Source: Pyropia yezoensis
Taxonomy: Eukaryota; Rhodophyta; Bangiophyceae; Bangiales; Bangiaceae
Reading direction: 5' to 3'
Assembly: GCA_009829735.1 (NCBI GenBank)
Contig: CM020619.1
Span: 10,530,375-10,594,374, forward strand
DNA: 64,000 nucleotides
Under the pieces are notes generated by a model. That model was not told where the DNA came from. It searched no databases and worked only from the letters and a program-made list of their open reading frames with translations. Of this stretch, positions 1-64,000 are shown piece after piece (positions within the stretch are counted from its first letter, which is position 1; every line of letters starts with the position of its first letter). The position numbers and the translations under genes are program-made.

Positions 1-3000
1 GCGAGCCGTCGCCGCCACCGCCACGGCCGCCGCCGCCGCCCCCATCGCCGCCTGCGGCGGTGCCCATCAATGGCATGTGCGGCACCGGGTCGCCCGTGCG
101 GTCGCGGGCAGGCTGCAGCCACGGGTGCCGCAACGCCTGGGAGGCGGTCAGGCGGGTGGCCGGGTCCGGGCGAAGAAGCCCGCGAATGAGTGAGCGAGCG
201 CCCTCGGAGATGGTGCCCCACTCGGATTCGGGGAACCGCACGCCCGCCCGCAACCGCCGCATGAACCGTTCGTCCGTGTCGCCGAAGAAGCAGAAGCGGC
301 CCGACAGGATCACAAACAAAACGATGCCCACGGCCCAGAGGTCTACGGGCTTGCCATAGCCATTGCCGTCAAACACTTCCTTGGCAAGGTAATAGGCGGT
401 ACCACTGTTGGGGCGAACATACAACAATGGGGGGAATGAGGAGCGCAGCCAGGATCGGTCCAGATAGCCAAGCGAAAAGAAAATGAATCCGCCAGACCAA
501 GAGGGGAGCAGCCATGCCACAAAAAAAAAGCACCAAGCGCAGACACCGTCAGAACATCTGTGCGGACTCAAACTTACAAGCACAAAGCATACAATGCCGA
601 GACCCCGGAAGCACGACGAGTGGATAACATGACAAGTCGCCCCTGTACCCGCTCTGCGCAGTGCATACAAAATGGATGCAATGGATGAAAACACCCCACA
701 CAAACAGCACCGCCTGTCATGGGTAACCCGTGCGGCTCCGCAACGTACCAGTGAGAGCGCATGCATTCATCGCCAGAGTTAGATAGTTCCCTGGACAGCC
801 CAAAGTCGGTCAGCTTGATGCGCAACGGCCACGAGCGCCCGTCGCACAAGATGTTCTCCGGCTTGATATCCCGGTGGACGATGTTGCGGGAATGGAGGTA
901 CTCCACGACCAGCAGCAGTTCCCGAATGACGTGCCGCGCGTTGCGCTCAGACAGGCGCTCCTGCTCGGTGATGACATCGAGAAGCTCTCCCCCGGCCATG
1001 TACTCCATCACCACATACGTCTTCTCGCGAGACTCAAACACGTCAAAGATGCGGACAACCCCGCGATGGGCCACCCGCTTCACCACGTCCACCTCCCGGC
1101 GGATAAGCTCCAGCCGGTCTGGGTCCCCTGGTGGCTTCTCCAACACCTTGATCGCCACCAGCGTGTTTTGTATCTTGTCCCGACCAAGGAGCACCTGGGA
1201 GTACGCGCCGCTGCCAATCTGCTTGCCAAACTGATAAAAGTCCCCCACCCGGGCGGTGGCGGCGGACAGGGCGCCCAGCCACGACCGTCGCGACGAGAGC
1301 GTGTCGGCAATCAGCACCGTCGTACGGCCGCCGTCCACGTGAAGAGTCAACTCCCGGTCGCCAGGGCCCGCCGACACGGACGCGTCGACCATCTCCACCT
1401 GCCACGTGGGTGCAGAGTCCGGGTCCCGCCGGTTGTGCAGCACCCCGTCGACCAGTTCCAGGAACCGCCGGTGGCTCTTGGCCGCCACCCGCCGGCCGGG
1501 CTTGGAAACCCACCCGCTCAGGCGGACGCCCCCGACATGGCCATGGCGAAACGTCACCGGCGGGATGCCGGGCGCCGCCAGGCTTGGCGCCAAGGCTGGA
1601 TAACCGTCACCGGCACCGCGGCGGGCCGACGGGTAGGGCGCAGCCGACGCCACCGCCGCACGGGACCGGTCGTCAGACACGTCTACGCCGCCAAAGATGT
1701 GGATGTCCTCGTCCACCTCAGGACCGTCGAGGAAGTCGCCCAGCGGACGCGCCTTGTACACGGCCAGCACCGGAGCGCTGCCCCCAAAGGACAACCGCCG
1801 GCCGCCGCGCGTAGCGCTCTTTCGGGCACCGCGCGTACCGCCGCCCCTCCCTCCCCCCGTCCGGGGCGTCCGTCCCCCACCGGCGCCGCCGCCACCCCCA
1901 AAAGTCCCCGTAGAACCCGCCGCGGCGGCTGCGGCCGCCGTCGACTGCAGGTCCACCGTGGAGCCATACCGGCCAGCGGCCGGGTGGACGACGGCCCGCG
2001 GCGGCAGGTCCGCCACAGAGGAGGACGCCGACTCGATGATGCGACTGCGGCGGCCGACGGAGAAGGGGAACTTGGCAAGCGACGTGCGGCTTGGCTGGGG
2101 GAGGCGCTTGGACGACTTTCGCCGCGGTGGCGCCTGCTCCCCGGTTGGGGGGTGGGGTGTGCCGGTCACTGCGGTGGCGACGCCCGCATCATGCGGTAGG
2201 GGTGGAAGAGAGCCGCCGCCACCGCTGCTGTTGCCACCACGAACCACTTCACTCGGTTGGGGACGCGATGGCGGCGTGCGACGCCGCGACTGGGCCGGAC
2301 GCGGAGGCGACGCTGCCTTGGCCTTGGCCTTGGCCACCGCCGCCGCCGACGCGGGCGGTTGCCCGGCGGTGGCACCTCCGCCCGACGGCGCGCGCGGGCC
2401 AGCCGGCACCGCGGGCGGGCCTCCGCCACCGACGGTGGCGCCCTCGTGGCCACCGCCGCCCGTCGACGCGCCGCGTCGGCGAGAGGGGCGAGACAGCGAC
2501 GCCGGCTGCGGGTCCCCAGCAGGGGGCTTGCGCCACCCACGACCGGTACTGCCACTGCCCGCGGCAGCACCGCGGCCCGTCGCCGCGGCGGTGGAACCCG
2601 CCGCGAGCGCCGCATCGGATGGCCCCGTCGCGGCGGCCGCCGCCTCACGACGACGGTCACCGCCCCCGCCGCCGCCACCGCCGCTGCCACCGCCGACGCC
2701 GCCGCCGCCGCCGCCGCCAGTCCGACGTGGCGGGGAGGCACCCACCCCTCCCGAACGGCCGCCGCTGCTGCCGCCGCCACCGCCGCCACCAGCACCCTCC
2801 TCTGTCGAATCCTCCTCGGTGAGGGAGGAGAGGGGGGGCAGCTCAGACCCGTCGTCTGCCGACAGCCCCCGCCCTACCCCCCCCCCGTCGCCACTCCCCG
2901 CCGCCGACACCACCGGGCTGCTGCCGCTGGTGCCGCTCCCGCCGCCGCCGCCGCCGCCCGGTCCCCTTCCCCTGCCCCCCTGGGCCGACAGTAGGATGCC

Positions 3001-3291
3001 CGCCACCGCATCCGCGGCGGGGGCTGGGGCGGCGCCGGCAGCCGCGACGGGGGTGGGGGTGGTGGTCGTGTCCCCCGACGCGTCGTCATCGTCCGTGGCC
3101 GTCGCCGAACGGGCGCCGTCAGAGGACGATGGGGGACACGCCACGCCTCCGCCTCCGCCTGGGGCGGCGGCGCCGGCGGCGGCGGTGCCCGCCGCGTCGT
3201 CATCGTCGGCCAGGGGGGACGCGGCGCCCCACTTGCGCCACCGCCGCGTTTGCTGCGGGTGGGACCGGAAAAAGACGCCCACGACGCTCAT
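1..3291 (-). CDS. PH-domain CAMK-like Ser/Thr protein kinase, C-terminus beyond window
   Basis: Exon 1 is 3291-749 and exon 2 is 404 down to the window edge, joined across a GT-AG intron (405-748). The join restores a Cys-Gly-Thr-Ala-Tyr-Tyr-Leu-Ala-x-Glu activation-segment end, equivalent to the CGTPxYxAPE motif of CAMK kinases. Residues 1 to about 575 are Gly/Ala/Ser/Pro low complexity. A pleckstrin-homology-like domain (about 582-680) follows, then the kinase: Gly-rich loop GSGAYSQV near 690, VAIK lysine near 714, HRDIKPEN near 803, DFG near 830. Exon 2 holds DLWAVGIVLF and the C-lobe down to HPWL, then a Gly-rich tail still open at base 1. All catalytic residues are present, so it should be active; the PH domain suggests lipid-linked membrane recruitment. 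Substrate unknown. The ATG at 3291 heads a non-repetitive N-terminus (MSVVGVFF). Splice sites are inferred from sequence alone. Confidence 0.88.
405..748 (-). other. Intron of the PH-kinase gene
   Basis: On the minus strand the donor reads CTG|GTACGT (first intron base 748) and the acceptor CAACAG|TGGTACC (last intron base 405). Removing 344 bp joins phase 2 to phase 2 and turns TG+T into the Cys of the conserved CGT motif. Without splicing the frame runs into about 58 residues unlike any kinase. Confidence 0.85.
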
Positions 3292-4268
3292 CGTCGCGTC
3301 TTACGGGCACGCCGGAGGAGGGACAGGGGCAGGGCAGGGGGGGGACAGGGGGAAGGGAAAAAAAAAAAAGGGGACAGAGAAGCAGCAGCTCCGCAGGAGG
3401 GGAGGGGGGAGGGTCTTCTCGCCCACAAGGGGGTAGGGGGGGGGGGGGCGGGCGGGGAGACGCCGCGGGGGGGGAAGGGGGGGGGGGGGGAGACGGCGTC
3501 GGCGGGGGCGGCCGCGCGTAACGCTCGCCCCCCGCGCCGCGGCCGGCCGCGGCGCACCCCCCCGGCGTCGGCCGCCGCGGCCGCAGCGGCAGCGACGGGC
3601 GTCGACAGCAAGCGGGCCGACGACACCCCCCCACCCCTCCTCCCGCTCTCCTCCCAGTCACACCACCCCCCGACCGGCCGCCCAACCGACGGCCGGCGGT
3701 ACGGGTGCTCCCCGCCGCCGCGACGCACACGGCGTGGCCGCTGGTCACACGCGCACCCTCCCACCCTCCCTCCCCCCACCCTTCCCCCCCCCCCCCCCCC
3801 CCCTCTCCCCCCCTCTCTCCTCCCCCCCCAGAAACCACCCCACCCCCCACTCACCCCCCCCAGCCACGCCGCGTCGCGACGGTGGGCGGGTGCACGACAC
3901 AGCGCGCCCGCCGGTGCCGCCCCCCTGCCGCTCGCCCCGCCTCGCCGGCCACCCACCGCCGGCCGTCCACCGCCGCGGGGCGCGTGCGCGCGCGCGCGGG
4001 CGGGGGGGGGGGGGGGGGGGAGGGGGAGGGGGGGGGGGGGCGCCGGGGGATACGAGAGCGGCCAGGCCCGCGCGCGTGCGCCGCCGCCGCCGCGCGCGGC
4101 AGCGTCGGCCGGCAGGGGCGGGGACACGGGGGTACACCCCGGTCGCGGCGCGGCTCCCGCCACGGCGCGGCGGCCACGCACGGCAGGTGGCCACCCCACC
4201 CGCGCACCCGCCCGTCGGCGCGTACCTACCTACCCCCCCCCACCCTTCCGCTGCCGCCGCCACCGCCA

Positions 4269-4385
4269 CCCCCCCCCCCCCCCCCCCCCCCCCCCCCGCC
4301 CCCCCCACCGCCACCGCCACCGCCACCGCCACCGCCACCGCCACCGCCGCCGTCCCCGTCACCGTCACCGCCACCGTCACCGTTA
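4269..4385. repeat. Poly-C followed by CCGCCA microsatellite
   Basis: About 29 uninterrupted C, a short C-rich spacer, then CCGCCA hexamers decaying into CCGTCA variants. Confidence 0.9.
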
Positions 4386-4596
4386 CCGGCCGCTGCTGCC
4401 CCGCCGGTCGCTGCCGCTACCGCGGCCGACGCGCCACACACCCCCCGGCGGCGTGCCGCAGCGTGCCGCTGCGCTGCTCCACCGGCGCCGGGCGCCACGG
4501 CCGCCACCGCGGCCGCCACGCCACGGGCGGCGGTGCGTCCAGCGGGGCGCCACGCACCTTGGCCGGCGGGGGGGGGGGGGGGGGGGTGGTGCCGTA

Positions 4597-4643
<47 letters not shown>

Positions 4644-5053
4644 CACTGCCGCCACTGCCGCTGCCGCCGTGCGTGCGCCCGCGCGGCCGCGCGCGCGCGG
4701 CCGCACGCACGCACCCGTGAGCCGGCGGCCGCGACGGGGTGTGTGCACGCACGCTGGGTGAGGAGGAGGAAAAGGAGGAGGAGGGGGGGGGGGGGGGGGG
4801 GAGGTGTAGGGGAGAGAGGTTGCAAGGCGCGCGGTAAAGGAAGGAAGAAGGGGGGGGGGGGGGGGGGGGGGGCGATTCGACGGGAGGGGGGGGGGTAGGG
4901 GGTTTTGGACCGCAGCAACGCGGGTGGGGGGGGGGTGGGGGGGGGGGCGTGGGCGTCGGCCGCGCTCCCGCCGGCCACCGCCGCCGACAACGACCCGCCG
5001 TGCCCCCCGCCGCGCGCGTGCGCGCGTGCGGGCCGCGGATGGAGGGCGCGCGC

Positions 5054-5190
5054 GGGGGGTGGGGGTGGGGGTGGGGGTGGGGGTGGGGGTTGGGGTGGGG
5101 GAGGGGGTGGGGGTGGGGGTGGGGGTGGGGGTGGTGGTGGGGGTGGGGGTGTGGGAGGGGGTGGTGGGGGGGGTGGGGGGGGGGGGGGGG
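5054..5190. repeat. GGGGGT simple repeat
   Basis: About 18 tandem units of GGGGGT with occasional GGT or GAG variants, ending in a G run. The G-tract spacing fits intramolecular G-quadruplexes. Confidence 0.92.
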
Positions 5191-5828
5191 ATCGGCGGGC
5201 AAGACGGGCAAGGCCAGAGAGGGGGGGGGGGGGGAGGAGAGGGGGAGGTGGGTAGAGGCCAGTGGCGGGTGCGCGGGCGTGTCGCGAGCCGCGGCGGGTA
5301 CACACACACTCTCGACGGCCCGCGGGGGGGGGAACTGCCGGCCGGGGGGGGGGGGCGGGCGGGCGGGCGGCCCGCGGCGGCGGGGCCGAGGACGGTGGGC
5401 GGCGGCGGCGGGCCGGCGCAGCAGGTGGGCGGCGCCGGTGGGGGTGGGGGGGGGTGCGACCGGGCGGGCGGCGGGGGGGGGGGGGGGGGGGGAACGGCGC
5501 GGGGTTGACCAGCAGTGGGCCGCCGGGGCGCGGGGGCCCAGGCGCCGCGCGCTGCCGCGGCGGCACCCAACCAACGCGGGGTGGCGGGCGTGGCAGTGGC
5601 TGGGGGGGGGGGGGGGGGTGGGCGTGCCTCCCGTCGGCCACGGGGTGGCGCGCCTCTGGGGGGGGGGTGGGGGGCGGCCGCGAGGCCGCGCCGCCGGGAT
5701 GGAGGGGGCGCGGCGGGGGGGAGGGGGGGGGGAGGCTGCCGGCGCTCCCCGCTTCCAGCGGCCTCGTGGCCAGCAGCGTCTGCCGCGGGGCTGTCGCGGT
5801 GGCGTGCGGCCGTCGGGGGGTGTGGCGG

Positions 5829-5990
5829 GTTGGTGGTGGTGGTGGTGGTGGTGGGGTGGTGGAGGTGGTGGTGGTGGTGGTGGTGGTGACGGGGGTGGGG
5901 GTGGGGTGGTGATGGGGGTGGGGGGGTGGGGTAGTGGTGGGGGTGGTGGGGGGGTGGTGGGGGTGGGGGTGGGGGTGGGGGTGGGGGGTT
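5829..5990. repeat. GGT and GGGGGT compound microsatellite
   Basis: Starts as (GGT)n, with a short G-rich interruption near 5854, and from about 5890 turns into GGGGGT units. It resembles the array at 5054-5190. Confidence 0.9.
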
Positions 5991-7157
5991 TGATGGCGTC
6001 GGTGTTGGGTGGGGGGGTGGTCGGTGGGTGGGTGGGTGCGTTGGCGGCGGGGGGAGGGGGGGGGGGGGGGGGGACGACGGGCTCTGGACTGGCGGGCGCG
6101 TGTGGGTACTGTACATACGGTGGGTGATGAGGTGTGTGGGTGCGTGTGCCGTGGGCCGTGTCGTGTCGGCGGCCGGCCGGTTTTTTCTTGCCCAATGCGC
6201 TGAGCGTGGGGGCGAGGGTGGTGGGGGTGGGCCGCCGCGCGGTGGGGGCCGCGCGGGATCGAGGCCGGCTGGCGGGGCGCGGCGCCCACTGGCAGACGGA
6301 CCGACCGGCCGGGGGTGGCCGACATCCTATGTACCACTGAACACTGAGGGGGGGGAGGCCGTTGCCGCCGAACCGCGCGGGTTTGCCAGGCGGCACCACA
6401 GCCACCACCGCCGCGGGGTCGCTCGCCCTCGGCAGGCGGGGGCCCCGGGGGGGGGACTCGCCGAGGCCGCCGGCCGCCAGCAGCGAGCCGGCGGCGGATC
6501 ATGGCGCCGCGCGGCCGAGAGCCCCTCCTTCCTCCCCCCCCATTAGCCCTTGCGGGTGTGCCACGACGGCGCGCTCCCCCACCACCCCGGTAGCCCCCCC
6601 CGCGTGGGAGGGGGCGTGTTTGGATGGTTTTCCTCCAGCCTGTGCAGACGATGGGGGCCCACGGCACTGGCTGTGTCCCCCCCCCCCCGCGCGACCATAT
6701 GGCTCACCCACAAGCAAAAAAAGCCGCTTGGCTGAAAGGAAAACAGTCGACGACCGGCAGGCCGCCCCCGAGTGAGCATCCCATGCGCCGAGAGGGCCAA
6801 TCATTGGCCCATGATGGGCGGTGTCCAAGGGCACAGCACGCGGCCCACCCGCGGTGGGTTGCTTGACGGACAACACAACCCACCGCCGGGCTGGGGGTTT
6901 TGGAACACAGACAGTCGCCACCAAACGTACCACGTGACAGATTTGTACAAACATACCGCCAAGTAGTCTTGGGTTATTCGATAGAAGTGATGTCGGGGCC
7001 ACAAGTGGACCAAGATAGGACAGCCTGTGGTCACCTATAGGACGACCTGTGGACGCCAATAGGAGGGCCTGAGGACGCCAATGAGACCGTCGGTGGATAG
7101 GAGTATATAGGACGCGGACGCCGCCTGGACCTGGACCGCGTAGTGATCGGGGTGGTA

Positions 7158-8278
7158 TTCGTCTGACACCCGTTGTTCACAACTCGCATATGAGAGAAGG
7201 CTGCTATGCTGCTCTCTTCTCGAAAAAAAAAAAGACAGACTGAGGAGCTCCTCAGGAGTTCAGCCGTTTCTCCAGGTACCCTCCAAGCGCGGAGAGCTGA
7301 TCCAGCGTTGGCCCCTTCGCATCCCGTGTCACCGTCTCGCTGGGCAGCCAGGCGCACCCTCCCCTCCTCTGGCACTGTTGCGCGTCCCTCCGCGCCCCCC
7401 CCCACCTTCGACAGCGCTCGCTGGGAGGACTGGCCTCACATGGAGCTTCATGCCTGCTCCACTGGTAGTGCTTTTCTTTTCTCGCCACTTGAAGCCCTGG
7501 AGGAGGTGCTTTTCTCCTCAATCAACGAGCATGAGGAGCATCTCCCTCGGCCCACACTGACGCAAATAATCCCGTCTGGAGAGGGGGGTATCCGCGCTTG
7601 GGAGGATAAGAAAACAAGCCCCTGTACAGCAGGAGGGGGGCTGCCCATTAGGCGCCCCAGCAACCTCCTTGAGGAGAGGTTCGAGGGCGGAGGCGGGGTG
7701 GGGGGGGGGAGTCGGGAGGGCAAGGGGAAGAAGATCCTGGAGCCGCTGCCAGCCTGCACCAGCACCTTGATGGTTCCTCAACTGCCAGCACCAGCTTGCA
7801 GGCGCGATGGGGTTCTTGCTCGGTTCTTTCTAATGTGCTATAGCGCAACGAAGCTGAGTACGGGGGGGGTGAGGGGATGGGAGGCGAGTTGCGGCGAGCG
7901 AGACGCATGGATGCCTCGGCGATGCGGGAAGAACCTGGCAATTAATCAGCCAGATGAACGATACAGGGCTGTAATTAGAACCGAATTGACTTCTGGGAGC
8001 TCGAGCTGATTTTTCGCGAACGGCTACAACTCGGTCATCAGTGCCGCTCTGTTGCTGTTCTTCACACCGTTGAGGAGCCTCTGAGCTGGTGCATCCAGCC
8101 ATGTGACTCACGGGCAGGTGCTCGTACGGGGTCATTTTTCTATATGAGTCGCTTTGCGGCTGGAGCCGGTGTCTCTGGCCCTAAAAAACGGCATTTCATA
8201 CGTAAACACTGTTGAAATCCCACAAACAGCAATGTGTGAACAGCTGGTGCCACTTGTGAACAACTGGTGTCAGACGGA
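7158..8278. mobile_element. Non-autonomous TIR element, 1.1 kb, TA-flanked
   Basis: The ends are inverted: 7158-7182 and 8254-8278 match at 23 of 25 bases around the core CGTCTGACACC, and each end abuts a TA dinucleotide (7156-7157 and 8279-8280). TA flanks and TIRs of this kind are usual for Tc1/mariner-type elements. The interior holds an open frame from 7206 to 8009 (267 codons) without any transposase motif; it may be chance. Best read as a deletion derivative or MITE-like element. It directly precedes two further TA-flanked elements. Confidence 0.68.
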
Positions 8279-8337
8279 TATGTCGGACGACCTGCCTACT
8301 GGACCGCCTGTGCGCCGCTTGCTTTGTGGCCCGGTTA

Positions 8338-8456
8338 TTGTGCGTCCCGTAAAAAGTGGACGTGCACGGGTCGTGCAGTGTGGGTTTGATTGGTCCAGTG
8401 GCCGATGTTTGACACGATCACGACACGTGCACGACCACTTTTTACGGGACGCACTA
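8338..8456. mobile_element. 119-bp foldback MITE
   Basis: Positions 8338-8368 and 8426-8456 are inverted repeats (29 of 31 bases) containing GTGCGTCCCGTAAAAAGTGG, flanked by TA on both sides (8336-8337, 8457-8458). Only about 57 bp separate the arms and these are also partly complementary, so most of the element can fold back on itself. No coding capacity. Confidence 0.72.
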
Positions 8457-8471
8457 TAGCCCTATGCCATA

Positions 8472-8676
8472 CAGTCTGTATCCGGTTATATGCGCCCCAG
8501 TTATATGACAGGGGGTCATATAACTGGGAGATTTCCCTCGCACGAGGGAGCAGGACGCTCTCTGAGAGCCCGACTCGTTCCAAGAAGGCACCTCATTGGT
8601 GGAAGTGTTAAAAAGGGGTAAAAGTGGGGGTGGGCTACAATGTGCGCAAGGGGGTCATACAACTGGATACAGACTG
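8472..8676. mobile_element. 205-bp MITE with CAGT ends
   Basis: Starts and ends with the inverted repeat CAGTCTGTATCC, extended imperfectly through GTTATATG/GTTGTATG, between TA dinucleotides at 8470-8471 and 8677-8678. CAGT ends and TA duplications are typical of pogo/Tigger and mariner MITEs. The interior contains a perfect 14-bp hairpin. The ends do not match the Tigger-like element at 31682-34053, so its mobilising transposase is not identified here. Confidence 0.75.
8496..8528. repeat. 14-bp perfect hairpin inside the MITE
   Basis: Arms 8496-8509 and 8515-8528 (CCCAGTTATATGAC and its complement) are separated by a 5-nt loop. Confidence 0.85.
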
Positions 8677-8739
8677 TAGCGCGGTTTGGCGGCGACATGG
8701 GTGAAGGGGTAAGGACGGAGGGGACGTGCAACACGCTGA

Positions 8740-8780
8740 GAGTGTTTCCAACAACGTCACGACGATCCCGATACCATCTC
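8740..8780 (+). repeat. Harbinger left terminal inverted repeat
   Basis: 41 bp, inverted match to 19353-19393 with two mismatches. It contains the core GTCACGACGATC, also seen in palindromic form in the right subterminal region. Confidence 0.92.
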
Positions 8781-11204
8781 ACGCCAATCTGAATTGAAGC
8801 AGCCACGTGGGTGCTGCTGAGTGGAGGAGCGTGGCAAGAGCCGATATATGCAATGGAGTTGCTGGATCACAGGGGCTACATGATTTCAAGACGGGACAGC
8901 TGGCCTTTACGATAGCAACTGGCTTTCCGCTGCCGCTAATCAGAAGAGGGGAGGGTTCGCTGTCGCCTATTGCGTGTTCGATGGTATTCAACCTGGAGCA
9001 AGCCCCCCCCCGAAGACAGGTGCAAGGCTCGAAAACGAGGAAACATTGTCGATTCTCCTGCGGAACAAGCGAGACACGCAGCACAAAGCAAGGCAATCTC
9101 GTGTATCTCGTCCATACTTTTGTCGAACGTTGCCTAATATGACTGTGCAATGCGACTCTTCTTGCCACGTGCACTCCAAACTCGCTCCAATATTCCTGTC
9201 CATATGCGAATATACACACTCAAAAGTGTATATAAGCCTGTTTGTGGTCAGTTGGGGTCGTGTCCGACCGTCTCTGTGCAACGAGCCAATCACCTGACGC
9301 AGTTTCCCTCGACGCGCCCCGCCTGCGATCAGTGTATGCCGGGAACGGACGGTTGTGACCGCTCGGTCCATGAGACAACCGACCACGTCGCTTTCTGCAA
9401 GGTTGACAGTTGCACGCTTCCGCGACTCCATGCGGAGTACCGGCGTCGTTTCCGCAACTTTCGCACGCTCTATGAGGCGACCACAGCGCGGCGGCTCTAT
9501 CGTGCCTCCTCTTTTTCTTTTTCGAGGCGCGAGGTTGCGCATTCCCCCCCGCCATGCATGGCCGCCCCGCCATGCAAATTATGGTGAACGAGATTCGCCC
9601 CCCCCCACCTCTCTTTTCTTTACCCCTCGCTGGCGCACGCGGCCCCGGCGGCTCTTGCATTCCCCCCCGGTCGCGTATGACGTCTCTATGTGCGACTCCG
9701 GCGGCTATCGGTCGGTTGACCACCTCGGGTTCTGCGTCTCCGTCTTCACGCTTTACGCGTGTCACCCCCCCGCTCTCCCCTGCGCGTCGCCAAGCAAGCC
9801 ACCGCCGTCTACGCAGCCGCGCCTTCCCCGGCGCCTCCCCGACGCCACCCCTCATCGCCCCACGCCCGCCCCACGGCCGCAGGAGGGTGCCAACAGTGGA
9901 CAGGGGCGCCCCGCGGTGGTCGCCTCTGGCATGGCGGCCACGCCCCGCCTCGTGTCGGCCCTGATTCTTATTGGGCACGCCAAGCCGGTCGCAACCCCTC
10001 CCCGCCGCTTGCCGCCCAGAGTACTGTTGGGCCCCCCCCCCCCACATCGCTCCCGCCCAATGGAACTGTGCAAGCGTTTCCTCTCTAACCCCCCTGTGGG
10101 CACCAACGCCCATGGGCGCTGCCGTGCTGGTTGGCCACACGAGGTGTCTGGGCCGAGGGTGTCGCGTGACCCCCGGACAATTTCCAGGGGCGGGACGAGA
10201 GCCTTGCGGGGGTGCTTCCTCCCCCCCCCCCTCCCCCCCACATGACCACGCCCCCCCCCTTCCCACCACACGCCCCACCTGCGCCCTGTCGTCGACACGG
10301 ATCCCCACTTCGCGCCACCGCTGTCGGGAGGCATTTCCCACCGGCCGCTCTGGCCCACGTCTGCACTGTTTGCGACGGCAGTCGCCCGCGGGGTGGTCGC
10401 CGGCGGGGGGTCGCCAACTCCCCTCGCCCGATTTCCACTTGGCCGCACGGGTGTCGCGGTTGGCCCCCCGCACGTGGGTGAGCCACACTAGCGACCCCAT
10501 CGTTGGCGCCCACATTGGCGGCCGCAACGGTAGGATCGGCCGCCACCCCGGTGAAGGGGCCGCCTCCACCTGCATGCAGGGCGGCCTGGCGGCCTGGAGG
10601 CCGAAAAGGGTCATCATCCCCCCTCGTTTCGGCCTCCCCGCTTGCCACGCCGCATCTCCGCCACTCCTCTCGCGGCCGCACGGTTGCAGCGGTTGGTGGG
10701 GGCGGCCATCCCCCTCTCGGGCGGCCATACGCGAAGGAGCGCCGCCCCCACGGCCACACGCTCTATGCTGCTGCAAGCCGCCTTTTTCTCCCTCTTTGCC
10801 GTCATTGCCCGTGGGGCTGCAGCCCCGCCCCCGACAGTGGCGGCCGCTGCCAGCCGCTGCCGGCCGCCGTCCAGACGGACGACACCTGCACCGGGGGGGG
10901 CCTATTGGCCGCATGCGGGCCCAAACTTGTCCGCACCCCCCACGCGCACCCCGGTGCGTCGGGGGACGGGGGTCGTCCGGCCGCACCCTGGGCGGCTGAC
11001 GTGCTCTGTGGGCCTGTGGTCGAGGCGCACTTCATCGACCCCTCTATGAGGCCATGAACGCTGGCTACAACGTTCGTCGCGCTCAGCCGTCACAACGCTA
11101 CCACTCTGCACATTGGGGGCCGTACGACGGCCCCGATTCCCTTTCCCCCACTTTCCCACGCGCGCAGCACTCTCCTGTGCCGCCTTTTCCGCTCCTCGAG
11201 CACC
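8781..11204. other. Harbinger left subterminal region, no recognised gene
   Basis: 2.4 kb between the left TIR and the first credible coding frame. Long frames exist on both strands (for example minus 10986-9220), but they are Gly/Arg/Pro-rich, overlap each other and show no domain. A short plus-strand stretch near 9290-9480 has a CxxC...H...C pattern discussed in the findings. Promoter sequences for the rightward gene should lie here but no clear TATA box was found. Confidence 0.55.
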
Positions 11205-13784
11205 ATGGGCGCAGCCACTCGGGGCGCGGGGGGGGACAGGGGTGGCGGAGGGGGGGGGGGGCGGGAGCGGAACCACGGGGGTCCGCCGGCGCGGCAGATA
11301 AGCAAGGACCAGCGCCGTCGAGGGCTCCGGCCCCTCTGCGCGCGCTGTCGTCGTGCGCAGATCACGGGGCCGGAGTACCCCCTCTGTCACTGGCGGTGCG
11401 GCTGCCCGTGGGCAGCTCAGCCACCGTTTGGGGAGCGCGGAAGCCTGTGGCGGGCAGGCCGCGGGCGGCACCTGACGAAGACAGAGCTGCGGATGGCCTT
11501 CCGCCGTCTGTGCTGGCAGTGTCGGCGAGCGCAGCGAGCGGAACTGGACCACGCTCTGTGCCATTGGACTTGTCGCTGTCCTTGGGCGGCCACTCCCCCG
11601 AAGCAGGACGTGCCGCCTCTGCTGACGGGGCCGCAGGGCGGCCCCTGGGGCGACCGATCGCCGGCGGGGCGGGCGGTACCGACGGAGTGGGACAACGGGC
11701 GCCAGCGCCAACCGACAGAAGAGCCGCTGAACGACGGCGGCGGCCAGGCGGCGCCGGGAGGGTGGACCAACGCCCATCCGGGGCGGCTGACCGCTCCTCG
11801 CTGGGAGGGGCCGCAGCTGGTTGGCGGCGGCGGCCAGGGCCAGGGAGGACCGACCCCGTGGCACCATTACCAAGGGCGGCCGAGCAGTCCCCGCTATTGG
11901 GAGGGCCCGCCGCTGTTTGAAGGAGGCCAGTCTCGGCCAAGCCGGTGGGAGCACCACCTTCAGCAGCAGCAGCAAGGGCGGCCGACGAGCCCGCGCAGGG
12001 ACGATCGGCCGCGGCTGTTTGGGGACGGCCAGGCGGGGCCCAGCAGGTGGGAGCACTACCCGCAGCAGCAGCAGCAAGGGCGGCCGACGAGCCCACGCAG
12101 GGACGATCGGCCGCGGCTGTTTGGGGACGGCCAGGCGGGGCCCAGCCGGTGGGAGCACTACCCGCAGCAGCAGCAGCAAGGGCGGCCGACGAGCCCACGC
12201 AGGGACGATCGGCCGCGGATGTTTGGAGACGGCCACGCGAGGCAGAACCGGAAAGCCGACCACCAGCCGTGGCGACCAACCAGTGTCCGCTTTTGGGAGC
12301 GGCCGCCGCTCTTTGGCAGCGGCCAGGCGGGGCTGAGCCGGCGGGACCACCACCAGCAGGGGCGGCCGACCAGTCCCCGCTGTTGGGAGGGGCCGCCGCT
12401 CTTTGGCGGCGGCCAGGCGGGGCCGAGCCGGCGGGACAACCACCAGCAGGGGCGGCCGACCAGTCCCCGCTATTGGGAGGGGCCGCCGCTCTTCGGCGGC
12501 GGCCAGGCAAAGCCGAGCCGGCCGGACAACCACCAGCAGCAGCAGCAGCAAGGGCGGCCGAGCAGCCCTCGCAGGGATCACCGGCCGCCCCTGGCTGGCA
12601 GCAACCAGGCGGCACCGAGCGGGTGGCCCCGCACCCAGCTAGGGGGGCGGACGACTCCGGGGGTCCAAGGGCCGCCGTCGATTGGCGTTGGGCAGGGGCC
12701 GCCGACTGCCCAGATAGCGGGGGAGGCGGCCCTGGGCAGCAACCAGCTGTCGTCTTCCGCGCTGGGGAGCGGCCAGCAGAGATCGTTGCCATTGGCGCCG
12801 TCGGAGAGGCGTCTCGAGGCAAGCGCTCGAGGAGCTGCTGCGGGCCCGGTGGAGGGCTCCCCGCGAGGCGGCGTGCGAGGGACTCCCCTGGGTGGGCCGA
12901 GCGACACCGGCCCACCACTGCGGCCATCCTCGAGCAGTTGGCCAGCGCCTCGTGGCGACCCGTGGTCTGCGCTAGCAAGGGCGGTGCGACTGAGCCCGAG
13001 GCTCGCGGATCGCGGCGTGCAAGATCGCCCATTGCTGCCGAGGTCACCGGCAGCAGCAGCAGCAGCAGCAACACCCGCGACGAGTCCGCCATGTCCTCTT
13101 CCCCCTTCTTTAGAGGACAGTCGAGAGGAGGGGGGCACGCCGGCGGTGCCGGCAGTGCCGGCGGTGCTGGCGGGGACCCTCGCGCCGGCAGCCCCGACAA
13201 CGGGGCAACGTCCAGCGGCAGTGGGGCCGCCACCGGGCGCGGCCGCCGACGTCACGCAGCCAACTACGACCGGCCACCCCGCGGTGGCCGCGCCCGCGCC
13301 AGAGGCGGTCGGCCACCACCAACAGGCGGCCGCCCCAGCTCTAGCGGGGACGACGATGCAGTCACCGACGGCGACGGGGACGAGGACGAAGAGGCCGCAG
13401 CCGCAGCAGCCGGGGCACATGCACGGCGACGATCGGGACGAGGCGCCCGTCGTGGCGTTGGCGGCCCCCACCCCGAGAGGGGCCGAGGAGCCGCAGCAGC
13501 CGGCGCCGCTGGTGTCGCCGCCGGTGTCGCCGCCCGTGTCGCCGCCGGCGTCGCCTCCGCCGGGGCCGCCGACGGGGGAGGTGGTGCCGGCGGGGGGAGC
13601 GGGGCCGGCAGTGCCGGCCCCGCCGTTGGTCCGGGGGGGTCTCGAGGCCGCGGTCGTGGCCGCGACGAGAGCGGCCGCGGAGGCTGCGGAGGCGGAACGG
13701 CTGCGGGCGCTGGCGGACCTGGATTGGGAGCTCGCGCCCACACCCACGGGATCCCCTACTCCGACGTCGAGCGCATACAGCTGA
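11205..13784 (+). CDS. Repeat-rich Harbinger-internal protein with duplicated Cys motif
   Basis: Open frame of 859 residues whose ATG sits in CACCATGG. Residues about 30-130 hold two copies of a motif of the form C-x2-C-R-R-A-Q-...-LCHW-x-C-x-CPWA, roughly 60 residues apart, which could bind metal. Residues about 220-470 are tandem repeats: three 34-residue units (102 bp each) with GRPTSPRRDDRPR, LFGDGQA, SRWEH and a Gln run, then 30-residue units (90 bp) with PPLFGGGQA. The rest is Pro/Ala-rich, ending in an Ala/Glu-rich helix-like segment. No known family recognised. The last 694 bp overlap the Myb-like gene in another frame, so this may really be the N-terminal part of that gene joined by an unseen intron or frameshift. 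I prefer this frame in the repeat region because it uses Trp, His, Asp, Glu and Phe rather than only Ala/Arg/Gly/Pro. Confidence 0.5.
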   Translation: MGAATRGAGGDRGGGGGGGRERNHGGPPARQISKDQRRRGLRPLCARCRRAQITGPEYPLCHWRCGCPWAAQPPFGERGSLWRAGRGRHLTKTELRMAFRRLCWQCRRAQRAELDHALCHWTCRCPWAATPPKQDVPPLLTGPQGGPWGDRSPAGRAVPTEWDNGRQRQPTEEPLNDGGGQAAPGGWTNAHPGRLTAPRWEGPQLVGGGGQGQGGPTPWHHYQGRPSSPRYWEGPPLFEGGQSRPSRWEHHLQQQQQGRPTSPRRDDRPRLFGDGQAGPSRWEHYPQQQQQGRPTSPRRDDRPRLFGDGQAGPSRWEHYPQQQQQGRPTSPRRDDRPRMFGDGHARQNRKADHQPWRPTSVRFWERPPLFGSGQAGLSRRDHHQQGRPTSPRCWEGPPLFGGGQAGPSRRDNHQQGRPTSPRYWEGPPLFGGGQAKPSRPDNHQQQQQQGRPSSPRRDHRPPLAGSNQAAPSGWPRTQLGGRTTPGVQGPPSIGVGQGPPTAQIAGEAALGSNQLSSSALGSGQQRSLPLAPSERRLEASARGAAAGPVEGSPRGGVRGTPLGGPSDTGPPLRPSSSSWPAPRGDPWSALARAVRLSPRLADRGVQDRPLLPRSPAAAAAAATPATSPPCPLPPSLEDSREEGGTPAVPAVPAVLAGTLAPAAPTTGQRPAAVGPPPGAAADVTQPTTTGHPAVAAPAPEAVGHHQQAAAPALAGTTMQSPTATGTRTKRPQPQQPGHMHGDDRDEAPVVALAAPTPRGAEEPQQPAPLVSPPVSPPVSPPASPPPGPPTGEVVPAGGAGPAVPAPPLVRGGLEAAVVAATRAAAEAAEAERLRALADLDWELAPTPTGSPTPTSSAYS
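11973..12550 (+). repeat. Coding tandem repeats, 102-bp then 90-bp units
   Basis: The CAAGGGCGGCC core recurs at 11973, 12075 and 12177 (period 102) and a related core at 12361 and 12451 (period 90). Each unit carries a CAG run of variable length. Periods are multiples of three, so every forward frame stays open. Confidence 0.88.
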
Positions 13785-15637
13785 GCAAGGCGTGGCTCGA
13801 GGAGTCGGAGGACGCTGTGGTGGGGAAGGACCAGAAGGGGAAGGAGTTCTTTGCGGTAGTGACGGCCAACTTCCAGCGGCGCATGGCCCGCATGAGGGCC
13901 GCTCACGGGGGGGTGGGGCGCGGCCCTCATCTGCGCGCCATTCGCGAGTCTACAGGCGTCCAGCGGTACTACCAGAAGCTGTCGGAGAAGGTCATGCGCC
14001 TGGTGTGCGCCCGCGGCTACGTGGAGAGCAAGAACCTGACTGGGAGCCCCTCCGAGCAGGACATGGAGCTGGCCATGATGGCCAAGTTTGAGAGGCGGGA
14101 CATCTACGAGGCAATGAGGGCCGGGAAGTACGTCCCCAACCCGGCCCTCAAGTCGTTGGAGTCCAGGGCAATCCACTGGCTACCGGCGTGGCGTGTTTTG
14201 CGCGAGTCAGACAAGTACAGCGGCGCCGCGTCTTCGGCCGCGATGGCGGTGCGGCACTCAGAGTGCCCCGCCGCCGCGGCCGCGAGCTCGGCCGCGGGTA
14301 CGGCCGGGGCGGCCCCTTCCTCTGTTGGGGGATCGGCCAGTGGGTCGGCAGCCGCTTCTGCTGAGGGGGCCACCGCCGCCGACGGGACGGAGTCCCAGGA
14401 CGCAGATGGCGACTCGACGCCTCTGGCCCGTGGCAAGCGTCGGCGCCCTGGCACATTCGTTGACCGCCCCCTGGGCACCCAGTCTACTTTGGAGCAGATG
14501 GCCGCGCGCGCGCGCGACGCTGCCATGGCGAAGGAGAGTAGCGCCAACACTGCAGCGCTGAAGGTCATCGCGGGGGCCACTGCGGACAGGAACCTGATTG
14601 CGGCACTGTCGGCCCCCGGCATTCGGGACATGCCGCGCTTCCGCGCGTTTTTGGCCCGGCGCGCCGATGCGCTCACCGCCCAGCACATGGCCGCCAACGC
14701 ACCGGCACCTGCGGGGGCGTCCAGCAGCGGCGAGGTTGCCGCAGATGCTGGTGGAGGGCCGGGAGGGGAGGCGGCCGCTCCAGTGGCCGCGGCTCCGAGA
14801 GTCGCGGGGGACGGCGGGGCGGCGGTGGGGGGGGCCGGGGGCCCGGTGGCGGGGGGGGCGGGGGGTGGGGCGGCCGCCGCCATGAGCGCGACAGATGACG
14901 AGCCGGGGGCCGCGGCTGCTGGCGAAGCCGCGGCCTCCGGCGCTGTCGCGGCTGGTGCGGGCTCACGGCCCTCGGACGGCCGCTCATCAGCGGCCGCCGG
15001 GGCCGCGGCCGCCTCTGCAGCCCCACCCCCTGGCCCTCTTCCACCCACTTTGCCAAACTCTCCGGCGTCCTGGGAGAGCCAGCAGCCACCGCCTTCCCCA
15101 CCTCGGGCACCTGTGCCTATGGAGTGGCCTCCGCTGCAGCCACCGCCGTCCCCACCGCGGGCACCTGTACCGATGGAGTGGCCTCCATTGGCCGATGGGC
15201 CCACGGAGGGGTCCTCAGGGACGCCGGGGCAGCGCGGCACCGGTCCGCGCAGGCCGACTGGGGTGTCAGCGGCAGCGACACCGGTGACGCCCGCCCCACC
15301 TCTGCGGGACGTGGTGGCCCCTGCAGGTGGCCGCTCCGCGGGTGGCCGCTCTGCGGCCGCCCTTCTATCCGTCGGCCGACGGGCGCAGATCACCAAGCAG
15401 CTGCAGTTTGCCGCCGCTGCCGGAGGCTTTGTCAGTCAGAAGGGCAAAGGGCCGAAGCGCATGCCCGTTTATCGTTCCACTACGCCGTCCCCCGAGCCCT
15501 CTGTGGCAGATTCTGAGCAGGACGACGATGTGGGGGAGTACGACAACGTGGACGGTGATGAGGACGAGTTTGACCCGCTCATTAGGTCGGTGAAGGAGTT
15601 GGAGGATGAGGAGGACGACGATGACTTGTACATGTGA
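13091..15637 (+). CDS. Harbinger-associated Myb/SANT-like DNA-binding protein
   Basis: From the ATG at 13091 (GCCATGTCC context) the frame gives 848 residues; it also stays open upstream, so a spliced start is possible. Residues about 220-355 form the Myb/SANT-like domain typical of the second protein of PIF/Harbinger elements: YSDVERIQLSKAWL, then EDAVVGKDQKGKEFF, FQRRM and a second helical block ending MRLVCARGYVE. This matches the plant and algal 'SWL..EDPVVGxDQKG..FW' pattern. A serine/alanine-rich linker, a Pro-rich stretch with a duplicated PSPPRAPVPMEWPP unit, and an acidic tail (EDEEDDDDLYM) follow. In studied Harbingers this partner binds the transposase and helps it reach DNA and the nucleus; the same role is inferred here. 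It converges on the transposase gene, with 739 bp between stops. Confidence 0.85.
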   Translation: MSSSPFFRGQSRGGGHAGGAGSAGGAGGDPRAGSPDNGATSSGSGAATGRGRRRHAANYDRPPRGGRARARGGRPPPTGGRPSSSGDDDAVTDGDGDEDEEAAAAAAGAHARRRSGRGARRGVGGPHPERGRGAAAAGAAGVAAGVAARVAAGVASAGAADGGGGAGGGSGAGSAGPAVGPGGSRGRGRGRDESGRGGCGGGTAAGAGGPGLGARAHTHGIPYSDVERIQLSKAWLEESEDAVVGKDQKGKEFFAVVTANFQRRMARMRAAHGGVGRGPHLRAIRESTGVQRYYQKLSEKVMRLVCARGYVESKNLTGSPSEQDMELAMMAKFERRDIYEAMRAGKYVPNPALKSLESRAIHWLPAWRVLRESDKYSGAASSAAMAVRHSECPAAAAASSAAGTAGAAPSSVGGSASGSAAASAEGATAADGTESQDADGDSTPLARGKRRRPGTFVDRPLGTQSTLEQMAARARDAAMAKESSANTAALKVIAGATADRNLIAALSAPGIRDMPRFRAFLARRADALTAQHMAANAPAPAGASSSGEVAADAGGGPGGEAAAPVAAAPRVAGDGGAAVGGAGGPVAGGAGGGAAAAMSATDDEPGAAAAGEAAASGAVAAGAGSRPSDGRSSAAAGAAAASAAPPPGPLPPTLPNSPASWESQQPPPSPPRAPVPMEWPPLQPPPSPPRAPVPMEWPPLADGPTEGSSGTPGQRGTGPRRPTGVSAAATPVTPAPPLRDVVAPAGGRSAGGRSAAALLSVGRRAQITKQLQFAAAAGGFVSQKGKGPKRMPVYRSTTPSPEPSVADSEQDDDVGEYDNVDGDEDEFDPLIRSVKELEDEEDDDDLYM

Positions 15638-16376
15638 TGTGTGCTTGTGTTTTTTTTTGTGGCACTGCTCGTTTTGGCTTGCATCTGCTGTGTCTGTTGT
15701 TTGTGTGCAGGTACTCACGGTTTCCTGACAAAAGTTTTCTTCCTTTGCGTGCTTGATTCTGCGCCTCTTGTCGTTGGTCTGCTTTTTGTTGGCGCCGTCT
15801 GTCTGCTTTTTGTTGGCGCCATTTAGTGGGGCCTGTGTGTCACCACGCGTGGGGTGTGCCTTGAGGGCTGGGTTGGCGTGGTAAATGCTCCACCAGCCGC
15901 TTTGTCTTTCCTAAGCTCTGGCTTTCCTGACCTTCGCTCAGCTGCGTCCTCACCTCCTCCACTCCCCCGCCACGCTCGTGCCGGCAGCCAGGCGCCCAGG
16001 CGGCCGACAAGTCGGCCGCTGTATCGTCGCCACCCCCCCACCGCCAAGGCGTCCCCCCCTCCACTTCTTTGCCACGTCGGTGGCAGCATCCAGGCGCACA
16101 GGCGGCCGACAAGTCGGCCGCTGTGTCGCTGCCACCCCCCCACCGCCAAGGCATCCCCCCCCCCACTTTCGTGCCACGCCGGTGGCAGCATCCAGGCGCA
16201 CAGGCGGCCGACAAGTCGGCCGCTGCGTCGTTGCCACCCCCCCACTACCAAGGCGTCCCGCCCCTTGCGTTTTTGCCACGGCAGCGGCCGTTTTTCCATG
16301 CTAGACCGGCTCACAGGTGAGGAAAAAAAAAAAACCCGAGGGGAAAAAAAAACCTTTAAAGCAGCCGCCCACCCAC
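15638..16376. other. Shared 3' region between convergent Harbinger genes
   Basis: Non-coding. Starts T/G-rich after the Myb-gene stop (15640-15830, including two TTTTTGTTGGCGCC copies near 15783 and 15808), passes into 102-bp tandem repeats, and ends with two A runs (16323-16355, T runs on the minus strand) just beyond the transposase stop. Confidence 0.7.
15969..16275. repeat. 102-bp tandem repeats, three copies, each with a palindrome
   Basis: The palindrome GCGGCCGACAAGTCGGCCGC recurs with period 102 (its CGGCCGACAA core starts at 16001, 16103 and 16205). Each can form a 9-bp stem with a 2-nt loop. The copies differ at few positions. They lie exactly between the 3' ends of two convergent genes. 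Confidence 0.92.
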
Positions 16377-18113
16377 CTACATGTGTACCAACGCATGACG
16401 GCGGTGCAGAAACGGCGCCAGAGCCTCCGCCTTGTTCTCCCACACGTGTGCCATCAGGTCAGCGCGTAGTCGCTCGTGCTCAATCGGACTGGTCAGAGCA
16501 GACAGGTGCCTGATATCGTCAGTGCGCCAAGTCGGGGCGACACGGCCATTACCCTGCGCGCCGTTCCCGCCCCCGGCCCCGGTCCCCGCCCCCGCAGTAC
16601 CAGCACCACCTCCAGATCCATCAGGTGGACAGGCTGCACCCCCCGCAGCCGATGCACCACCCCCACCGGCCACAATACCTCCCGCACGTCCAGATATGCC
16701 CGCTGCGGCCGCCGTGCCTTCACCCACAGCGCCCGCACCACCACCCGCACCGACACTGCTACCACTACTAGCGGTACCGGACGAAGACGACGACGAAGAC
16801 GACGAAGAGGACCACGAGAAGGCCGACAAGGAGTCACTCCCCGCGGCCTCTGCGGACTCTGCGGCCTCTGCTTCAGCCTGCGCAGCGGCCATCATGACAG
16901 AGGCCGCTGCGCCGGCCTGGCCGTATAAATCTCCCATGCGGAGGCGGGAGATGTACCCGTCGCGGCGGTTGATGACAATCATGTTGTGCAAAATAGCGAC
17001 AGCCTTGGCGGTGCGGATGATACGGTCAACAGAGTGATACTTGGCCGGGTGGAGAAGGATGTGAAAGCGCGCGGTCATTACGCCATACAGACGCTCAACG
17101 TCCTTGCGAAGCGCCTCTTGCAGCCGGTTGTAAGTGCACTTCTTCAGGGTGTTGGAGGTGGCGCGTGGAAAGGGTCGGGCAAAAATGGGGAACTTGGGAT
17201 ACACACCGTCGGCTAAATAGTACAGCAAGCGACGCGTGCGGCCATTCAGTGTGTACTCAAAATTGTCAGGGGGCCATACACCGTTCGTAATGTCCATGCA
17301 GAGCGGTGATTGGCCCCACACATTCAGGTCGTTCTGGCTGCCCGGTGGCCCCACGAAAAAGTGCCAGATGTACAGGTCCTCATCGCAGACTGTCTCCATT
17401 ACCACGGAGCGCCGCTTCTTGTAGTCCTGGTACTGGCCCGCCAAAGCCTTGGGGCACATGCGCCAACCCCAATGCGAGCAGTCGATGCTCCCCATGCACC
17501 CAGGCATCCCACGTTGCGCGTTGCGGTCAAGAATATGGGCCAGCTCGTCCATGTTTGGGGGGCGCAGGAAAAACTCCTCGTAGTTGTCGACGATGTGGTC
17601 GACAAGCATTTGCGTCGCCACCGCCGTTGTGGACTTGGACAGTCGGACGTACTCGTCAGGCCGATCAGCGGCCTCACCGTACGCCAGCACACGAAAGGCG
17701 GCCACCACCTTCTGCAGGGCATGCGCCTGTGGCCGCCCACTGGCGTTGATGGTGCGCTTCCAATACGGCAGGTCCTTCACGTCGTCGTAGACCGTCATAA
17801 ACACATTGCGAGGCACGCGGAACCGAGTCTCAAAATCAGTCTCGCCGTACACAGGTGGGTTCCCGTCCTCCCCAAAGTAGTCAGCCTCGATGCTTCGGTA
17901 GCCGCGCTCAAATCCACGCAACCGGTTGGCACGACGGCCAGGCACAGAGCCGCCGCGACGCCGGCGGCGTCGGGCAACCGCACCCGACAGAGCGATGTAG
18001 TGTCTACGTCGCGTTAGAGAGAGCCTCGCAGCCAGAACAGCTGCGTGGACCTCGTCCGCCGATCCATCGGACACCTCCCATGCCTCTCGATCAAAAGGCG
18101 AGGGGGCAGCCAT
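16377..18113 (-). CDS. PIF/Harbinger transposase (DDE_Tnp_4 nuclease)
   Basis: 578 residues from the ATG at 18113 (MAAPSPFDRE); the frame is open further upstream but lacks a better ATG and is low complexity there. The N-terminal part (about 60-150) shows YFGEDGNPPVYGETDFETRFRV, the DNA-binding/HTH segment usual in these transposases. The RNase-H-fold nuclease follows: D211 in GSIDCSHW, D262 in NDLNVWG, D302 in LADGVYP and E340 in RKDVERLYGVM; the expected catalytic acids D211, D302 and E340 are all present. Residues after about 410 are a Ser/Gly/Ala-rich tail ending ENKAEALAPFLHRRHALVHM. The frame is uninterrupted, so it is probably functional. It would cut the 41-bp TIRs described here and duplicate TGA on insertion. 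Confidence 0.95.
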   Translation of the reverse strand: MAAPSPFDREAWEVSDGSADEVHAAVLAARLSLTRRRHYIALSGAVARRRRRRGGSVPGRRANRLRGFERGYRSIEADYFGEDGNPPVYGETDFETRFRVPRNVFMTVYDDVKDLPYWKRTINASGRPQAHALQKVVAAFRVLAYGEAADRPDEYVRLSKSTTAVATQMLVDHIVDNYEEFFLRPPNMDELAHILDRNAQRGMPGCMGSIDCSHWGWRMCPKALAGQYQDYKKRRSVVMETVCDEDLYIWHFFVGPPGSQNDLNVWGQSPLCMDITNGVWPPDNFEYTLNGRTRRLLYYLADGVYPKFPIFARPFPRATSNTLKKCTYNRLQEALRKDVERLYGVMTARFHILLHPAKYHSVDRIIRTAKAVAILHNMIVINRRDGYISRLRMGDLYGQAGAAASVMMAAAQAEAEAAESAEAAGSDSLSAFSWSSSSSSSSSSSGTASSGSSVGAGGGAGAVGEGTAAAAGISGRAGGIVAGGGGASAAGGAACPPDGSGGGAGTAGAGTGAGGGNGAQGNGRVAPTWRTDDIRHLSALTSPIEHERLRADLMAHVWENKAEALAPFLHRRHALVHM

Positions 18114-18223
18114 CTTCCAAAACTGCAGCCCCACAACACCTCCCAGCCCCCAGCACACACACGGTGGCGGCGGAGACGACAGTGGTGGAGGTGGCGACGG
18201 TGGTGGGCCTGCCGATGCGTGCT

Positions 18224-18385
18224 GGGCCGTCGCACGCGGCCCACAAACAGACCGACGACGGCGGTGACGACGGTGGTGACGGCGATGAGCGTCACGACAG
18301 TGGTGGGCCGTCGCACGCGGCCCACGAACAGACCGACGACGGCGGTGACGACGGTGGTGACGGCGATGAGCGTCACGACGGTGGT
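18224..18385. repeat. 81-bp direct tandem duplication
   Basis: Units begin GGGCCGTCGCACGCGGCCCA at 18224 and 18305 and differ at only a few bases. The unit is a multiple of three long and lies in the 5' region of the transposase gene. Confidence 0.88.
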
Positions 18386-18424
18386 GGCCATGTCGCCGGT
18401 ACGAAGTGAGCCGTCCCACGCGGC

Positions 18425-18720
18425 CCGCGAAGCCCCCCCCGATCCACCCCTGGATGCCCCCCTCCCCGCAGCAGCGTCCCCCGGGGGGGGTGCACGCGCC
18501 TCCCCCCCCAATCCACCGCGGGAGGCCCCCCCCCCCGCAGGAACGTGCTCCGGGGGGGGTGCACGCCCCTCCCCGCGACGCCCCCCCCCCCATTCCACCG
18601 CTGGAGGCCCCCCCCCCGGTGCCAAACGTGCTGCGGGGGGAGTGCACGCCCCTCCCCACCCAGCCCCCCCCCCGTGGGAGCCTGTTGTGGGGGGGCGGCC
18701 CCCCCTCCGCCAGCGCGGGC
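18425..18720. repeat. C-tract/G-tract minisatellite
   Basis: Three to four irregular units (spacing of the shared GTGCACGC core: 69 then 83 bp, at 18490, 18559, 18642), each a C run, an ATTCCACCG-like word, a second C run, a G run and GTGCACGC. Confidence 0.75.
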
Positions 18721-19080
18721 CCGCGCCGGGAGTGGGGCCCTGCACGAAATGTTGTATTTTTTTGTTATTTTGCCGGGGGTGTTGGGGGTAGGCTCGCCGG
18801 AGTGGCGTCCGGCGGCGTGCGTATGATTTGAACGGACCACGTCGATGCGTCGAATACGTGGGTGCGGTGTGGGGGATCCGAGAGGGGGGGGGGGCGACCA
18901 CTAGGACTCGTGCCCAACGGACCGCTGCGGATCCACACGACCACGCGCCATATGCCCAATCATCCAATCCTGCAGACTTCCAGATTGCGTCCAGACACTT
19001 TCGAGAGGGTCGCGAATCTTTCACGCAGGGCCCCGTTCTAGCGTTAAAAATGGCAATAAACGCTACCATAACCCGAAACG

Positions 19081-19152
19081 AGATCGTCACGACGATCTCT
19101 GCAACGAAGTAGAGGAGGGAGATCGTTTCCGACATCGTCGTGACGATCTTCT
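19081..19152. repeat. Subterminal palindromic copies of the TIR core
   Basis: GATCGTCACGACGATCTC near 19083 and ATCGTCGTGACGAT near 19135 repeat the GTCACGACGATC core of the TIRs on both strands. Such subterminal copies are candidate transposase or Myb-partner binding sites. Confidence 0.6.
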
Positions 19153-19352
19153 GCGGAAACGTGGCTCGCACGACTTCAAACAACTCCACCAACTCCATTC
19201 GCGTCTGAACCCGAAACGGAGGCCCGAATCTGGCCGATTCGGGACGCGACCGGACCCCAGCGGCGGCCCACAAGCCCCCGCTGGGCTCTCATTGGCCGAG
19301 AGACGTTTGGAAGCCACGTGTGGGCTCAATTGAAAGCTGCGAAAATATATGA

Positions 19353-19393
19353 GAGATGGTATCGAGATCGTCGTGACGTTGTTGGAGACACTC
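19353..19393 (-). repeat. Harbinger right terminal inverted repeat
   Basis: Inverted partner of 8740-8780; the flanking TGA at 19394-19396 matches the left flank. Confidence 0.92.
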
Positions 19394-20605
19394 TGACGGT
19401 CCGGTGAAGCTCGCTGCCTCAGGCCGAAATCAGCCAGATGTGCGGTCTGAGACTGTATCGTGCTTTTCTATAAAATGCCCGGACAAGAACGTGCGGCGTT
19501 TGCGCCGTCTGTTCAGACACTGTTCCATTGGCCTGGGCGGGGGTGGTCCGGACACTACGTCGGACTGAGGCAAAACGTTCCAGCCACCAGGCCCGGGAAT
19601 TCCAATCATCTCGTTTGCCTCACGTGGAAAAGCTCGCGATTTGTATCTCCCCGCCGGACGTGTCACCCGCTGGCCCGAAAAGAAGGCCTCTCCGTTGCTC
19701 CTGTTGGGCCACTCTGTGACCCACTTATTCGCTGAAAAAACCTCCGCACCGCGCCGGGTGGCCCTCCAGAATGGGGTGCAAACGCCGCACGATACGATTC
19801 CCCAGGTCGGCTTCCGGCCGATCCATCTGCTAACTGAGGCACTGGGGGCGCCCCTGCCCCCAATTGGCTGGAACGTCGCAGCCGCAGACACCAGCCAGGC
19901 CTGAAATGGGCTCGGAACGCCGCAGCCTCCAGACCGCGTCAGGGAGCTTTCGACGCTGCCCCACACAAGTTGGAATTTCATGGCGGCTTGCCATTGGACG
20001 AGCAAAGAGCAGTTGATCCACAGAGGATCTCCCATTTTCTCGTGTTGTGGGAACCGCGGGGACGTTGATTGTTCGTGTCAGAAGCAGAGTCGTCTGCCTG
20101 CCTTTCGGCAATGACGTGAGGTCACTCTGCAGAGAACCCATGTCCAACTGATCGCCTTCTCACCATGGCACACGCACCGGCCACTTCGAAAAGGAGGCTG
20201 GGCTAGCCTCTGCGTCCTCGTGGCGCGCCTGTATCGACTTGGTGACTTCGTGGGGCCTCGGAGCGGATGGGTCTCCCTCCGGCGCTCCAGCCGAGCGTCC
20301 TCAGAGCGGATGGGTCTCCCTCCGGCGCTCCAGCCGAGCGTCCTATCGCTAAATTCGCCACGGAACACGATGTACAAGATAATTTGGCACCCCGTTTTTA
20401 CGGTGATCTCCAGCGTGAGGCCCAGAAGCACCCATTGACCACTGGCAGCTACCAGAAGCTTTTTCTTCTGGGTGCACGCACCGTCGTTCCCCACCCTGTC
20501 CTCCACCCACATCCACCACCGTCGTCCCCCCACCATCATCGCCACCCCGGCGTGCCGTTGCGGCCACACCCGGGTGGCGGCAGGCACGGCGACGCGGCGG
20601 CCGCC

Positions 20606-20830
20606 GCCGACGGTGGCGGTGGCGGTGGCGGTGGCAGTGGCAGTGGCGGTGGCGGTGGCGGTGGCGGTGGCGGTGGCGGTGGCGGTGGCGGTGGCGGTGG
20701 CGGTGGCGGCGGCGGTGGCGGTGGCGGTGGCGGTGGCGGTTGCGGTGGCGGTGGCGGTGGCGGTGGCGGTGGCGGTGGCGGTTGCGGTTGCGGTGGCGGT
20801 GGCGATGGCGGTGGCGGTGGCGGTGGCGGC
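20606..20830. repeat. GGCGGT microsatellite
   Basis: About 37 units of GGCGGT with scattered single-base variants (GGCAGT, TGCGGT, GGCGAT). Long Val/Ala or Gly frames here are by-products. Confidence 0.95.
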
Positions 20831-21109
20831 CCGGTCCCCCCACGAGCCCACCGCCGCGGTACCCCCACAGCGGCTTTCCACCGTCACAAACTGCGACGAA
20901 GCGTGCCTGTCACCCCCAACACAAGGAGTGGCGGTGGCGGTGGCGGTGGCGGTGGCGGTGGCGGTGGCGGTGGCGGTGGCGGTGGGGGTGGCGGTGGCGG
21001 TGGCGGCCCGGTCCCCCCACGAGCCCACCGCCGCGGTACCCCCACAGCGGCTTTCCACCGTCACAAACTGCGACGAAGCGTGCCTGTCACCCCCAACACA
21101 AGGAGAAAA
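20831..21109. repeat. 177-bp tandem duplication spanning unique DNA plus microsatellite
   Basis: A unique segment of about 100 bp beginning CCGGTCCCCCCACGAGCCCA occurs at 20831 and again 177 bp later at 21008, separated by a second (GGCGGT)n run at 20931-21006. Confidence 0.9.
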
Positions 21110-23250
21110 AGAACTGCGGTGGCGACCCAACTATTTAGTCTACCCCTGCCCCCCCCCCTTCCCCAAACACCCCCCCCCCTCTGCCTACACCCGCCCCCCC
21201 CCCAGCACGAAGCTCCCCCCGGCACAAATCCCCGGCGCAGCACCCAACCAAGCTCCTACATCACGAGCACTCTGCGACCATTTTCTGGCCCCTCCCAACG
21301 TCGAGCCCCTCACGGCCATCCCCACACAGCCGGCACAATCATCGCAGCCCCCCCCCCCACTCGTACCACGACGACAACAGCTGTCCCCTCCTCCGGCCCC
21401 CGTCTGCACGTCAACGCAGCCGTCGTGTCCACTCCCCCCATCCCTCCTCCACCACGACGGACCAGGACAAACAACGTCCCCAGCGGTGGCACCTGCGCGA
21501 CCGCCGCTCCTTCAACCCTGTCACCTCAGCGCGCAGTAGCGACCGCCACTCCCCCCCCGCAGCCACAATCGCAGTCGCCGCTCGACTGCTCCCCCAAAGC
21601 ACGATCGCCGCCACCGCCACCTCCATCTGGTTGTCGTCACCACCGGAGGCGGCAACGTGCACCACCGCGGCGGAAAACCGCCACAGCGACGACATCGCCG
21701 CAGCCGTCCCTCTCCACAACCGCCGAAAAGCCCACGGCCGCCACCGCTACAGTTCCCTTCACCTGAAAAGCAGTCACAACAACCGGCCAAAAAACTCGCC
21801 CATCACCTCAACGATAGGGGAGAAGAAAGTAAGGAAAAACTAGTGATAAAAGAACAGAGGCGGCGGGGTCGCCCCCAACGACCCCTCCGGCCCCCGAGCG
21901 CCTCCTCCCCCCAAGCACCCCACCAGCTCTAGCACCCACCTCCCCCCCCCACCCCCCCACCATGAACCCCCCTCCTACCATCCATCGCCTCTTCACGCAT
22001 CCACCACCCGCACAACCACAAGCGCACTACCAAAAGTTCCCCCCCACCCTCCATATAGCTTTCCACACCACCGTCCCCCCCCACCCGCCACTCTCTGCGC
22101 CGTCCCCTCCTTCCCACCCCCACCATCACAACCGCAGCAGCCACCCCCTTCGGCCCCTCATTACACCACTGCCGCCGTCGTGCACCTCCCCCCACCTCAA
22201 TCGCCAGACGTGGACACCTCTTGCCGCCGTGGATGAACGCAACCGCCCTTGCCGCCGCCGCAGACGAGCCCGCCGCCTCAGCAAACGAGCCCGCCGCCGC
22301 CGCGCCGACCCTCCTCCCCCGCCGACAGCCCATCCAACACCACCGCAACCATCCCCCCCCCTCCGTCGCTCACCACTACCGCCACAGCAACTATCCCCAC
22401 CTCCACCGTCGCTCACCACCCACATCCACCGCAGCCCCCCCCCCCCCCCCCCCCCTCCACCGCTCCCCCCCCCCGGCTCCACCGCCCCCGTCCCCCCACT
22501 CCACCGCCCCCTCTCCCCCTCCGCCGCCGCCCCCTCCCCCCCTGCCCTTCACCACCACAGACGAGTACACTTGCCGTCGCCGTCGAGGTCGCCATCAACC
22601 GCCACCGCCGACGCTGAAGCCCACCGACGTGACGACCGTTATCCACCGTCATCACCACGGATGGGGCCGCCGCCACCGTCGCAACGGACACCCACCGCCG
22701 CAAAAAATATGGACGGCGAGCAGTACGACAGCACAGCATCATCGTTACCACCATCCGTGACGTCGCCGCCACCATCGCGTCCGCCGCCGCCGTCGCCGCC
22801 GCCGCCGATCGCCGGCGGGCCAGATCGCGGCGACGACGACGGTGGCGGCGACGACGGTGATGGACAATCCGCTACCAGAAGCATTCCACATATTTCAAGA
22901 AGTGGCCTGCCAACTCGAGTCCTGTCAATGTGTGGCTGTCGAGCCGTCGTCGGTCGATCTCAAGAATTATCGCGATGTGCCAGGAAATGTACAGGGTAAG
23001 CTTAAACATTTTGCACATCCCATTCACGCTGGGACTGTTGGGAACTGGCCTCGATCGATCGCAGAGACGGGGCCACCAGGCAAGCAGCCAACTCGCCTCA
23101 CAGATAGACTTCTCCCGTGAGGTCTGGCCTTGGTCAGCGGCACTCACCAGAGTACAGGAAGCAGGCCCAGGCACTTGAACGGGCTTGGGCTGCCCCAGCT
23201 GCCATTGGCTGCCTACGCCCTCGCGACTTGGTGGTCCACCTCCGACATGA
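21110..23250. other. Pro/His/Thr-rich non-coding interior of the TIR element
   Basis: C/A-rich sequence on the plus strand with many CCACC and CCCCC words. Open frames are long but encode only Pro/His/Thr/Arg strings. No gene supported. Confidence 0.55.
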
Positions 23251-23297
23251 GAAACGCCGCAGCACGGTGTCCGGGCATTTTATAGAAAAGCACGATA

Positions 23298-25301
23298 CTC
23301 AAGTATATATAATTAATTCACCCGCACGAGCCCGGGGCTTTTTTTGCTTTCTCAGACACAACATGAGCGGAAATGCTCTGTTCTCTACGCCGTCGAAGAG
23401 CTCTTGAGCTTTCGCGTCCAACGGTGCGGCTCCCGTCTCGGCCTCTTGCCTCCTTCGAGCTGCCGCCGAAACATGAAGTCGGCTGCAGCCCGTACGCGGA
23501 TCGGGGCCAAGCGCCGATTTTGTATGTAAGAACTGTGGAAATCGCAGATCAGGCGACGTAGGTGCCGAATATCAGACGGATATGTGGCGGTTTATTTTAG
23601 ACTTCTCATTATTTGAGGCACTTAAAGTTTGTCGTTTGAGGGCAGGACTCGACGCAGCTCGTGGAGCTCTCTCTTCTCGTGCTGTTCGTTTTTTCTCTTT
23701 TCCGCTTGTTCCTGTGTTGTACGCCTCTTTCTGTCTCTGAGAATGTCACGTGCCTTCCAACGGACGGTCGGAGAATGTCAAGTATTTTCGGAACGGGCTA
23801 CCTACCTTCTGGGAACTGGCTCGCGCATCTGTTTCACGCCTCCGAGCCAATCGAGATTCTCGATTGGCTCGGAGCAGGGCTGTGCAAGGGTATCGGCCCC
23901 AGGGTACCACAAGTGTATGATATCAAGTGTATCAGCGATACACTTGGCGAAATCAGGAATTCTTCTTATATACACTCTTGCAAACGTATTACGTATTCAA
24001 GTGTATATGTGACACACTTGGCTCCGGACTTTCACGTATCGAAAGGTATGGAGCAAGTAGCCCCAGCTGTTTCAAAACTGCCAATTATATCGTGCCATGC
24101 GGTCGAAGGTCACAGAGGCCCAGCTGACAGACACGGCCGCGACAGGAGACGAGACCGCCAGGCAGCCCCGTGACGACCCAGCGGCCGCTGGACACGGGTC
24201 GTGGCGGGTGGTCCCTGAGCCAGCCACGAGCGCCTGCCCAGCAGGCTGCATCACACCCAGGCAGCGTCGCAATCGACAGGCGACGGAATAGCACCCGCTC
24301 GTCACCCAGCCATCAGAGACGACGTTATGGGTGCAAAAAGAGGTCACGCAGCGTCCGAACGTCAGCAACTGCGTGTCTACTGAAGGGTATTGATACACTT
24401 GCCCGTCGCAATTTGCGAATACACATGCCAATGAGGGGCACGTGCGTATACACTTGATACATACTTTCGCACTAGCCTCACAGCTGAATACACTTGACCG
24501 AACCACAGGCCACTGTCAGCTAGATACTCTGACCCACTTGTGCGGTCCCATACAGTACACATGGCCAAATCCGGTTCCCTTGCACAGCCCTGATCGAGAG
24601 GCGTTCCAGACGGCAAATAGTCCAACGAGCGCGCGCGGACAACTGCTGCGGCCGGCTACTTCGTGCGTCGAGTACTTTAGGAGACGCAATCTTCAGACCT
24701 CTCTACATATCTCCGTTCGACCGACCTCAAGTAGAATGAGAGTTCTATAGCAATCCGCCACATACAACACACACTCTGCTTGGACAGGAGATCCCCGCAA
24801 GTGTCCACCTCCCCATCCTGGCGCTGTTCATTGGCCCATCCCATGTATGTGCATGGCTGCCGCACCACACGTTGATCGAATCAATGGACGAGCAACTCTG
24901 GTGGTTTGGCCTCCTCCACATGATTCTGGAGGGGAACGGCTCGTGCGAGGCACGCGGAGCAATGCCGCACAATGGTGATCCGTGCGAGGCGCCCGTTGTG
25001 TGAGTGCTTCGTCGACGTCAGGGTCTGTAACGGGCTCATCTCGGGCAGGTGGCATCGCCGCAAGTCGCCCCGATCCCCCGTAGGTTGTGGACGTCCGCTC
25101 CCTCCGCGCGAGACACCTCTTTCTGCGCCTCCCGCCTCAAGGGTGCAAGGACTTCGGCGCTCTGAAGTGTAGTTTGCTGTCCCGCATCCGTCCCTTCCAC
25201 GACGGGCCGGCGCGACTGTCCGACGCTCGTCCTCTCCACCACTGAGCCTGCGCCCAGCACCTGTCGGGAGCGCCTGTGGTGACACCGCCTTTGTGCAGGT
25301 C
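23298..25301. other. AT-richer intergenic region with hairpin and AAGTGTAT motifs
   Basis: No coding frame with recognisable content. Base composition is much closer to even than the surroundings. It carries a 17-bp perfect hairpin (23840-23874) and about ten copies of AAGTGTAT or its complement between 23911 and 24495, which suggests a degenerate or non-autonomous transposon whose ends were not found. The last 300 bp should hold the promoter of the downstream kinase gene. Confidence 0.5.
23840..23874. repeat. 17-bp perfect hairpin
   Basis: CTCCGAGCCAATCGAGA at 23840-23856 and its exact complement at 23858-23874 are separated by one base. Confidence 0.92.
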
Positions 25302-26774
25302 ATGGCAGCTCCAGCCGTTCTCCTACCGCCGAACCCGACTCCCATGGGAATGGACACCCTCGCGGTTGCCGCCCCTTCCCCGACGTCGACCCCATCAGCC
25401 AACTCCTTGACGGGCCTCCTCCCGCCACTACCCCTGCGGCGCACCACCATTGACTACACCCCGTTTTTCATTTCCTCACGCTACACCAACCTCTCGTTCA
25501 TCGCCCGCGGGTCAGGCACCGTCCTTGTGGCTGCGACCGACGGCGGCGGCGGCGGCGTTGGTAGCAGCGGCGGCGGCGGCGGCGGCGGCCGGCCCCCGCG
25601 GCGGGTGGCGATTAAAAAAGTGCCTGAAGTTGGCGCCTCTGCCACCACTATCCGGCAGCTGCTGCGGGAGGTCCGTATCCTCCGTGCCGTGTCGCACCCC
25701 CACCTGCTGCGTTTGATCGACGTGGCCGCCACGCCGTCCGACGGCGGCGTCGGTAAGGGCGTCGACGTGTACCTGGTGACTCCGCTGGCGGAGGGCGGCG
25801 ACCTGGCCGGCGTGCTCGCCGGCGCCGCCGTCGGCCGGCGGCCGCCGCTCACCGACGCGAACATTCGCCGGCTGATGGGCCAGACGCTCGCCGCGCTCGC
25901 CGCCCTCCACAGCGCGTGCATTGTGCACCGAGACGTCAAGCCTGACAACATCTTTTTGACGGGCGCTGGGGCGGACGGCGTCGGGGACGTGCTGCTCGGT
26001 GACTTCGGGCTGTCCCGATACATTGCCCCACGCCCGCCGCGTGCATCCCGAGGCGGGCGTGGCGGCGGCCAAGGCGGCCAAGGCGGCCAAGGCGGCGGCG
26101 GCGCCGTCACCGCCGTCGCATCGGCGACGGCAGCAGTGTCCAGCGCCGATGACGCGGGACTGACGCAAGGAGTGGCCACCCGCGGCTACCGCGCGCCCGA
26201 GCTCACTACCCCCCGACGGCGGCGCCCCACCTACGACGCGTCCATGGACCTGTGGGGGGCGGGGGTGGTGCTGGCGCAGGCGCTCCTCCCCGGCTGCCGG
26301 ATTCCGGGCAAGGCCCCCTCTGGCCGGCCGGCCGGGTGGGCGGGGGGCAAAGCCGCCTGGGATGTGCCGTCGTGGGTGGCGGCCACCGCGCGGGCCGAGG
26401 GGGTACCTCCCCCGCCACCCGAGGCGGTGGACCTGCTGCGGCTGCTCCTGTCTGTCGACCCAGCCACGCGGCCGTCGGCGGCCGAGGCGGCCGCGCACCC
26501 GTATGTGGCGGGCGCCGCCACGCCCGTCGGGGGTGTCGGGGACGGGGTTGGGGCTGGGGGAGGCGGCGTTGACGGCCACGTCCGCGGGGGCGGTATGAGA
26601 GGGGCGCGCCTGGAGCCACCGGCGGGGGCGGACAAAGCGGAGCTTGGCGCGCTGCTGTGGGCGGAAGTGACCGCGTTTCACCCCGAGCTGGAGGACGAGC
26701 GGCCGCTGTTAGGGGGGGGGGCGGGAGAAAAGAAGCGCCGCCGCGGGCTCGTTGCGCTGCTCCGCCGCAGGTGA
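25302..26774 (+). CDS. MAPK/CMGC-like protein kinase with altered activation loop
   Basis: 490 residues from the ATG at 25302 (GGTCATGGCA context). Residues about 58-130 form the N-lobe: YTNLSFIARGSGTVLVA in place of a canonical Gly loop, a Gly-rich insert, then VAIKK (K105) and the helix-C glutamate near E123. HRDVKPDN (D211) and DFGLSRYI (D234) are intact. A Gly-rich insert of about 45 residues follows, then TQGVATRGYRAPEL, aligned to the MAPK TEYVATRWYRAPEL. The TxY phosphorylation tyrosine is therefore Gly (T288-Q289-G290). The C-lobe continues through DLWGAGVVLAQALLPG and DPATRPSAAEAAAHPYV. The short, basic C-terminus ends KKRRRGLVALLRRR, possibly nuclear. It resembles the MAPK branch of CMGC kinases, but control by a dual-specificity MAPKK seems excluded. 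No intron needed. Confidence 0.9.
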   Translation: MAAPAVLLPPNPTPMGMDTLAVAAPSPTSTPSANSLTGLLPPLPLRRTTIDYTPFFISSRYTNLSFIARGSGTVLVAATDGGGGGVGSSGGGGGGGRPPRRVAIKKVPEVGASATTIRQLLREVRILRAVSHPHLLRLIDVAATPSDGGVGKGVDVYLVTPLAEGGDLAGVLAGAAVGRRPPLTDANIRRLMGQTLAALAALHSACIVHRDVKPDNIFLTGAGADGVGDVLLGDFGLSRYIAPRPPRASRGGRGGGQGGQGGQGGGGAVTAVASATAAVSSADDAGLTQGVATRGYRAPELTTPRRRRPTYDASMDLWGAGVVLAQALLPGCRIPGKAPSGRPAGWAGGKAAWDVPSWVAATARAEGVPPPPPEAVDLLRLLLSVDPATRPSAAEAAAHPYVAGAATPVGGVGDGVGAGGGGVDGHVRGGGMRGARLEPPAGADKAELGALLWAEVTAFHPELEDERPLLGGGAGEKKRRRGLVALLRRR

Positions 26775-28265
26775 TGAGCGGCCGGCCGACCGGTCGGCTA
26801 TGGCAGGGGGCGGCGGCGGCGGCAGCGACGGCGACCAGGACCGCACGTCCATTGCAAGCGCGGGTCATGTATATCTATACTCGACAGATCAGAATTCGCC
26901 ATCGCTGGCCATGTCCTTTAGGGCACGAAAAATGGCAATGCTTGTCTCGCATTGCCAGTGGGCGCTTCGTCCACAGCGTCCGGCGACGGCAGACAGGATC
27001 GCAAGCCCATACCTCTATTCGGTTGGCTGCAATACAGTGCGACCCCTCACTTGCCCTGGGGTAGACCAAGGAGGTGGCCCCCCTTCCAGTGTCCGACAGT
27101 TGTCCTGAGATGTTCAGATTTCAGCGATCTGGACGGTATGAGCCAATCAGCACCCGTCAATCGCCCGAATATGAGCCGCCCGGCCGGGCCACTTCACGCG
27201 TACCCCCCCCTCAGTTGTGCCGATCGGCACAACTGCGGGGCGGCCAAGTGAGGGGTCGCACTGTAGTAGCCAGCAACACCTGCGGGTCGCCGGGTGCTCT
27301 CACCATATCGGACGTCCCCACTTCCTTACCCTCCCTCCTCGCTCTGCCCTCCAGTTGTGGAAACCACCCGATGGCTACCGCCATGGCGACCAGTGCACCC
27401 GGCTGTGGTCGCACTCTATTGCCCCCAGCGGGGGCCGTCCCTCGCGTGGGTCCCCCTTCTGTGCCGGGTTGCTTGTGCCTTACGGCGCCTGTCCTCTTGG
27501 CTGTGTGAACATGCACATAGCGCGACGGCGGCTCCCGCGGGTGCGGCAGTCACGCACAACCAATAATGTATCCGGAAAAACAACCAAGAATAGCAATGCT
27601 CTGACTTTGATTTCCCTGCCGGCGCTCCTCTGCTTCGCTTCCTTCTCAAGAACTGCACCGCGCATGAAGCTCCAAGAGCAACTCGCTCCCAGCAGCCACT
27701 TCTTCCTTTGGTGCGCCTTGACCACGCGCGTGGGATCGCTCCCCCGCCGTCGGGCGGCGACGGATCGCGGCCACCCGTGGCACTGGCTGTCAATTGGCCG
27801 CCAACGGCCTCCACTCGAACAACAAAAATAAAGAACAGGAAAAAGACACACACACAAGAGACCCCCACGGACCCCGACTGTACCCCCCTCTCCCACCTTC
27901 TGCCCCCGTCGCGGACACATCAACAATAATACACCGACGCGCACGTCGCGCGTCGTCGCCGCGCGCGCGCCCCCATCCCGCCCACCGGCGCTGACCCCCC
28001 CGCCGCCTGTGGCACCTTCTCCTCCCCTCCCTCCAAACCCTCCCTCCCACCCCCACCGCCCCCCCTGCACCCCAGCGGCACCCCAGCGGTGTGGGCCGCA
28101 GCCTAGCCAAGCAAGAAAAAACAACAAGACAATAGACGATTGAACCAATGAAAGCAAGACGGCACACACGCACGGCACAGCAGTAACACCGCGCGCGCGG
28201 TCGCCCACCGGCGCCGTCACCCCCGCGCGCGCGCGGGGGTGGCAGGGAGGGGGGCGGAAACGCAC
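26775..28265. other. Intergenic region containing one MITE
   Basis: No gene found apart from the MITE at 27035-27263. A minus-strand frame at 28150-28060 encodes a hydrophobic run but starts in a GC-rich Arg frame and has no good start. 27950-28110 is C-rich. The two flanking genes converge here. Confidence 0.55.
27035..27263. mobile_element. 229-bp MITE with CAGT ends
   Basis: Perfect 19-bp TIRs (CAGTGCGACCCCTCACTTG) flanked by TA at 27033-27034 and 27264-27265, typical of Tc1/mariner/pogo MITEs. The interior has a 24-bp perfect palindrome at 27212-27235 centred on CGATCG. It differs in TIR sequence from the MITE at 8472-8676, so it is a separate family. Confidence 0.85.
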
Positions 28266-28952
28266 CTAGCAGAGGGTGCGGCTCGGCCGGCGGCCGCCGG
28301 CGCGGACGCGCCCCCCCGCGTTGGCTGCGGCCGCCTCTGGTACGTCCGCCTCCGCGTCGGCGTCCGTGTCCAGGTCGGCGGTGGAGGCAGAGGCGGCGGC
28401 GGCGGTGGAGGTGGCAGAGGCCGCAGCCGCAGAGGCAACGGCGGCGGCAGCGGTCATGGCCGTGACGGCGGCAGCGGCGGCGGCGGTGGCGGTGGCGGTG
28501 GCGATGGCGGTGGGCGTCTTGGCGTCGGTGGCCGCCGCCGTCTCGGTCACCCCATACTTGACCGCCAGCGCACACGCGTCATCGACGGCGAGGCGGCCGC
28601 CGTGGCGGCTGCAGCCGCCGCCACCACCGGGCCCTCCTGCCTTTGCCGCCACCGCCGCCGCGGCCGCGCGGGTGTTGCCACCCGACCGGAAGCGGGGCTC
28701 CATCGCCGACGGCGGGAGGAGCGTGACGGCCGCCGCGGGCGCCACGTCCGACGTGAACCGAAAGACGTCCGCGAGGGGGCGGTGCGCGTGGCAGTTGGGG
28801 GAGGGGGCGCCCCACGGGAGGGTGTGCTCCCCGCTCGACCCGCTGCCGCCGCCGCCGCCGCCCCCATCCCCCGCCGAGGGGGGGGGCCAGTAGGGGCGGG
28901 CAAGGCCATAGGGGGACGCCCGGGGCGGGGCGGGGGGGAGCTTGTGCGCCAT
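28266..28952 (-). CDS. Hypothetical Ala-rich protein
   Basis: 228 residues. The start has a textbook Kozak context (GCCACCATGG), the main reason for accepting it. Residues 1-75 are mixed (MAHKLPPAPPRASPYG, then CHAHRPLADVFRFTSDVAP), residues 75-125 carry LLPPSAMEPRFRSGGNTR and LAVDDACALAVKYGV, and the remainder is Ala/Thr low complexity followed by an acidic DLDTDADAEADV patch. No family recognised and no membrane segment evident. The Ala-rich half also reads open in other frames, so the C-terminus is less certain than the N-terminus. An intron replacing part of the repeat is possible. Confidence 0.5.
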   Translation of the reverse strand: MAHKLPPAPPRASPYGLARPYWPPPSAGDGGGGGGGSGSSGEHTLPWGAPSPNCHAHRPLADVFRFTSDVAPAAAVTLLPPSAMEPRFRSGGNTRAAAAAVAAKAGGPGGGGGCSRHGGRLAVDDACALAVKYGVTETAAATDAKTPTAIATATATAAAAAAVTAMTAAAAVASAAAASATSTAAAASASTADLDTDADAEADVPEAAAANAGGRVRAGGRRPSRTLC

Positions 28953-31681
28953 GGTGGCCGGCGCGGCGACGGTGGGGTGGGGTGGGGTGGTGTGGGGCAG
29001 TGGGGAGACCGATGATGTGACCGGGGGAGGGGCGCGCGTTGGTAGTGGTGGTCACGAACGGGAGGCGGAGGAGGAGCGGTGGGCACCAGGGGCAGCCAAA
29101 AAAAGGATCGAGGACGTCACACCCGGTCGTTGAAGGGTTCGGCACAAGAAAGAGAGTGACGGCGGGCCGCCGGGGGAAAGGATGTGGGACGCTCCGCGTG
29201 CCCCCTGCGTTGCGCACGTTGGCACAGAGCGCCCCCCGCACAGGATGGCGGTACCGAGAAAGCACCCAAACGCGCGAACGGCGCCCCCCCCCCCCCCCCC
29301 CCCCCCCGCCGAGGTACGGGGTGTCCACGTCCGTGCAGTGTCGCGCGCTCCACCAGCAGTCCCCGCACGAGGGACACACTGCCAAAAACGCCACGCTTGA
29401 GTGGGGCAGGGAGGAGGGGGAGCTCGTGGCCCCGTGATGTAGGGGGGGGGGGGTGGGGGGCGGGTGGGTGCGCACTGGAGGGCGCGTCCGTGCACTGCGT
29501 ATGCCGGGACCAGGCGCGGTCGGAAGGTGGCGGTGGGGCGGGGGGAGGGGACGTTGGTGGGCGGACCGGTAGACTGCTCGATCCGTGGGGGGGGGGGGTG
29601 CCGCTACCGCCGCGCACGCGCGCACACGGCGGTGGCGCCCCTGCCGGTCACGCCGCGCGCTACAACATTCCACCACACCCCCCCCCCCCCCCTCCGCCGA
29701 CGGCGACGGCGACGGCGGGCGCGGTCACACAAGACCAGGCGGCAACGGGGGGGCTGGCGAGCACCGCGGCGGCGCCGACCGGCAGGTCGCGGCGCGCGTT
29801 TGGCGAGGTGGGTGAGGGGGGTGGGGGGGGGAAGCGGGCAAGATGATGTCACCCCCCCCGTGTGGTAGATGGGGGGGGGAGGGGGTGGCGGAGGGGTAGC
29901 TGGGGTTGCGGAAGGGCGTTTTTGTGGCCGGGGGTGCGGCCCGCACGGGCATTGCATTGGACAGCCCGCCGTCGAGAAAACAAGGTGGGACGGGCAACAA
30001 GGGGCGGGGGGCGGGGGAAGGGGGGGGGGGGGGGGGGCAGCCGGGTATATAGCCACGACAGACAGAGGGGGGGCGGGTGGCAGGGGGTCTGCGACCGCGC
30101 GTTCGCGCGCTCCCGCACGGCCGCCCGCCACACACACGCACCCCCGACGCATCGGGTGATGGCGCTCCACGACAGTCTGCAGCCGGCGGGGCCACTCTGC
30201 CGGGGGGGGGGGGGGGGGGTGTCTTGGCCCGTCGCGGTGGCTGCCGGGAAAGGGGGGCGAGGTAGGAGCACGAGGTAGGAGCACTCTAATAGGGGGCGGG
30301 GCAGGGGCCGTCGGATGGGCGCACGCCGCGCGGGGTGTCCCCCCCCGTTGCGCGGGTGTCTCTCTTGCCACTGCCGGCACGCGCGAGGGAGCAGCGACAG
30401 CGGGCCTGACGTGGGTGGGCGTGGCCAGTGGGACCCGCTCGCCGGCGCGACAGGCGGGCGGGCGGGCGGGCGGGCGGGCGGGCCCGCCAGCGACTCACGA
30501 GCGCGCGCGCGGTGGTGCCTTCGCCGGCAGCTGCGAGAAGCGTCGCTCCCCCCGGGGCGCCCACCACCCAGGCAGAAATTGGCACCAACAGCTTAGTCGG
30601 GAATGCGTGCCCTCAGAATGAATTTTTTTTAGCTACACACTTCTTCTATTTTAACAGATAAACGTTGGTTCGTCGACTATTTCGTCACCACGGTCACCAA
30701 CGACCGACTTGTTCACCCACGACGCGTCCCCACGCGGGAGCTGCGTCGAGACTCGCTAGTGCCTAGTCTACTGTGAGGACCAAGTTATCCTCCTTTTCGC
30801 TGACGTTTTCTCGCCCACTGGACAATCCCATATCTATTTTGAGCGAAGAAACGAACTCAGCGCGGTCTGTTTATTGACCCTTGGGGCAAAGTGGGAGTCC
30901 TTAAATCACTGGTGGTTCGTTGACTGGGAGCACTTCTCCAGCTGTCTCTGGCATCGCGTGCTTCCCCTCGACCCCCCCACACGAACCGCTCTAACCGCCC
31001 CCAATGGGCTTGTCACTCCCCTGCGCCTGCACCACGGGGCTGCGGGCACTCCCCACGCACCTGGAAGTCGTCCATGGTCACCGCTGTGCACCCCCCTGAC
31101 ATCCCACCAGCATGAAAGCCGTCGTCGTTCCACCCCCTGACGTCCTTGTCGGTCATGGTGCTCCTCTCACCTGAGCCCCGCTGTCCCGCCGCGTCTGCCG
31201 ACCCCTCTCCCCCAGCGCTCCGCCTCACCCGTCCAGCCTTCCTCCGACACACGCTCACCCCGCGGGCCTGCCACTCAACGGACGGACGAAGCGTGGCCGC
31301 GGCGTCTGCGCAGCTGCGAGACCCCCTGACTGGGGCCCCCAGCCGCGACCGTGTGCCGGGCAGCGGGTCTTCCATCCCTCCCCACCCCACTAGCCCCCGA
31401 TGCTCGCCTCGCATTATTATCGACCACATCACAGGGGGACAGCAGGGGAGGCCAACACGGCTTCAGTGGCGCTGTGGGTGCTCTCAAGTGTAGCTTAACG
31501 GTACTATTTTGGCACAAGGATGCTCCTGCGGTTGTCAGCTTCGCGACGAGCCACAGTCACTCACCCTCACTGCATGAGCACGCCTGTGAAGCGCAGGGGC
31601 GCGGAGTGATTTCGTGTGACCCAGATGTGCTGATTTTGTAAGAACGTGTGCTGGAAGCGGCCATTCCGTGAGAGGCTCATA
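28953..31681. other. G/C-tract intergenic DNA passing into AT-richer DNA
   Basis: 28953-30600 is rich in G or C runs (C run at 29282-29307, G runs near 30020-30040 and 30200-30220, a GGGC repeat at 30450-30484) and shows no credible gene. From about 30600 to the transposon at 31682 composition drops to near-even GC, with T- and A-rich words; nothing coding was recognised there. Confidence 0.55.
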
Positions 31682-31712
31682 GAGGCGGTAACGGGAAGTT
31701 GCAACCTGTAAC
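31682..31712 (+). repeat. Tigger-like left TIR
   Basis: Identical in inverted orientation to 34023-34053. Confidence 0.95.
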
Positions 31713-31806
31713 GCAAAGTTGCATTCTTGACACCACCCGGGTGAGATTCTTTGGACGCATTTGATTTGTGCAACAGACAACCCAGTGATTATATTCCCTG
31801 CAACCG

Positions 31807-33501
31807 CTACTCGGCGCTCTCGTCCCCGCTACTCGCCCCACCTTCATCGCAGCTGCTACTATCGTCCTCAGAGGGAGGCCCGGGGCACTCCTGGATGTGC
31901 TGCGCCATCACCACCCCCGCGTGGATCGACTTAGTGCACCCAGGGCACACCCAAAACGAGGTGCAATGGCACCCAGTCCACGCCTTGCCTCCACGATACT
32001 CCTTCTCGGCGCACACGCGACAGCGGCGCTGCTGCCTGGCTACCACCTTGCCGTCGCGCTCGCGCTCCTTGTCGGCTTTCTTGGAGGCCCGCTGGGCGCT
32101 GCGGTCCGCCTTGTCCTGCTGCTCTTTGGCCGCCGCCGCCTCAAGCTGGCGGTGTTGGTCCAGCAGCAGATGCGGGGAGTGCACCTCCGCCCGCCGCACG
32201 ACCACGCACCCGGCAACAGTCCTTGCCGCAGTGGCGTCAACTCGCTCTTGGGCAGCCTGGATAACGGCAGCCGCGGCGCTGCGGGCAGCCTCGACCGGCG
32301 TCTCTCCCGTCGCCGCCAGACCCAGGTTGGCCCGGACATTGGCCCGCATGACCACCGGATGAAATGGCCACAATCCGCAGCGGCGAAATGCTCCTCTGAT
32401 GGCCGGCCGGGTGAAGGCGCTGCGCTCCGCTGCGTAGGCCGCCATCAGCAGCGCGTCCCGGGTGCCGGAGTTGGTGAGCATTCCGTCCATGACAGCCGCC
32501 TCGTGATTGTGGCGAGTGACCGCCTGCAGCGTACCGAAAGGCGCCTCGTCAAGCGGCTGCGTGATGTGCGAAGTGCTCTTGGGAAGGGAAAACAGGTACA
32601 AGCCCAGGCCAATGGCATGCTCCACGATGTCCGCGCGACGGTGCGCGGCTAGCTGGTCGCTGAAGAGGAGTGCCGGGATGCCAGGGTGGCGCTCTTGCCA
32701 CACCTCGGCCACCTTGCCCAGCACAGCTTTGAACGTGTCCGCGTCAAGATAACCCGTGTCGGTCCAACAGTAAAACCGCGGCCATGTACCCCGGGTGGTG
32801 CCTCGCGCCTTTTCCATAGTACAGTTCACAGGCGCCGAGCTGCCGTCCCCAAACCGCCCCTTCAGAATGTACACACTGAGGAGTACACCGCCGTCGGCGC
32901 TGACGAACGGCAGCAGGGTCGCCACCGTGTTGTGCCTGGTTGTCCTCACGTTGGCGCGCTCCTTGCTCGCTGCCTCCACACGGCTCAGCTTCATGTTGCC
33001 CCCCTTCTGCACCACCCGCGTCTCGTCAAAGTTGAACACTGCGTGTGCGGGGAAGTGCTTGTGCTCGAGGAAGGTGGCGAGCTCGTCGCAGAAGTCTACC
33101 ACGCCACCATACACCCTCGGCCCCACCCGCTTGTCGGCGAGCGCCTTGCACGCCCGCTTGCTCAGCTGTTGGCGGTGCCGACGGGTGAAGCGCGTAACCC
33201 ACATCTTGGACACCGCGACGCCAAACTTGCGCGCCACCAGGTCCCGCAGCTGTGCCGAGCTCATTGCCACATTGTTGACGCTGAAGGCTTGGGCGACGGC
33301 AACCAGCGTGGTCTCTTGCTCAGGCAACAGCTTCCGGTTTGCGTTGCAGGCGCCGTTGCCGCGGCGGGATCGGTGGTAGGTGCTCTTGACCGACGACATG
33401 CTCTGCTTTGTCACCCCCGCGACGTGCTTGAAGGCGGCCTTCAGCGTGGAGAAGTCCTTCTTGGCGTCCTCTAGGAGGTCCAGGACGGGGGAGGTCTTCA
33501 T
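31807..33501 (-). CDS. Tigger/pogo-type transposase (DDE_1 superfamily)
   Basis: 564 residues from the ATG at 33501; an upstream extension of the frame lacks ATG. Residues about 1-60 (LLEDAKKDFSTLKAAFKHVAG) and 60-120 (LPEQETTLVAVAQAFSVNNV, then SAQLRDLVARKFGV) form two helix-turn-helix-like blocks resembling the CENP-B/psq-type DNA-binding region. The nuclease has D159 in FNFDETRV, D282 in LLFSDQLAAHR and D318 in ITQPLDEAPFG, spacing DD35D. GAFRRCGLWPFHP near 380 is the conserved end of the domain. A charged Gln/Lys/Arg helix (about 446-485) leads to a Cys-rich C-terminus (about 494-540, with CRVC, CHC and CPGC), a likely zinc-binding module, then an acidic Ser tail. All catalytic residues and the frame are intact. 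Confidence 0.94.
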   Translation of the reverse strand: MKTSPVLDLLEDAKKDFSTLKAAFKHVAGVTKQSMSSVKSTYHRSRRGNGACNANRKLLPEQETTLVAVAQAFSVNNVAMSSAQLRDLVARKFGVAVSKMWVTRFTRRHRQQLSKRACKALADKRVGPRVYGGVVDFCDELATFLEHKHFPAHAVFNFDETRVVQKGGNMKLSRVEAASKERANVRTTRHNTVATLLPFVSADGGVLLSVYILKGRFGDGSSAPVNCTMEKARGTTRGTWPRFYCWTDTGYLDADTFKAVLGKVAEVWQERHPGIPALLFSDQLAAHRRADIVEHAIGLGLYLFSLPKSTSHITQPLDEAPFGTLQAVTRHNHEAAVMDGMLTNSGTRDALLMAAYAAERSAFTRPAIRGAFRRCGLWPFHPVVMRANVRANLGLAATGETPVEAARSAAAAVIQAAQERVDATAARTVAGCVVVRRAEVHSPHLLLDQHRQLEAAAAKEQQDKADRSAQRASKKADKERERDGKVVARQQRRCRVCAEKEYRGGKAWTGCHCTSFWVCPGCTKSIHAGVVMAQHIQECPGPPSEDDSSSCDEGGASSGDESAE

Positions 33502-34022
33502 TGAAGACGTCAAGAGGTACCGCGCACCGCCCCCTGTGCAGCGAAGGTCCCACCAGCTGGCTCTGCCCCCTTGCCCTCTGCCGTGCGTCGGCGGGGTCGG
33601 CGGCACCTAGACGAGGCCCTCTGCACAGCGGTAACCTCGAGGGAGCTGCTCCACCGGCAGCGCCCAGCAGGGGACGCCGGGGAGGGCAGCAGAAGGCAGG
33701 GCGGGCGGGCTGGAGGGGGGGGGGGTGGGGGGGGGGCGATGCCGCGTCCAGGGCGATGGCTGTGGGTGGCGGGAGAGGAGGCAGGGGGGCGATGTGGATG
33801 CAGTGGTAGGCGCAGTGATGCACGTCGCCCAGGCTTGGGCCTTTTTCTGCGGCAGGGGTGGCGGGGGGGCTATGGGGGGACGGGGCGCGCAGTTGTAACA
33901 GCAGCCAGGCAATGCGACCGTGTGCCCGCCCAAAAATCACCTGGATAGGGCATGCAGTGATTGAATGCCCGCCTAAAATCTGATCGGAACCGGGATGGCG
34001 CGAAGGGTGGATGCAACTTCGT

Positions 34023-34053
34023 GTTACAGGTTGCAACTTCCCGTTACCGCCTC
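34023..34053 (-). repeat. Tigger-like right TIR
   Basis: Inverted partner of 31682-31712. Similarity continues inward to about 34010. Confidence 0.95.
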
Positions 34054-36539
34054 ATATGATCCTTCTGGGAGGATCACACGATCCTCCGTCGAAGTAAAAT
34101 AGACACTCGATAGTCCCTTGACGAAGTATGTGCTTCGTTCTGAAAACTAAGTGTTATCCAAGTCCCTCTTCTTTGGTGGGTCCTGTGAACAAGGAAACAA
34201 CATCGAAAGTTGAACATCGCTTTTCGTCCAAAACTGTTTTTTGAAGCCTCTTACGTTGCAATGTAAGGCGGGGCCAGGGAGAGAGGTGCCACCGCGAGGT
34301 GCCCCACAGCCCCACCCCACAGGCCCTGCCCCCGCCGCCTACCGCCACCGATCCACTGCAAGGCGGGCAGGGTTCCCACCGAGCCCCTCAACATCTGCGG
34401 CGGTGGCAGTTCCCCGCGAGAGGCGTGTCGCCAGCTCAACGGAATGTGGGATGGAGGTGCAGGCAGCCACATTAAACGACTCTGAGAGCGCACGGAACCG
34501 GTATTTGGAGATCTACGCCGGTCGACTGAGGTCCAGCACGCGGTGGCAGAGTGTCCTGTGTGCGTCACGCGATAGCCACTGAACGCCGACAACATCATGA
34601 CATGCCACATTGTGGTATATAGATAAATAAGTAGCAGATATCGCGAACAGTATTAAAATTCTCGAACTCTGTCGTAGTGCCTGCTGGACCAATAAAAACA
34701 GGTAGACGATGACTTAACAGCCACGTTGAGTTCTAGCAGTGTCTAATAAGTAGTTAACTGGTTGTGTAATCCTCATCGTCGATCCAACCTGTTTTGTACC
34801 TGGATGGTCATGTGCTCGACATTAAGGGAGAGGTGGTCGCCATCACCCTGGGTCGGCGTTCCGCATGCCTGCCTGCCCACCCTGCCGACTGCCAGGTTCG
34901 CAAAGCAGAGAAAAGCACCTACCTGCCGCCACCCTTGACGTCCCCGGCTCGTCATGCACCACCCGCCGTGCCCCTTGACGTCCTCGGTAATTGTGGTAGA
35001 TGGCCATCCCACCGCGGGGGAGCCTGAAGAGAGGGGCGGTCTGCCTGGGCTCGTGACTCTGTACGGGGGGGGGGGAGGATCGGTTCGTAGGCCACAGTCC
35101 CACCTTAGTTCGTGACTGTCAGCTCCGCCACAGGGCCAGTCTTTGCTTTGGTCGGGGGGGTGGGGCTGGTCGGCCACGCAGCCAGGTGCGACTGGCAGAG
35201 GAAAAAAAATTAAGAAAAACACCACACGCTAGCAATCTCCCCCCCAATTCATTGCACCCCCAGCCCCACTCCCCCTCCGTTCCTCCTTCCAGGCCGTTGG
35301 TGACGGTGGGTCGCGCCCACCCACCCCACAGTTATTACGGTGTGGGTGCGCGGCTCCGGCGACGCGGCCCGCCCGCCCGCTCCTGCCGGCCACTGACGGG
35401 CCCCGTTTGAAAGCCGGGCAATCGACCGCGGCGGGGCGCCGCCCCCAGAGGAGTGTGTCTGCGGAAGGATCTGCACCGCTGGCGGCCGCGTCGGCCGGTG
35501 GTAGACTCGCGAGCGCGTTGAGGCGGGCGTCGCCGTCGGAACGGCTGTGACGCCAGGGATGGCAATATGTTTGTGGTGAGCCGCTCGAGGGGAACAGCCG
35601 CCGCCGCCGCCGCCGCCTCGCGGTCGATGCAGCCAGTCCCTTTCCGGTGCGCCGTTTCCACTCACTGCCCCACCCTCTCCCCCCGCTCGATGTGCACGGG
35701 GGGAGGCGGACCTATTGTCCGACGAGACAATTTCGCTTTGCAGACAAATTGATAATCTTGTCACAGAGCGTTCTATTCTTTCAATCCATTCACGTCCGGA
35801 AAGCGGGGTTGTTTTGCGACAGCGCACTGTCAAAAGGTCAGCAACGTGGCCAGCAAGGGACTTGGCCCCGGAAAGCCGCCCCGTGGCATCATCTTGCTGC
35901 CGCGTTCACCGCGCACGATGCGCGCGGGCCGTCGGACACGTGCGGGTGGTCGAGGCCAGATCCCGCCACCCCTCCCACCTACATATCACGCAGACGCGCC
36001 ACGGCTCGTCCCCCTACACTGCCCCCGTGGTGACCCTTCACCATCCGCGGCAAGCCGCCATGACGGCGGAGGTCCTTGCGGGGTGCGCCCCCTGCAGGGA
36101 CAGGCCTGCCACGGGGAGGGAGCTCCTCCTGGCTGAGATCACAGCCGCGCCCCCCTCCTCTCCCCCTGCGTGGGCGCCGTGGAAGCGGGCCCCACCCCGC
36201 CCTGCCCATCCACGGGCCCGCCTCGGGCACGCAGGTTCTCATGTGGGGTGTGTTGGAGCACACAACGGCCGTGGCGTGACGCTTTGACACTGCACGCGTT
36301 TGCCCCGCCGGCCCACCGCCGATATCCCACACAGCGTGGCCAACCTCTCTGCTCCCTCCCCTCCCCCCGCCGCCACCATCGTCTGCGCTGTCCTGTCCCT
36401 TCTGTCGCCCTTCCCCCGCTCCATCTGTCGGACCTGCGGGGGCATCACCGCCGCTCTCTTCTCTTTTTGAGTGAGACGCAGCGCCCCCCTCCCGTCCCTC
36501 CCGCCCCCCCCCCTTCGTGGCGTCCGGGTGTACCCCAAG
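34054..36539. other. Intergenic region with AT-rich core
   Basis: 34060-34260 and 34600-34790 are strikingly AT-rich for this window. A short palindrome GGAGGATC/GATCCTCC lies at 34068-34087. From 34800 on the DNA returns to mixed or GC-rich with no frame showing a domain; the 35715-36287 frame lacks an ATG. The promoter of the SANT-repeat gene should lie in the last few hundred bases, but no clear element is seen. Confidence 0.5.
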
Positions 36540-37240
36540 ATGGCGTCCTCCTCCCGTGGCCCCCCGCCCCACCCGTCCCCCCCCCCCCTCGCCCCCCCCC
36601 CGAGCCTCGATGCCGTCCGCGGCGCGGCCGAGGCAATGCTCGTCGCCCTGAAGCAGCGGGGCCTCCTCGTCGGCACCCCCCCCGCCGCGACGGTCGCGGC
36701 GGTCCCGTCGGCGACCGTCGGGCCGTGGGACCTCGTCGCCGCCCGGGCGGTGGTGGGGGGCGCCAACGTGGCCGCCGCCGCCGCCGCCGCCACTGCCGCC
36801 GCTGCCGGTGCCCGCCGCCGCGCGTCGCGCCGCCTCCCCGGCGCCGCCGCCGCCGCCGCTGCGCCGCCGTCCCCGCCAGTACCCCTCGTGCCGGTGCCGG
36901 TACCGCCGCCGCCGCCCGGGGCTGCCCGCACCCTCCACCTGCTGGCGCGGTCGTTTGTGTGTCGCCTGGGCGCGGCCGGCCTCCTGGACGGCACTCCCAC
37001 CGCGGGGCGGGTGTGGCCGCCGCCGTTGGCCGCCGCCGCCGCCGCCGCCGACGTCACCGCCGCCGACGGCCACGCGCTGCGGGCGGCCACCGCCGCCCTC
37101 TACGCGGTGCGCACCGCGCCACGCGCGGCGGCGGTGGCGGCGACGGCAGACGTGGCGGATGCGGCGGTGGCGGCCGCCGCCGCCGCCAGCCCCGCTGTCG
37201 GTGGAGCTATGGCTGGGGCGGCGGCGGCAGCGGCGGCGTC

Positions 37241-37271
<31 letters not shown>

Positions 37272-38786
37272 GCGGCGACGGCGATGGTACCCGCCGCGTG
37301 TGCAGGGGGAGGCAGAGCGGGGGAGGTGCCGCCTGTCGCCGCCGCCGCCCGCGCTGCATACCCTGTGGACGTCTGGGATGTCCCTGACGCGCCCGTTGGG
37401 GGGGGGCGGGTGCGCTGCACCTGCGGCGCGGCGGCCGCCCCACCCCCGCCCGCGCCTTTGCCTCGCCAGGCGCACCCTGTCGCCGCCTCTGCTCGAGAGG
37501 CCACGCCCACCGCCGCCGCCCCTCCTCCCCCAAACGGGCCGCCAACCCTGCCAGCCCGCTCACCCCGCTCACCCCGCTCACCCATCCCCGACAGTGCCAG
37601 CACAGACGGTGCGGCGGCGGCCACCAGTGCCCCCGTCGGGCGACGCGGCGGCCGCCACCACCCGGCCGCCCGTGCTCGTGCGCCAACCGGAGGCGCTGCC
37701 CGTGTAGAGCGGCAGCGGCGGCGGCTGAGCGCGCCGGTGGCTGCCATTCAAAAGGGGCGGCGACCGTCAGGGCTCGCTGGCCGCACCGGCGGCGGCGGCC
37801 GTGGCGGCGGCGGCCGGGCGGCGGCGGTGACGGCCGCGCCGTCACGCGCTCGCTCGACGCGGGGGGCTGGAACCTCTTGGACCGCCGCCGACGACGCCGC
37901 CCTGGTCGCCGCGATCCGCGCCGCCGGTTGGGAGGCGTGGCTGGCGCGGGAGCGGCCGCTGCGTGGGCGCACCTGGGGGGCGGTGCGGAAGCGGGGGTGG
38001 CGGCTGACGCGGACGGTCCCGGCCATCCGCGCGCTGTGGGCGGCGTGGGGCGGCCGCCGCCGCCGCCCACCGCCGCCGCCGGCGGGGGTGCCCCGCGGGG
38101 GTGGCCCGGCGGGCGGCCCGCCGCCACGCGTCGTGGGGCGGGGGGGGCGGCAAGCGGCCGGCAACGCGTCGGCGGAGCGCCCCCTGTGGACGGCGGCGGA
38201 GGACGCGGAGCTGCGGGCGGCCCTGCGAGAAGACGGCTGGGGGGGGTGGGCGGCCAAGGCGGCGCGCCTGCGCCGCCGGTCGTTTGGGGGGGTGAGCAAG
38301 CGCGCGTGGCTGCTGGCACGGGCAGAGCCGGCCATCCACAGGCTGCGGGAGGGGCAGCAGCCGCGGGGGGGCGCTGCGGCCCCCTCAGCGGCAGCGCCGC
38401 GGGGGGGCGGGGGCGCGCGGGGAGGCACTGCCGACCGCGGCGGCCGCGGCTCCCCCCGCCGTGGCCTCCGGCGGCGGTCGGCACCGGGGCTCCCCGCCGG
38501 CGGCCCGGCGGGCAGCCCACCGCCGCGGCCGCGGCGGCGGCGGCCGCCGCCGCCGCCGCCGGTGGCCGGGCGGCGGGCAGGCGGCGTTGGGAGCGACCTG
38601 TGGGCGGTCCCGTGGAGCGCCGCCGAGCTGGCTGCCCTGACCGACGCGCTCCTCACCGACGGGTGGGGCGGGTGGGAGGACAAGGCGACGCGCTTCCCCA
38701 GCCGCACGGGGAAGGCGGTGGCGAGCAAGGCGCAGAAGCTGGCCCGGACGGACCCGCGGGTCAGCGCCCAGCAGGTGGCGTGGTGA
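36540..38786 (+). CDS. Protein with three degenerate SANT/Myb-like repeats
   Basis: 748 residues from the ATG at 36540 (AAGATGGCG). The N-terminal 440 residues are Pro/Ala-rich with two related helical segments (VRGAAEAMLVALKQRGLLVGTP and LLARSFVCRLGAAGLLDGTP). Three tryptophan-containing repeats follow near 443, 547 and 688: W-T-A-A-D-D-A-A-L...GWEAW, W-T-A-A-E-D-A-E-L...GWGGW and W-S-A-A-E-L-A-A-L...GWGGW, each followed by a basic helix (RKRGWRL, SKRAWLL, SKAQKL). They look like SANT/Myb helices 1-3 but are separated by long Gly/Pro/Arg linkers rather than in tandem. A nuclear DNA- or chromatin-binding role is inferred from the fold only. Strong third-position GC and a repeat-rich linker make other frames open too, but only this one holds the repeats. 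Confidence 0.72.
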
Positions 38787-40949
38787 GGGTGGTAGCCGCC
38801 GCCGGCGGTGGGGGCGGTGGCCGCCGCGACGGCGTTGAAAGGGGGGCGTGGTGGTGGCGGCCGCAACGGCGGCCGTCTCGGCCGACGCGGCCGCCAGTGG
38901 CCGCATCGCCGCGCTTGAACGGGCGCTCTGGGGGGGGGGGGGGAGCGCACGTGGTGGCCTCCACGGCCTGGGTGCCCATAACGCGCGCGGTGGCTTTGGG
39001 AAAAGGGGCGCAGTACGTACGATGCCTCTGGCGATCCTCCTCCGCACTCTCTGTAACGTCAAGCGCCACGCTTTTTGTGGAGAGCGCCACCCGCATGGCG
39101 GAAGCGCTCGTTGCTTTCCCTGGCTGCTCGGTGAGCAACAACTGGCGAGCAGTGCTCGTCTGTTGTTGCTGCCTGGAACTGCCGTCATGAGCGGTGGACT
39201 CTTAATACTCAAGCAAAAGCAGAGAGTCGCGGGGTGGAGGGCCGGGAAAGGGTCGGGGGCCTCTGCAGGGCGCGTGTACTCCCTCGACCGGCGCAGCGTG
39301 CGTGCTTGCCACCCCCGTCCCGCCTGCATGCGCGCGCGAGCGCGCCCCACGGGGGGTGCGGCGCCACAGCTGCGACGGCCAGTATGTTTGTGTTCAGTAC
39401 AGTACGCGGCGCAGCCGCCCCCCTCTCTCCGACCAGGGAGATCCGCCCGCGGGGGGGTCCATCCACCCCCCGGCAGGCGGAGGCGGCTGCGGCGGGCGCC
39501 CGCCCCGTGGCGGCCCGCGGATGGACGCCAGCGGTTGCAAATCCTCTGGCCGCGACGGCGGTTGCGCGTCACCCCGACTCGGCCGTCAAGCCGTGGGGCG
39601 GCCGGCCGGCTGCAGCCAGACGCCCCGTGGAGCCGTGTGGGCGGGACCCCCCAGCTGGCCAGTAGGTAGTTGCCAGCCAGCCAAGAGAAGGTTGCGGCAG
39701 CGCGGGGTGATCTTCTGTCCGACACCACGCGCCCCTGACCGTCTGTCCCCCTGGCAATCGTTGGGCCTGGGGCGCCACCGACGTGCCGGCACGTGGATCT
39801 GGGTGGAGTGGCCGCGCGGGGGGCGACGCTGGAGAGCGGCGCGCGGGGAGCGGCGCGGCGGTGTATCATACCAGGGGGGAGCCTGAGGTGACCGTGCGGC
39901 GCGCAGCCCCCTCTTCCCGGCCTGCCACCGCCACCGGCACAGTACCGCGCCTCCCATTTGCCCGCCCACCCGCCTTGCACGTGGCCAACGGTGGGGGGCG
40001 AGCCCCGCGGGAGGCGCCCCGATCGCCCCATCGGCGCTGGGCTGTTGTTGTGAATGACTTTCTCGTGCCCACCACCCCACCGGCCCTCCCACTGGGTGTC
40101 AACCCCGGTATTCCCCGTGTATGTACAGGAGGGGGGGGAGCCGAGGGTCAGGGGGCGAAAACGACTAGAGCTGCGTGGTCCCCACCCCTGCCTCCTGGGC
40201 CTCGCCTGCCGGTCCCCTCCCCACCCCCTCCCCCGCGGCCGCCGCCGCTCAGATGTCCGGACGGTCACACCCCTCGCAATGGGAGCCGCGGCAGCCCGCC
40301 GCCACCCCCTCCTTTCTGATCACACGCCGTGACACCCCGTCAGGGTGCACAAGACAAGACCGGCTGGCAGCTACGGAGACATTCCCTTCCCACACGCCCC
40401 CCCCCCTGTGTCGTTTGAAATGGGGCCGCCGCCGCCGGCTCTCCACCTGCACCAGGGCGTGGTCGTGGCCGCAGCGGTGCCCTCCCCCCCTCGTGTCTGC
40501 CTCCCCCAGACATCCACTCTCTCCCCCACGCGAGACCGCGTGACAAGAGCCCGGCAGGAGCTCTGGTGGGCGGCGCGCGGGGTGTCGCGCGGCGCGGGGG
40601 TGTCGATCGCAGGGGGGGCGGGGAGGCGCAAAGATAGGGGGTGTCGCCGCCTGGTCTCGCGGCGCGGGTGCACCGCAGACCGGAACGCACACACGGCAGC
40701 GTGCGCCGCCCCCACCGAATGCGCACAGAGCGACCTGTGTTCCCTGTCGCTCACTCTGCTCGGCGGTATGCACGTTCGTTTCACCGCGAGACTCGTTTGA
40801 AAGCCTCCGCCGCCGAGCGCCCCCCTCCTTCCCTTGCCCCCGCTTCGTTTCGCCACATCTCCCACCCACCCGACGCTGACGCCCCGTCCCTGGACGACCC
40901 CCCGCCCCCCCCTGCCCGCGGCGCGCGCGCCTCCGCCCCGCCCGCAAGG
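38787..40949. other. Intergenic, no gene recognised
   Basis: GC-rich with several open frames on both strands and no domain. A minus-strand frame 39141-38761 (MLLTEQPGKATSASAM...) has a non-repetitive N-terminus but no known match and overlaps the 3' end of the SANT-repeat gene; it was not accepted. Confidence 0.5.
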
Positions 40950-41886
40950 ATGCCCCACCGGGGATCGGGTGCACCCGCCGGGCGGGACGCGGACCACCGC
41001 GGCGCGCCGCCGCCCCGCGCGCCCCGCCCCCCCCCCCCGAGTGCACCCCTGCGCGCGCTGCGGGCGGCGGTGTGGCAGCTGTTTGTCAACCTGCGGCTGC
41101 TGGGGGCGGTGGCGGGCGTGCCGCCCGCCGCGTCGCTGCTCACCGCCCCGCCCCGCAGTGGGCGAGTCGCGGCCGACGCGCAGCCGCGGAAGGCCACCCT
41201 GTGGGCGGTGCAGTGGGCGAATATGGCTGTCAAGTGGGGGAGGATTGACGACGGCGACGACAGCATTATTACCGATGGCGCCGGCGGCGGCGCCGGCAGC
41301 GGCAGCGGCAGCGGCGGCAGCGTCGGCGGCCACCCCGTCGCCCGGGCGGATGCACAACCGCAAGCGCCGTAGAGGGGTGGCCCGTGCGACGGGCGGCCCA
41401 CTGCTTGATTGCCGCGAGCCCGTCGACTCCGACGCCCCCGCGGCCGCCGCCCTCCCTCGCCGCGGCCCATCCCGACCGTGCAAGGCGGTGGTTGAGGGAG
41501 GCGACGGCAGTTCCGGCGGTGGGGCGGCAGTCACGGCTGCGGGGGCCGATGCGCCGGCAGCGGACGCCCCCGCCCCCGCCCCTGCCACTGGCGAGTCCCC
41601 CTCCAAGCGTTATCGGGGGATGGCCGCCCCGGCGGGTGACGCCACAGCCGGCGAGGAAGACTTCGACCCAGCACACCCTGCCACGAAAGAGGCGGAAAAG
41701 GGCCACTGGTGGACGCCCGATGAGGATGCCATGATGGTGAACTTTTTGGATCGCGTCGGCGCCATGCCCTCCCGCTCGTCGGTGTGCTGGAAGGCGCTGG
41801 CGCACAAGTTCAAGCCGCCCCGCCCGTCGGGGGGCGTCTACCAGGGGGCCCGAAAGCTGGCGAAGCAGCACCCGGGCAAGTGGTAG
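40950..41886 (+). CDS. Probable SANT-like DNA-binding protein, frame change inside
   Basis: Two coding-looking segments lie in different frames. From the ATG at 40950 the first reads MPHRGSGAPAG, then the helical ALRAAVWQLFVNLRLLGAVA and ATLWAVQWANMAVKWGRIDD, and stops at 41372. The second, open from before 41350 to the stop at 41886, reads MHNRKRRRGVARATGG, then the SANT-like GHWWTPDEDAMMVNFLD, CWKALAHKF and ARKLAKQHPGKW. An unresolved intron, or a one-base error in the GGC/GGCAGC repeat near 41280-41330, would join them. The C-terminal block resembles the repeats of the gene at 36540, suggesting relatedness. Basic motifs (NRKRRR, SKRYRG) could direct nuclear import. Function unknown; DNA binding inferred. 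Confidence 0.6.
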
Positions 41887-42003
41887 GGGGAGGAGTGGGG
41901 AGCAGGGGTGAGTGGAGAATGACGATGTGCAGAGGAGTCGTGCGTATGTACAGTACCTCGGGGTTCTTCAACGGGTGCGTCCCTCAGTCCGTTCGCAAGG
42001 GAG

Positions 42004-42894
42004 CTATCTGCTTTCCTCATCCTTCCCGTCCCTCCCCTCTTTCCCCTCCTTCCCCTCCTCAACCCCCCCCCCCCCCCCCGCCCGCAGAACCGCTTCACCC
42101 ACGGCCACCCGCGTCAGGAACAGGTCGGCGCCCCAGTCGATTCCCGACCACGACTGCTCCGTCACCCCCCCCACGTCCAGCCCCCCCGCGGCAAGCGCCG
42201 CGACCGTCTCGCGCCGCAGCTGGCACCCCCCCGCCACCGCCGCCCACAGCCCCGCCAGGCGGGCCTGCCACGCCGCCACGACGGGCGCCGTGGCGGCATG
42301 CGCGGGGAGGTGCTCCACCAGCAGCACCCGCCCCCCCGGGGCGAGCATCCGCCGCACCTCGCCCACCGCCGCCGCCACGTTGGGCACCGAGCACAGGACG
42401 AGGAAGAGGATGACCGTGTCAAAGGCGCCGTCGGGGTAGGGCAGGTGCGGCAGAGCGGCGTCGGCCACCTCGACGGCGGCTGCCAGGGCGGGTGCCGTTG
42501 CGGCCAGCGCGTCGAGCTTGGCGTGCAGCTGCCGCCGCATAAGGGGGCTGGGCTCCACCAGCACCAGCCGCGTAAAGGGGGGCGGGGGGCGGCCGGTGCC
42601 GCCCGCCGCCGCCGGAGCAGCTGCTATTGCTGGTGACCCACCGTCTGCCGGCGCTGCCCCGTCAGCCGCTGCTGCGGCAGCCCCGTTGTCGTTGTCAGCG
42701 GCGGCGGCGACCACCTCTGCGGCCAGCGCCGCGTAGTGCACCAGGTTGCTGCCCGTTCCCGCCCCCACCTCCAGCACCCGCCCCGACGCGGCGCGCAGGA
42801 GGGACCGGCGGACGCTGGCCAGGACCGCCCGCTCCACGCCCCCCATCATGGGGTCATACACGGCGGCAAAGGCCCGAGAGAGGAGGGCGCCCAT
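42004..42894 (-). CDS. Class I SAM-dependent methyltransferase
   Basis: 296 residues; the ATG has a good context (GCACCATGG). SAM-binding motif I is LEVGAGTGSN at 41-50, and the motif II acid is E114 in LVLVEPSP. Motif III/IV lies near 155-170 (PYPDGAFDTVILFLVLCSV), and post-motif III is MLAPGGRVLLVEH near 184-196. A low-complexity Ala/Gly insert (about 58-105) separates motifs I and II. The C-terminal half contains CQLRRETVAALAAGGLDV and WSGIDWGADLF, a pattern common in the Methyltransf_11 / METTL7-like group, whose substrates are small molecules, lipids or thiols. The N-terminus (FAAVYDPMMGGVERAVLASVRRSLL) also fits that group. Substrate cannot be assigned. Confidence 0.92.
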   Translation of the reverse strand: MGALLSRAFAAVYDPMMGGVERAVLASVRRSLLRAASGRVLEVGAGTGSNLVHYAALAAEVVAAAADNDNGAAAAAADGAAPADGGSPAIAAAPAAAGGTGRPPPPFTRLVLVEPSPLMRRQLHAKLDALAATAPALAAAVEVADAALPHLPYPDGAFDTVILFLVLCSVPNVAAAVGEVRRMLAPGGRVLLVEHLPAHAATAPVVAAWQARLAGLWAAVAGGCQLRRETVAALAAGGLDVGGVTEQSWSGIDWGADLFLTRVAVGEAVLRAGGGGGVEEGKEGKEGRDGKDEESR

Positions 42895-45314
42895 GGTGCC
42901 GCAAGGGGGGGGAGCGTGGATGGGGTGGGGGGGGGGGGAAGGTGGGGGAGGACGGTTGGGAGAAAGGGAGCGGGGGGAAGTAGAAAGCGAGCCGGGGGGG
43001 GCGGGGAGGAAGCGGGGGCACGCCGTGGGCGATCAACCTCACCACGCCAACCAATTGATGGGACGACGTCAGTCCCAAGAGCGGGGGAAGCGCGCCCCTC
43101 GCCCCACGCCACCCGTCGCGGCCCTTAGTGGGCGGCCGGACATGCGGGCGAGCGGGCGGGCGGGGCACGAAGAGGGTCAACTATGTAGAAAGGCGGTGCG
43201 CGGCGCGGCGCGCCACGGGGATCCCCCGGTGGTCGCCACGTGGGATGATCGCGATGCCAGCTGCAGCGTCCATCACAGCTGTGCGGACATACACAGAGTG
43301 GCCATCACTCGGCACGACACTGGCCGCGGCGCCGTGGTCGCCCCCTGCACCCCAAGAAGGCCCCCAAGGGTGCCCCTAAGGGTGGTGCAGGAGCGCCGTC
43401 GTCGGCTGCGCTGCCGCCACAACCAGCCGCCACCCCCAGCGGCGATGGCACAGACGACGGCGGTGGTGGCACGCGCAAAGTCAAAGCCGGACGGCGCCCC
43501 TGGCGCTGGCCCGCCGCGCGTGGAGGCGCGAAAGTGAGCGAATCGCCGCGGGGGGAACGGGTCTGCCCCTGAGCGACTGCGGACCCTATGCACCGGGCGG
43601 CACCTCCGCCAGCAACCACCCCTGGCGCCTGGAGACTCGCAAAAGCGAAAGTACAGCCACCCAACAAGCACCCTTGTACTGTACGCAGGCACCCTCGCAG
43701 CCGCCAGGGCAACCCCCGCCGCCCCCCCCCACCCAGGGCCTGCAGCCGTGGCGTTGCTCTCCCAGCGGCCCGGCATCCGTCAATGACACCAGCACCGTAA
43801 TACACCGCGCCCCCCCCCCCCCCCCCCCCTGCCACTACCGCTGGCACAGTGGTCCCCGTCGCGTCACCCCACTTCCGAGCGCCACCGCCGTGACAAGTAG
43901 ACATCGCGCACCCCCCGCCCCGGCCACGGCGAGTAGCACCGCCGTGAGTAGCCGGGGGCAAGGTGGCTCATTTGGAGACGGTCGCTGAAGGCCTCCGGCG
44001 GACGCTGCAGGTGATACGTGCAAGCCATTAGCGTCCCCCCTTCCTTTCCCGCTCGACACGCCGCTGATTCGTTCTGGTTTATGGTGCTTTTCCCAAAAAT
44101 GGCCACATCGGTGTGGAACGCAACCTTTGACGGGACCTCGACACCGCCCCTGGCTGGTCTTCCAGGCGTGTCACACGTCCGCCGGACTTTCGTGTAGCTC
44201 CATTGTGTTGGGAAGTAGTGCTGGTTGTGGGGGTCACGTGCTCCGCGATGGCCAGATCGCGGGCTTCCGGGGACCACTGCGCAAACCGTGTCACAGGTTG
44301 CCGTGGGTTGGTGTGGACCGGTGAAATGGGCGAGGTGGTTCCAGTCCGGTTTGCTAATGCACGTCCCTGTTTGCTAAATATGGCGGCCCACGACCTCTGT
44401 GCGAGCCATGGTTGTTCGCGATGTGAATCGGACGGCCCGACCGCGGCCATTCCCTGAAATCGGAGCGGGTCTTCCAGTCCTGGTTGTTCTCGGCTGCCGC
44501 AAACAGGGACCACGCTCCGTCCTTGTCATTGGTCAGTGCTGCCTGGGGGGCTGCCAAGCGACGTGGATGGTTGTGATTGAACAACGTGTGGAGCGTGTGC
44601 AGTCACGGGCACAGTCACACGTCCGACAGTGAGATCTTCTCATGGGGGTTCCGCACGAAAGACGGCTCGCTGAGCACCTCTCTCTCCGCGGCTCAAAAAG
44701 AGCTGCACTGGCCTACCCCTTGCCATGCGTCCGAGCGGGATGCATTCCCACACGCACTCCGCACTGCTTTCGTGTTGGTGGGCAGGCACACGCTGTGGCA
44801 AGGGTGTATCCCCACAAACGTATCCCCACAACCGGTGGGCACCACCAGCGCACAGGATCCCCACGAGTACGAATTACACAGTGTCACAACTGGTCGTCCT
44901 CTGCATTCTCACCAGCAGGGACCACTGCGCCTCGTGTTTGCGGGAAAGCGCCGTGGGGGCTGCGCAGCATCATTTATTTCTTCATCTCACAGGAAGCCCA
45001 TAACTTTTGGCACGCCACGTTTCCCGCGTTTTTGTGCAAGCAGGAGGCATCCGCGGTGACCACCGTCGGAGTTTGTCGGTCGTCTTTGCGGCCCGACGGG
45101 CTCAGTCGGCATCCCTGGCTGCTGCAGCTATAAAGGCCCAGGATGGCGACTGTCGTCCCCCAACCAACCTGGTGGTCGCACCTATCCCCCAGGAGCCCAC
45201 CCATTCGTGCACACTGTCGCTCTGTACGTGCACACCGCTGTCCGCACCCCTCTTTCATACCCCCCTCCCTCCCCGCCCGTCTCTCCACCCGTCTCCCCCC
45301 TCCCACCCACCGAC
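42895..45314. other. Intergenic, possible degenerate coding remnants
   Basis: 42900-43800 is GC-rich without a gene; a long C run is at 43809-43829. 43960-45120 is less biased and contains medium frames on both strands (for example minus 44584-44354 and 44513-44079, plus 44577-45059) with varied amino acids but no recognised domain. They could be relics of an old element. The last 190 bp hold a TATA box and a pyrimidine-rich leader for the histone gene. Confidence 0.5.
45129..45135 (+). promoter_or_regulatory. TATA box upstream of the H3-variant gene
   Basis: TATAAAG, 180 bp before the ATG at 45315. The intervening leader is pyrimidine-rich (CCCCTCCCTCCCC words), compatible with a transcription start about 30 bp downstream of the box. 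Confidence 0.55.
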
Positions 45315-45734
45315 ATGGGCCGCGTGAAGAATGTGACGCCGCAGCGCTGCCCGCCTTTCGTCGCCAAGACCAGGCGCAAGCCCACCGCTGCCGCGCGGCG
45401 CCGCATTCATGCCAACGCAGGCATTCGCATGCCTGTGCGTCATTATCGCCCTGGCACCGTGGCCTTGCGAGAGATTCGTCACTTTCAGAAGCACCCCGGC
45501 CTTCTCATCCCTCAGGCGCCCTTCAAGCGCCTTGTTCGTGAGATAGCTGATAATGTCGCCACCCCTGGCATGCGCTTCCAGGAGGCCGCCTTCTCGGCGC
45601 TGCAGGAGGTGGGGGAGCAGCACGTTGTGCAGCTTTTTGAGGACGCTGTGCTGTGCGCGTCCCATGCCAAGCGCGTCACCGTTACCCTCAAGGATATCAT
45701 GCTGGCGCGGCGCATTCGCGGTCGTCGCGACTGA
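45315..45734 (+). CDS. Divergent histone H3 variant, candidate centromeric H3 (CENP-A/CenH3)
   Basis: 139 residues; the ATG follows CCGAC and the stop follows RRIRGRRD. The core is clearly H3: alpha-[19 protein letters not shown] (44-61), alpha-1 [10 protein letters not shown] (69-78), alpha-2 [24 protein letters not shown] (87-110), [20 protein letters not shown] to the end. Two things set it apart from canonical H3. The tail (1-42) bears no resemblance to ARTKQTARKSTGGK and lacks its modification sites. Loop 1 (DNVATPGM) is one residue longer than in H3, a recurrent trait of centromeric H3. It keeps the H3-like Phe before Gln in alpha-2, whereas some CENP-A proteins have Trp. It would form an octamer with H4 at centromeres or in specialised chromatin. 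No intron. Confidence 0.93.
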
Positions 45735-48604
45735 ATCTGTGGTGGCATTGTGAGTGCTGGCTGTGGGTGAGCATCGGTCTTGCCCGTCGCGGTGAACGTA
45801 ACATAACTTTTTCCCTTTTCACTCATATTCAGATTGACTCCCTGCTCTCCCACATGCATCCTCCGCCACCGCTCCCTTTGCCGGCGTCGAAGCCGGCGTC
45901 GTACAGTTCCGCCCTCACCCCCGGCTCGCAGACATCCCCATTCTGCATCGCCCGAAGCTCTCATCTCTACTGCGACACCCGCCGCCGTGGATGCCGGTGG
46001 CGGCCGTGCCAAAAACTCCGCCGCAGCCGCCACCGCGGCGACCACCGCGTCGTACGCCGCCACCGCCATTGCGGCGACCACCGCCAACAACGCCGTCGTC
46101 CCGGTGGCCAGGATGACCACCGCACACAAAAGTCGTCGCCGCCGCCGCCACAGCGACCACTGCCGGCGCGGCGGCGGCGACAACTACCAACACCTCCGCC
46201 GTCAAGACCGCTGCGACAACCACCCCTCACCGGGACGCCGCCGCCGCCGCCACAGCGGGCGCCACCGCGGTAACCACAGTGAACAACGCCGCGGCGACCA
46301 CTGCCGCCGGCGCGGCGACCTTCGGCGACAGCTGCCGCCGCGGGGATCACCGCCCGCAACGCCGCGGCCGATGCCGCCGCGGCGACCACCGCCGACAACG
46401 CCGCGGCGTCCACTAGTGCCGGCGCGGCGACCGCCGGCGACATTGTCGCCACAGCTGCCGCCGCGGGGATCACCGCCCGCAACCCCGCGGCCGCCACCGC
46501 CGCGGCGACCACCGCCGACAACGCCGCGGCGATCACTGGCGCCGGCACGGCGACCGCCGGCGACATTGTCGCCACAGCTGCCGCCGCAGTCGGCGTCCAC
46601 CGCCGACAACGGCTCCGCGGCCGCCGCCGATGCGACCACCGCAAACGACGCCACGCTTGCCGCGGCTTCGGCGACCACGGCGAATAAAACCGCCGTCGCG
46701 GTGGCCGCGAAGACCACGGCAAGCAACGACGCCGCAGCCGCGGCGGCGGCCATCTCCGCCGCCACCGCTGTGGCGACCGCCGGCCACAATGCCGCCGCAC
46801 ACGCCGTCGCGGCGACCACCACCGACATCGCCGCCGCTGCCGCAGTCCCGGCGGCCTCTACCGGCATCATCGTAGTGACCTCTGTCAACAACAACGCCGC
46901 CGCCGCCGTCGCCGCGGCGGCCATGTCTGCCGCCACCGCCGTGGCGACCGCCGGCCACAATGCCGCCGCACACGCCGTCGCGGCGACCACCACCGACATC
47001 GCCGCCGCTGTCGCAGTCCCGGCGGCCTCTACCGGCATCATCGTAGTGACCTCTGTCAACAACAACGCCGCCGCCGCCGTCGCCGCGGCGGCCATGTCTG
47101 CCGCCACCGCCGTGGCGTCCGCCGGCCACAATGCCGCCGCACACGCCGTCGCGGCGACCACCACCGACATCGCCGCCGCTGCCGCAGTCCCGGCGGCCTC
47201 TACCGGCATCACCGTAGTGACCTCTGTCAACCACAACGCCGCCGCCGCCGTCGCCGCGGCGGCCATGTCTGCCGCCACCGCCGTGGCGACCGCCGGCCAC
47301 AATGCCGCCGCACACGCCGTCGCGGCGACCACCTTCAACATCGCCGCCGCTGCCGCAGTCCCGGCGGCCTCTACCGGCATCACCGTAGTGACCTCTGTCA
47401 ACCACAACGCCGCCGCCGCCGTCGCCGCGGCGGCCATGTCTGCCGCCACCGCCGTGGCGACCGCCGGCCACAATGCCGCCGCACACGCCGTCGCGGCGAC
47501 CACCTTCAACATCGCCGCCGCTGCCGCTGTCCCGCCACGGCGACCGCCGTCAACAAGTTCGGCACAGCCGCCGCCGCGGCCAGCACCGCCGTTGACGACG
47601 CATCCGGGCCTGCGACGGCGAACTCCAGCACGGACGCCCCTGTGGCCACGGCGGACAACGCTGCCGCTGCTGCTGCGGCGGCGACCACCGCCACCGCCCC
47701 CTCTGCGACCTCCCACAGCAGCGTTGCCCCCGTCGCCGCCGCGGCGACCAAAGCTGACAACACGACCGTCCCCCCGGCTCCGTCGAGTGAGTGTGGGGGC
47801 AGCGGACCGGGGACGCAAGACGCGACCGCTGCGGCGGCGTTTGCGGCAGTTGCACGGTCAGTCAAAAGCCGGTACAAGGCGGCGCCGCGAGCGTCCTCGC
47901 GTCTGCGCGCGGTTTGGCACATGTGCTGCAACATGTGCCTGAAGCACCTGCCCGCATTTTGCGGCCAAGTCGCCTGGGGGCACCAATCCGCCGCCCCTGG
48001 CTCTCGAGTGCAATTGAAAACAAATTCGGTAGGGACGCCCGACGTCCATCGTCGCGGATGGGTGCCGTGCCTTTTCTCCGCTGCATTTCCAATTTTTCAC
48101 GTCAGTTGTCGAGCGCCGTGGTCAACCCCTGTTGAATCGAAGAATCGCGTTTGGCACTTCTAATTGGACAGTCAGGCAAACATTGCGGCAGATATGAAGA
48201 ACAGGCACAGGGTCTACTTGTTCGTGTCTGCTGGTCGCGCGAGGCGAGGCCCCCACGTGGTTGGATGAGTGGTCACGACGGAGGGTCGTGGAGGGTCGCG
48301 ACCCTCTTGCTGGCGTCGTGTGCATGTATCGCCCTGTTTGGATTGTGCATCTTCGTTGTGCAGCTGGGGACGTTGGGACCAGAGCTGCGAAGACGCTTTG
48401 CCACACGCGGAAGTTGCGAATCAAGAACTAGCTGTACGCGTGTCCGGTGTCCTCGGTGGCTCATTTCCCGTCTCTTGTGTGTGGGCGCGATCTGGTGCGC
48501 GCGGTGCCTGTCCGCGGCGCTCTGTTGAGAAGCTGTGTCTGACGGATCATGTGTTCTGTATTTCCGTGTCACGCTATTTCTCTTGTCGGTTCAGGAAAGC
48601 TCTC
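45735..48604. other. Repeat-bearing region between H3 variant and zinc-finger gene
   Basis: Holds the 171-bp array (46745-47530) and, before it, degenerate GCCGCCG-rich DNA (45950-46740) with shorter duplications (for example GGGGATCACCGCCCGCAAC at 46343 and 46469). A plus-strand frame (45834-47942) and a minus-strand frame (47818-46202) both run through. Substitutions between repeat copies change residues in the plus frame (I/T, N/H, TTD/TFN), which argues against selection on that protein. 47943-48604 shows no gene; it should contain the 5' region of the next gene. Confidence 0.55.
46745..47530. repeat. 171-bp tandem repeat array, about 4.6 copies
   Basis: The word GCCATGTCTGCCGCCACCGC (first copy GCCATCTCC) marks each unit; its CCAT starts at 46750, 46921, 47092, 47263 and 47434, an exact period of 171 bp. 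Copies differ by only a few substitutions and no indels. The period is divisible by three. Confidence 0.95.
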
Positions 48605-51600
48605 ATGCCGCTTCGACACGCGGAGGCTCTGGGGCCGGCCAGTGCCGCCGGCCCCACCGGCGTCATCTATGATGCAGGTGATGCGAGTAACGCGCCGGGG
48701 GGTACTGTTCTTCGTCATCGTCACGGTGGCGATATGAACGACCCCGCGGATGCGACTAGTAGAGCTGCAGATTGTGATGATGTGCTCGTCAGCGGATATG
48801 ACGCGGGTTCCAGTGTGATTGGGGGTGGCGCAGGGCGCCCTGAAGGCGGCCAGGACGCTCCAGCTGTTGCCGCTCACGGCGGCCTCCTCGCTCGTGGTGC
48901 CGACGGCGCAGGTGGTGCGATTGTCGGTGCCGCAGAGCGTCCCTGCGATGGCTACGGTCGCGCTGGCGGCCGTGGCCCTGCGGCATATGCTTGTAGTGAC
49001 CGTGGCTCGGCCGGCGAGAATGGTGGCGACGCCGGCGGCGCTAGTGGCGGAAGTGCTGGTCCTGCTGGCAATGGCGGCGGCGATTACGCCGGCGGTGTCG
49101 ATGCTCGTGGAGCACGCCGTGCCGACGGCGGAAGTGCTCGTGGCGGCGGCGGTGGAGGCGGCGGCTATCCGCGTGGCGGTCACGCTCGTGGCGGTGGCAA
49201 CGGAGGCGACGGCTATTCCCGTGGCGGCGGTGATGGCGGCAGTGCATATGCTGGGCGTGTTGGAGGTGCCGGCGGCAGCTATTCGCGTGGCGGTCACGCT
49301 CGTGGCGGTGGCAACGGAGGCGACGGCTATCGCCGAGGCGGCGGTGATGGCGGCGGTGCTCATGCTGTGCGCGATGGAGGTGCAGGCGGCAGCCCTTCGC
49401 ATGGCGGTCACGCTCGTGGCGGTGGCAACGGAGGCGACGGCTATCCCCGTGGCGGCGGTGATGGCGCCGGTGCTCATGGTGGGCGCGATGGAGGTGCAGG
49501 CGGCCGCTATCCGCGTGGCGATCACGCTCGTGGCGGTGGCAACGGAGGCGACGGCTATCCCCGTGGCGACGGTGATGGCCGCGGTGCTCATGATTGGCGT
49601 GATGGAGGTGCAGGTGGCGGCTACGGCGCAGGCGCGGGTGCAGCCGGCGGAGGTTCCCGTCCTGCCGCCGGCCGCGCTGGGGATGCGTTTAGCGGCCGTG
49701 CTGGCGGCGCCGGGGACGGCTACGGTGGAGGCCCCAGCGGTGCGGGCGGCGCTTACGGCGCTGGCACTGCCGGTGGTGCCTATGCGAGTGGTGGAGGCCG
49801 CGCTCACGGCGGATGTGCTCGTGGCGGCGGCGGTGCAGTCCGCGGCTATCCCCGTGGCGATGGTGGAGGCGGTGATTTCCATGCCGGTGACTCTGCCCAT
49901 GGTGTGGGTGAACATGCGCGTTGGGCCACCGGCGGTGTCTATGGTGGCGGTGGTGTCGGCGCCAGCGCGACATACGAGGGTTGTGGCGTCGCTGCGGGGG
50001 GGGCGTACGGCGAACGCGGCGGTGGCGGTGGTGCTGGCGGTGCACGTGAAGCCGCCCGCGGCGGTGCTGGTGCCGGCCACCCGAGTGGCGGCGCCGGCGC
50101 CGGTCGTGACGGCAGACGGCATCACTGTGTCGATGCTGCATATACCCACCGTCCCGGTGGCCCGATTGTTGGCGGTGGTCCGAGTAATGCCGGGGGTCCG
50201 AGTGGTTCCGGCTGTCCCGGCGGTGCTGACGGTGTTGACGGCACCCCCTGTGGGCAAGGTGGCGAACACCTCTGGACAGGTCAGGTAGCCGGGGGCTTTG
50301 CTGGCGATGACGGTGACTATGATGCGGACGGCGGCTACCACTATGATGTCGCCGGCGGTGCCGGACCGCGAGCTGATCTTGAGCCTGCCATAGGTTTTCC
50401 GCCCTGCGTCAAGAGTGTAGCGAACTCCACCTTCCTCATTTGCACTGCCTGCCGCAAGTACCTTAGTTCTCGGGCGCCAATGGAGCAGCATCTGGCTGGG
50501 CAGCCGCACAAGAAGCGGATGGCGTTGATGCGGTACCAGGAGGCGGCACCCCCTGCGCATTTGCGCGAGATGAACTTCGAGCGATGGTGGTGCTCTGCGT
50601 GTAACAGCGCCGTCGACTCACCGGTGGCCATGCTTCGGCATTGCACTGGGCGCGCTCACGAACAATCCCTACTGCTGCTGCAGCGGATGAACGACAAGGC
50701 GTCGCTGATGAACCTGGCAGCGACTGTGAGGCGGGCGCAGGACGAGTTTACGCGGGACGGCGGCGACATGTTGGAGTTTATCGGTTTGCCAGACATGCAC
50801 ATGGTGCACTCTGCAGCGGCCGCTGCGCCGGCGGAGCCTGCGCCGCCTGTACCTTCACCGGCCGAGCCGCCTGGGCCGCATGTGCCGACTGTCCCGGCGG
50901 CGCCGCCAGTGGCGCGATCGACCGCAGCACCGGCGCGGCCGCATGCTGCTCGCGCTGTAACCGGTGCTGACGAAGTGTCTGGGGCACGTGCTGGTGGTCG
51001 CGTCGCGGGGACGTCGGGGGACCCCGACACTTGGCTCACTCCGACTACTGCGCGCGGCGAGGGGCGCGACCCCAACAACCACCGCAGCCGCAAGCGCATC
51101 CGGAGCCGCAGCCGACGCGGTCGTGCGTCAAGCCGTCGCAGCCGCGGCACCTCTTCGCGCAGCTCCCGGTCGCGCAGTTGCAGCCCTCGGAGAAGTCGCC
51201 GCAGGTCGCGCAGTCGCAACGCACGTGACTACCGTCGTCGTGCTTGGAGCCCCTCTTCCAGCAGCAGCAGCACCAGTGGCAGCAGCAGCGGCCGTATCGA
51301 TTTCACTGGGCGGGGGGGGCGGCGTCGCAGCAGAAGTTACAGCCGCAGCCCGCGCCGTCGGTCCAGTCAGGCGGGAGCCCGCGCTGGCAACGGGCATGGA
51401 GGTCGTCACGGCGGTGTTGGCAACGGCAGCGGCCGTCGTCAATACGAGGCTAAGGAGCCGGTGCGCAAGTCCACGAAGGGCAAGGGGCCCATGGTCGACC
51501 CCAATCGTCTTGCTATTCGTCTGCCTGGGGGTGCGCTTGTCCGTTTGACATGTCGTCATTGTCAGCGAGTTTTCCGTTCAAACAGTACTTTTCAACGGCA

Positions 51601-51616
51601 CTACTGCGACGACTAG
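48605..51616 (+). CDS. RGG-repeat, zinc-finger and RS-domain RNA-binding protein
   Basis: 1003 residues from the ATG at 48605 (MPLRHAEALGP); the frame extends upstream without a better start. Residues about 138-575 are Gly/Arg-rich with four 38-residue tandem units (114 bp) containing GGHARGGGNGGDGY and RGGGDG, i.e. RGG-type RNA-binding sequence. Two U1/matrin-type C2H2 fingers follow: CTACRKYL...HLAGQPHKKRM near 613 and CSACNSAV...HCTGRAHEQ near 661. After a Pro/Ala linker comes an RS domain (about 823-905, RSRSRRGRASSRRSRG and RSRSYSRSPRRRSSQ), then a C-terminal finger CRHCQRVF...FQRHYC ending at the stop. This combination is typical of nuclear splicing or mRNP proteins regulated by SR kinases. 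No orthologue assigned. A near-copy lies after the assembly gap. Confidence 0.85.
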   Translation: MPLRHAEALGPASAAGPTGVIYDAGDASNAPGGTVLRHRHGGDMNDPADATSRAADCDDVLVSGYDAGSSVIGGGAGRPEGGQDAPAVAAHGGLLARGADGAGGAIVGAAERPCDGYGRAGGRGPAAYACSDRGSAGENGGDAGGASGGSAGPAGNGGGDYAGGVDARGARRADGGSARGGGGGGGGYPRGGHARGGGNGGDGYSRGGGDGGSAYAGRVGGAGGSYSRGGHARGGGNGGDGYRRGGGDGGGAHAVRDGGAGGSPSHGGHARGGGNGGDGYPRGGGDGAGAHGGRDGGAGGRYPRGDHARGGGNGGDGYPRGDGDGRGAHDWRDGGAGGGYGAGAGAAGGGSRPAAGRAGDAFSGRAGGAGDGYGGGPSGAGGAYGAGTAGGAYASGGGRAHGGCARGGGGAVRGYPRGDGGGGDFHAGDSAHGVGEHARWATGGVYGGGGVGASATYEGCGVAAGGAYGERGGGGGAGGAREAARGGAGAGHPSGGAGAGRDGRRHHCVDAAYTHRPGGPIVGGGPSNAGGPSGSGCPGGADGVDGTPCGQGGEHLWTGQVAGGFAGDDGDYDADGGYHYDVAGGAGPRADLEPAIGFPPCVKSVANSTFLICTACRKYLSSRAPMEQHLAGQPHKKRMALMRYQEAAPPAHLREMNFERWWCSACNSAVDSPVAMLRHCTGRAHEQSLLLLQRMNDKASLMNLAATVRRAQDEFTRDGGDMLEFIGLPDMHMVHSAAAAAPAEPAPPVPSPAEPPGPHVPTVPAAPPVARSTAAPARPHAARAVTGADEVSGARAGGRVAGTSGDPDTWLTPTTARGEGRDPNNHRSRKRIRSRSRRGRASSRRSRGTSSRSSRSRSCSPRRSRRRSRSRNARDYRRRAWSPSSSSSSTSGSSSGRIDFTGRGGRRRSRSYSRSPRRRSSQAGARAGNGHGGRHGGVGNGSGRRQYEAKEPVRKSTKGKGPMVDPNRLAIRLPGGALVRLTCRHCQRVFRSNSTFQRHYCDD
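49170..49620 (+). repeat. 114-bp coding tandem repeat, four copies
   Basis: The shared word CACGCTCGTGGCGGTGGCAA starts at 49181, 49295, 49409 and 49523, exactly 114 bp apart. Units encode 38 residues of Gly/Arg/Asp/His-rich sequence. Confidence 0.93.
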
Positions 51617-51791
51617 GAGGTGCAGGGTCTCGGTGCGTGCTGTCCTTTCCTGCTTCTTGTGTTCGTTGGCTGCAACCGTTTGCGTCGCATGTGCTTTCTA
51701 TTTCTCCCTTTGCTCGTGCCATGACAACTTTCAATCGGTGTCCTGTGAGGAGGGTGCGTGCATGTTGGTAATGTGGAGTTTCGTGTATTTT

Positions 51792-52098
51792 TCAGAGGTG
51801 GCGTTGACACACGCAGACGACCCTCGAGGGGCGCTCGGACAAGCACCAGTCGGCCACCCGTGACGGCACGTCGGCTTGCGGGTGCAGTTGGTACCAGGTC
51901 ACCAGCTTGGGGGGAAAGGTGGGAGTGGCGCCCGCCAGTGGGTGGCTGCTCAACAGCGTCGCCGCCCACCCGGCGGGCAGGTCAGAGGGGGACAGGGCGA
52001 GCCCGCGCGAGAGGGCTGCGGCGGCTGCGGCGGCAGCAGCCACCGCCAGGACCCCGACTATCTGCGTCAGCACCGACCAGGCGGCGATGCTGGCGTCG

Positions 52099-52131
<33 letters not shown>

Positions 52132-53570
52132 CCGTCGCCACCAGTGGCAGCGTCGACCTCGGCAGCGTTCAGGGCGTCGGGGTGCCGGACACCACCACCA
52201 CCGACGCCACCGTCGACGCTGTCCGTGTCGTCTTCTTCCAGGTGCAGCAGGTCCTGGTCGGCGGCGGCTGCGGCGGCGTCGCCGGCCGCTGCCGCCGCAG
52301 CCGCCGCGGACGGACCGTCCCCCCCCCCCCCCCCCCCCCCCCGCGGCAACGCCCAGGCCGAGGTTCGTGTCAAACACCTTTCGCACCTGCTCCGCCCGCG
52401 TGTCGGCCGACCAGCGGGCGACGGCGCGAGAAGCCTCAGCGCGCACCGCCGACAGCTCAACCGCGGCGGCGGCGGCGGCGGGGCCCACCGCGACGTCAAC
52501 TGCCTCTGGGGCGGGCACCCGCCGTCGTCGCGGTCACAGCGGCGGCCACGTCGGCTGGCGGCGGCGGCACCGCCGCCGTGCCACCGCGCGCCGTGCCCTT
52601 GCCGCCGCCGCCGCCGCGGCTGCCATCGGGGAGGCGGGCGCCGAGGTCGGCCACCAGCCGCAGGGCGGCCCGCTGCGCGCGCGAACGGAAGTTGCTGTCC
52701 TCCCCCGCCGCCCACAGCACCTTGGCGCCTGCCAGCAGGATGGCCGCCGCGTCCGCGTCGACGACGGGCGCAGCAGCCCCACGGGGGCTCCCCCCCTCCC
52801 CCCCCTTCCTCTCCCCCCCCCCGGCCGCCGCCACTGCGCGCACCACCCGGCCGGCGTGCGCCAAGCCCGCGCCAGCAGGGGCGGTGGCCATCAGGTGCGC
52901 CGCCGCGTCGGCGCCCAGCCGGCGGTGTCGGTCGCCCAGCCGCAGCACTCCCGCCAGGCGGTAGCGCAGCGCCACCGCCGCAGCGCAGCGGCGGTGGCGG
53001 TCAGATCGGACCGCACGGCCCGGCCGGCGGGCAACAGCGTCCGCGCCTCGACGCGCCACCGCGCCTCGGCGGCCGCAAGCGCCGCCGCCGCCGCCGCCGC
53101 CGACGCCGATGCGGCGGTGCGGTGGGCGCCGCGTCAGGGTGCTCCCCCCTCCCCACGCCACCCCGCCGCCACCGCCACTGCGACCGTCGCCTGCCCTAGC
53201 TGCAACACCCCCGCCGCGGCGGCCTCGACGTCGCCCAGCAGTCGCAGCCGCCCCGCCGCCGCGTACACGGCCGCGGCCGACCCACCCGGCCCGCCGCGGC
53301 CCACCGCCACCAGCTCCTCTTCGCGGGCAGCGCCAAGCGCGGCGCCCGCCGCGGCCGCGTCGCCAGCCGCCAGCGACCGCAGGATGGTGTGGAGGTGCCG
53401 GTGGAGGCGGCCACCTACGGTCGTGGCGGCGGCGGCGGCGGCACCAGCCGCGGCAGTGGCGGCGGTGGCGGAAGCAGTGCTACCGCCGCCGCCGCCACCG
53501 CCGCTGCTGCCACCGCCGCCACTGCCCCCCCCCGACGCCCGCGCAAAGGCAGCCAGGCGTTCTGCCGCCG
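51792..53570 (-). CDS. Unrecognised Ala-rich helical protein, exon/frame structure unresolved
   Basis: Protein-like segments occur in order on the minus strand but in more than one frame: ERLAAFARAS near 53550; LHRHLHTILRSLAAGDAAAAG and VYAAAGRLRLLGDVEAAAAG (53390-53180); EARWRVEARTLLPAGRAVRSD (53070-53010); RYRLAGVLRLGDRHRRLGAD and ILLAGAKVLWAAGEDSNFRS (52970-52670); ELSAVRAEASRAVARWSADT (52460-52400); a possible membrane helix AAWSVLTQIVGVLAVAAAA near 52080-52020; and a C-terminus FPPKLVTWYQLHPQ...CVCQRHL ending at 51792. At 52320-52342 a 23-C run breaks the frame; in the copy after the gap (60294-60314) the corresponding tract keeps it open, so here the break is probably a homopolymer error. 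Other frame changes are shared by both copies and may be introns. The helical repeats look TPR-like but no family is assigned. Confidence 0.5.
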
Positions 53571-54503
53571 GTTATGGAGAACGCCCGGCCACCGGCAACC
53601 CCCCCCCCCCCCCCCCACCCCCCCCGATGACGCCGCTGGCGCCCAGCGCAACGCGCCGACGGACCGCAGAGCTGCCCTCGCCCCTGTCGGCGCGGCGATC
53701 ACCCGCGGCGCGCGCACACCGCGGCATCTGATCAATCGACATAGATGGCAACTGCACCAGGCGAGTGAATGTGGAGAAAAAGACAAGAGTGCACCCGGGT
53801 CAGTATCGGATTCAGCGTCTGCGACACGACCGGGAGCCTCACGGGTCGTGCAAAAGACTCTCCCAACTACGTCTGACGCATCAAGTCCGTCCCGCATGAC
53901 AGCTGAGAGGACCAGGGTGATGACCGACGCACATCTACGAGAAGACCAGTCACCCGACCATCCAACGTACCGTTCTCGCCCCCACGTCGTCACCATGTGA
54001 CGTACTGCATCAAAAGCCACGGTGCTCACAGGGTGCTGCGTCGTGGTATGGGAACGACGGCTGTGACGACGTCCATGATGCTGACGACGGTAGTCGAACG
54101 GCGGGCGACGACGGCCCCACATCTCGCGGGGTCTGCCTCGGCTGTGATCACGAATTTCGGGGCAGAAAATGGGAGCAGGTCGCTTACTGTAATGTCGGCT
54201 TGGTGCCGGCCGATCGATTCAGTGTCGACTGACGAATGCATGGATTCGAGCACTTTTTGGAAAGAAGTCCGAAGCGGCCGGCAATCCGGGAACGTCTGCA
54301 AAGATTGGCGACCGCCCAGGGACAGACCGCCAGGAGGGAGTTCCTTCCCTCACAACTTACTGCCATCGGACCGCACGACCAATGGCGCCCGTGCAGCAAA
54401 GATCTCTACAGTGCGGTGCGTGTCGCGTCACGCACGGTTTTAGTGGATGCCCTGGTGGATGCACTGCATCTGCTTTGCTTTGCGCTCCGTCACGGCTGCT
54501 GCG
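53571..54503. other. Intergenic, nothing recognised
   Basis: Contains a C-run at 53599-53629 and otherwise mixed sequence. Searched for an inverted repeat that could be the left end of the downstream transposon; none convincing was found. Confidence 0.5.
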
Positions 54504-55538
54504 ATGTTCTCTGAGCAGGAGAGACTGCACGCACTCGGATTGTATTCCGAAAAATACAACCAGGAGGAGGTGGCAGACATCATCGGCTGCTCGCCCCGGT
54601 CTCTGCGCCGCTGGGTTGGCCGGTGGGAGGACGCGGGGACAGTGTGGCAGAGTGAGGAGCGTGAGAACGCGCACTTTGACGCCGCCATCTTCTCGTCTCC
54701 GCTCGCTGCTGCTGTGAAGCACCTCGTAGAGGCAGAACCGGCTGCGTTCCTGAAGGACCACGTCAAGCTTCTGAAGGAGCTGAGAAGCATGTCTGACGAG
54801 TACGCCGACGTCCACGCCAGCGCCGCCACTGTCTACCGTGTGCTACGCTACCATGGCTATACGCGGAAGAAGATTGAGAGGCTGTTCCATGAGCGCAACC
54901 TGAACAACCAGCGGCAGTTCGCGCAGACCATGAGCCAGATTCCAATGCGGTGCATCGTCAGTATCGACGAGACGCATAAATCGGGTGAGGACTCGTACAG
55001 GAAGTACGGCAGGTCGCAGCGCAACAGCTCGTGCGTGCTGCTCGACCGAGACCCACGTACCATTCCGAGGACGAGCACGATGATGGCGGTCAGCGCCAGC
55101 TCGGGTGTTCTATGGATGCAGACGGTGGTGTTGGGGCCTGCTCAAAACTCGGATGACTGGCGGCTGTTCCTGGAAGACCTGATGCAAGTGGAGGCGATAG
55201 GGAAGTACCAGCCCAACCTGCCGTGGGACCTGCAGCCGGCCAACAGCGTGCTGTTGTTCGATAACGCTGGCATCCATGACCAGCAAGGGGACGACTTCCT
55301 GCAGGAGAATGGCGTGTACTACATCAGGCTCCCCGCCTACTCCCCCAACCTTCAACCTATCGAGGGGGTGTTCAATGAATTGAAGAGGCACATCCGCGAC
55401 CTTGTGTACTTTGACAGTCGGTATCAGGACAAGCCTCGACGGTTGCTGGCCGACGCGGCGATGATGCTGACACACGCGCAAATCATGGGACAGTTCGTGC
55501 GAGTGCAGATGAACATGGATGCTTTGTTGCTGCAGTAG
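54504..55538 (+). CDS. IS630/Tc1-mariner superfamily transposase
   Basis: 344 residues from the ATG at 54504 (MFSEQERLHALGLY). Residues about 1-45 are a helix-turn-helix (YNQEEVADIIGCSPRSLRRWVGRW) and 100-125 a second one (SAATVYRVLRYHGYTRKKIER). The DDE_3 nuclease has D155 in VSIDETHKSGED, D253 in VLLFDNAGIHD and E287 in YSPNLQPIEGVFNELK. Thirty-three residues separate the last two acids (DD33E by my count), one short of the DD34E of typical Tc1 elements. The frame is complete, so it is probably functional. TIRs were not found in 53.6-54.5 or 55.54-56.8 kb, so the element borders are open. The copy at 62474-63508 encodes the same protein. Confidence 0.94.
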   Translation: MFSEQERLHALGLYSEKYNQEEVADIIGCSPRSLRRWVGRWEDAGTVWQSEERENAHFDAAIFSSPLAAAVKHLVEAEPAAFLKDHVKLLKELRSMSDEYADVHASAATVYRVLRYHGYTRKKIERLFHERNLNNQRQFAQTMSQIPMRCIVSIDETHKSGEDSYRKYGRSQRNSSCVLLDRDPRTIPRTSTMMAVSASSGVLWMQTVVLGPAQNSDDWRLFLEDLMQVEAIGKYQPNLPWDLQPANSVLLFDNAGIHDQQGDDFLQENGVYYIRLPAYSPNLQPIEGVFNELKRHIRDLVYFDSRYQDKPRRLLADAAMMLTHAQIMGQFVRVQMNMDALLLQ

Positions 55539-55641
55539 ACAGCCGCAGAACGGCTGTTGCACACATAGAGATAAAAAAAGAGATCTGGCGTCACTGGCAA
55601 GACGGCGATGACCGCGCATGCATTCCATTCTCCCTGTGCCT

Positions 55642-56808
55642 GTAGTGGCGGGCGCCTGCTGTTGGGCGCCCTCCCTCCCCAGCCACTGCGCACGCTTAGA
55701 CCACCGCGCAAATTCTAACACACACCCTCGCCGCGTGCAAAAGCACATCACATGCGAAGTCCGCGACGTGTACGTCACCGACGCAGGCTCCGACGTCTTC
55801 GCGCCCACACCTTCATGCCGACGCAGTGCATTGACGGCTACACTTGTGACCTGGGCTCGAGGCGCAGTACCAGGAGTAAGACCGCCGGGTGTACGATCAT
55901 AACAGGCAGCGGGAGTGGCAACGACCTCGAAGGCAGGAGCAGCTGCGGGCACAGCAGACACAGCAGCCCCAGAGACTTGCACACAAGCAGCAGCAGGAGT
56001 GGGACCGCCGGGTGTCCCATCACAAAACGCGGCGGGTGCGGCCACGACCTCAAAGGCAGAAGCAGCTGCGGGCACGGCAGACACAGCAACCCCAGAGACT
56101 TGCAGACAAGCAGCAGCAGGACCACCGCCGCTCACCGGCTGCATCGGTTGGGAGAAATCCCCAACACGGCGTACATTCACGCCAGGGCCGAGACCACCAT
56201 AGGCAAGGGAGTGGTCGGGCGTCTGGCCGTACATGGGCGTCGCTCCAACACGACCTCCGCTTGGAACGGGTGCTGTGACAGGTGCACGTGCAGCGCGACC
56301 GCCACACAGGTTGGAGTTTAACCGCTGCACAGGGAGGGCAGCAACCGGTAGACTCCCTGTCGCAACTGGAGACCCACCAACTCACCGAAGACCACAGGCC
56401 GCCCGAAACACCCGCGCCAGCAGGCTGCATCACAGCTGCTGGGCCAGCCGAGGGCGGTGCACGTACACTCGTGTCATCCGCGGCAGCACCGCCCGCAATC
56501 GCATCTTCTCCGACCGGCTCAGTAGATGTGTGAGTTCCGCCACGTCTACCGGTGGATGACTCTGCGTTGACGTCGACAGGGTCGGCATCGTTGACAGCAG
56601 GACGCCCACGAGGCGGCGGCCGAACGCGAATAACAGGTGGGAGTGACTGTGTATCGGCGTGACGCTCTGCAGCTGCCGCTGCCTGTGCATGGACTTTTAC
56701 AATGCCACCCGCCACGCACGGCAGGTACATCTCCTCATCATCGGCGGAAACTTGTTGCACAAGACTCCGCAATGTGAGCTGCGGAGTACTGCCCGCATGA
56801 CATGACAT
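55642..56808 (-). CDS. Hypothetical protein, two exons placed, 3' end unresolved
   Basis: Exon 1 (56808-56386) starts ATG TCA TGT CAT and encodes LTLRSLVQQVSADDEEMYLP, VAGGIVKVHAQAAAAAERHA and a Pro/Ala/Asp-rich stretch. A perfect GTGAGT donor follows TCTTCG, and GTGCAG 51 bp on is the acceptor; exon 2 (from 56334) continues in phase 0 as RLNSNLCGGRAARAPVTAP, then MYGQTPDHSLAYGGLGPG. Two 41-residue repeats (123 bp) follow, with AAACLQVSGVAVSAVPAAAS and GTPGGPTP. The frame then runs into sequence antisense to the transposase gene, so the true end, given here as about 55642, is a guess; another intron is likely. It converges on the transposase and might be a second gene of that transposon. No family recognised. 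The start could lie further upstream in the gap. Confidence 0.5.
55972..56217. repeat. 123-bp coding tandem duplication
   Basis: GAGACTTGCA marks the units at 55972 and 56095, 123 bp apart. Each encodes one 41-residue repeat of the minus-strand protein. Confidence 0.85.
56335..56385 (-). other. 51-bp intron
   Basis: On the minus strand: TCTTCG|GTGAGT ... GTGCAG|CGGTTA. Exon 1 from the ATG to the donor is exactly 141 codons and exon 2 resumes in phase 0. Confidence 0.7.
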
Positions 56809-56822
56809 ACCCGCGCAAGCCC

Positions 56823-57322
56823 NNNNNNNNNNNNNNNNNNNNNNNNNNNNNNNNNNNNNNNNNNNNNNNNNNNNNNNNNNNNNNNNNNNNNNNNNNNNNN
56901 NNNNNNNNNNNNNNNNNNNNNNNNNNNNNNNNNNNNNNNNNNNNNNNNNNNNNNNNNNNNNNNNNNNNNNNNNNNNNNNNNNNNNNNNNNNNNNNNNNNN
57001 NNNNNNNNNNNNNNNNNNNNNNNNNNNNNNNNNNNNNNNNNNNNNNNNNNNNNNNNNNNNNNNNNNNNNNNNNNNNNNNNNNNNNNNNNNNNNNNNNNNN
57101 NNNNNNNNNNNNNNNNNNNNNNNNNNNNNNNNNNNNNNNNNNNNNNNNNNNNNNNNNNNNNNNNNNNNNNNNNNNNNNNNNNNNNNNNNNNNNNNNNNNN
57201 NNNNNNNNNNNNNNNNNNNNNNNNNNNNNNNNNNNNNNNNNNNNNNNNNNNNNNNNNNNNNNNNNNNNNNNNNNNNNNNNNNNNNNNNNNNNNNNNNNNN
57301 NNNNNNNNNNNNNNNNNNNNNN
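56823..57322. other. Assembly gap, 500 N
   Basis: Exactly 500 ambiguous bases, a conventional placeholder for a gap of unknown size. Confidence 1.
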
Positions 57323-59589
57323 GGCGGTGCTCATGCTGTGCGCGATGGAGGTGCAGGCGGCAGCCCTTCGCATGGCGGTCACGCTCGTGGCGGTGGCAAC
57401 GGAGGCGACGGCTATCCCCGTGGCGGCGGTGATGGCGCCGGTGCTCATGGTGGGCGCGATGGAGGTGCAGGCGGCCGCTATCCGCGTGGCGATCACGCTC
57501 GTGGCGGTGGCAACGGAGGCGACGGCTATCCCCGTGGCGACGGTGATGGCCGCGGTGCTCATGATTGGCGTGATGGAGGTGCAGGTGGCGGCTACGGCGC
57601 AGGCGCGGGTGCAGCCGGCGGAGGTTCCCGTCCTGCCGCCGGCCGCGCTGGGGATGCGTTTAGCGGCCGTGCTGGCGGCGCCGGGGGACGGCTACGGTGG
57701 AGGCCCCAGCGGTGCGGGCGGCGCTTACGGGCGGCTGGCACTGCCGGTGGTGCCTATGCGAGTGGTGGAGGCCGCGCTCACGGCGGATGTGCTCGTGGCG
57801 GCGGCGGTGCAGTCCGCGGCTATCCCCGTGGCGATGGTGGAGGCGGTGATTTCCATGCCGGTGACTCTGCCCATGGTGTGGGTGAACATGCGCGTTGGGC
57901 CACCGGCGGTGTCTATGGTGGCGGTGGTGTCGGCGCCAGCGCGACATACGAGGGTTGTGGCGTCGCTGCGGGGGGGGCGTACGGCGAACGCGGCGGTGGC
58001 GGTGGTGCTGGCGGTGCACGTGAAGCCGCCCGCGGCGGTGCTGGTGCCGGCCACCCGAGTGGGCGGCGCCGGCGCCGGTCGTGACGGCAGACGGCATCAC
58101 TGTGTCGATGCTGCATATACCCACCGTCCCGGTGGCCCGATTGTTGGCGGTGGTCCGAGTAATGCCGGGGTCCGAGTGGTTCCGGCTGTCCCGGCGGTGC
58201 TGACGGTGTTGACGGCACCCCCTGTGGGCAAGGTGGCGAACACCTCTGGACAGGTCAGGTAGCCGGGGGCTTTGGCTGGCGATGACGGTGACTATGATGC
58301 GGACGGCGGCTACCACTATGATGTCGCCGGGCGGTGCCGGACCGCGAGCTGATCTTGAGCCTGCCATAGGTTTTCCGCCCTGCGTCAAGAGTGTAGCGAA
58401 CTCCACCTTCCTCATTGCACTGCCTGCCGCAAGTACCTTAGTTCTCGGGCGCCAATGGAGCAGCATCTGGCTGGGCAGCCGCACAAGAAGCGGATGGCGT
58501 TGATGCGGTACCAGGAGGCGGCACCCCTGCGCATTTGCGCGAGATGAACTTCGAGCGATGGTGGTGCTCTGCGTGTAACAGCGCCGTCGACTCACCGGTG
58601 GCCATGCTTCGGCATTGCACTGGGCGCGCTCACGAACAATCCCTACTGCTGCTGCAGCGGATGAACGACAAGGCGTCGCTGATGAACCTGGCAGCGACTG
58701 TGAGGCGGGCGCAGGACGAGTTTACGCGGGACGGCGGCGACATGTTGGAGTTTATCGGTTTGCCAGACATGCACATGGTGCACTCTGCAGCGGCCGCTGC
58801 GCCGGCGGAGCCTGCGCCGCCTGTACCTTCACCGGCCGAGCCGCCTGGGCCGCATGTGCCGACTGTCCCGGCGGCGCCGCCAGTGGCGCGATCGACCGCA
58901 GCACCGGCGCGGCCGCATGCTGCTCGCGCTGTAACCGGTGCTGACGAAGTGTCTGGGGCACGTGCTGGTGGTCGCGTCGCGGGGACGTCGGGGACCCCGA
59001 CACTTGGCTCACTCCGACTACTGCGCGCGGCGAGGGGCGCGACCCCAACAACCACCGCAGCCGCAAGCGCATCCGGAGCCGCAGCCGAAGCGGTCGTGCG
59101 TCAAGCCGTCGCAGCCGCGGCACCTCTTCGCGCAGCTCCCGGTCGCGCAGTTGCAGCCCTCGGAGAAGTCGCCGCAGGTCGCGCAGTCGCAACGCACGTG
59201 ACTACCGTCGTCGTGCTTGGAGCCCCTCTTCCAGCAGCAGCAGCACCAGTGGCAGCAGCAGCGGCCGTATCGATTTCACTGGGCGGGGGGGGCGGCGTCG
59301 CAGCAGAAGTTACAGCCGCAGCCCGCGCCGTCGGTCCAGTCAGGCGGGAGCCCGCGCTGGCAACGGGCATGGAGGTCGTCACGGCGGTGTTGGCAACGGC
59401 AGCGGCCGTCGTCAATACGAGGCTAAGGAGCCGGTGCGCAAGTCCACGAAGGGCAAGGGGCCCATGGTCGACCCCAATCGTCTTGCTATTCGTCTGCCTG
59501 GGGGTGCGCTTGTCCGTTTGACATGTCGTCATTGTCAGCGAGTTTTCCGTTCAAACAGTACTTTTCAACGGCACTACTGCGACGACTAG
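57323..59589 (+). pseudogene. Copy of the RGG/zinc-finger/RS gene, 5'-truncated and frameshifted
   Basis: Matches 49352-51616, starting within the third 114-bp repeat because of the gap. At least seven one-base indels (near 57685, 57730, 58061, 58170, 58275, 58330, 58415) throw it out of frame before the first zinc finger. The RS domain and last finger (to the stop at 59589) are intact at DNA level. Most likely sequencing error in an overlapping contig rather than a true pseudogene. Confidence 0.8.
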
Positions 59590-59764
59590 GAGGTGCAGGG
59601 TCTCGGTGCGTGCTGTCCTTTCCTGCTTCTTGTGTTCGTTGGCTGCAACCGTTTGCGTCGCATGTGCTTTCTATTTCTCCCTTTGCTCGTGCCATGACAA
59701 CTTTCAATCGGTGTCCTGTGAGGAGGGTGCGTGCATGTTGGTAATGTGGAGTTTCGTGTATTTT

Positions 59765-60071
59765 TCAGAGGTGGCGTTGACACACGCAGACGACCCTCGA
59801 GGGGCGCTCGGACAAGCACCAGTCGGCCACCCGTGACGGCACGTCGGCTTGCGGGTGCAGTTGGTACCAGGTCACCAGCTTGGGGGGAAAGGTGGGAGTG
59901 GCGCCCGCCAGTGGGTGGCTGCTCAACAGCGTCGCCGCCCACCCGGCGGGCAGGTCAGAGGGGGACAGGGCGAGCCCGCGCGAGAGGGCTGCGGCGGCTG
60001 CGGCGGCAGCAGCCACCGCCAGGACCCCGACTATCTGCGTCAGCACCGACCAGGCGGCGATGCTGGCGTCG

Positions 60072-60104
<33 letters not shown>

Positions 60105-61540
60105 CCGTCGCCACCAGTGGCAGCGTCGACCTCGGCAGCGTTCAGGGCGTCGGGGTGCCGGACACCACCACCACCGACGCCACCGTCGACGCTGTCCGTG
60201 TCGTCTTCTTCCAGGTGCAGCAGGTCCTGGTCGGCGGCGGCTGCGGCGGCGTCGCCGGCCGCTGCCGCCGCAGCCGCCGCGGACGGACCGTCCCCCCCCC
60301 CCCCCCCACCCCCCGCGGCAACGCCCAGGCCGAGGTTCGTGTCAAACACCTTTCGCACCTGCTCCGCCCGCGTGTCGGCCGACCAGCGGGCGACGGCGCG
60401 AGAAGCCTCAGCGCGCACCGCCGACAGCTCAACCGCGGCGGCGGCGGCGGCGGGGCCCACCGCGACGTCAACTGCCTCTGGGGCGGGCACCCGCCGTCGT
60501 CGCGGTCACAGCGGCGGCCACGTCGGCTGGCGGCGGCGGCACCGCCGCCGTGCCACCGCGCGCCGTGCCCTTGCCGCCGCCGCCGCCGCGGCTGCCATCG
60601 GGGAGGCGGGCGCCGAGGTCGGCCACCAGCCGCAGGGCGGCCCGCTGCGCGCGCGAACGGAAGTTGCTGTCCTCCCCCGCCGCCCACAGCACCTTGGCGC
60701 CTGCCAGCAGGATGGCCGCCGCGTCCGCGTCGACGACGGGCGCAGCAGCCCCACGGGGGCTCCCCCCCTCCCCCCCCTTCCTCTCCCCCCCCCGGCCGCC
60801 GCCACTGCGCGCACCACCCGGCCGGCGTGCGCCAAGCCCGCGCCAGCAGGGGCGGTGGCCATCAGGTGCGCCGCCGCGTCGGCGCCCAGCCGGCGGTGTC
60901 GGTCGCCCAGCCGCAGCACTCCCGCCAGGCGGTAGCGCAGCGCCACCGCCGCAGCGCAGCGGCGGTGGCGGTCAGATCGGACCGCACGGCCCGGCCGGCG
61001 GGCAACAGCGTCCGCGCCTCGACGCGCCACCGCGCCTCGGCGGCCGCAAGCGCCGCCGCCGCCGCCGCCGCCGACGCCGATGCGGCGGTGCGGTGGGCGC
61101 CGCGTCAGGGTGCTCCCCCCTCCCCACGCCACCCCGCCGCCACCGCCACTGCGACCGTCGCCTGCCCTAGCTGCAACACCCCCGCCGCGGCGGCCTCGAC
61201 GTCGCCCAGCAGTCGCAGCCGCCCCGCCGCCGCGTACACGGCCGCGGCCGACCCACCCGGCCCGCCGCGGCCCACCGCCACCAGCTCCTCTTCGCGGGCA
61301 GCGCCAAGCGCGGCGCCCGCCGCGGCCGCGTCGCCAGCCGCCAGCGACCGCAGGATGGTGTGGAGGTGCCGGTGGAGGCGGCCACCTACGGTCGTGGCGG
61401 CGGCGGCGGCGGCACCAGCCGCGGCAGTGGCGGCGGTGGCGGAAGCAGTGCTACCGCCGCCGCCGCCACCGCCGCTGCTGCCACCGCCGCCACTGCCCCC
61501 CCCCGACGCCCGCGCAAAGGCAGCCAGGCGTTCTGCCGCC
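59765..61540 (-). CDS. Copy of the unrecognised helical protein gene
   Basis: Corresponds to 51792-53570. Here the tract at 60294-60314 is C with one A, and the frame stays open from ELSAVRAEASRAVARW through LLHLEEDDTDSVDGG and the putative membrane helix to CVCQRHL (241 codons), so this copy gives the better C-terminal reading. Frame changes further upstream are the same as in the first copy. Confidence 0.5.
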
Positions 61541-62473
61541 GGTTATGGAGAACGCCCGGCCACCGGCAACCCCCCCCCCCCCCCCCACCCCCCCCGATGA
61601 CGCCGCTGGCGCCCAGCGCAACGCGCCGACGGACCGCAGAGCTGCCCTCGCCCCTGTCGGCGCGGCGATCACCCGCGGCGCGCGCACACCGCGGCATCTG
61701 ATCAATCGACATAGATGGCAACTGCACCAGGCGAGTGAATGTGGAGAAAAAGACAAGAGTGCACCCGGGTCAGTATCGGATTCAGCGTCTGCGACACGAC
61801 CGGGAGCCTCACGGGTCGTGCAAAAGACTCTCCCAACTACGTCTGACGCATCAAGTCCGTCCCGCATGACAGCTGAGAGGACCAGGGTGATGACCGACGC
61901 ACATCTACGAGAAGACCAGTCACCCGACCATCCAACGTACCGTTCTCGCCCCCACGTCGTCACCATGTGACGTACTGCATCAAAAGCCACGGTGCTCACA
62001 GGGTGCTGCGTCGTGGTATGGGAACGACGGCTGTGACGACGTCCATGATGCTGACGACGGTAGTCGAACGGCGGGCGACGACGGCCCCACATCTCGCGGG
62101 GTCTGCCTCGGCTGTGATCACGAATTTCGGGGCAGAAAATGGGAGCAGGTCGCTTACTGTAATGTCGGCTTGGTGCCGGCCGATCGATTCAGTGTCGACT
62201 GACGAATGCATGGATTCGAGCACTTTTTGGAAAGAAGTCCGAAGCGGCCGGCAATCCGGGAACGTCTGCAAAGATTGGCGACCGCCCAGGGACAGACCGC
62301 CAGGAGGGAGTTCCTTCCCTCACAACTTACTGCCATCGGACCGCACGACCAATGGCGCCCGTGCAGCAAAGATCTCTACAGTGCGGTGCGTGTCGCGTCA
62401 CGCACGGTTTTAGTGGATGCCCTGGTGGATGCACTGCATCTGCTTTGCTTTGCGCTCCGTCACGGCTGCTGCG

Positions 62474-63508
62474 ATGTTCTCTGAGCAGGAGAGACTGCAC
62501 GCACTCGGATTGTATTCCGAAAAATACAACCAGGAGGAGGTGGCAGACATCATCGGCTGCTCGCCCCGGTCTCTGCGCCGCTGGGTTGGCCGGTGGGAGG
62601 ACGCGGGGACAGTGTGGCAGAGTGAGGAGCGTGAGAACGCGCACTTTGACGCCGCCATCTTCTCGTCTCCGCTCGCTGCTGCTGTGAAGCACCTCGTAGA
62701 GGCAGAACCGGCTGCGTTCCTGAAGGACCACGTCAAGCTTCTGAAGGAGCTGAGAAGCATGTCTGACGAGTACGCCGACGTCCACGCCAGCGCCGCCACT
62801 GTCTACCGTGTGCTACGCTACCATGGCTATACGCGGAAGAAGATTGAGAGGCTGTTCCATGAGCGCAACCTGAACAACCAGCGGCAGTTCGCGCAGACCA
62901 TGAGCCAGATTCCAATGCGGTGCATCGTCAGTATCGACGAGACGCATAAATCGGGTGAGGACTCGTACAGGAAGTACGGCAGGTCGCAGCGCAACAGCTC
63001 GTGCGTGCTGCTCGACCGAGACCCACGTACCATTCCGAGGACGAGCACGATGATGGCGGTCAGCGCCAGCTCGGGTGTTCTATGGATGCAGACGGTGGTG
63101 TTGGGGCCTGCTCAAAACTCGGATGACTGGCGGCTGTTCCTGGAAGACCTGATGCAAGTGGAGGCGATAGGGAAGTACCAGCCCAACCTGCCGTGGGACC
63201 TGCAGCCGGCCAACAGCGTGCTGTTGTTCGATAACGCTGGCATCCATGACCAGCAAGGGGACGACTTCCTGCAGGAGAATGGCGTGTACTACATCAGGCT
63301 CCCCGCCTACTCCCCCAACCTTCAACCTATCGAGGGGGTGTTCAATGAATTGAAGAGGCACATCCGCGACCTTGTGTACTTTGACAGTCGGTATCAGGAC
63401 AAGCCTCGACGGTTGCTGGCCGACGCGGCGATGATGCTGACACACGCGCAAATCATGGGACAGTTCGTGCGAGTGCAGATGAACATGGATGCTTTGTTGC
63501 TGCAGTAG
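62474..63508 (+). CDS. IS630/Tc1-mariner transposase, second copy
   Basis: Offset 7970 from the gene at 54504-55538 and identical to it at protein level: same DDE residues D155, D253, E287 and same stop context. Identity of a complete 344-residue protein fits an assembly overlap; a genuine second insertion would not also carry the same flanking genes. Confidence 0.93.
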   Translation: MFSEQERLHALGLYSEKYNQEEVADIIGCSPRSLRRWVGRWEDAGTVWQSEERENAHFDAAIFSSPLAAAVKHLVEAEPAAFLKDHVKLLKELRSMSDEYADVHASAATVYRVLRYHGYTRKKIERLFHERNLNNQRQFAQTMSQIPMRCIVSIDETHKSGEDSYRKYGRSQRNSSCVLLDRDPRTIPRTSTMMAVSASSGVLWMQTVVLGPAQNSDDWRLFLEDLMQVEAIGKYQPNLPWDLQPANSVLLFDNAGIHDQQGDDFLQENGVYYIRLPAYSPNLQPIEGVFNELKRHIRDLVYFDSRYQDKPRRLLADAAMMLTHAQIMGQFVRVQMNMDALLLQ

Positions 63509-63611
63509 ACAGCCGCAGAACGGCTGTTGCACACATAGAGATAAAAAAAGAGATCTGGCGTCACTGGCAAGACGGCGATGACCGCGCATGCATTCCATTC
63601 TCCTGTGCCTG

Positions 63612-64000
63612 TAGTGGCGGGCGCCTGCTGTTGGGCGCCCTCCCTCCCCAGCCACTGCGCACGCTTAGACCACCGCGCAAATTCTAACACACACCCTCGC
63701 CGCGTGCAAAAGCACATCACATGCGAAGTCCGCGACGTGTACGTCACCGACGCAGGCTCCGACGTCTTCGCGCCCACACCTTCATGCCGACGCAGTGCAT
63801 TGACGGCTACACTTGTGACCTGGGCTCGAGCGCAGTACCAGGAGTAAGACCGCCGGGTGTACGATCATAACAGGCAGCGGGAGTGGCAACGACCTCGAAG
63901 GCAGGAGCAGCTGCGGGCACAGCAGACACAGCAGCCCCAGAGACTTGCACACAAGCAGCAGCAGGAGTGGGACCGCCGGGTGTCCCATCACAAAACGCGG
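63612..64000 (-). CDS. Copy of the hypothetical repeat protein, cut by window end
   Basis: Matches 55642-56032. It differs by one C near 63602 (TCTCCTG versus TCTCCCTG) and one G near 63830, both in short homopolymers. Only part of exon 2 is inside the window. Confidence 0.45.

Follow-up and report, generated by a model that had tools for sequence, protein, structure and literature searches.

Within the 64,000-nucleotide stretch of Pyropia yezoensis DNA analysed here (the window), the segment from 8740 to 19393 resembles a Harbinger transposon. This raises the questions of whether it is a complete element, why it extends over 10.65 kb, what its large additional coding frame encodes, and whether it is still moving. 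We compared it with the whole genome (107,475,971 bases in 11 contigs, the large ones being C1-C3). It is very probable that window positions 8740-19393 are a full-length copy of a Pyropia yezoensis family of cut-and-paste DNA transposons of the PIF/Harbinger superfamily (PHIS), with a predicted two-exon SANT gene that includes a Cys/His module. The completeness claimed in a preliminary description of this DNA is borne out by terminal inverted repeats (TIRs), 3-bp duplications, a DDE transposase plus a SANT-type gene, and dozens of ends genome-wide.

Borders and target sites

The outermost features, in window coordinates, are the following.

8737..8739, no strand: left target-site duplication TGA (single TGA in a paralogous empty site)
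8740..8780, plus strand: left TIR, 41 bp, containing the motif CGTCACGACGATC
19353..19393, minus strand: right TIR, 41 bp
19394..19396, no strand: right target-site duplication TGA

The TIRs are present as previously claimed: by direct reading, the arms match at 39 of 41 positions and mismatch at 2, and inverted-repeat detection returned arms of 42 nt (one flank base included) with 95% complementarity. One mismatch, at position 29, is C on left ends and T on right ends. It recurs across the own-family ends read, with the single exception of C2:19814931 (A), and is a family feature. The other, at position 7 (T>C), is absent from all others of the 49 genome TIR matches described below. The flanks of the window copy read GCTGA|GAGTG...CACTC|TGACGG, with the claimed TGA on both sides. 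An empty site in another strain, with ...GCTGA joined to CGGTCC, had been proposed as a check. Such a site was found, as a paralogous one in the same genome: C1:12580296-12580420 reads CACGCTGACGGTCC, holds one TGA only and is 77% identical to the joined flanks of the window copy across the join. TIRs, duplication and empty site thus agree on the exact borders of the 10.65-kb element and on its 3-bp duplication.

Genome-wide, 161-bp end queries gave at least 42 left and at least 41 right matches, TIR-only ones included. A 28-nt TIR pattern (one position free, up to 3 mismatches) matched 24 times forward and 25 times in reverse, 33 of these 49 matches having zero mismatches, and the reversed control pattern matched 0 + 0 times. 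Pairing of left and right ends delimited elements of 7.6 to 29.8 kb. We read the interiors of nine copies beyond the window copy (A, B, BLL and C-H), leaving out the long pairs at C3:38102, C1:3684409, C2:32673697 and C2:17974579. Copies with both ends and the interior in common with the window copy, for which the preliminary description had suggested searching, were found across the genome.

The flanks of these ends reveal a target preference. A matching 3-bp duplication was present in 11 of the 13 copies with both flanks (TGA 5, TCA 5, TAA 1), a set outside which the copy at C2:32694981 falls, having no TIR match there at up to 4 mismatches. The two pairs without one are copy C, whose right flank equals that of C1:8831127, and C2:17974579. 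For single ends, we entered 45, namely the 49 TIR matches plus C2:6302503 and minus five: C2:24659898 and C1:8831127 (flanks same as other ends), C2:9981459, and two diverged ends with flanks other than TNA (C1:12594077 and C3:12799990). TNA was found at 43 of the 45 (43/47 counting the two diverged ends), 31 of them being TGA or TCA and 12 being TAA or TTA, and the outward neighbour base was G at 26/45; these counts include both B and E despite their identical left flanks. The family has thus inserted with a 3-bp duplication and has multiplied. As judged from these flanks, its target preference resembles the C|TNA|G of NuwaII and not TWA.

Shared flanks were seen as a separate matter. Copies B and E have an identical 15-nt left flank, TCAGTGCGGGATGGG, though they lie far apart on C1, and copy C and C1:8831127 have their right flank in common. 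Insertion into a repeat or segmental duplication is suggested for both cases.

Coding regions

The interior of the element is organised as follows.

8781..11204, no strand: left region, probably non-coding (frameshift indels between copies in 9220-10999)
11205..12818, plus strand: predicted first exon (538 codons) of the DNA-binding gene, with Cys/His module and tandem repeats (34 aa, 30 aa)
11292..11612, plus strand: Cys/His module with two C-x2-C-x(9-13)-C-H-W-x-C-x-C-P-W motifs, one at 11337 and one at 11511
11907..12539, plus strand: in-frame tandem repeats with periods of 102 and 90 bp, copy number variable between copies
12819..12901, plus strand: predicted 83-bp GC-AG intron (GAG|GCAAGC ... 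CCGAG|CGA), frame-consistent and aligning with L068 (see below)
12902..15637, plus strand: predicted exon 2, of 911 codons and a stop, containing the SANT-type domain
13739..14224, plus strand: Myb/SANT-type domain (genome matches; codon-position test)
15638..16376, no strand: spacer between the two convergent genes, holding a 102-bp tandem repeat (15956-16265)
16377..18113, minus strand: DDE transposase, 578 aa from MAAPSP (Pfam; indel pattern; codon-position test)
16956..17570, minus strand: Plant_tran / DDE_Tnp_4 catalytic domain, residues 364-568 of the 760-codon frame
18114..19352, no strand: right non-coding region (frameshift indels over 18014-19273 and 18114-18659)
19085..19145, no strand: TIR core motif as a subterminal inverted pair (19085-19097 plus, 19133-19145 minus)

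The transposase had been described as intact. Its frame is open in the window copy and matches the Pfam models Plant_tran (E 2.5e-55) and DDE_Tnp_4 (E 1.3e-12), which we take to stand for Harbinger transposases. The frame shows zero frameshifts in all seven aligned copies and one stop each in B and C, and as a query it gave 76 genome matches. In the plus-strand region 11205-15637, indels are multiples of three only in D, G and A, 1-nt indels occur in F and C, and B has many.

Codon-position tests were referred to L068, a diverged family at C1:36037300-36047290 with the same three-part order as the window element; for the plus-strand region, 3647 of 4253 aligned columns were used. An excess of third-position differences was found in the transposase (0.19, 0.18, 0.49; p 2e-37), in the Cys/His module in the first frame (0.14, 0.17, 0.49; p 3e-8), and, in the second frame, in the SANT domain (p 1e-5) and the C-terminal part (p 8e-11). 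Three stretches gave no significant signal: 11907-12539, the repeat linker (p 0.41); 12801-13090, the transition zone (p 0.2-0.36); and 13091-13738, in front of the SANT domain (p 0.46). At the level of sequence comparison, the tests show that both convergent coding regions have evolved under purifying selection between subfamilies. Within the window copy's own family, no clear purifying selection was seen (transposase p 0.51, SANT 0.5, ORF859 0.044), implying that most differences arose after insertion.

The Myb/SANT-like gene claimed beforehand finds indirect support, through its relatives. Neither the SANT piece of the window copy (Pfam, PDB) nor the L068 version (Pfam) has a match of its own, and the only Pfam trace in the region is NAM-associated at E 1.6 behind the domain. 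A query with the 162-aa domain gave 138 genome matches, down to 25% identity, and in distant relatives (29-36% identity) the same domain is directly followed by Pfam NAM-associated. NAM-associated has 40 genome matches, 29 of them over the cut-off, and at least 20 of the 40 lie directly behind a SANT-type domain on the same strand, a lower bound as the 20 SANT rows compared with the 40 NAM-associated rows were chosen by eye. In plant Harbinger elements, ORF1 proteins have a Myb-like domain followed by NAM-associated. Thus, the partner protein appears, by way of these relatives, to be of Myb/SANT type. Pfam Myb_DNA-bind_3 had no match in this genome, and control genomes likewise gave none, which makes this result uninformative. 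AlphaFold models of the Cys module and the SANT domain, the latter helical, were of low confidence (pLDDT 49 and 45) and were not used as evidence.

Other frames were discarded. Apart from the two genes, the long ORFs located in 9220-10999, 15823-16513 and 18014-19273 are disrupted by frameshift indels when copies are compared, and those of 588, 342, 296, 419, 206 and 219 aa were rejected as genes on these grounds. Among the 588-, 342- and 419-aa frames, which were scanned with Pfam, the only hit was DUF1582 in the 342-aa frame, at E 0.007 and below the cut-off. Antisense frames of 559, 623, 532 and 430 aa were taken as shadows of coding exons, because they overlie such exons, where indels are multiples of three in any frame; the 559- and 532-aa frames had no Pfam match.

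Structure of the SANT-type gene

How the two plus-strand frames are joined decides what the large additional coding frame (11205-13784) is. Both sites of the predicted intron at 12819-12901 align with those of a 92-bp GT-AG candidate in L068 (2899-2990) with a GTAAGC donor; the GC donor of the window copy is non-canonical, and copy C has an altered donor at this intron. Frame-consistent candidates alone are common, with 185 GT/GC-AG combinations, 39 of them GT, in the scanned stretch of the window copy, and it is therefore the alignment with L068 that argues for the intron. The second-frame sequence (RPTTAAILEQLA / RPTAAAILEQLA) begins near 12902, with no upstream ATG in that frame (by eye, in the stretch shown). 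Considering the aligned splice sites in both families and this opening without upstream ATG, we prefer a model of one predicted gene with two exons of 538 and 911 codons, a short intron and a protein of about 1449 aa. The additional frame shows a coding signal only in its first part, and it most likely represents the predicted 5' exon of the SANT gene and not a separate gene.

A three-gene Harbinger element, in which the Cys-module frame would be a third gene of its own in front of the SANT gene, seems unlikely to us, though not negligible. The ORF 11205-13784 is open in the window copy, D, G and A, the window copy and L068 both have an ATG in similar context in the SANT frame (13091; ES[A/T]MS), and extra proteins in Harbinger elements have precedents in HarbingerS and PHISTA. 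However, the SANT-frame sequence RPT-AAILEQLA is common to the window copy and L068 about 190 bp before ATG 13091, with no ATG before it in that frame (by eye, in the stretch shown; the codon test of this stretch was not significant), and the aligned frame-consistent splice sites in two families also speak for an intron. Joining of the frames by a -1 ribosomal frameshift would agree with the same shift being needed in the window copy and L068 (the SANT frame being the first frame + 2), but it is highly improbable: the alignment of the two is poor exactly there, as an intron would predict, and L068 has the GTAAGC donor.

The Cys/His module

With the two-exon gene as the preferred model, its first exon contributes a module without direct Pfam match, yielding 57 genome matches as a query. 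In alignment A1, the motif cysteines are kept in all 7 sequences, and one His is replaced by Arg in three. We counted its linkage over 51 of the 57 Cys matches (6 second pieces out), 65 of the 138 SANT matches and 59 of the 76 transposase matches (second pieces out). At 43 of the 51 loci entered, a same-strand SANT domain follows the module at a distance of up to 15 kb (38 within 3.5 kb), against a chance expectation of about 1% per locus; 5 of the 43 pairs are 10.8-12.7 kb apart, the copy B pair pointing to the SANT domain of a neighbouring element. At 30/51 loci, the module is followed by a convergent transposase as well as by a SANT domain. Transposases of subfamilies keeping the linked module are only about 60-77% alike to that of the window copy.

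Distant SANT rows were picked mostly for nearness to a transposase or Cys match, so that counts for distant families are biased. Among 12 such picked loci (28-36% identity) with a convergent transposase (48-67%), a module match within the detection limit lies upstream in one (C1:42859482). In view of the other 11, the module may mark one clade, or it may have diverged beyond detection elsewhere. In L065 (partial transposase, 76% DNA) and in L066 and L067 (DNA matches to the ends only), neither Cys module nor SANT was found.

As a separate observation, a distant version of the module (36-43% identical) precedes a distant SANT domain by 1443-1444 bp at each of three loci, L073-L075 (C3:8458780, C1:31604500 and C3:6908830), near which there was no transposase match among the rows entered. 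These loci perhaps belong to another Harbinger family.

The module is probably zinc-binding. It is tempting to speculate that RRGLRxLCxxCRRAQ...LCHWxCxCPWAA represents an undescribed zinc-binding domain fused to a red-algal Harbinger DNA-binding protein, which could serve target or TIR recognition or act against host silencing and would define a new three-module type of Harbinger transposon; we offer this as a tentative proposal.

Size and age of the family

Copies without a large insert measure 11,128 bp (D), 11,206 bp (G), 10,321 bp (B) and 10,654 bp (window copy), and copies A, F and C come to 10.5-11.5 kb minus their inserts. The five larger copies read (15-29 kb) consist of a unit of about 10.3-11.5 kb plus nested insertions or duplications: copy A has a 7.5-kb insert whose 847-bp direct repeats are 99.8% identical, copy C an insert of 9.4 kb (469-bp repeats, 99.6%) as well as an internal duplication, copy F an insert of 4.5 kb whose inverted ends measure 111 bp, and copy E an internal duplication, while in copy H a retroelement with 422-bp direct repeats (99.5%) replaces the middle of the element. 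We call the inserts of A, C and H putative LTR retrotransposons, based on their direct repeats and on frames that, read by eye, resemble reverse transcriptase and integrase. From the insert-free copies and the larger ones minus inserts, about 10.3-11.5 kb is the normal size of the family. The description of the element as unusually large thus holds against published means of 4.1-4.7 kb, which it exceeds more than twofold, but not within its family, where its size is ordinary.

We are confident that the 10.65 kb is explained by the module and linker (about 1.6 kb) plus non-coding sequence on the left (about 2.4 kb), in the middle (0.7 kb) and on the right (1.2 kb). Nested or captured foreign DNA within an ordinary 5-kb Harbinger element has some appeal considering the nested retroelements of other copies, but is extremely unlikely here, as the 10.65-kb unit is collinear in D and G, and also in A, F and C once their inserts are discounted, and the 25 matches found with the left region 9300-10950 are family members. 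There was no sign of a captured host gene in that searched region. Recent or ongoing mobility had been deduced from the TIR match and the open frames; both genes are indeed open in the window copy, and the 33 mismatch-free TIR matches would fit it. Nevertheless, a recent or still moving insertion appears improbable to us, considering that comparison of the window copy with D, G, A, F and C gives 96.2-96.8% identity while D and G share 98.8%, and that five of the seven aligned copies have stops or frameshifts in a gene. At 3.2-3.8% difference from five relatives, TIR match and open frames are insufficient for the deduction, and it was not upheld. Copy D likewise has both genes open; in each of B, C, G, A and F, at least one gene is damaged.

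Copy B (C1:33249695-33260015) has a patchwork middle (60-74% identity) at the equivalent of window positions 12700-15300, in which near-identical family blocks alternate with hardly alignable GC-rich sequence. Assembly error, decay and recombination are candidate causes.

Putative mechanism and neighbouring sequence

The TIR core motif CGTCACGACGATC (up to 1 mismatch) has 4 sites in the element, one per TIR and an inverted subterminal pair about 250-310 bp from the right end, an arrangement that is the same in all five copies examined; shuffled sequence had a mean of 0.01 sites. These are plausible binding sites. By analogy with the superfamily, the SANT-type protein would bind the motif at the TIRs and the subterminal pair and would recruit the DDE transposase, which would cut at the TIR tips and presumably reinsert the element, with a stagger of 3 bp, at sites of the C|TNA|G kind. 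A 7584-bp derivative (C1:33242069-33249652), which has two inverted left ends around interior sequence, no transposase and TGA/TGA flanks, suggests mobilisation in trans.

The surroundings of the element are also rich in repeats. A MITE-like element of about 0.2 kb at 8470-8678 has 29-nt inverted ends (TACAGTCTGTATCC...) with TA at both tips, which suggests a Tc1/mariner-type target, and its right end has 30 further genome matches of 31-54 nt (90-100%). A hairpin at 8333-8461, with 43-nt arms of 91% complementarity, directly adjoins it. Just beyond the right border, at 20500-21100, lies a long simple repeat with Ala-Val and poly-Gly frames.

Relation to known Harbinger systems

The element shares with PHIS in the wide sense a DDE_Tnp_4/Plant_tran transposase, TIRs and a short (0-3 bp) target duplication. 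As far as the available text of PMC4482050 (2015) goes, NuwaII elements have C|TNA|G targets, TIRs of 13-46 bp that begin with GG in most families, and a mean length of about 4685 bp, and red algae are absent from its host list. The window element is similar to NuwaII in TNA duplications, preferred C before and G after them, DDE transposase plus an apparently Myb/SANT-type protein, and a 41-bp TIR, but differs in a TIR that begins with GA, in its 10.65 kb and in the added Cys/His module. The classical PIF/Harbinger group is characterised in the same text by TWA duplications, TIRs under 60 bp starting with G, and, for autonomous PIF/Harbinger elements, a mean of about 4124 bp. With this group, the element shares the plan of a transposase plus an apparently Myb/SANT-type protein, the short TIR starting with G and a 3-bp duplication, but TWA is found at only 12/45 ends, against TGA or TCA at 31/45, and its length is again far above the mean. 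It also resembles HarbingerS (SET) and PHISTA (TET/JBP plus a third protein) as a Harbinger-superfamily element with extra coding capacity; PHISTA, according to PMC12730594, has 2-bp TA duplications and no Myb/SANT protein. Unlike in these two, no SET or TET/JBP domain was detected by Pfam in the frames of the window element that were scanned.

Among the open-access literature matches listed, no title dealt with Harbinger elements in Pyropia or Porphyra. The P. yezoensis genome paper (PMC7423979) gives LTR retrotransposons as the predominant repeats, and the word Harbinger was not found in its main text as available in part. Overall, the element is ordinary in mechanism and unusual in its Cys/His-module protein and its size.

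For a farmed red alga, our analysis describes a Harbinger family by its exact borders, its genes, its preferred targets and an inventory of its copies, and suggests that targets of the C|TNA|G type are used in red algae. With the borders known, mobility can be checked across strains by simple PCR. The Cys/His module, which is conserved and linked with the SANT protein across many subfamilies, is a candidate new part of the two-protein Harbinger mechanism.
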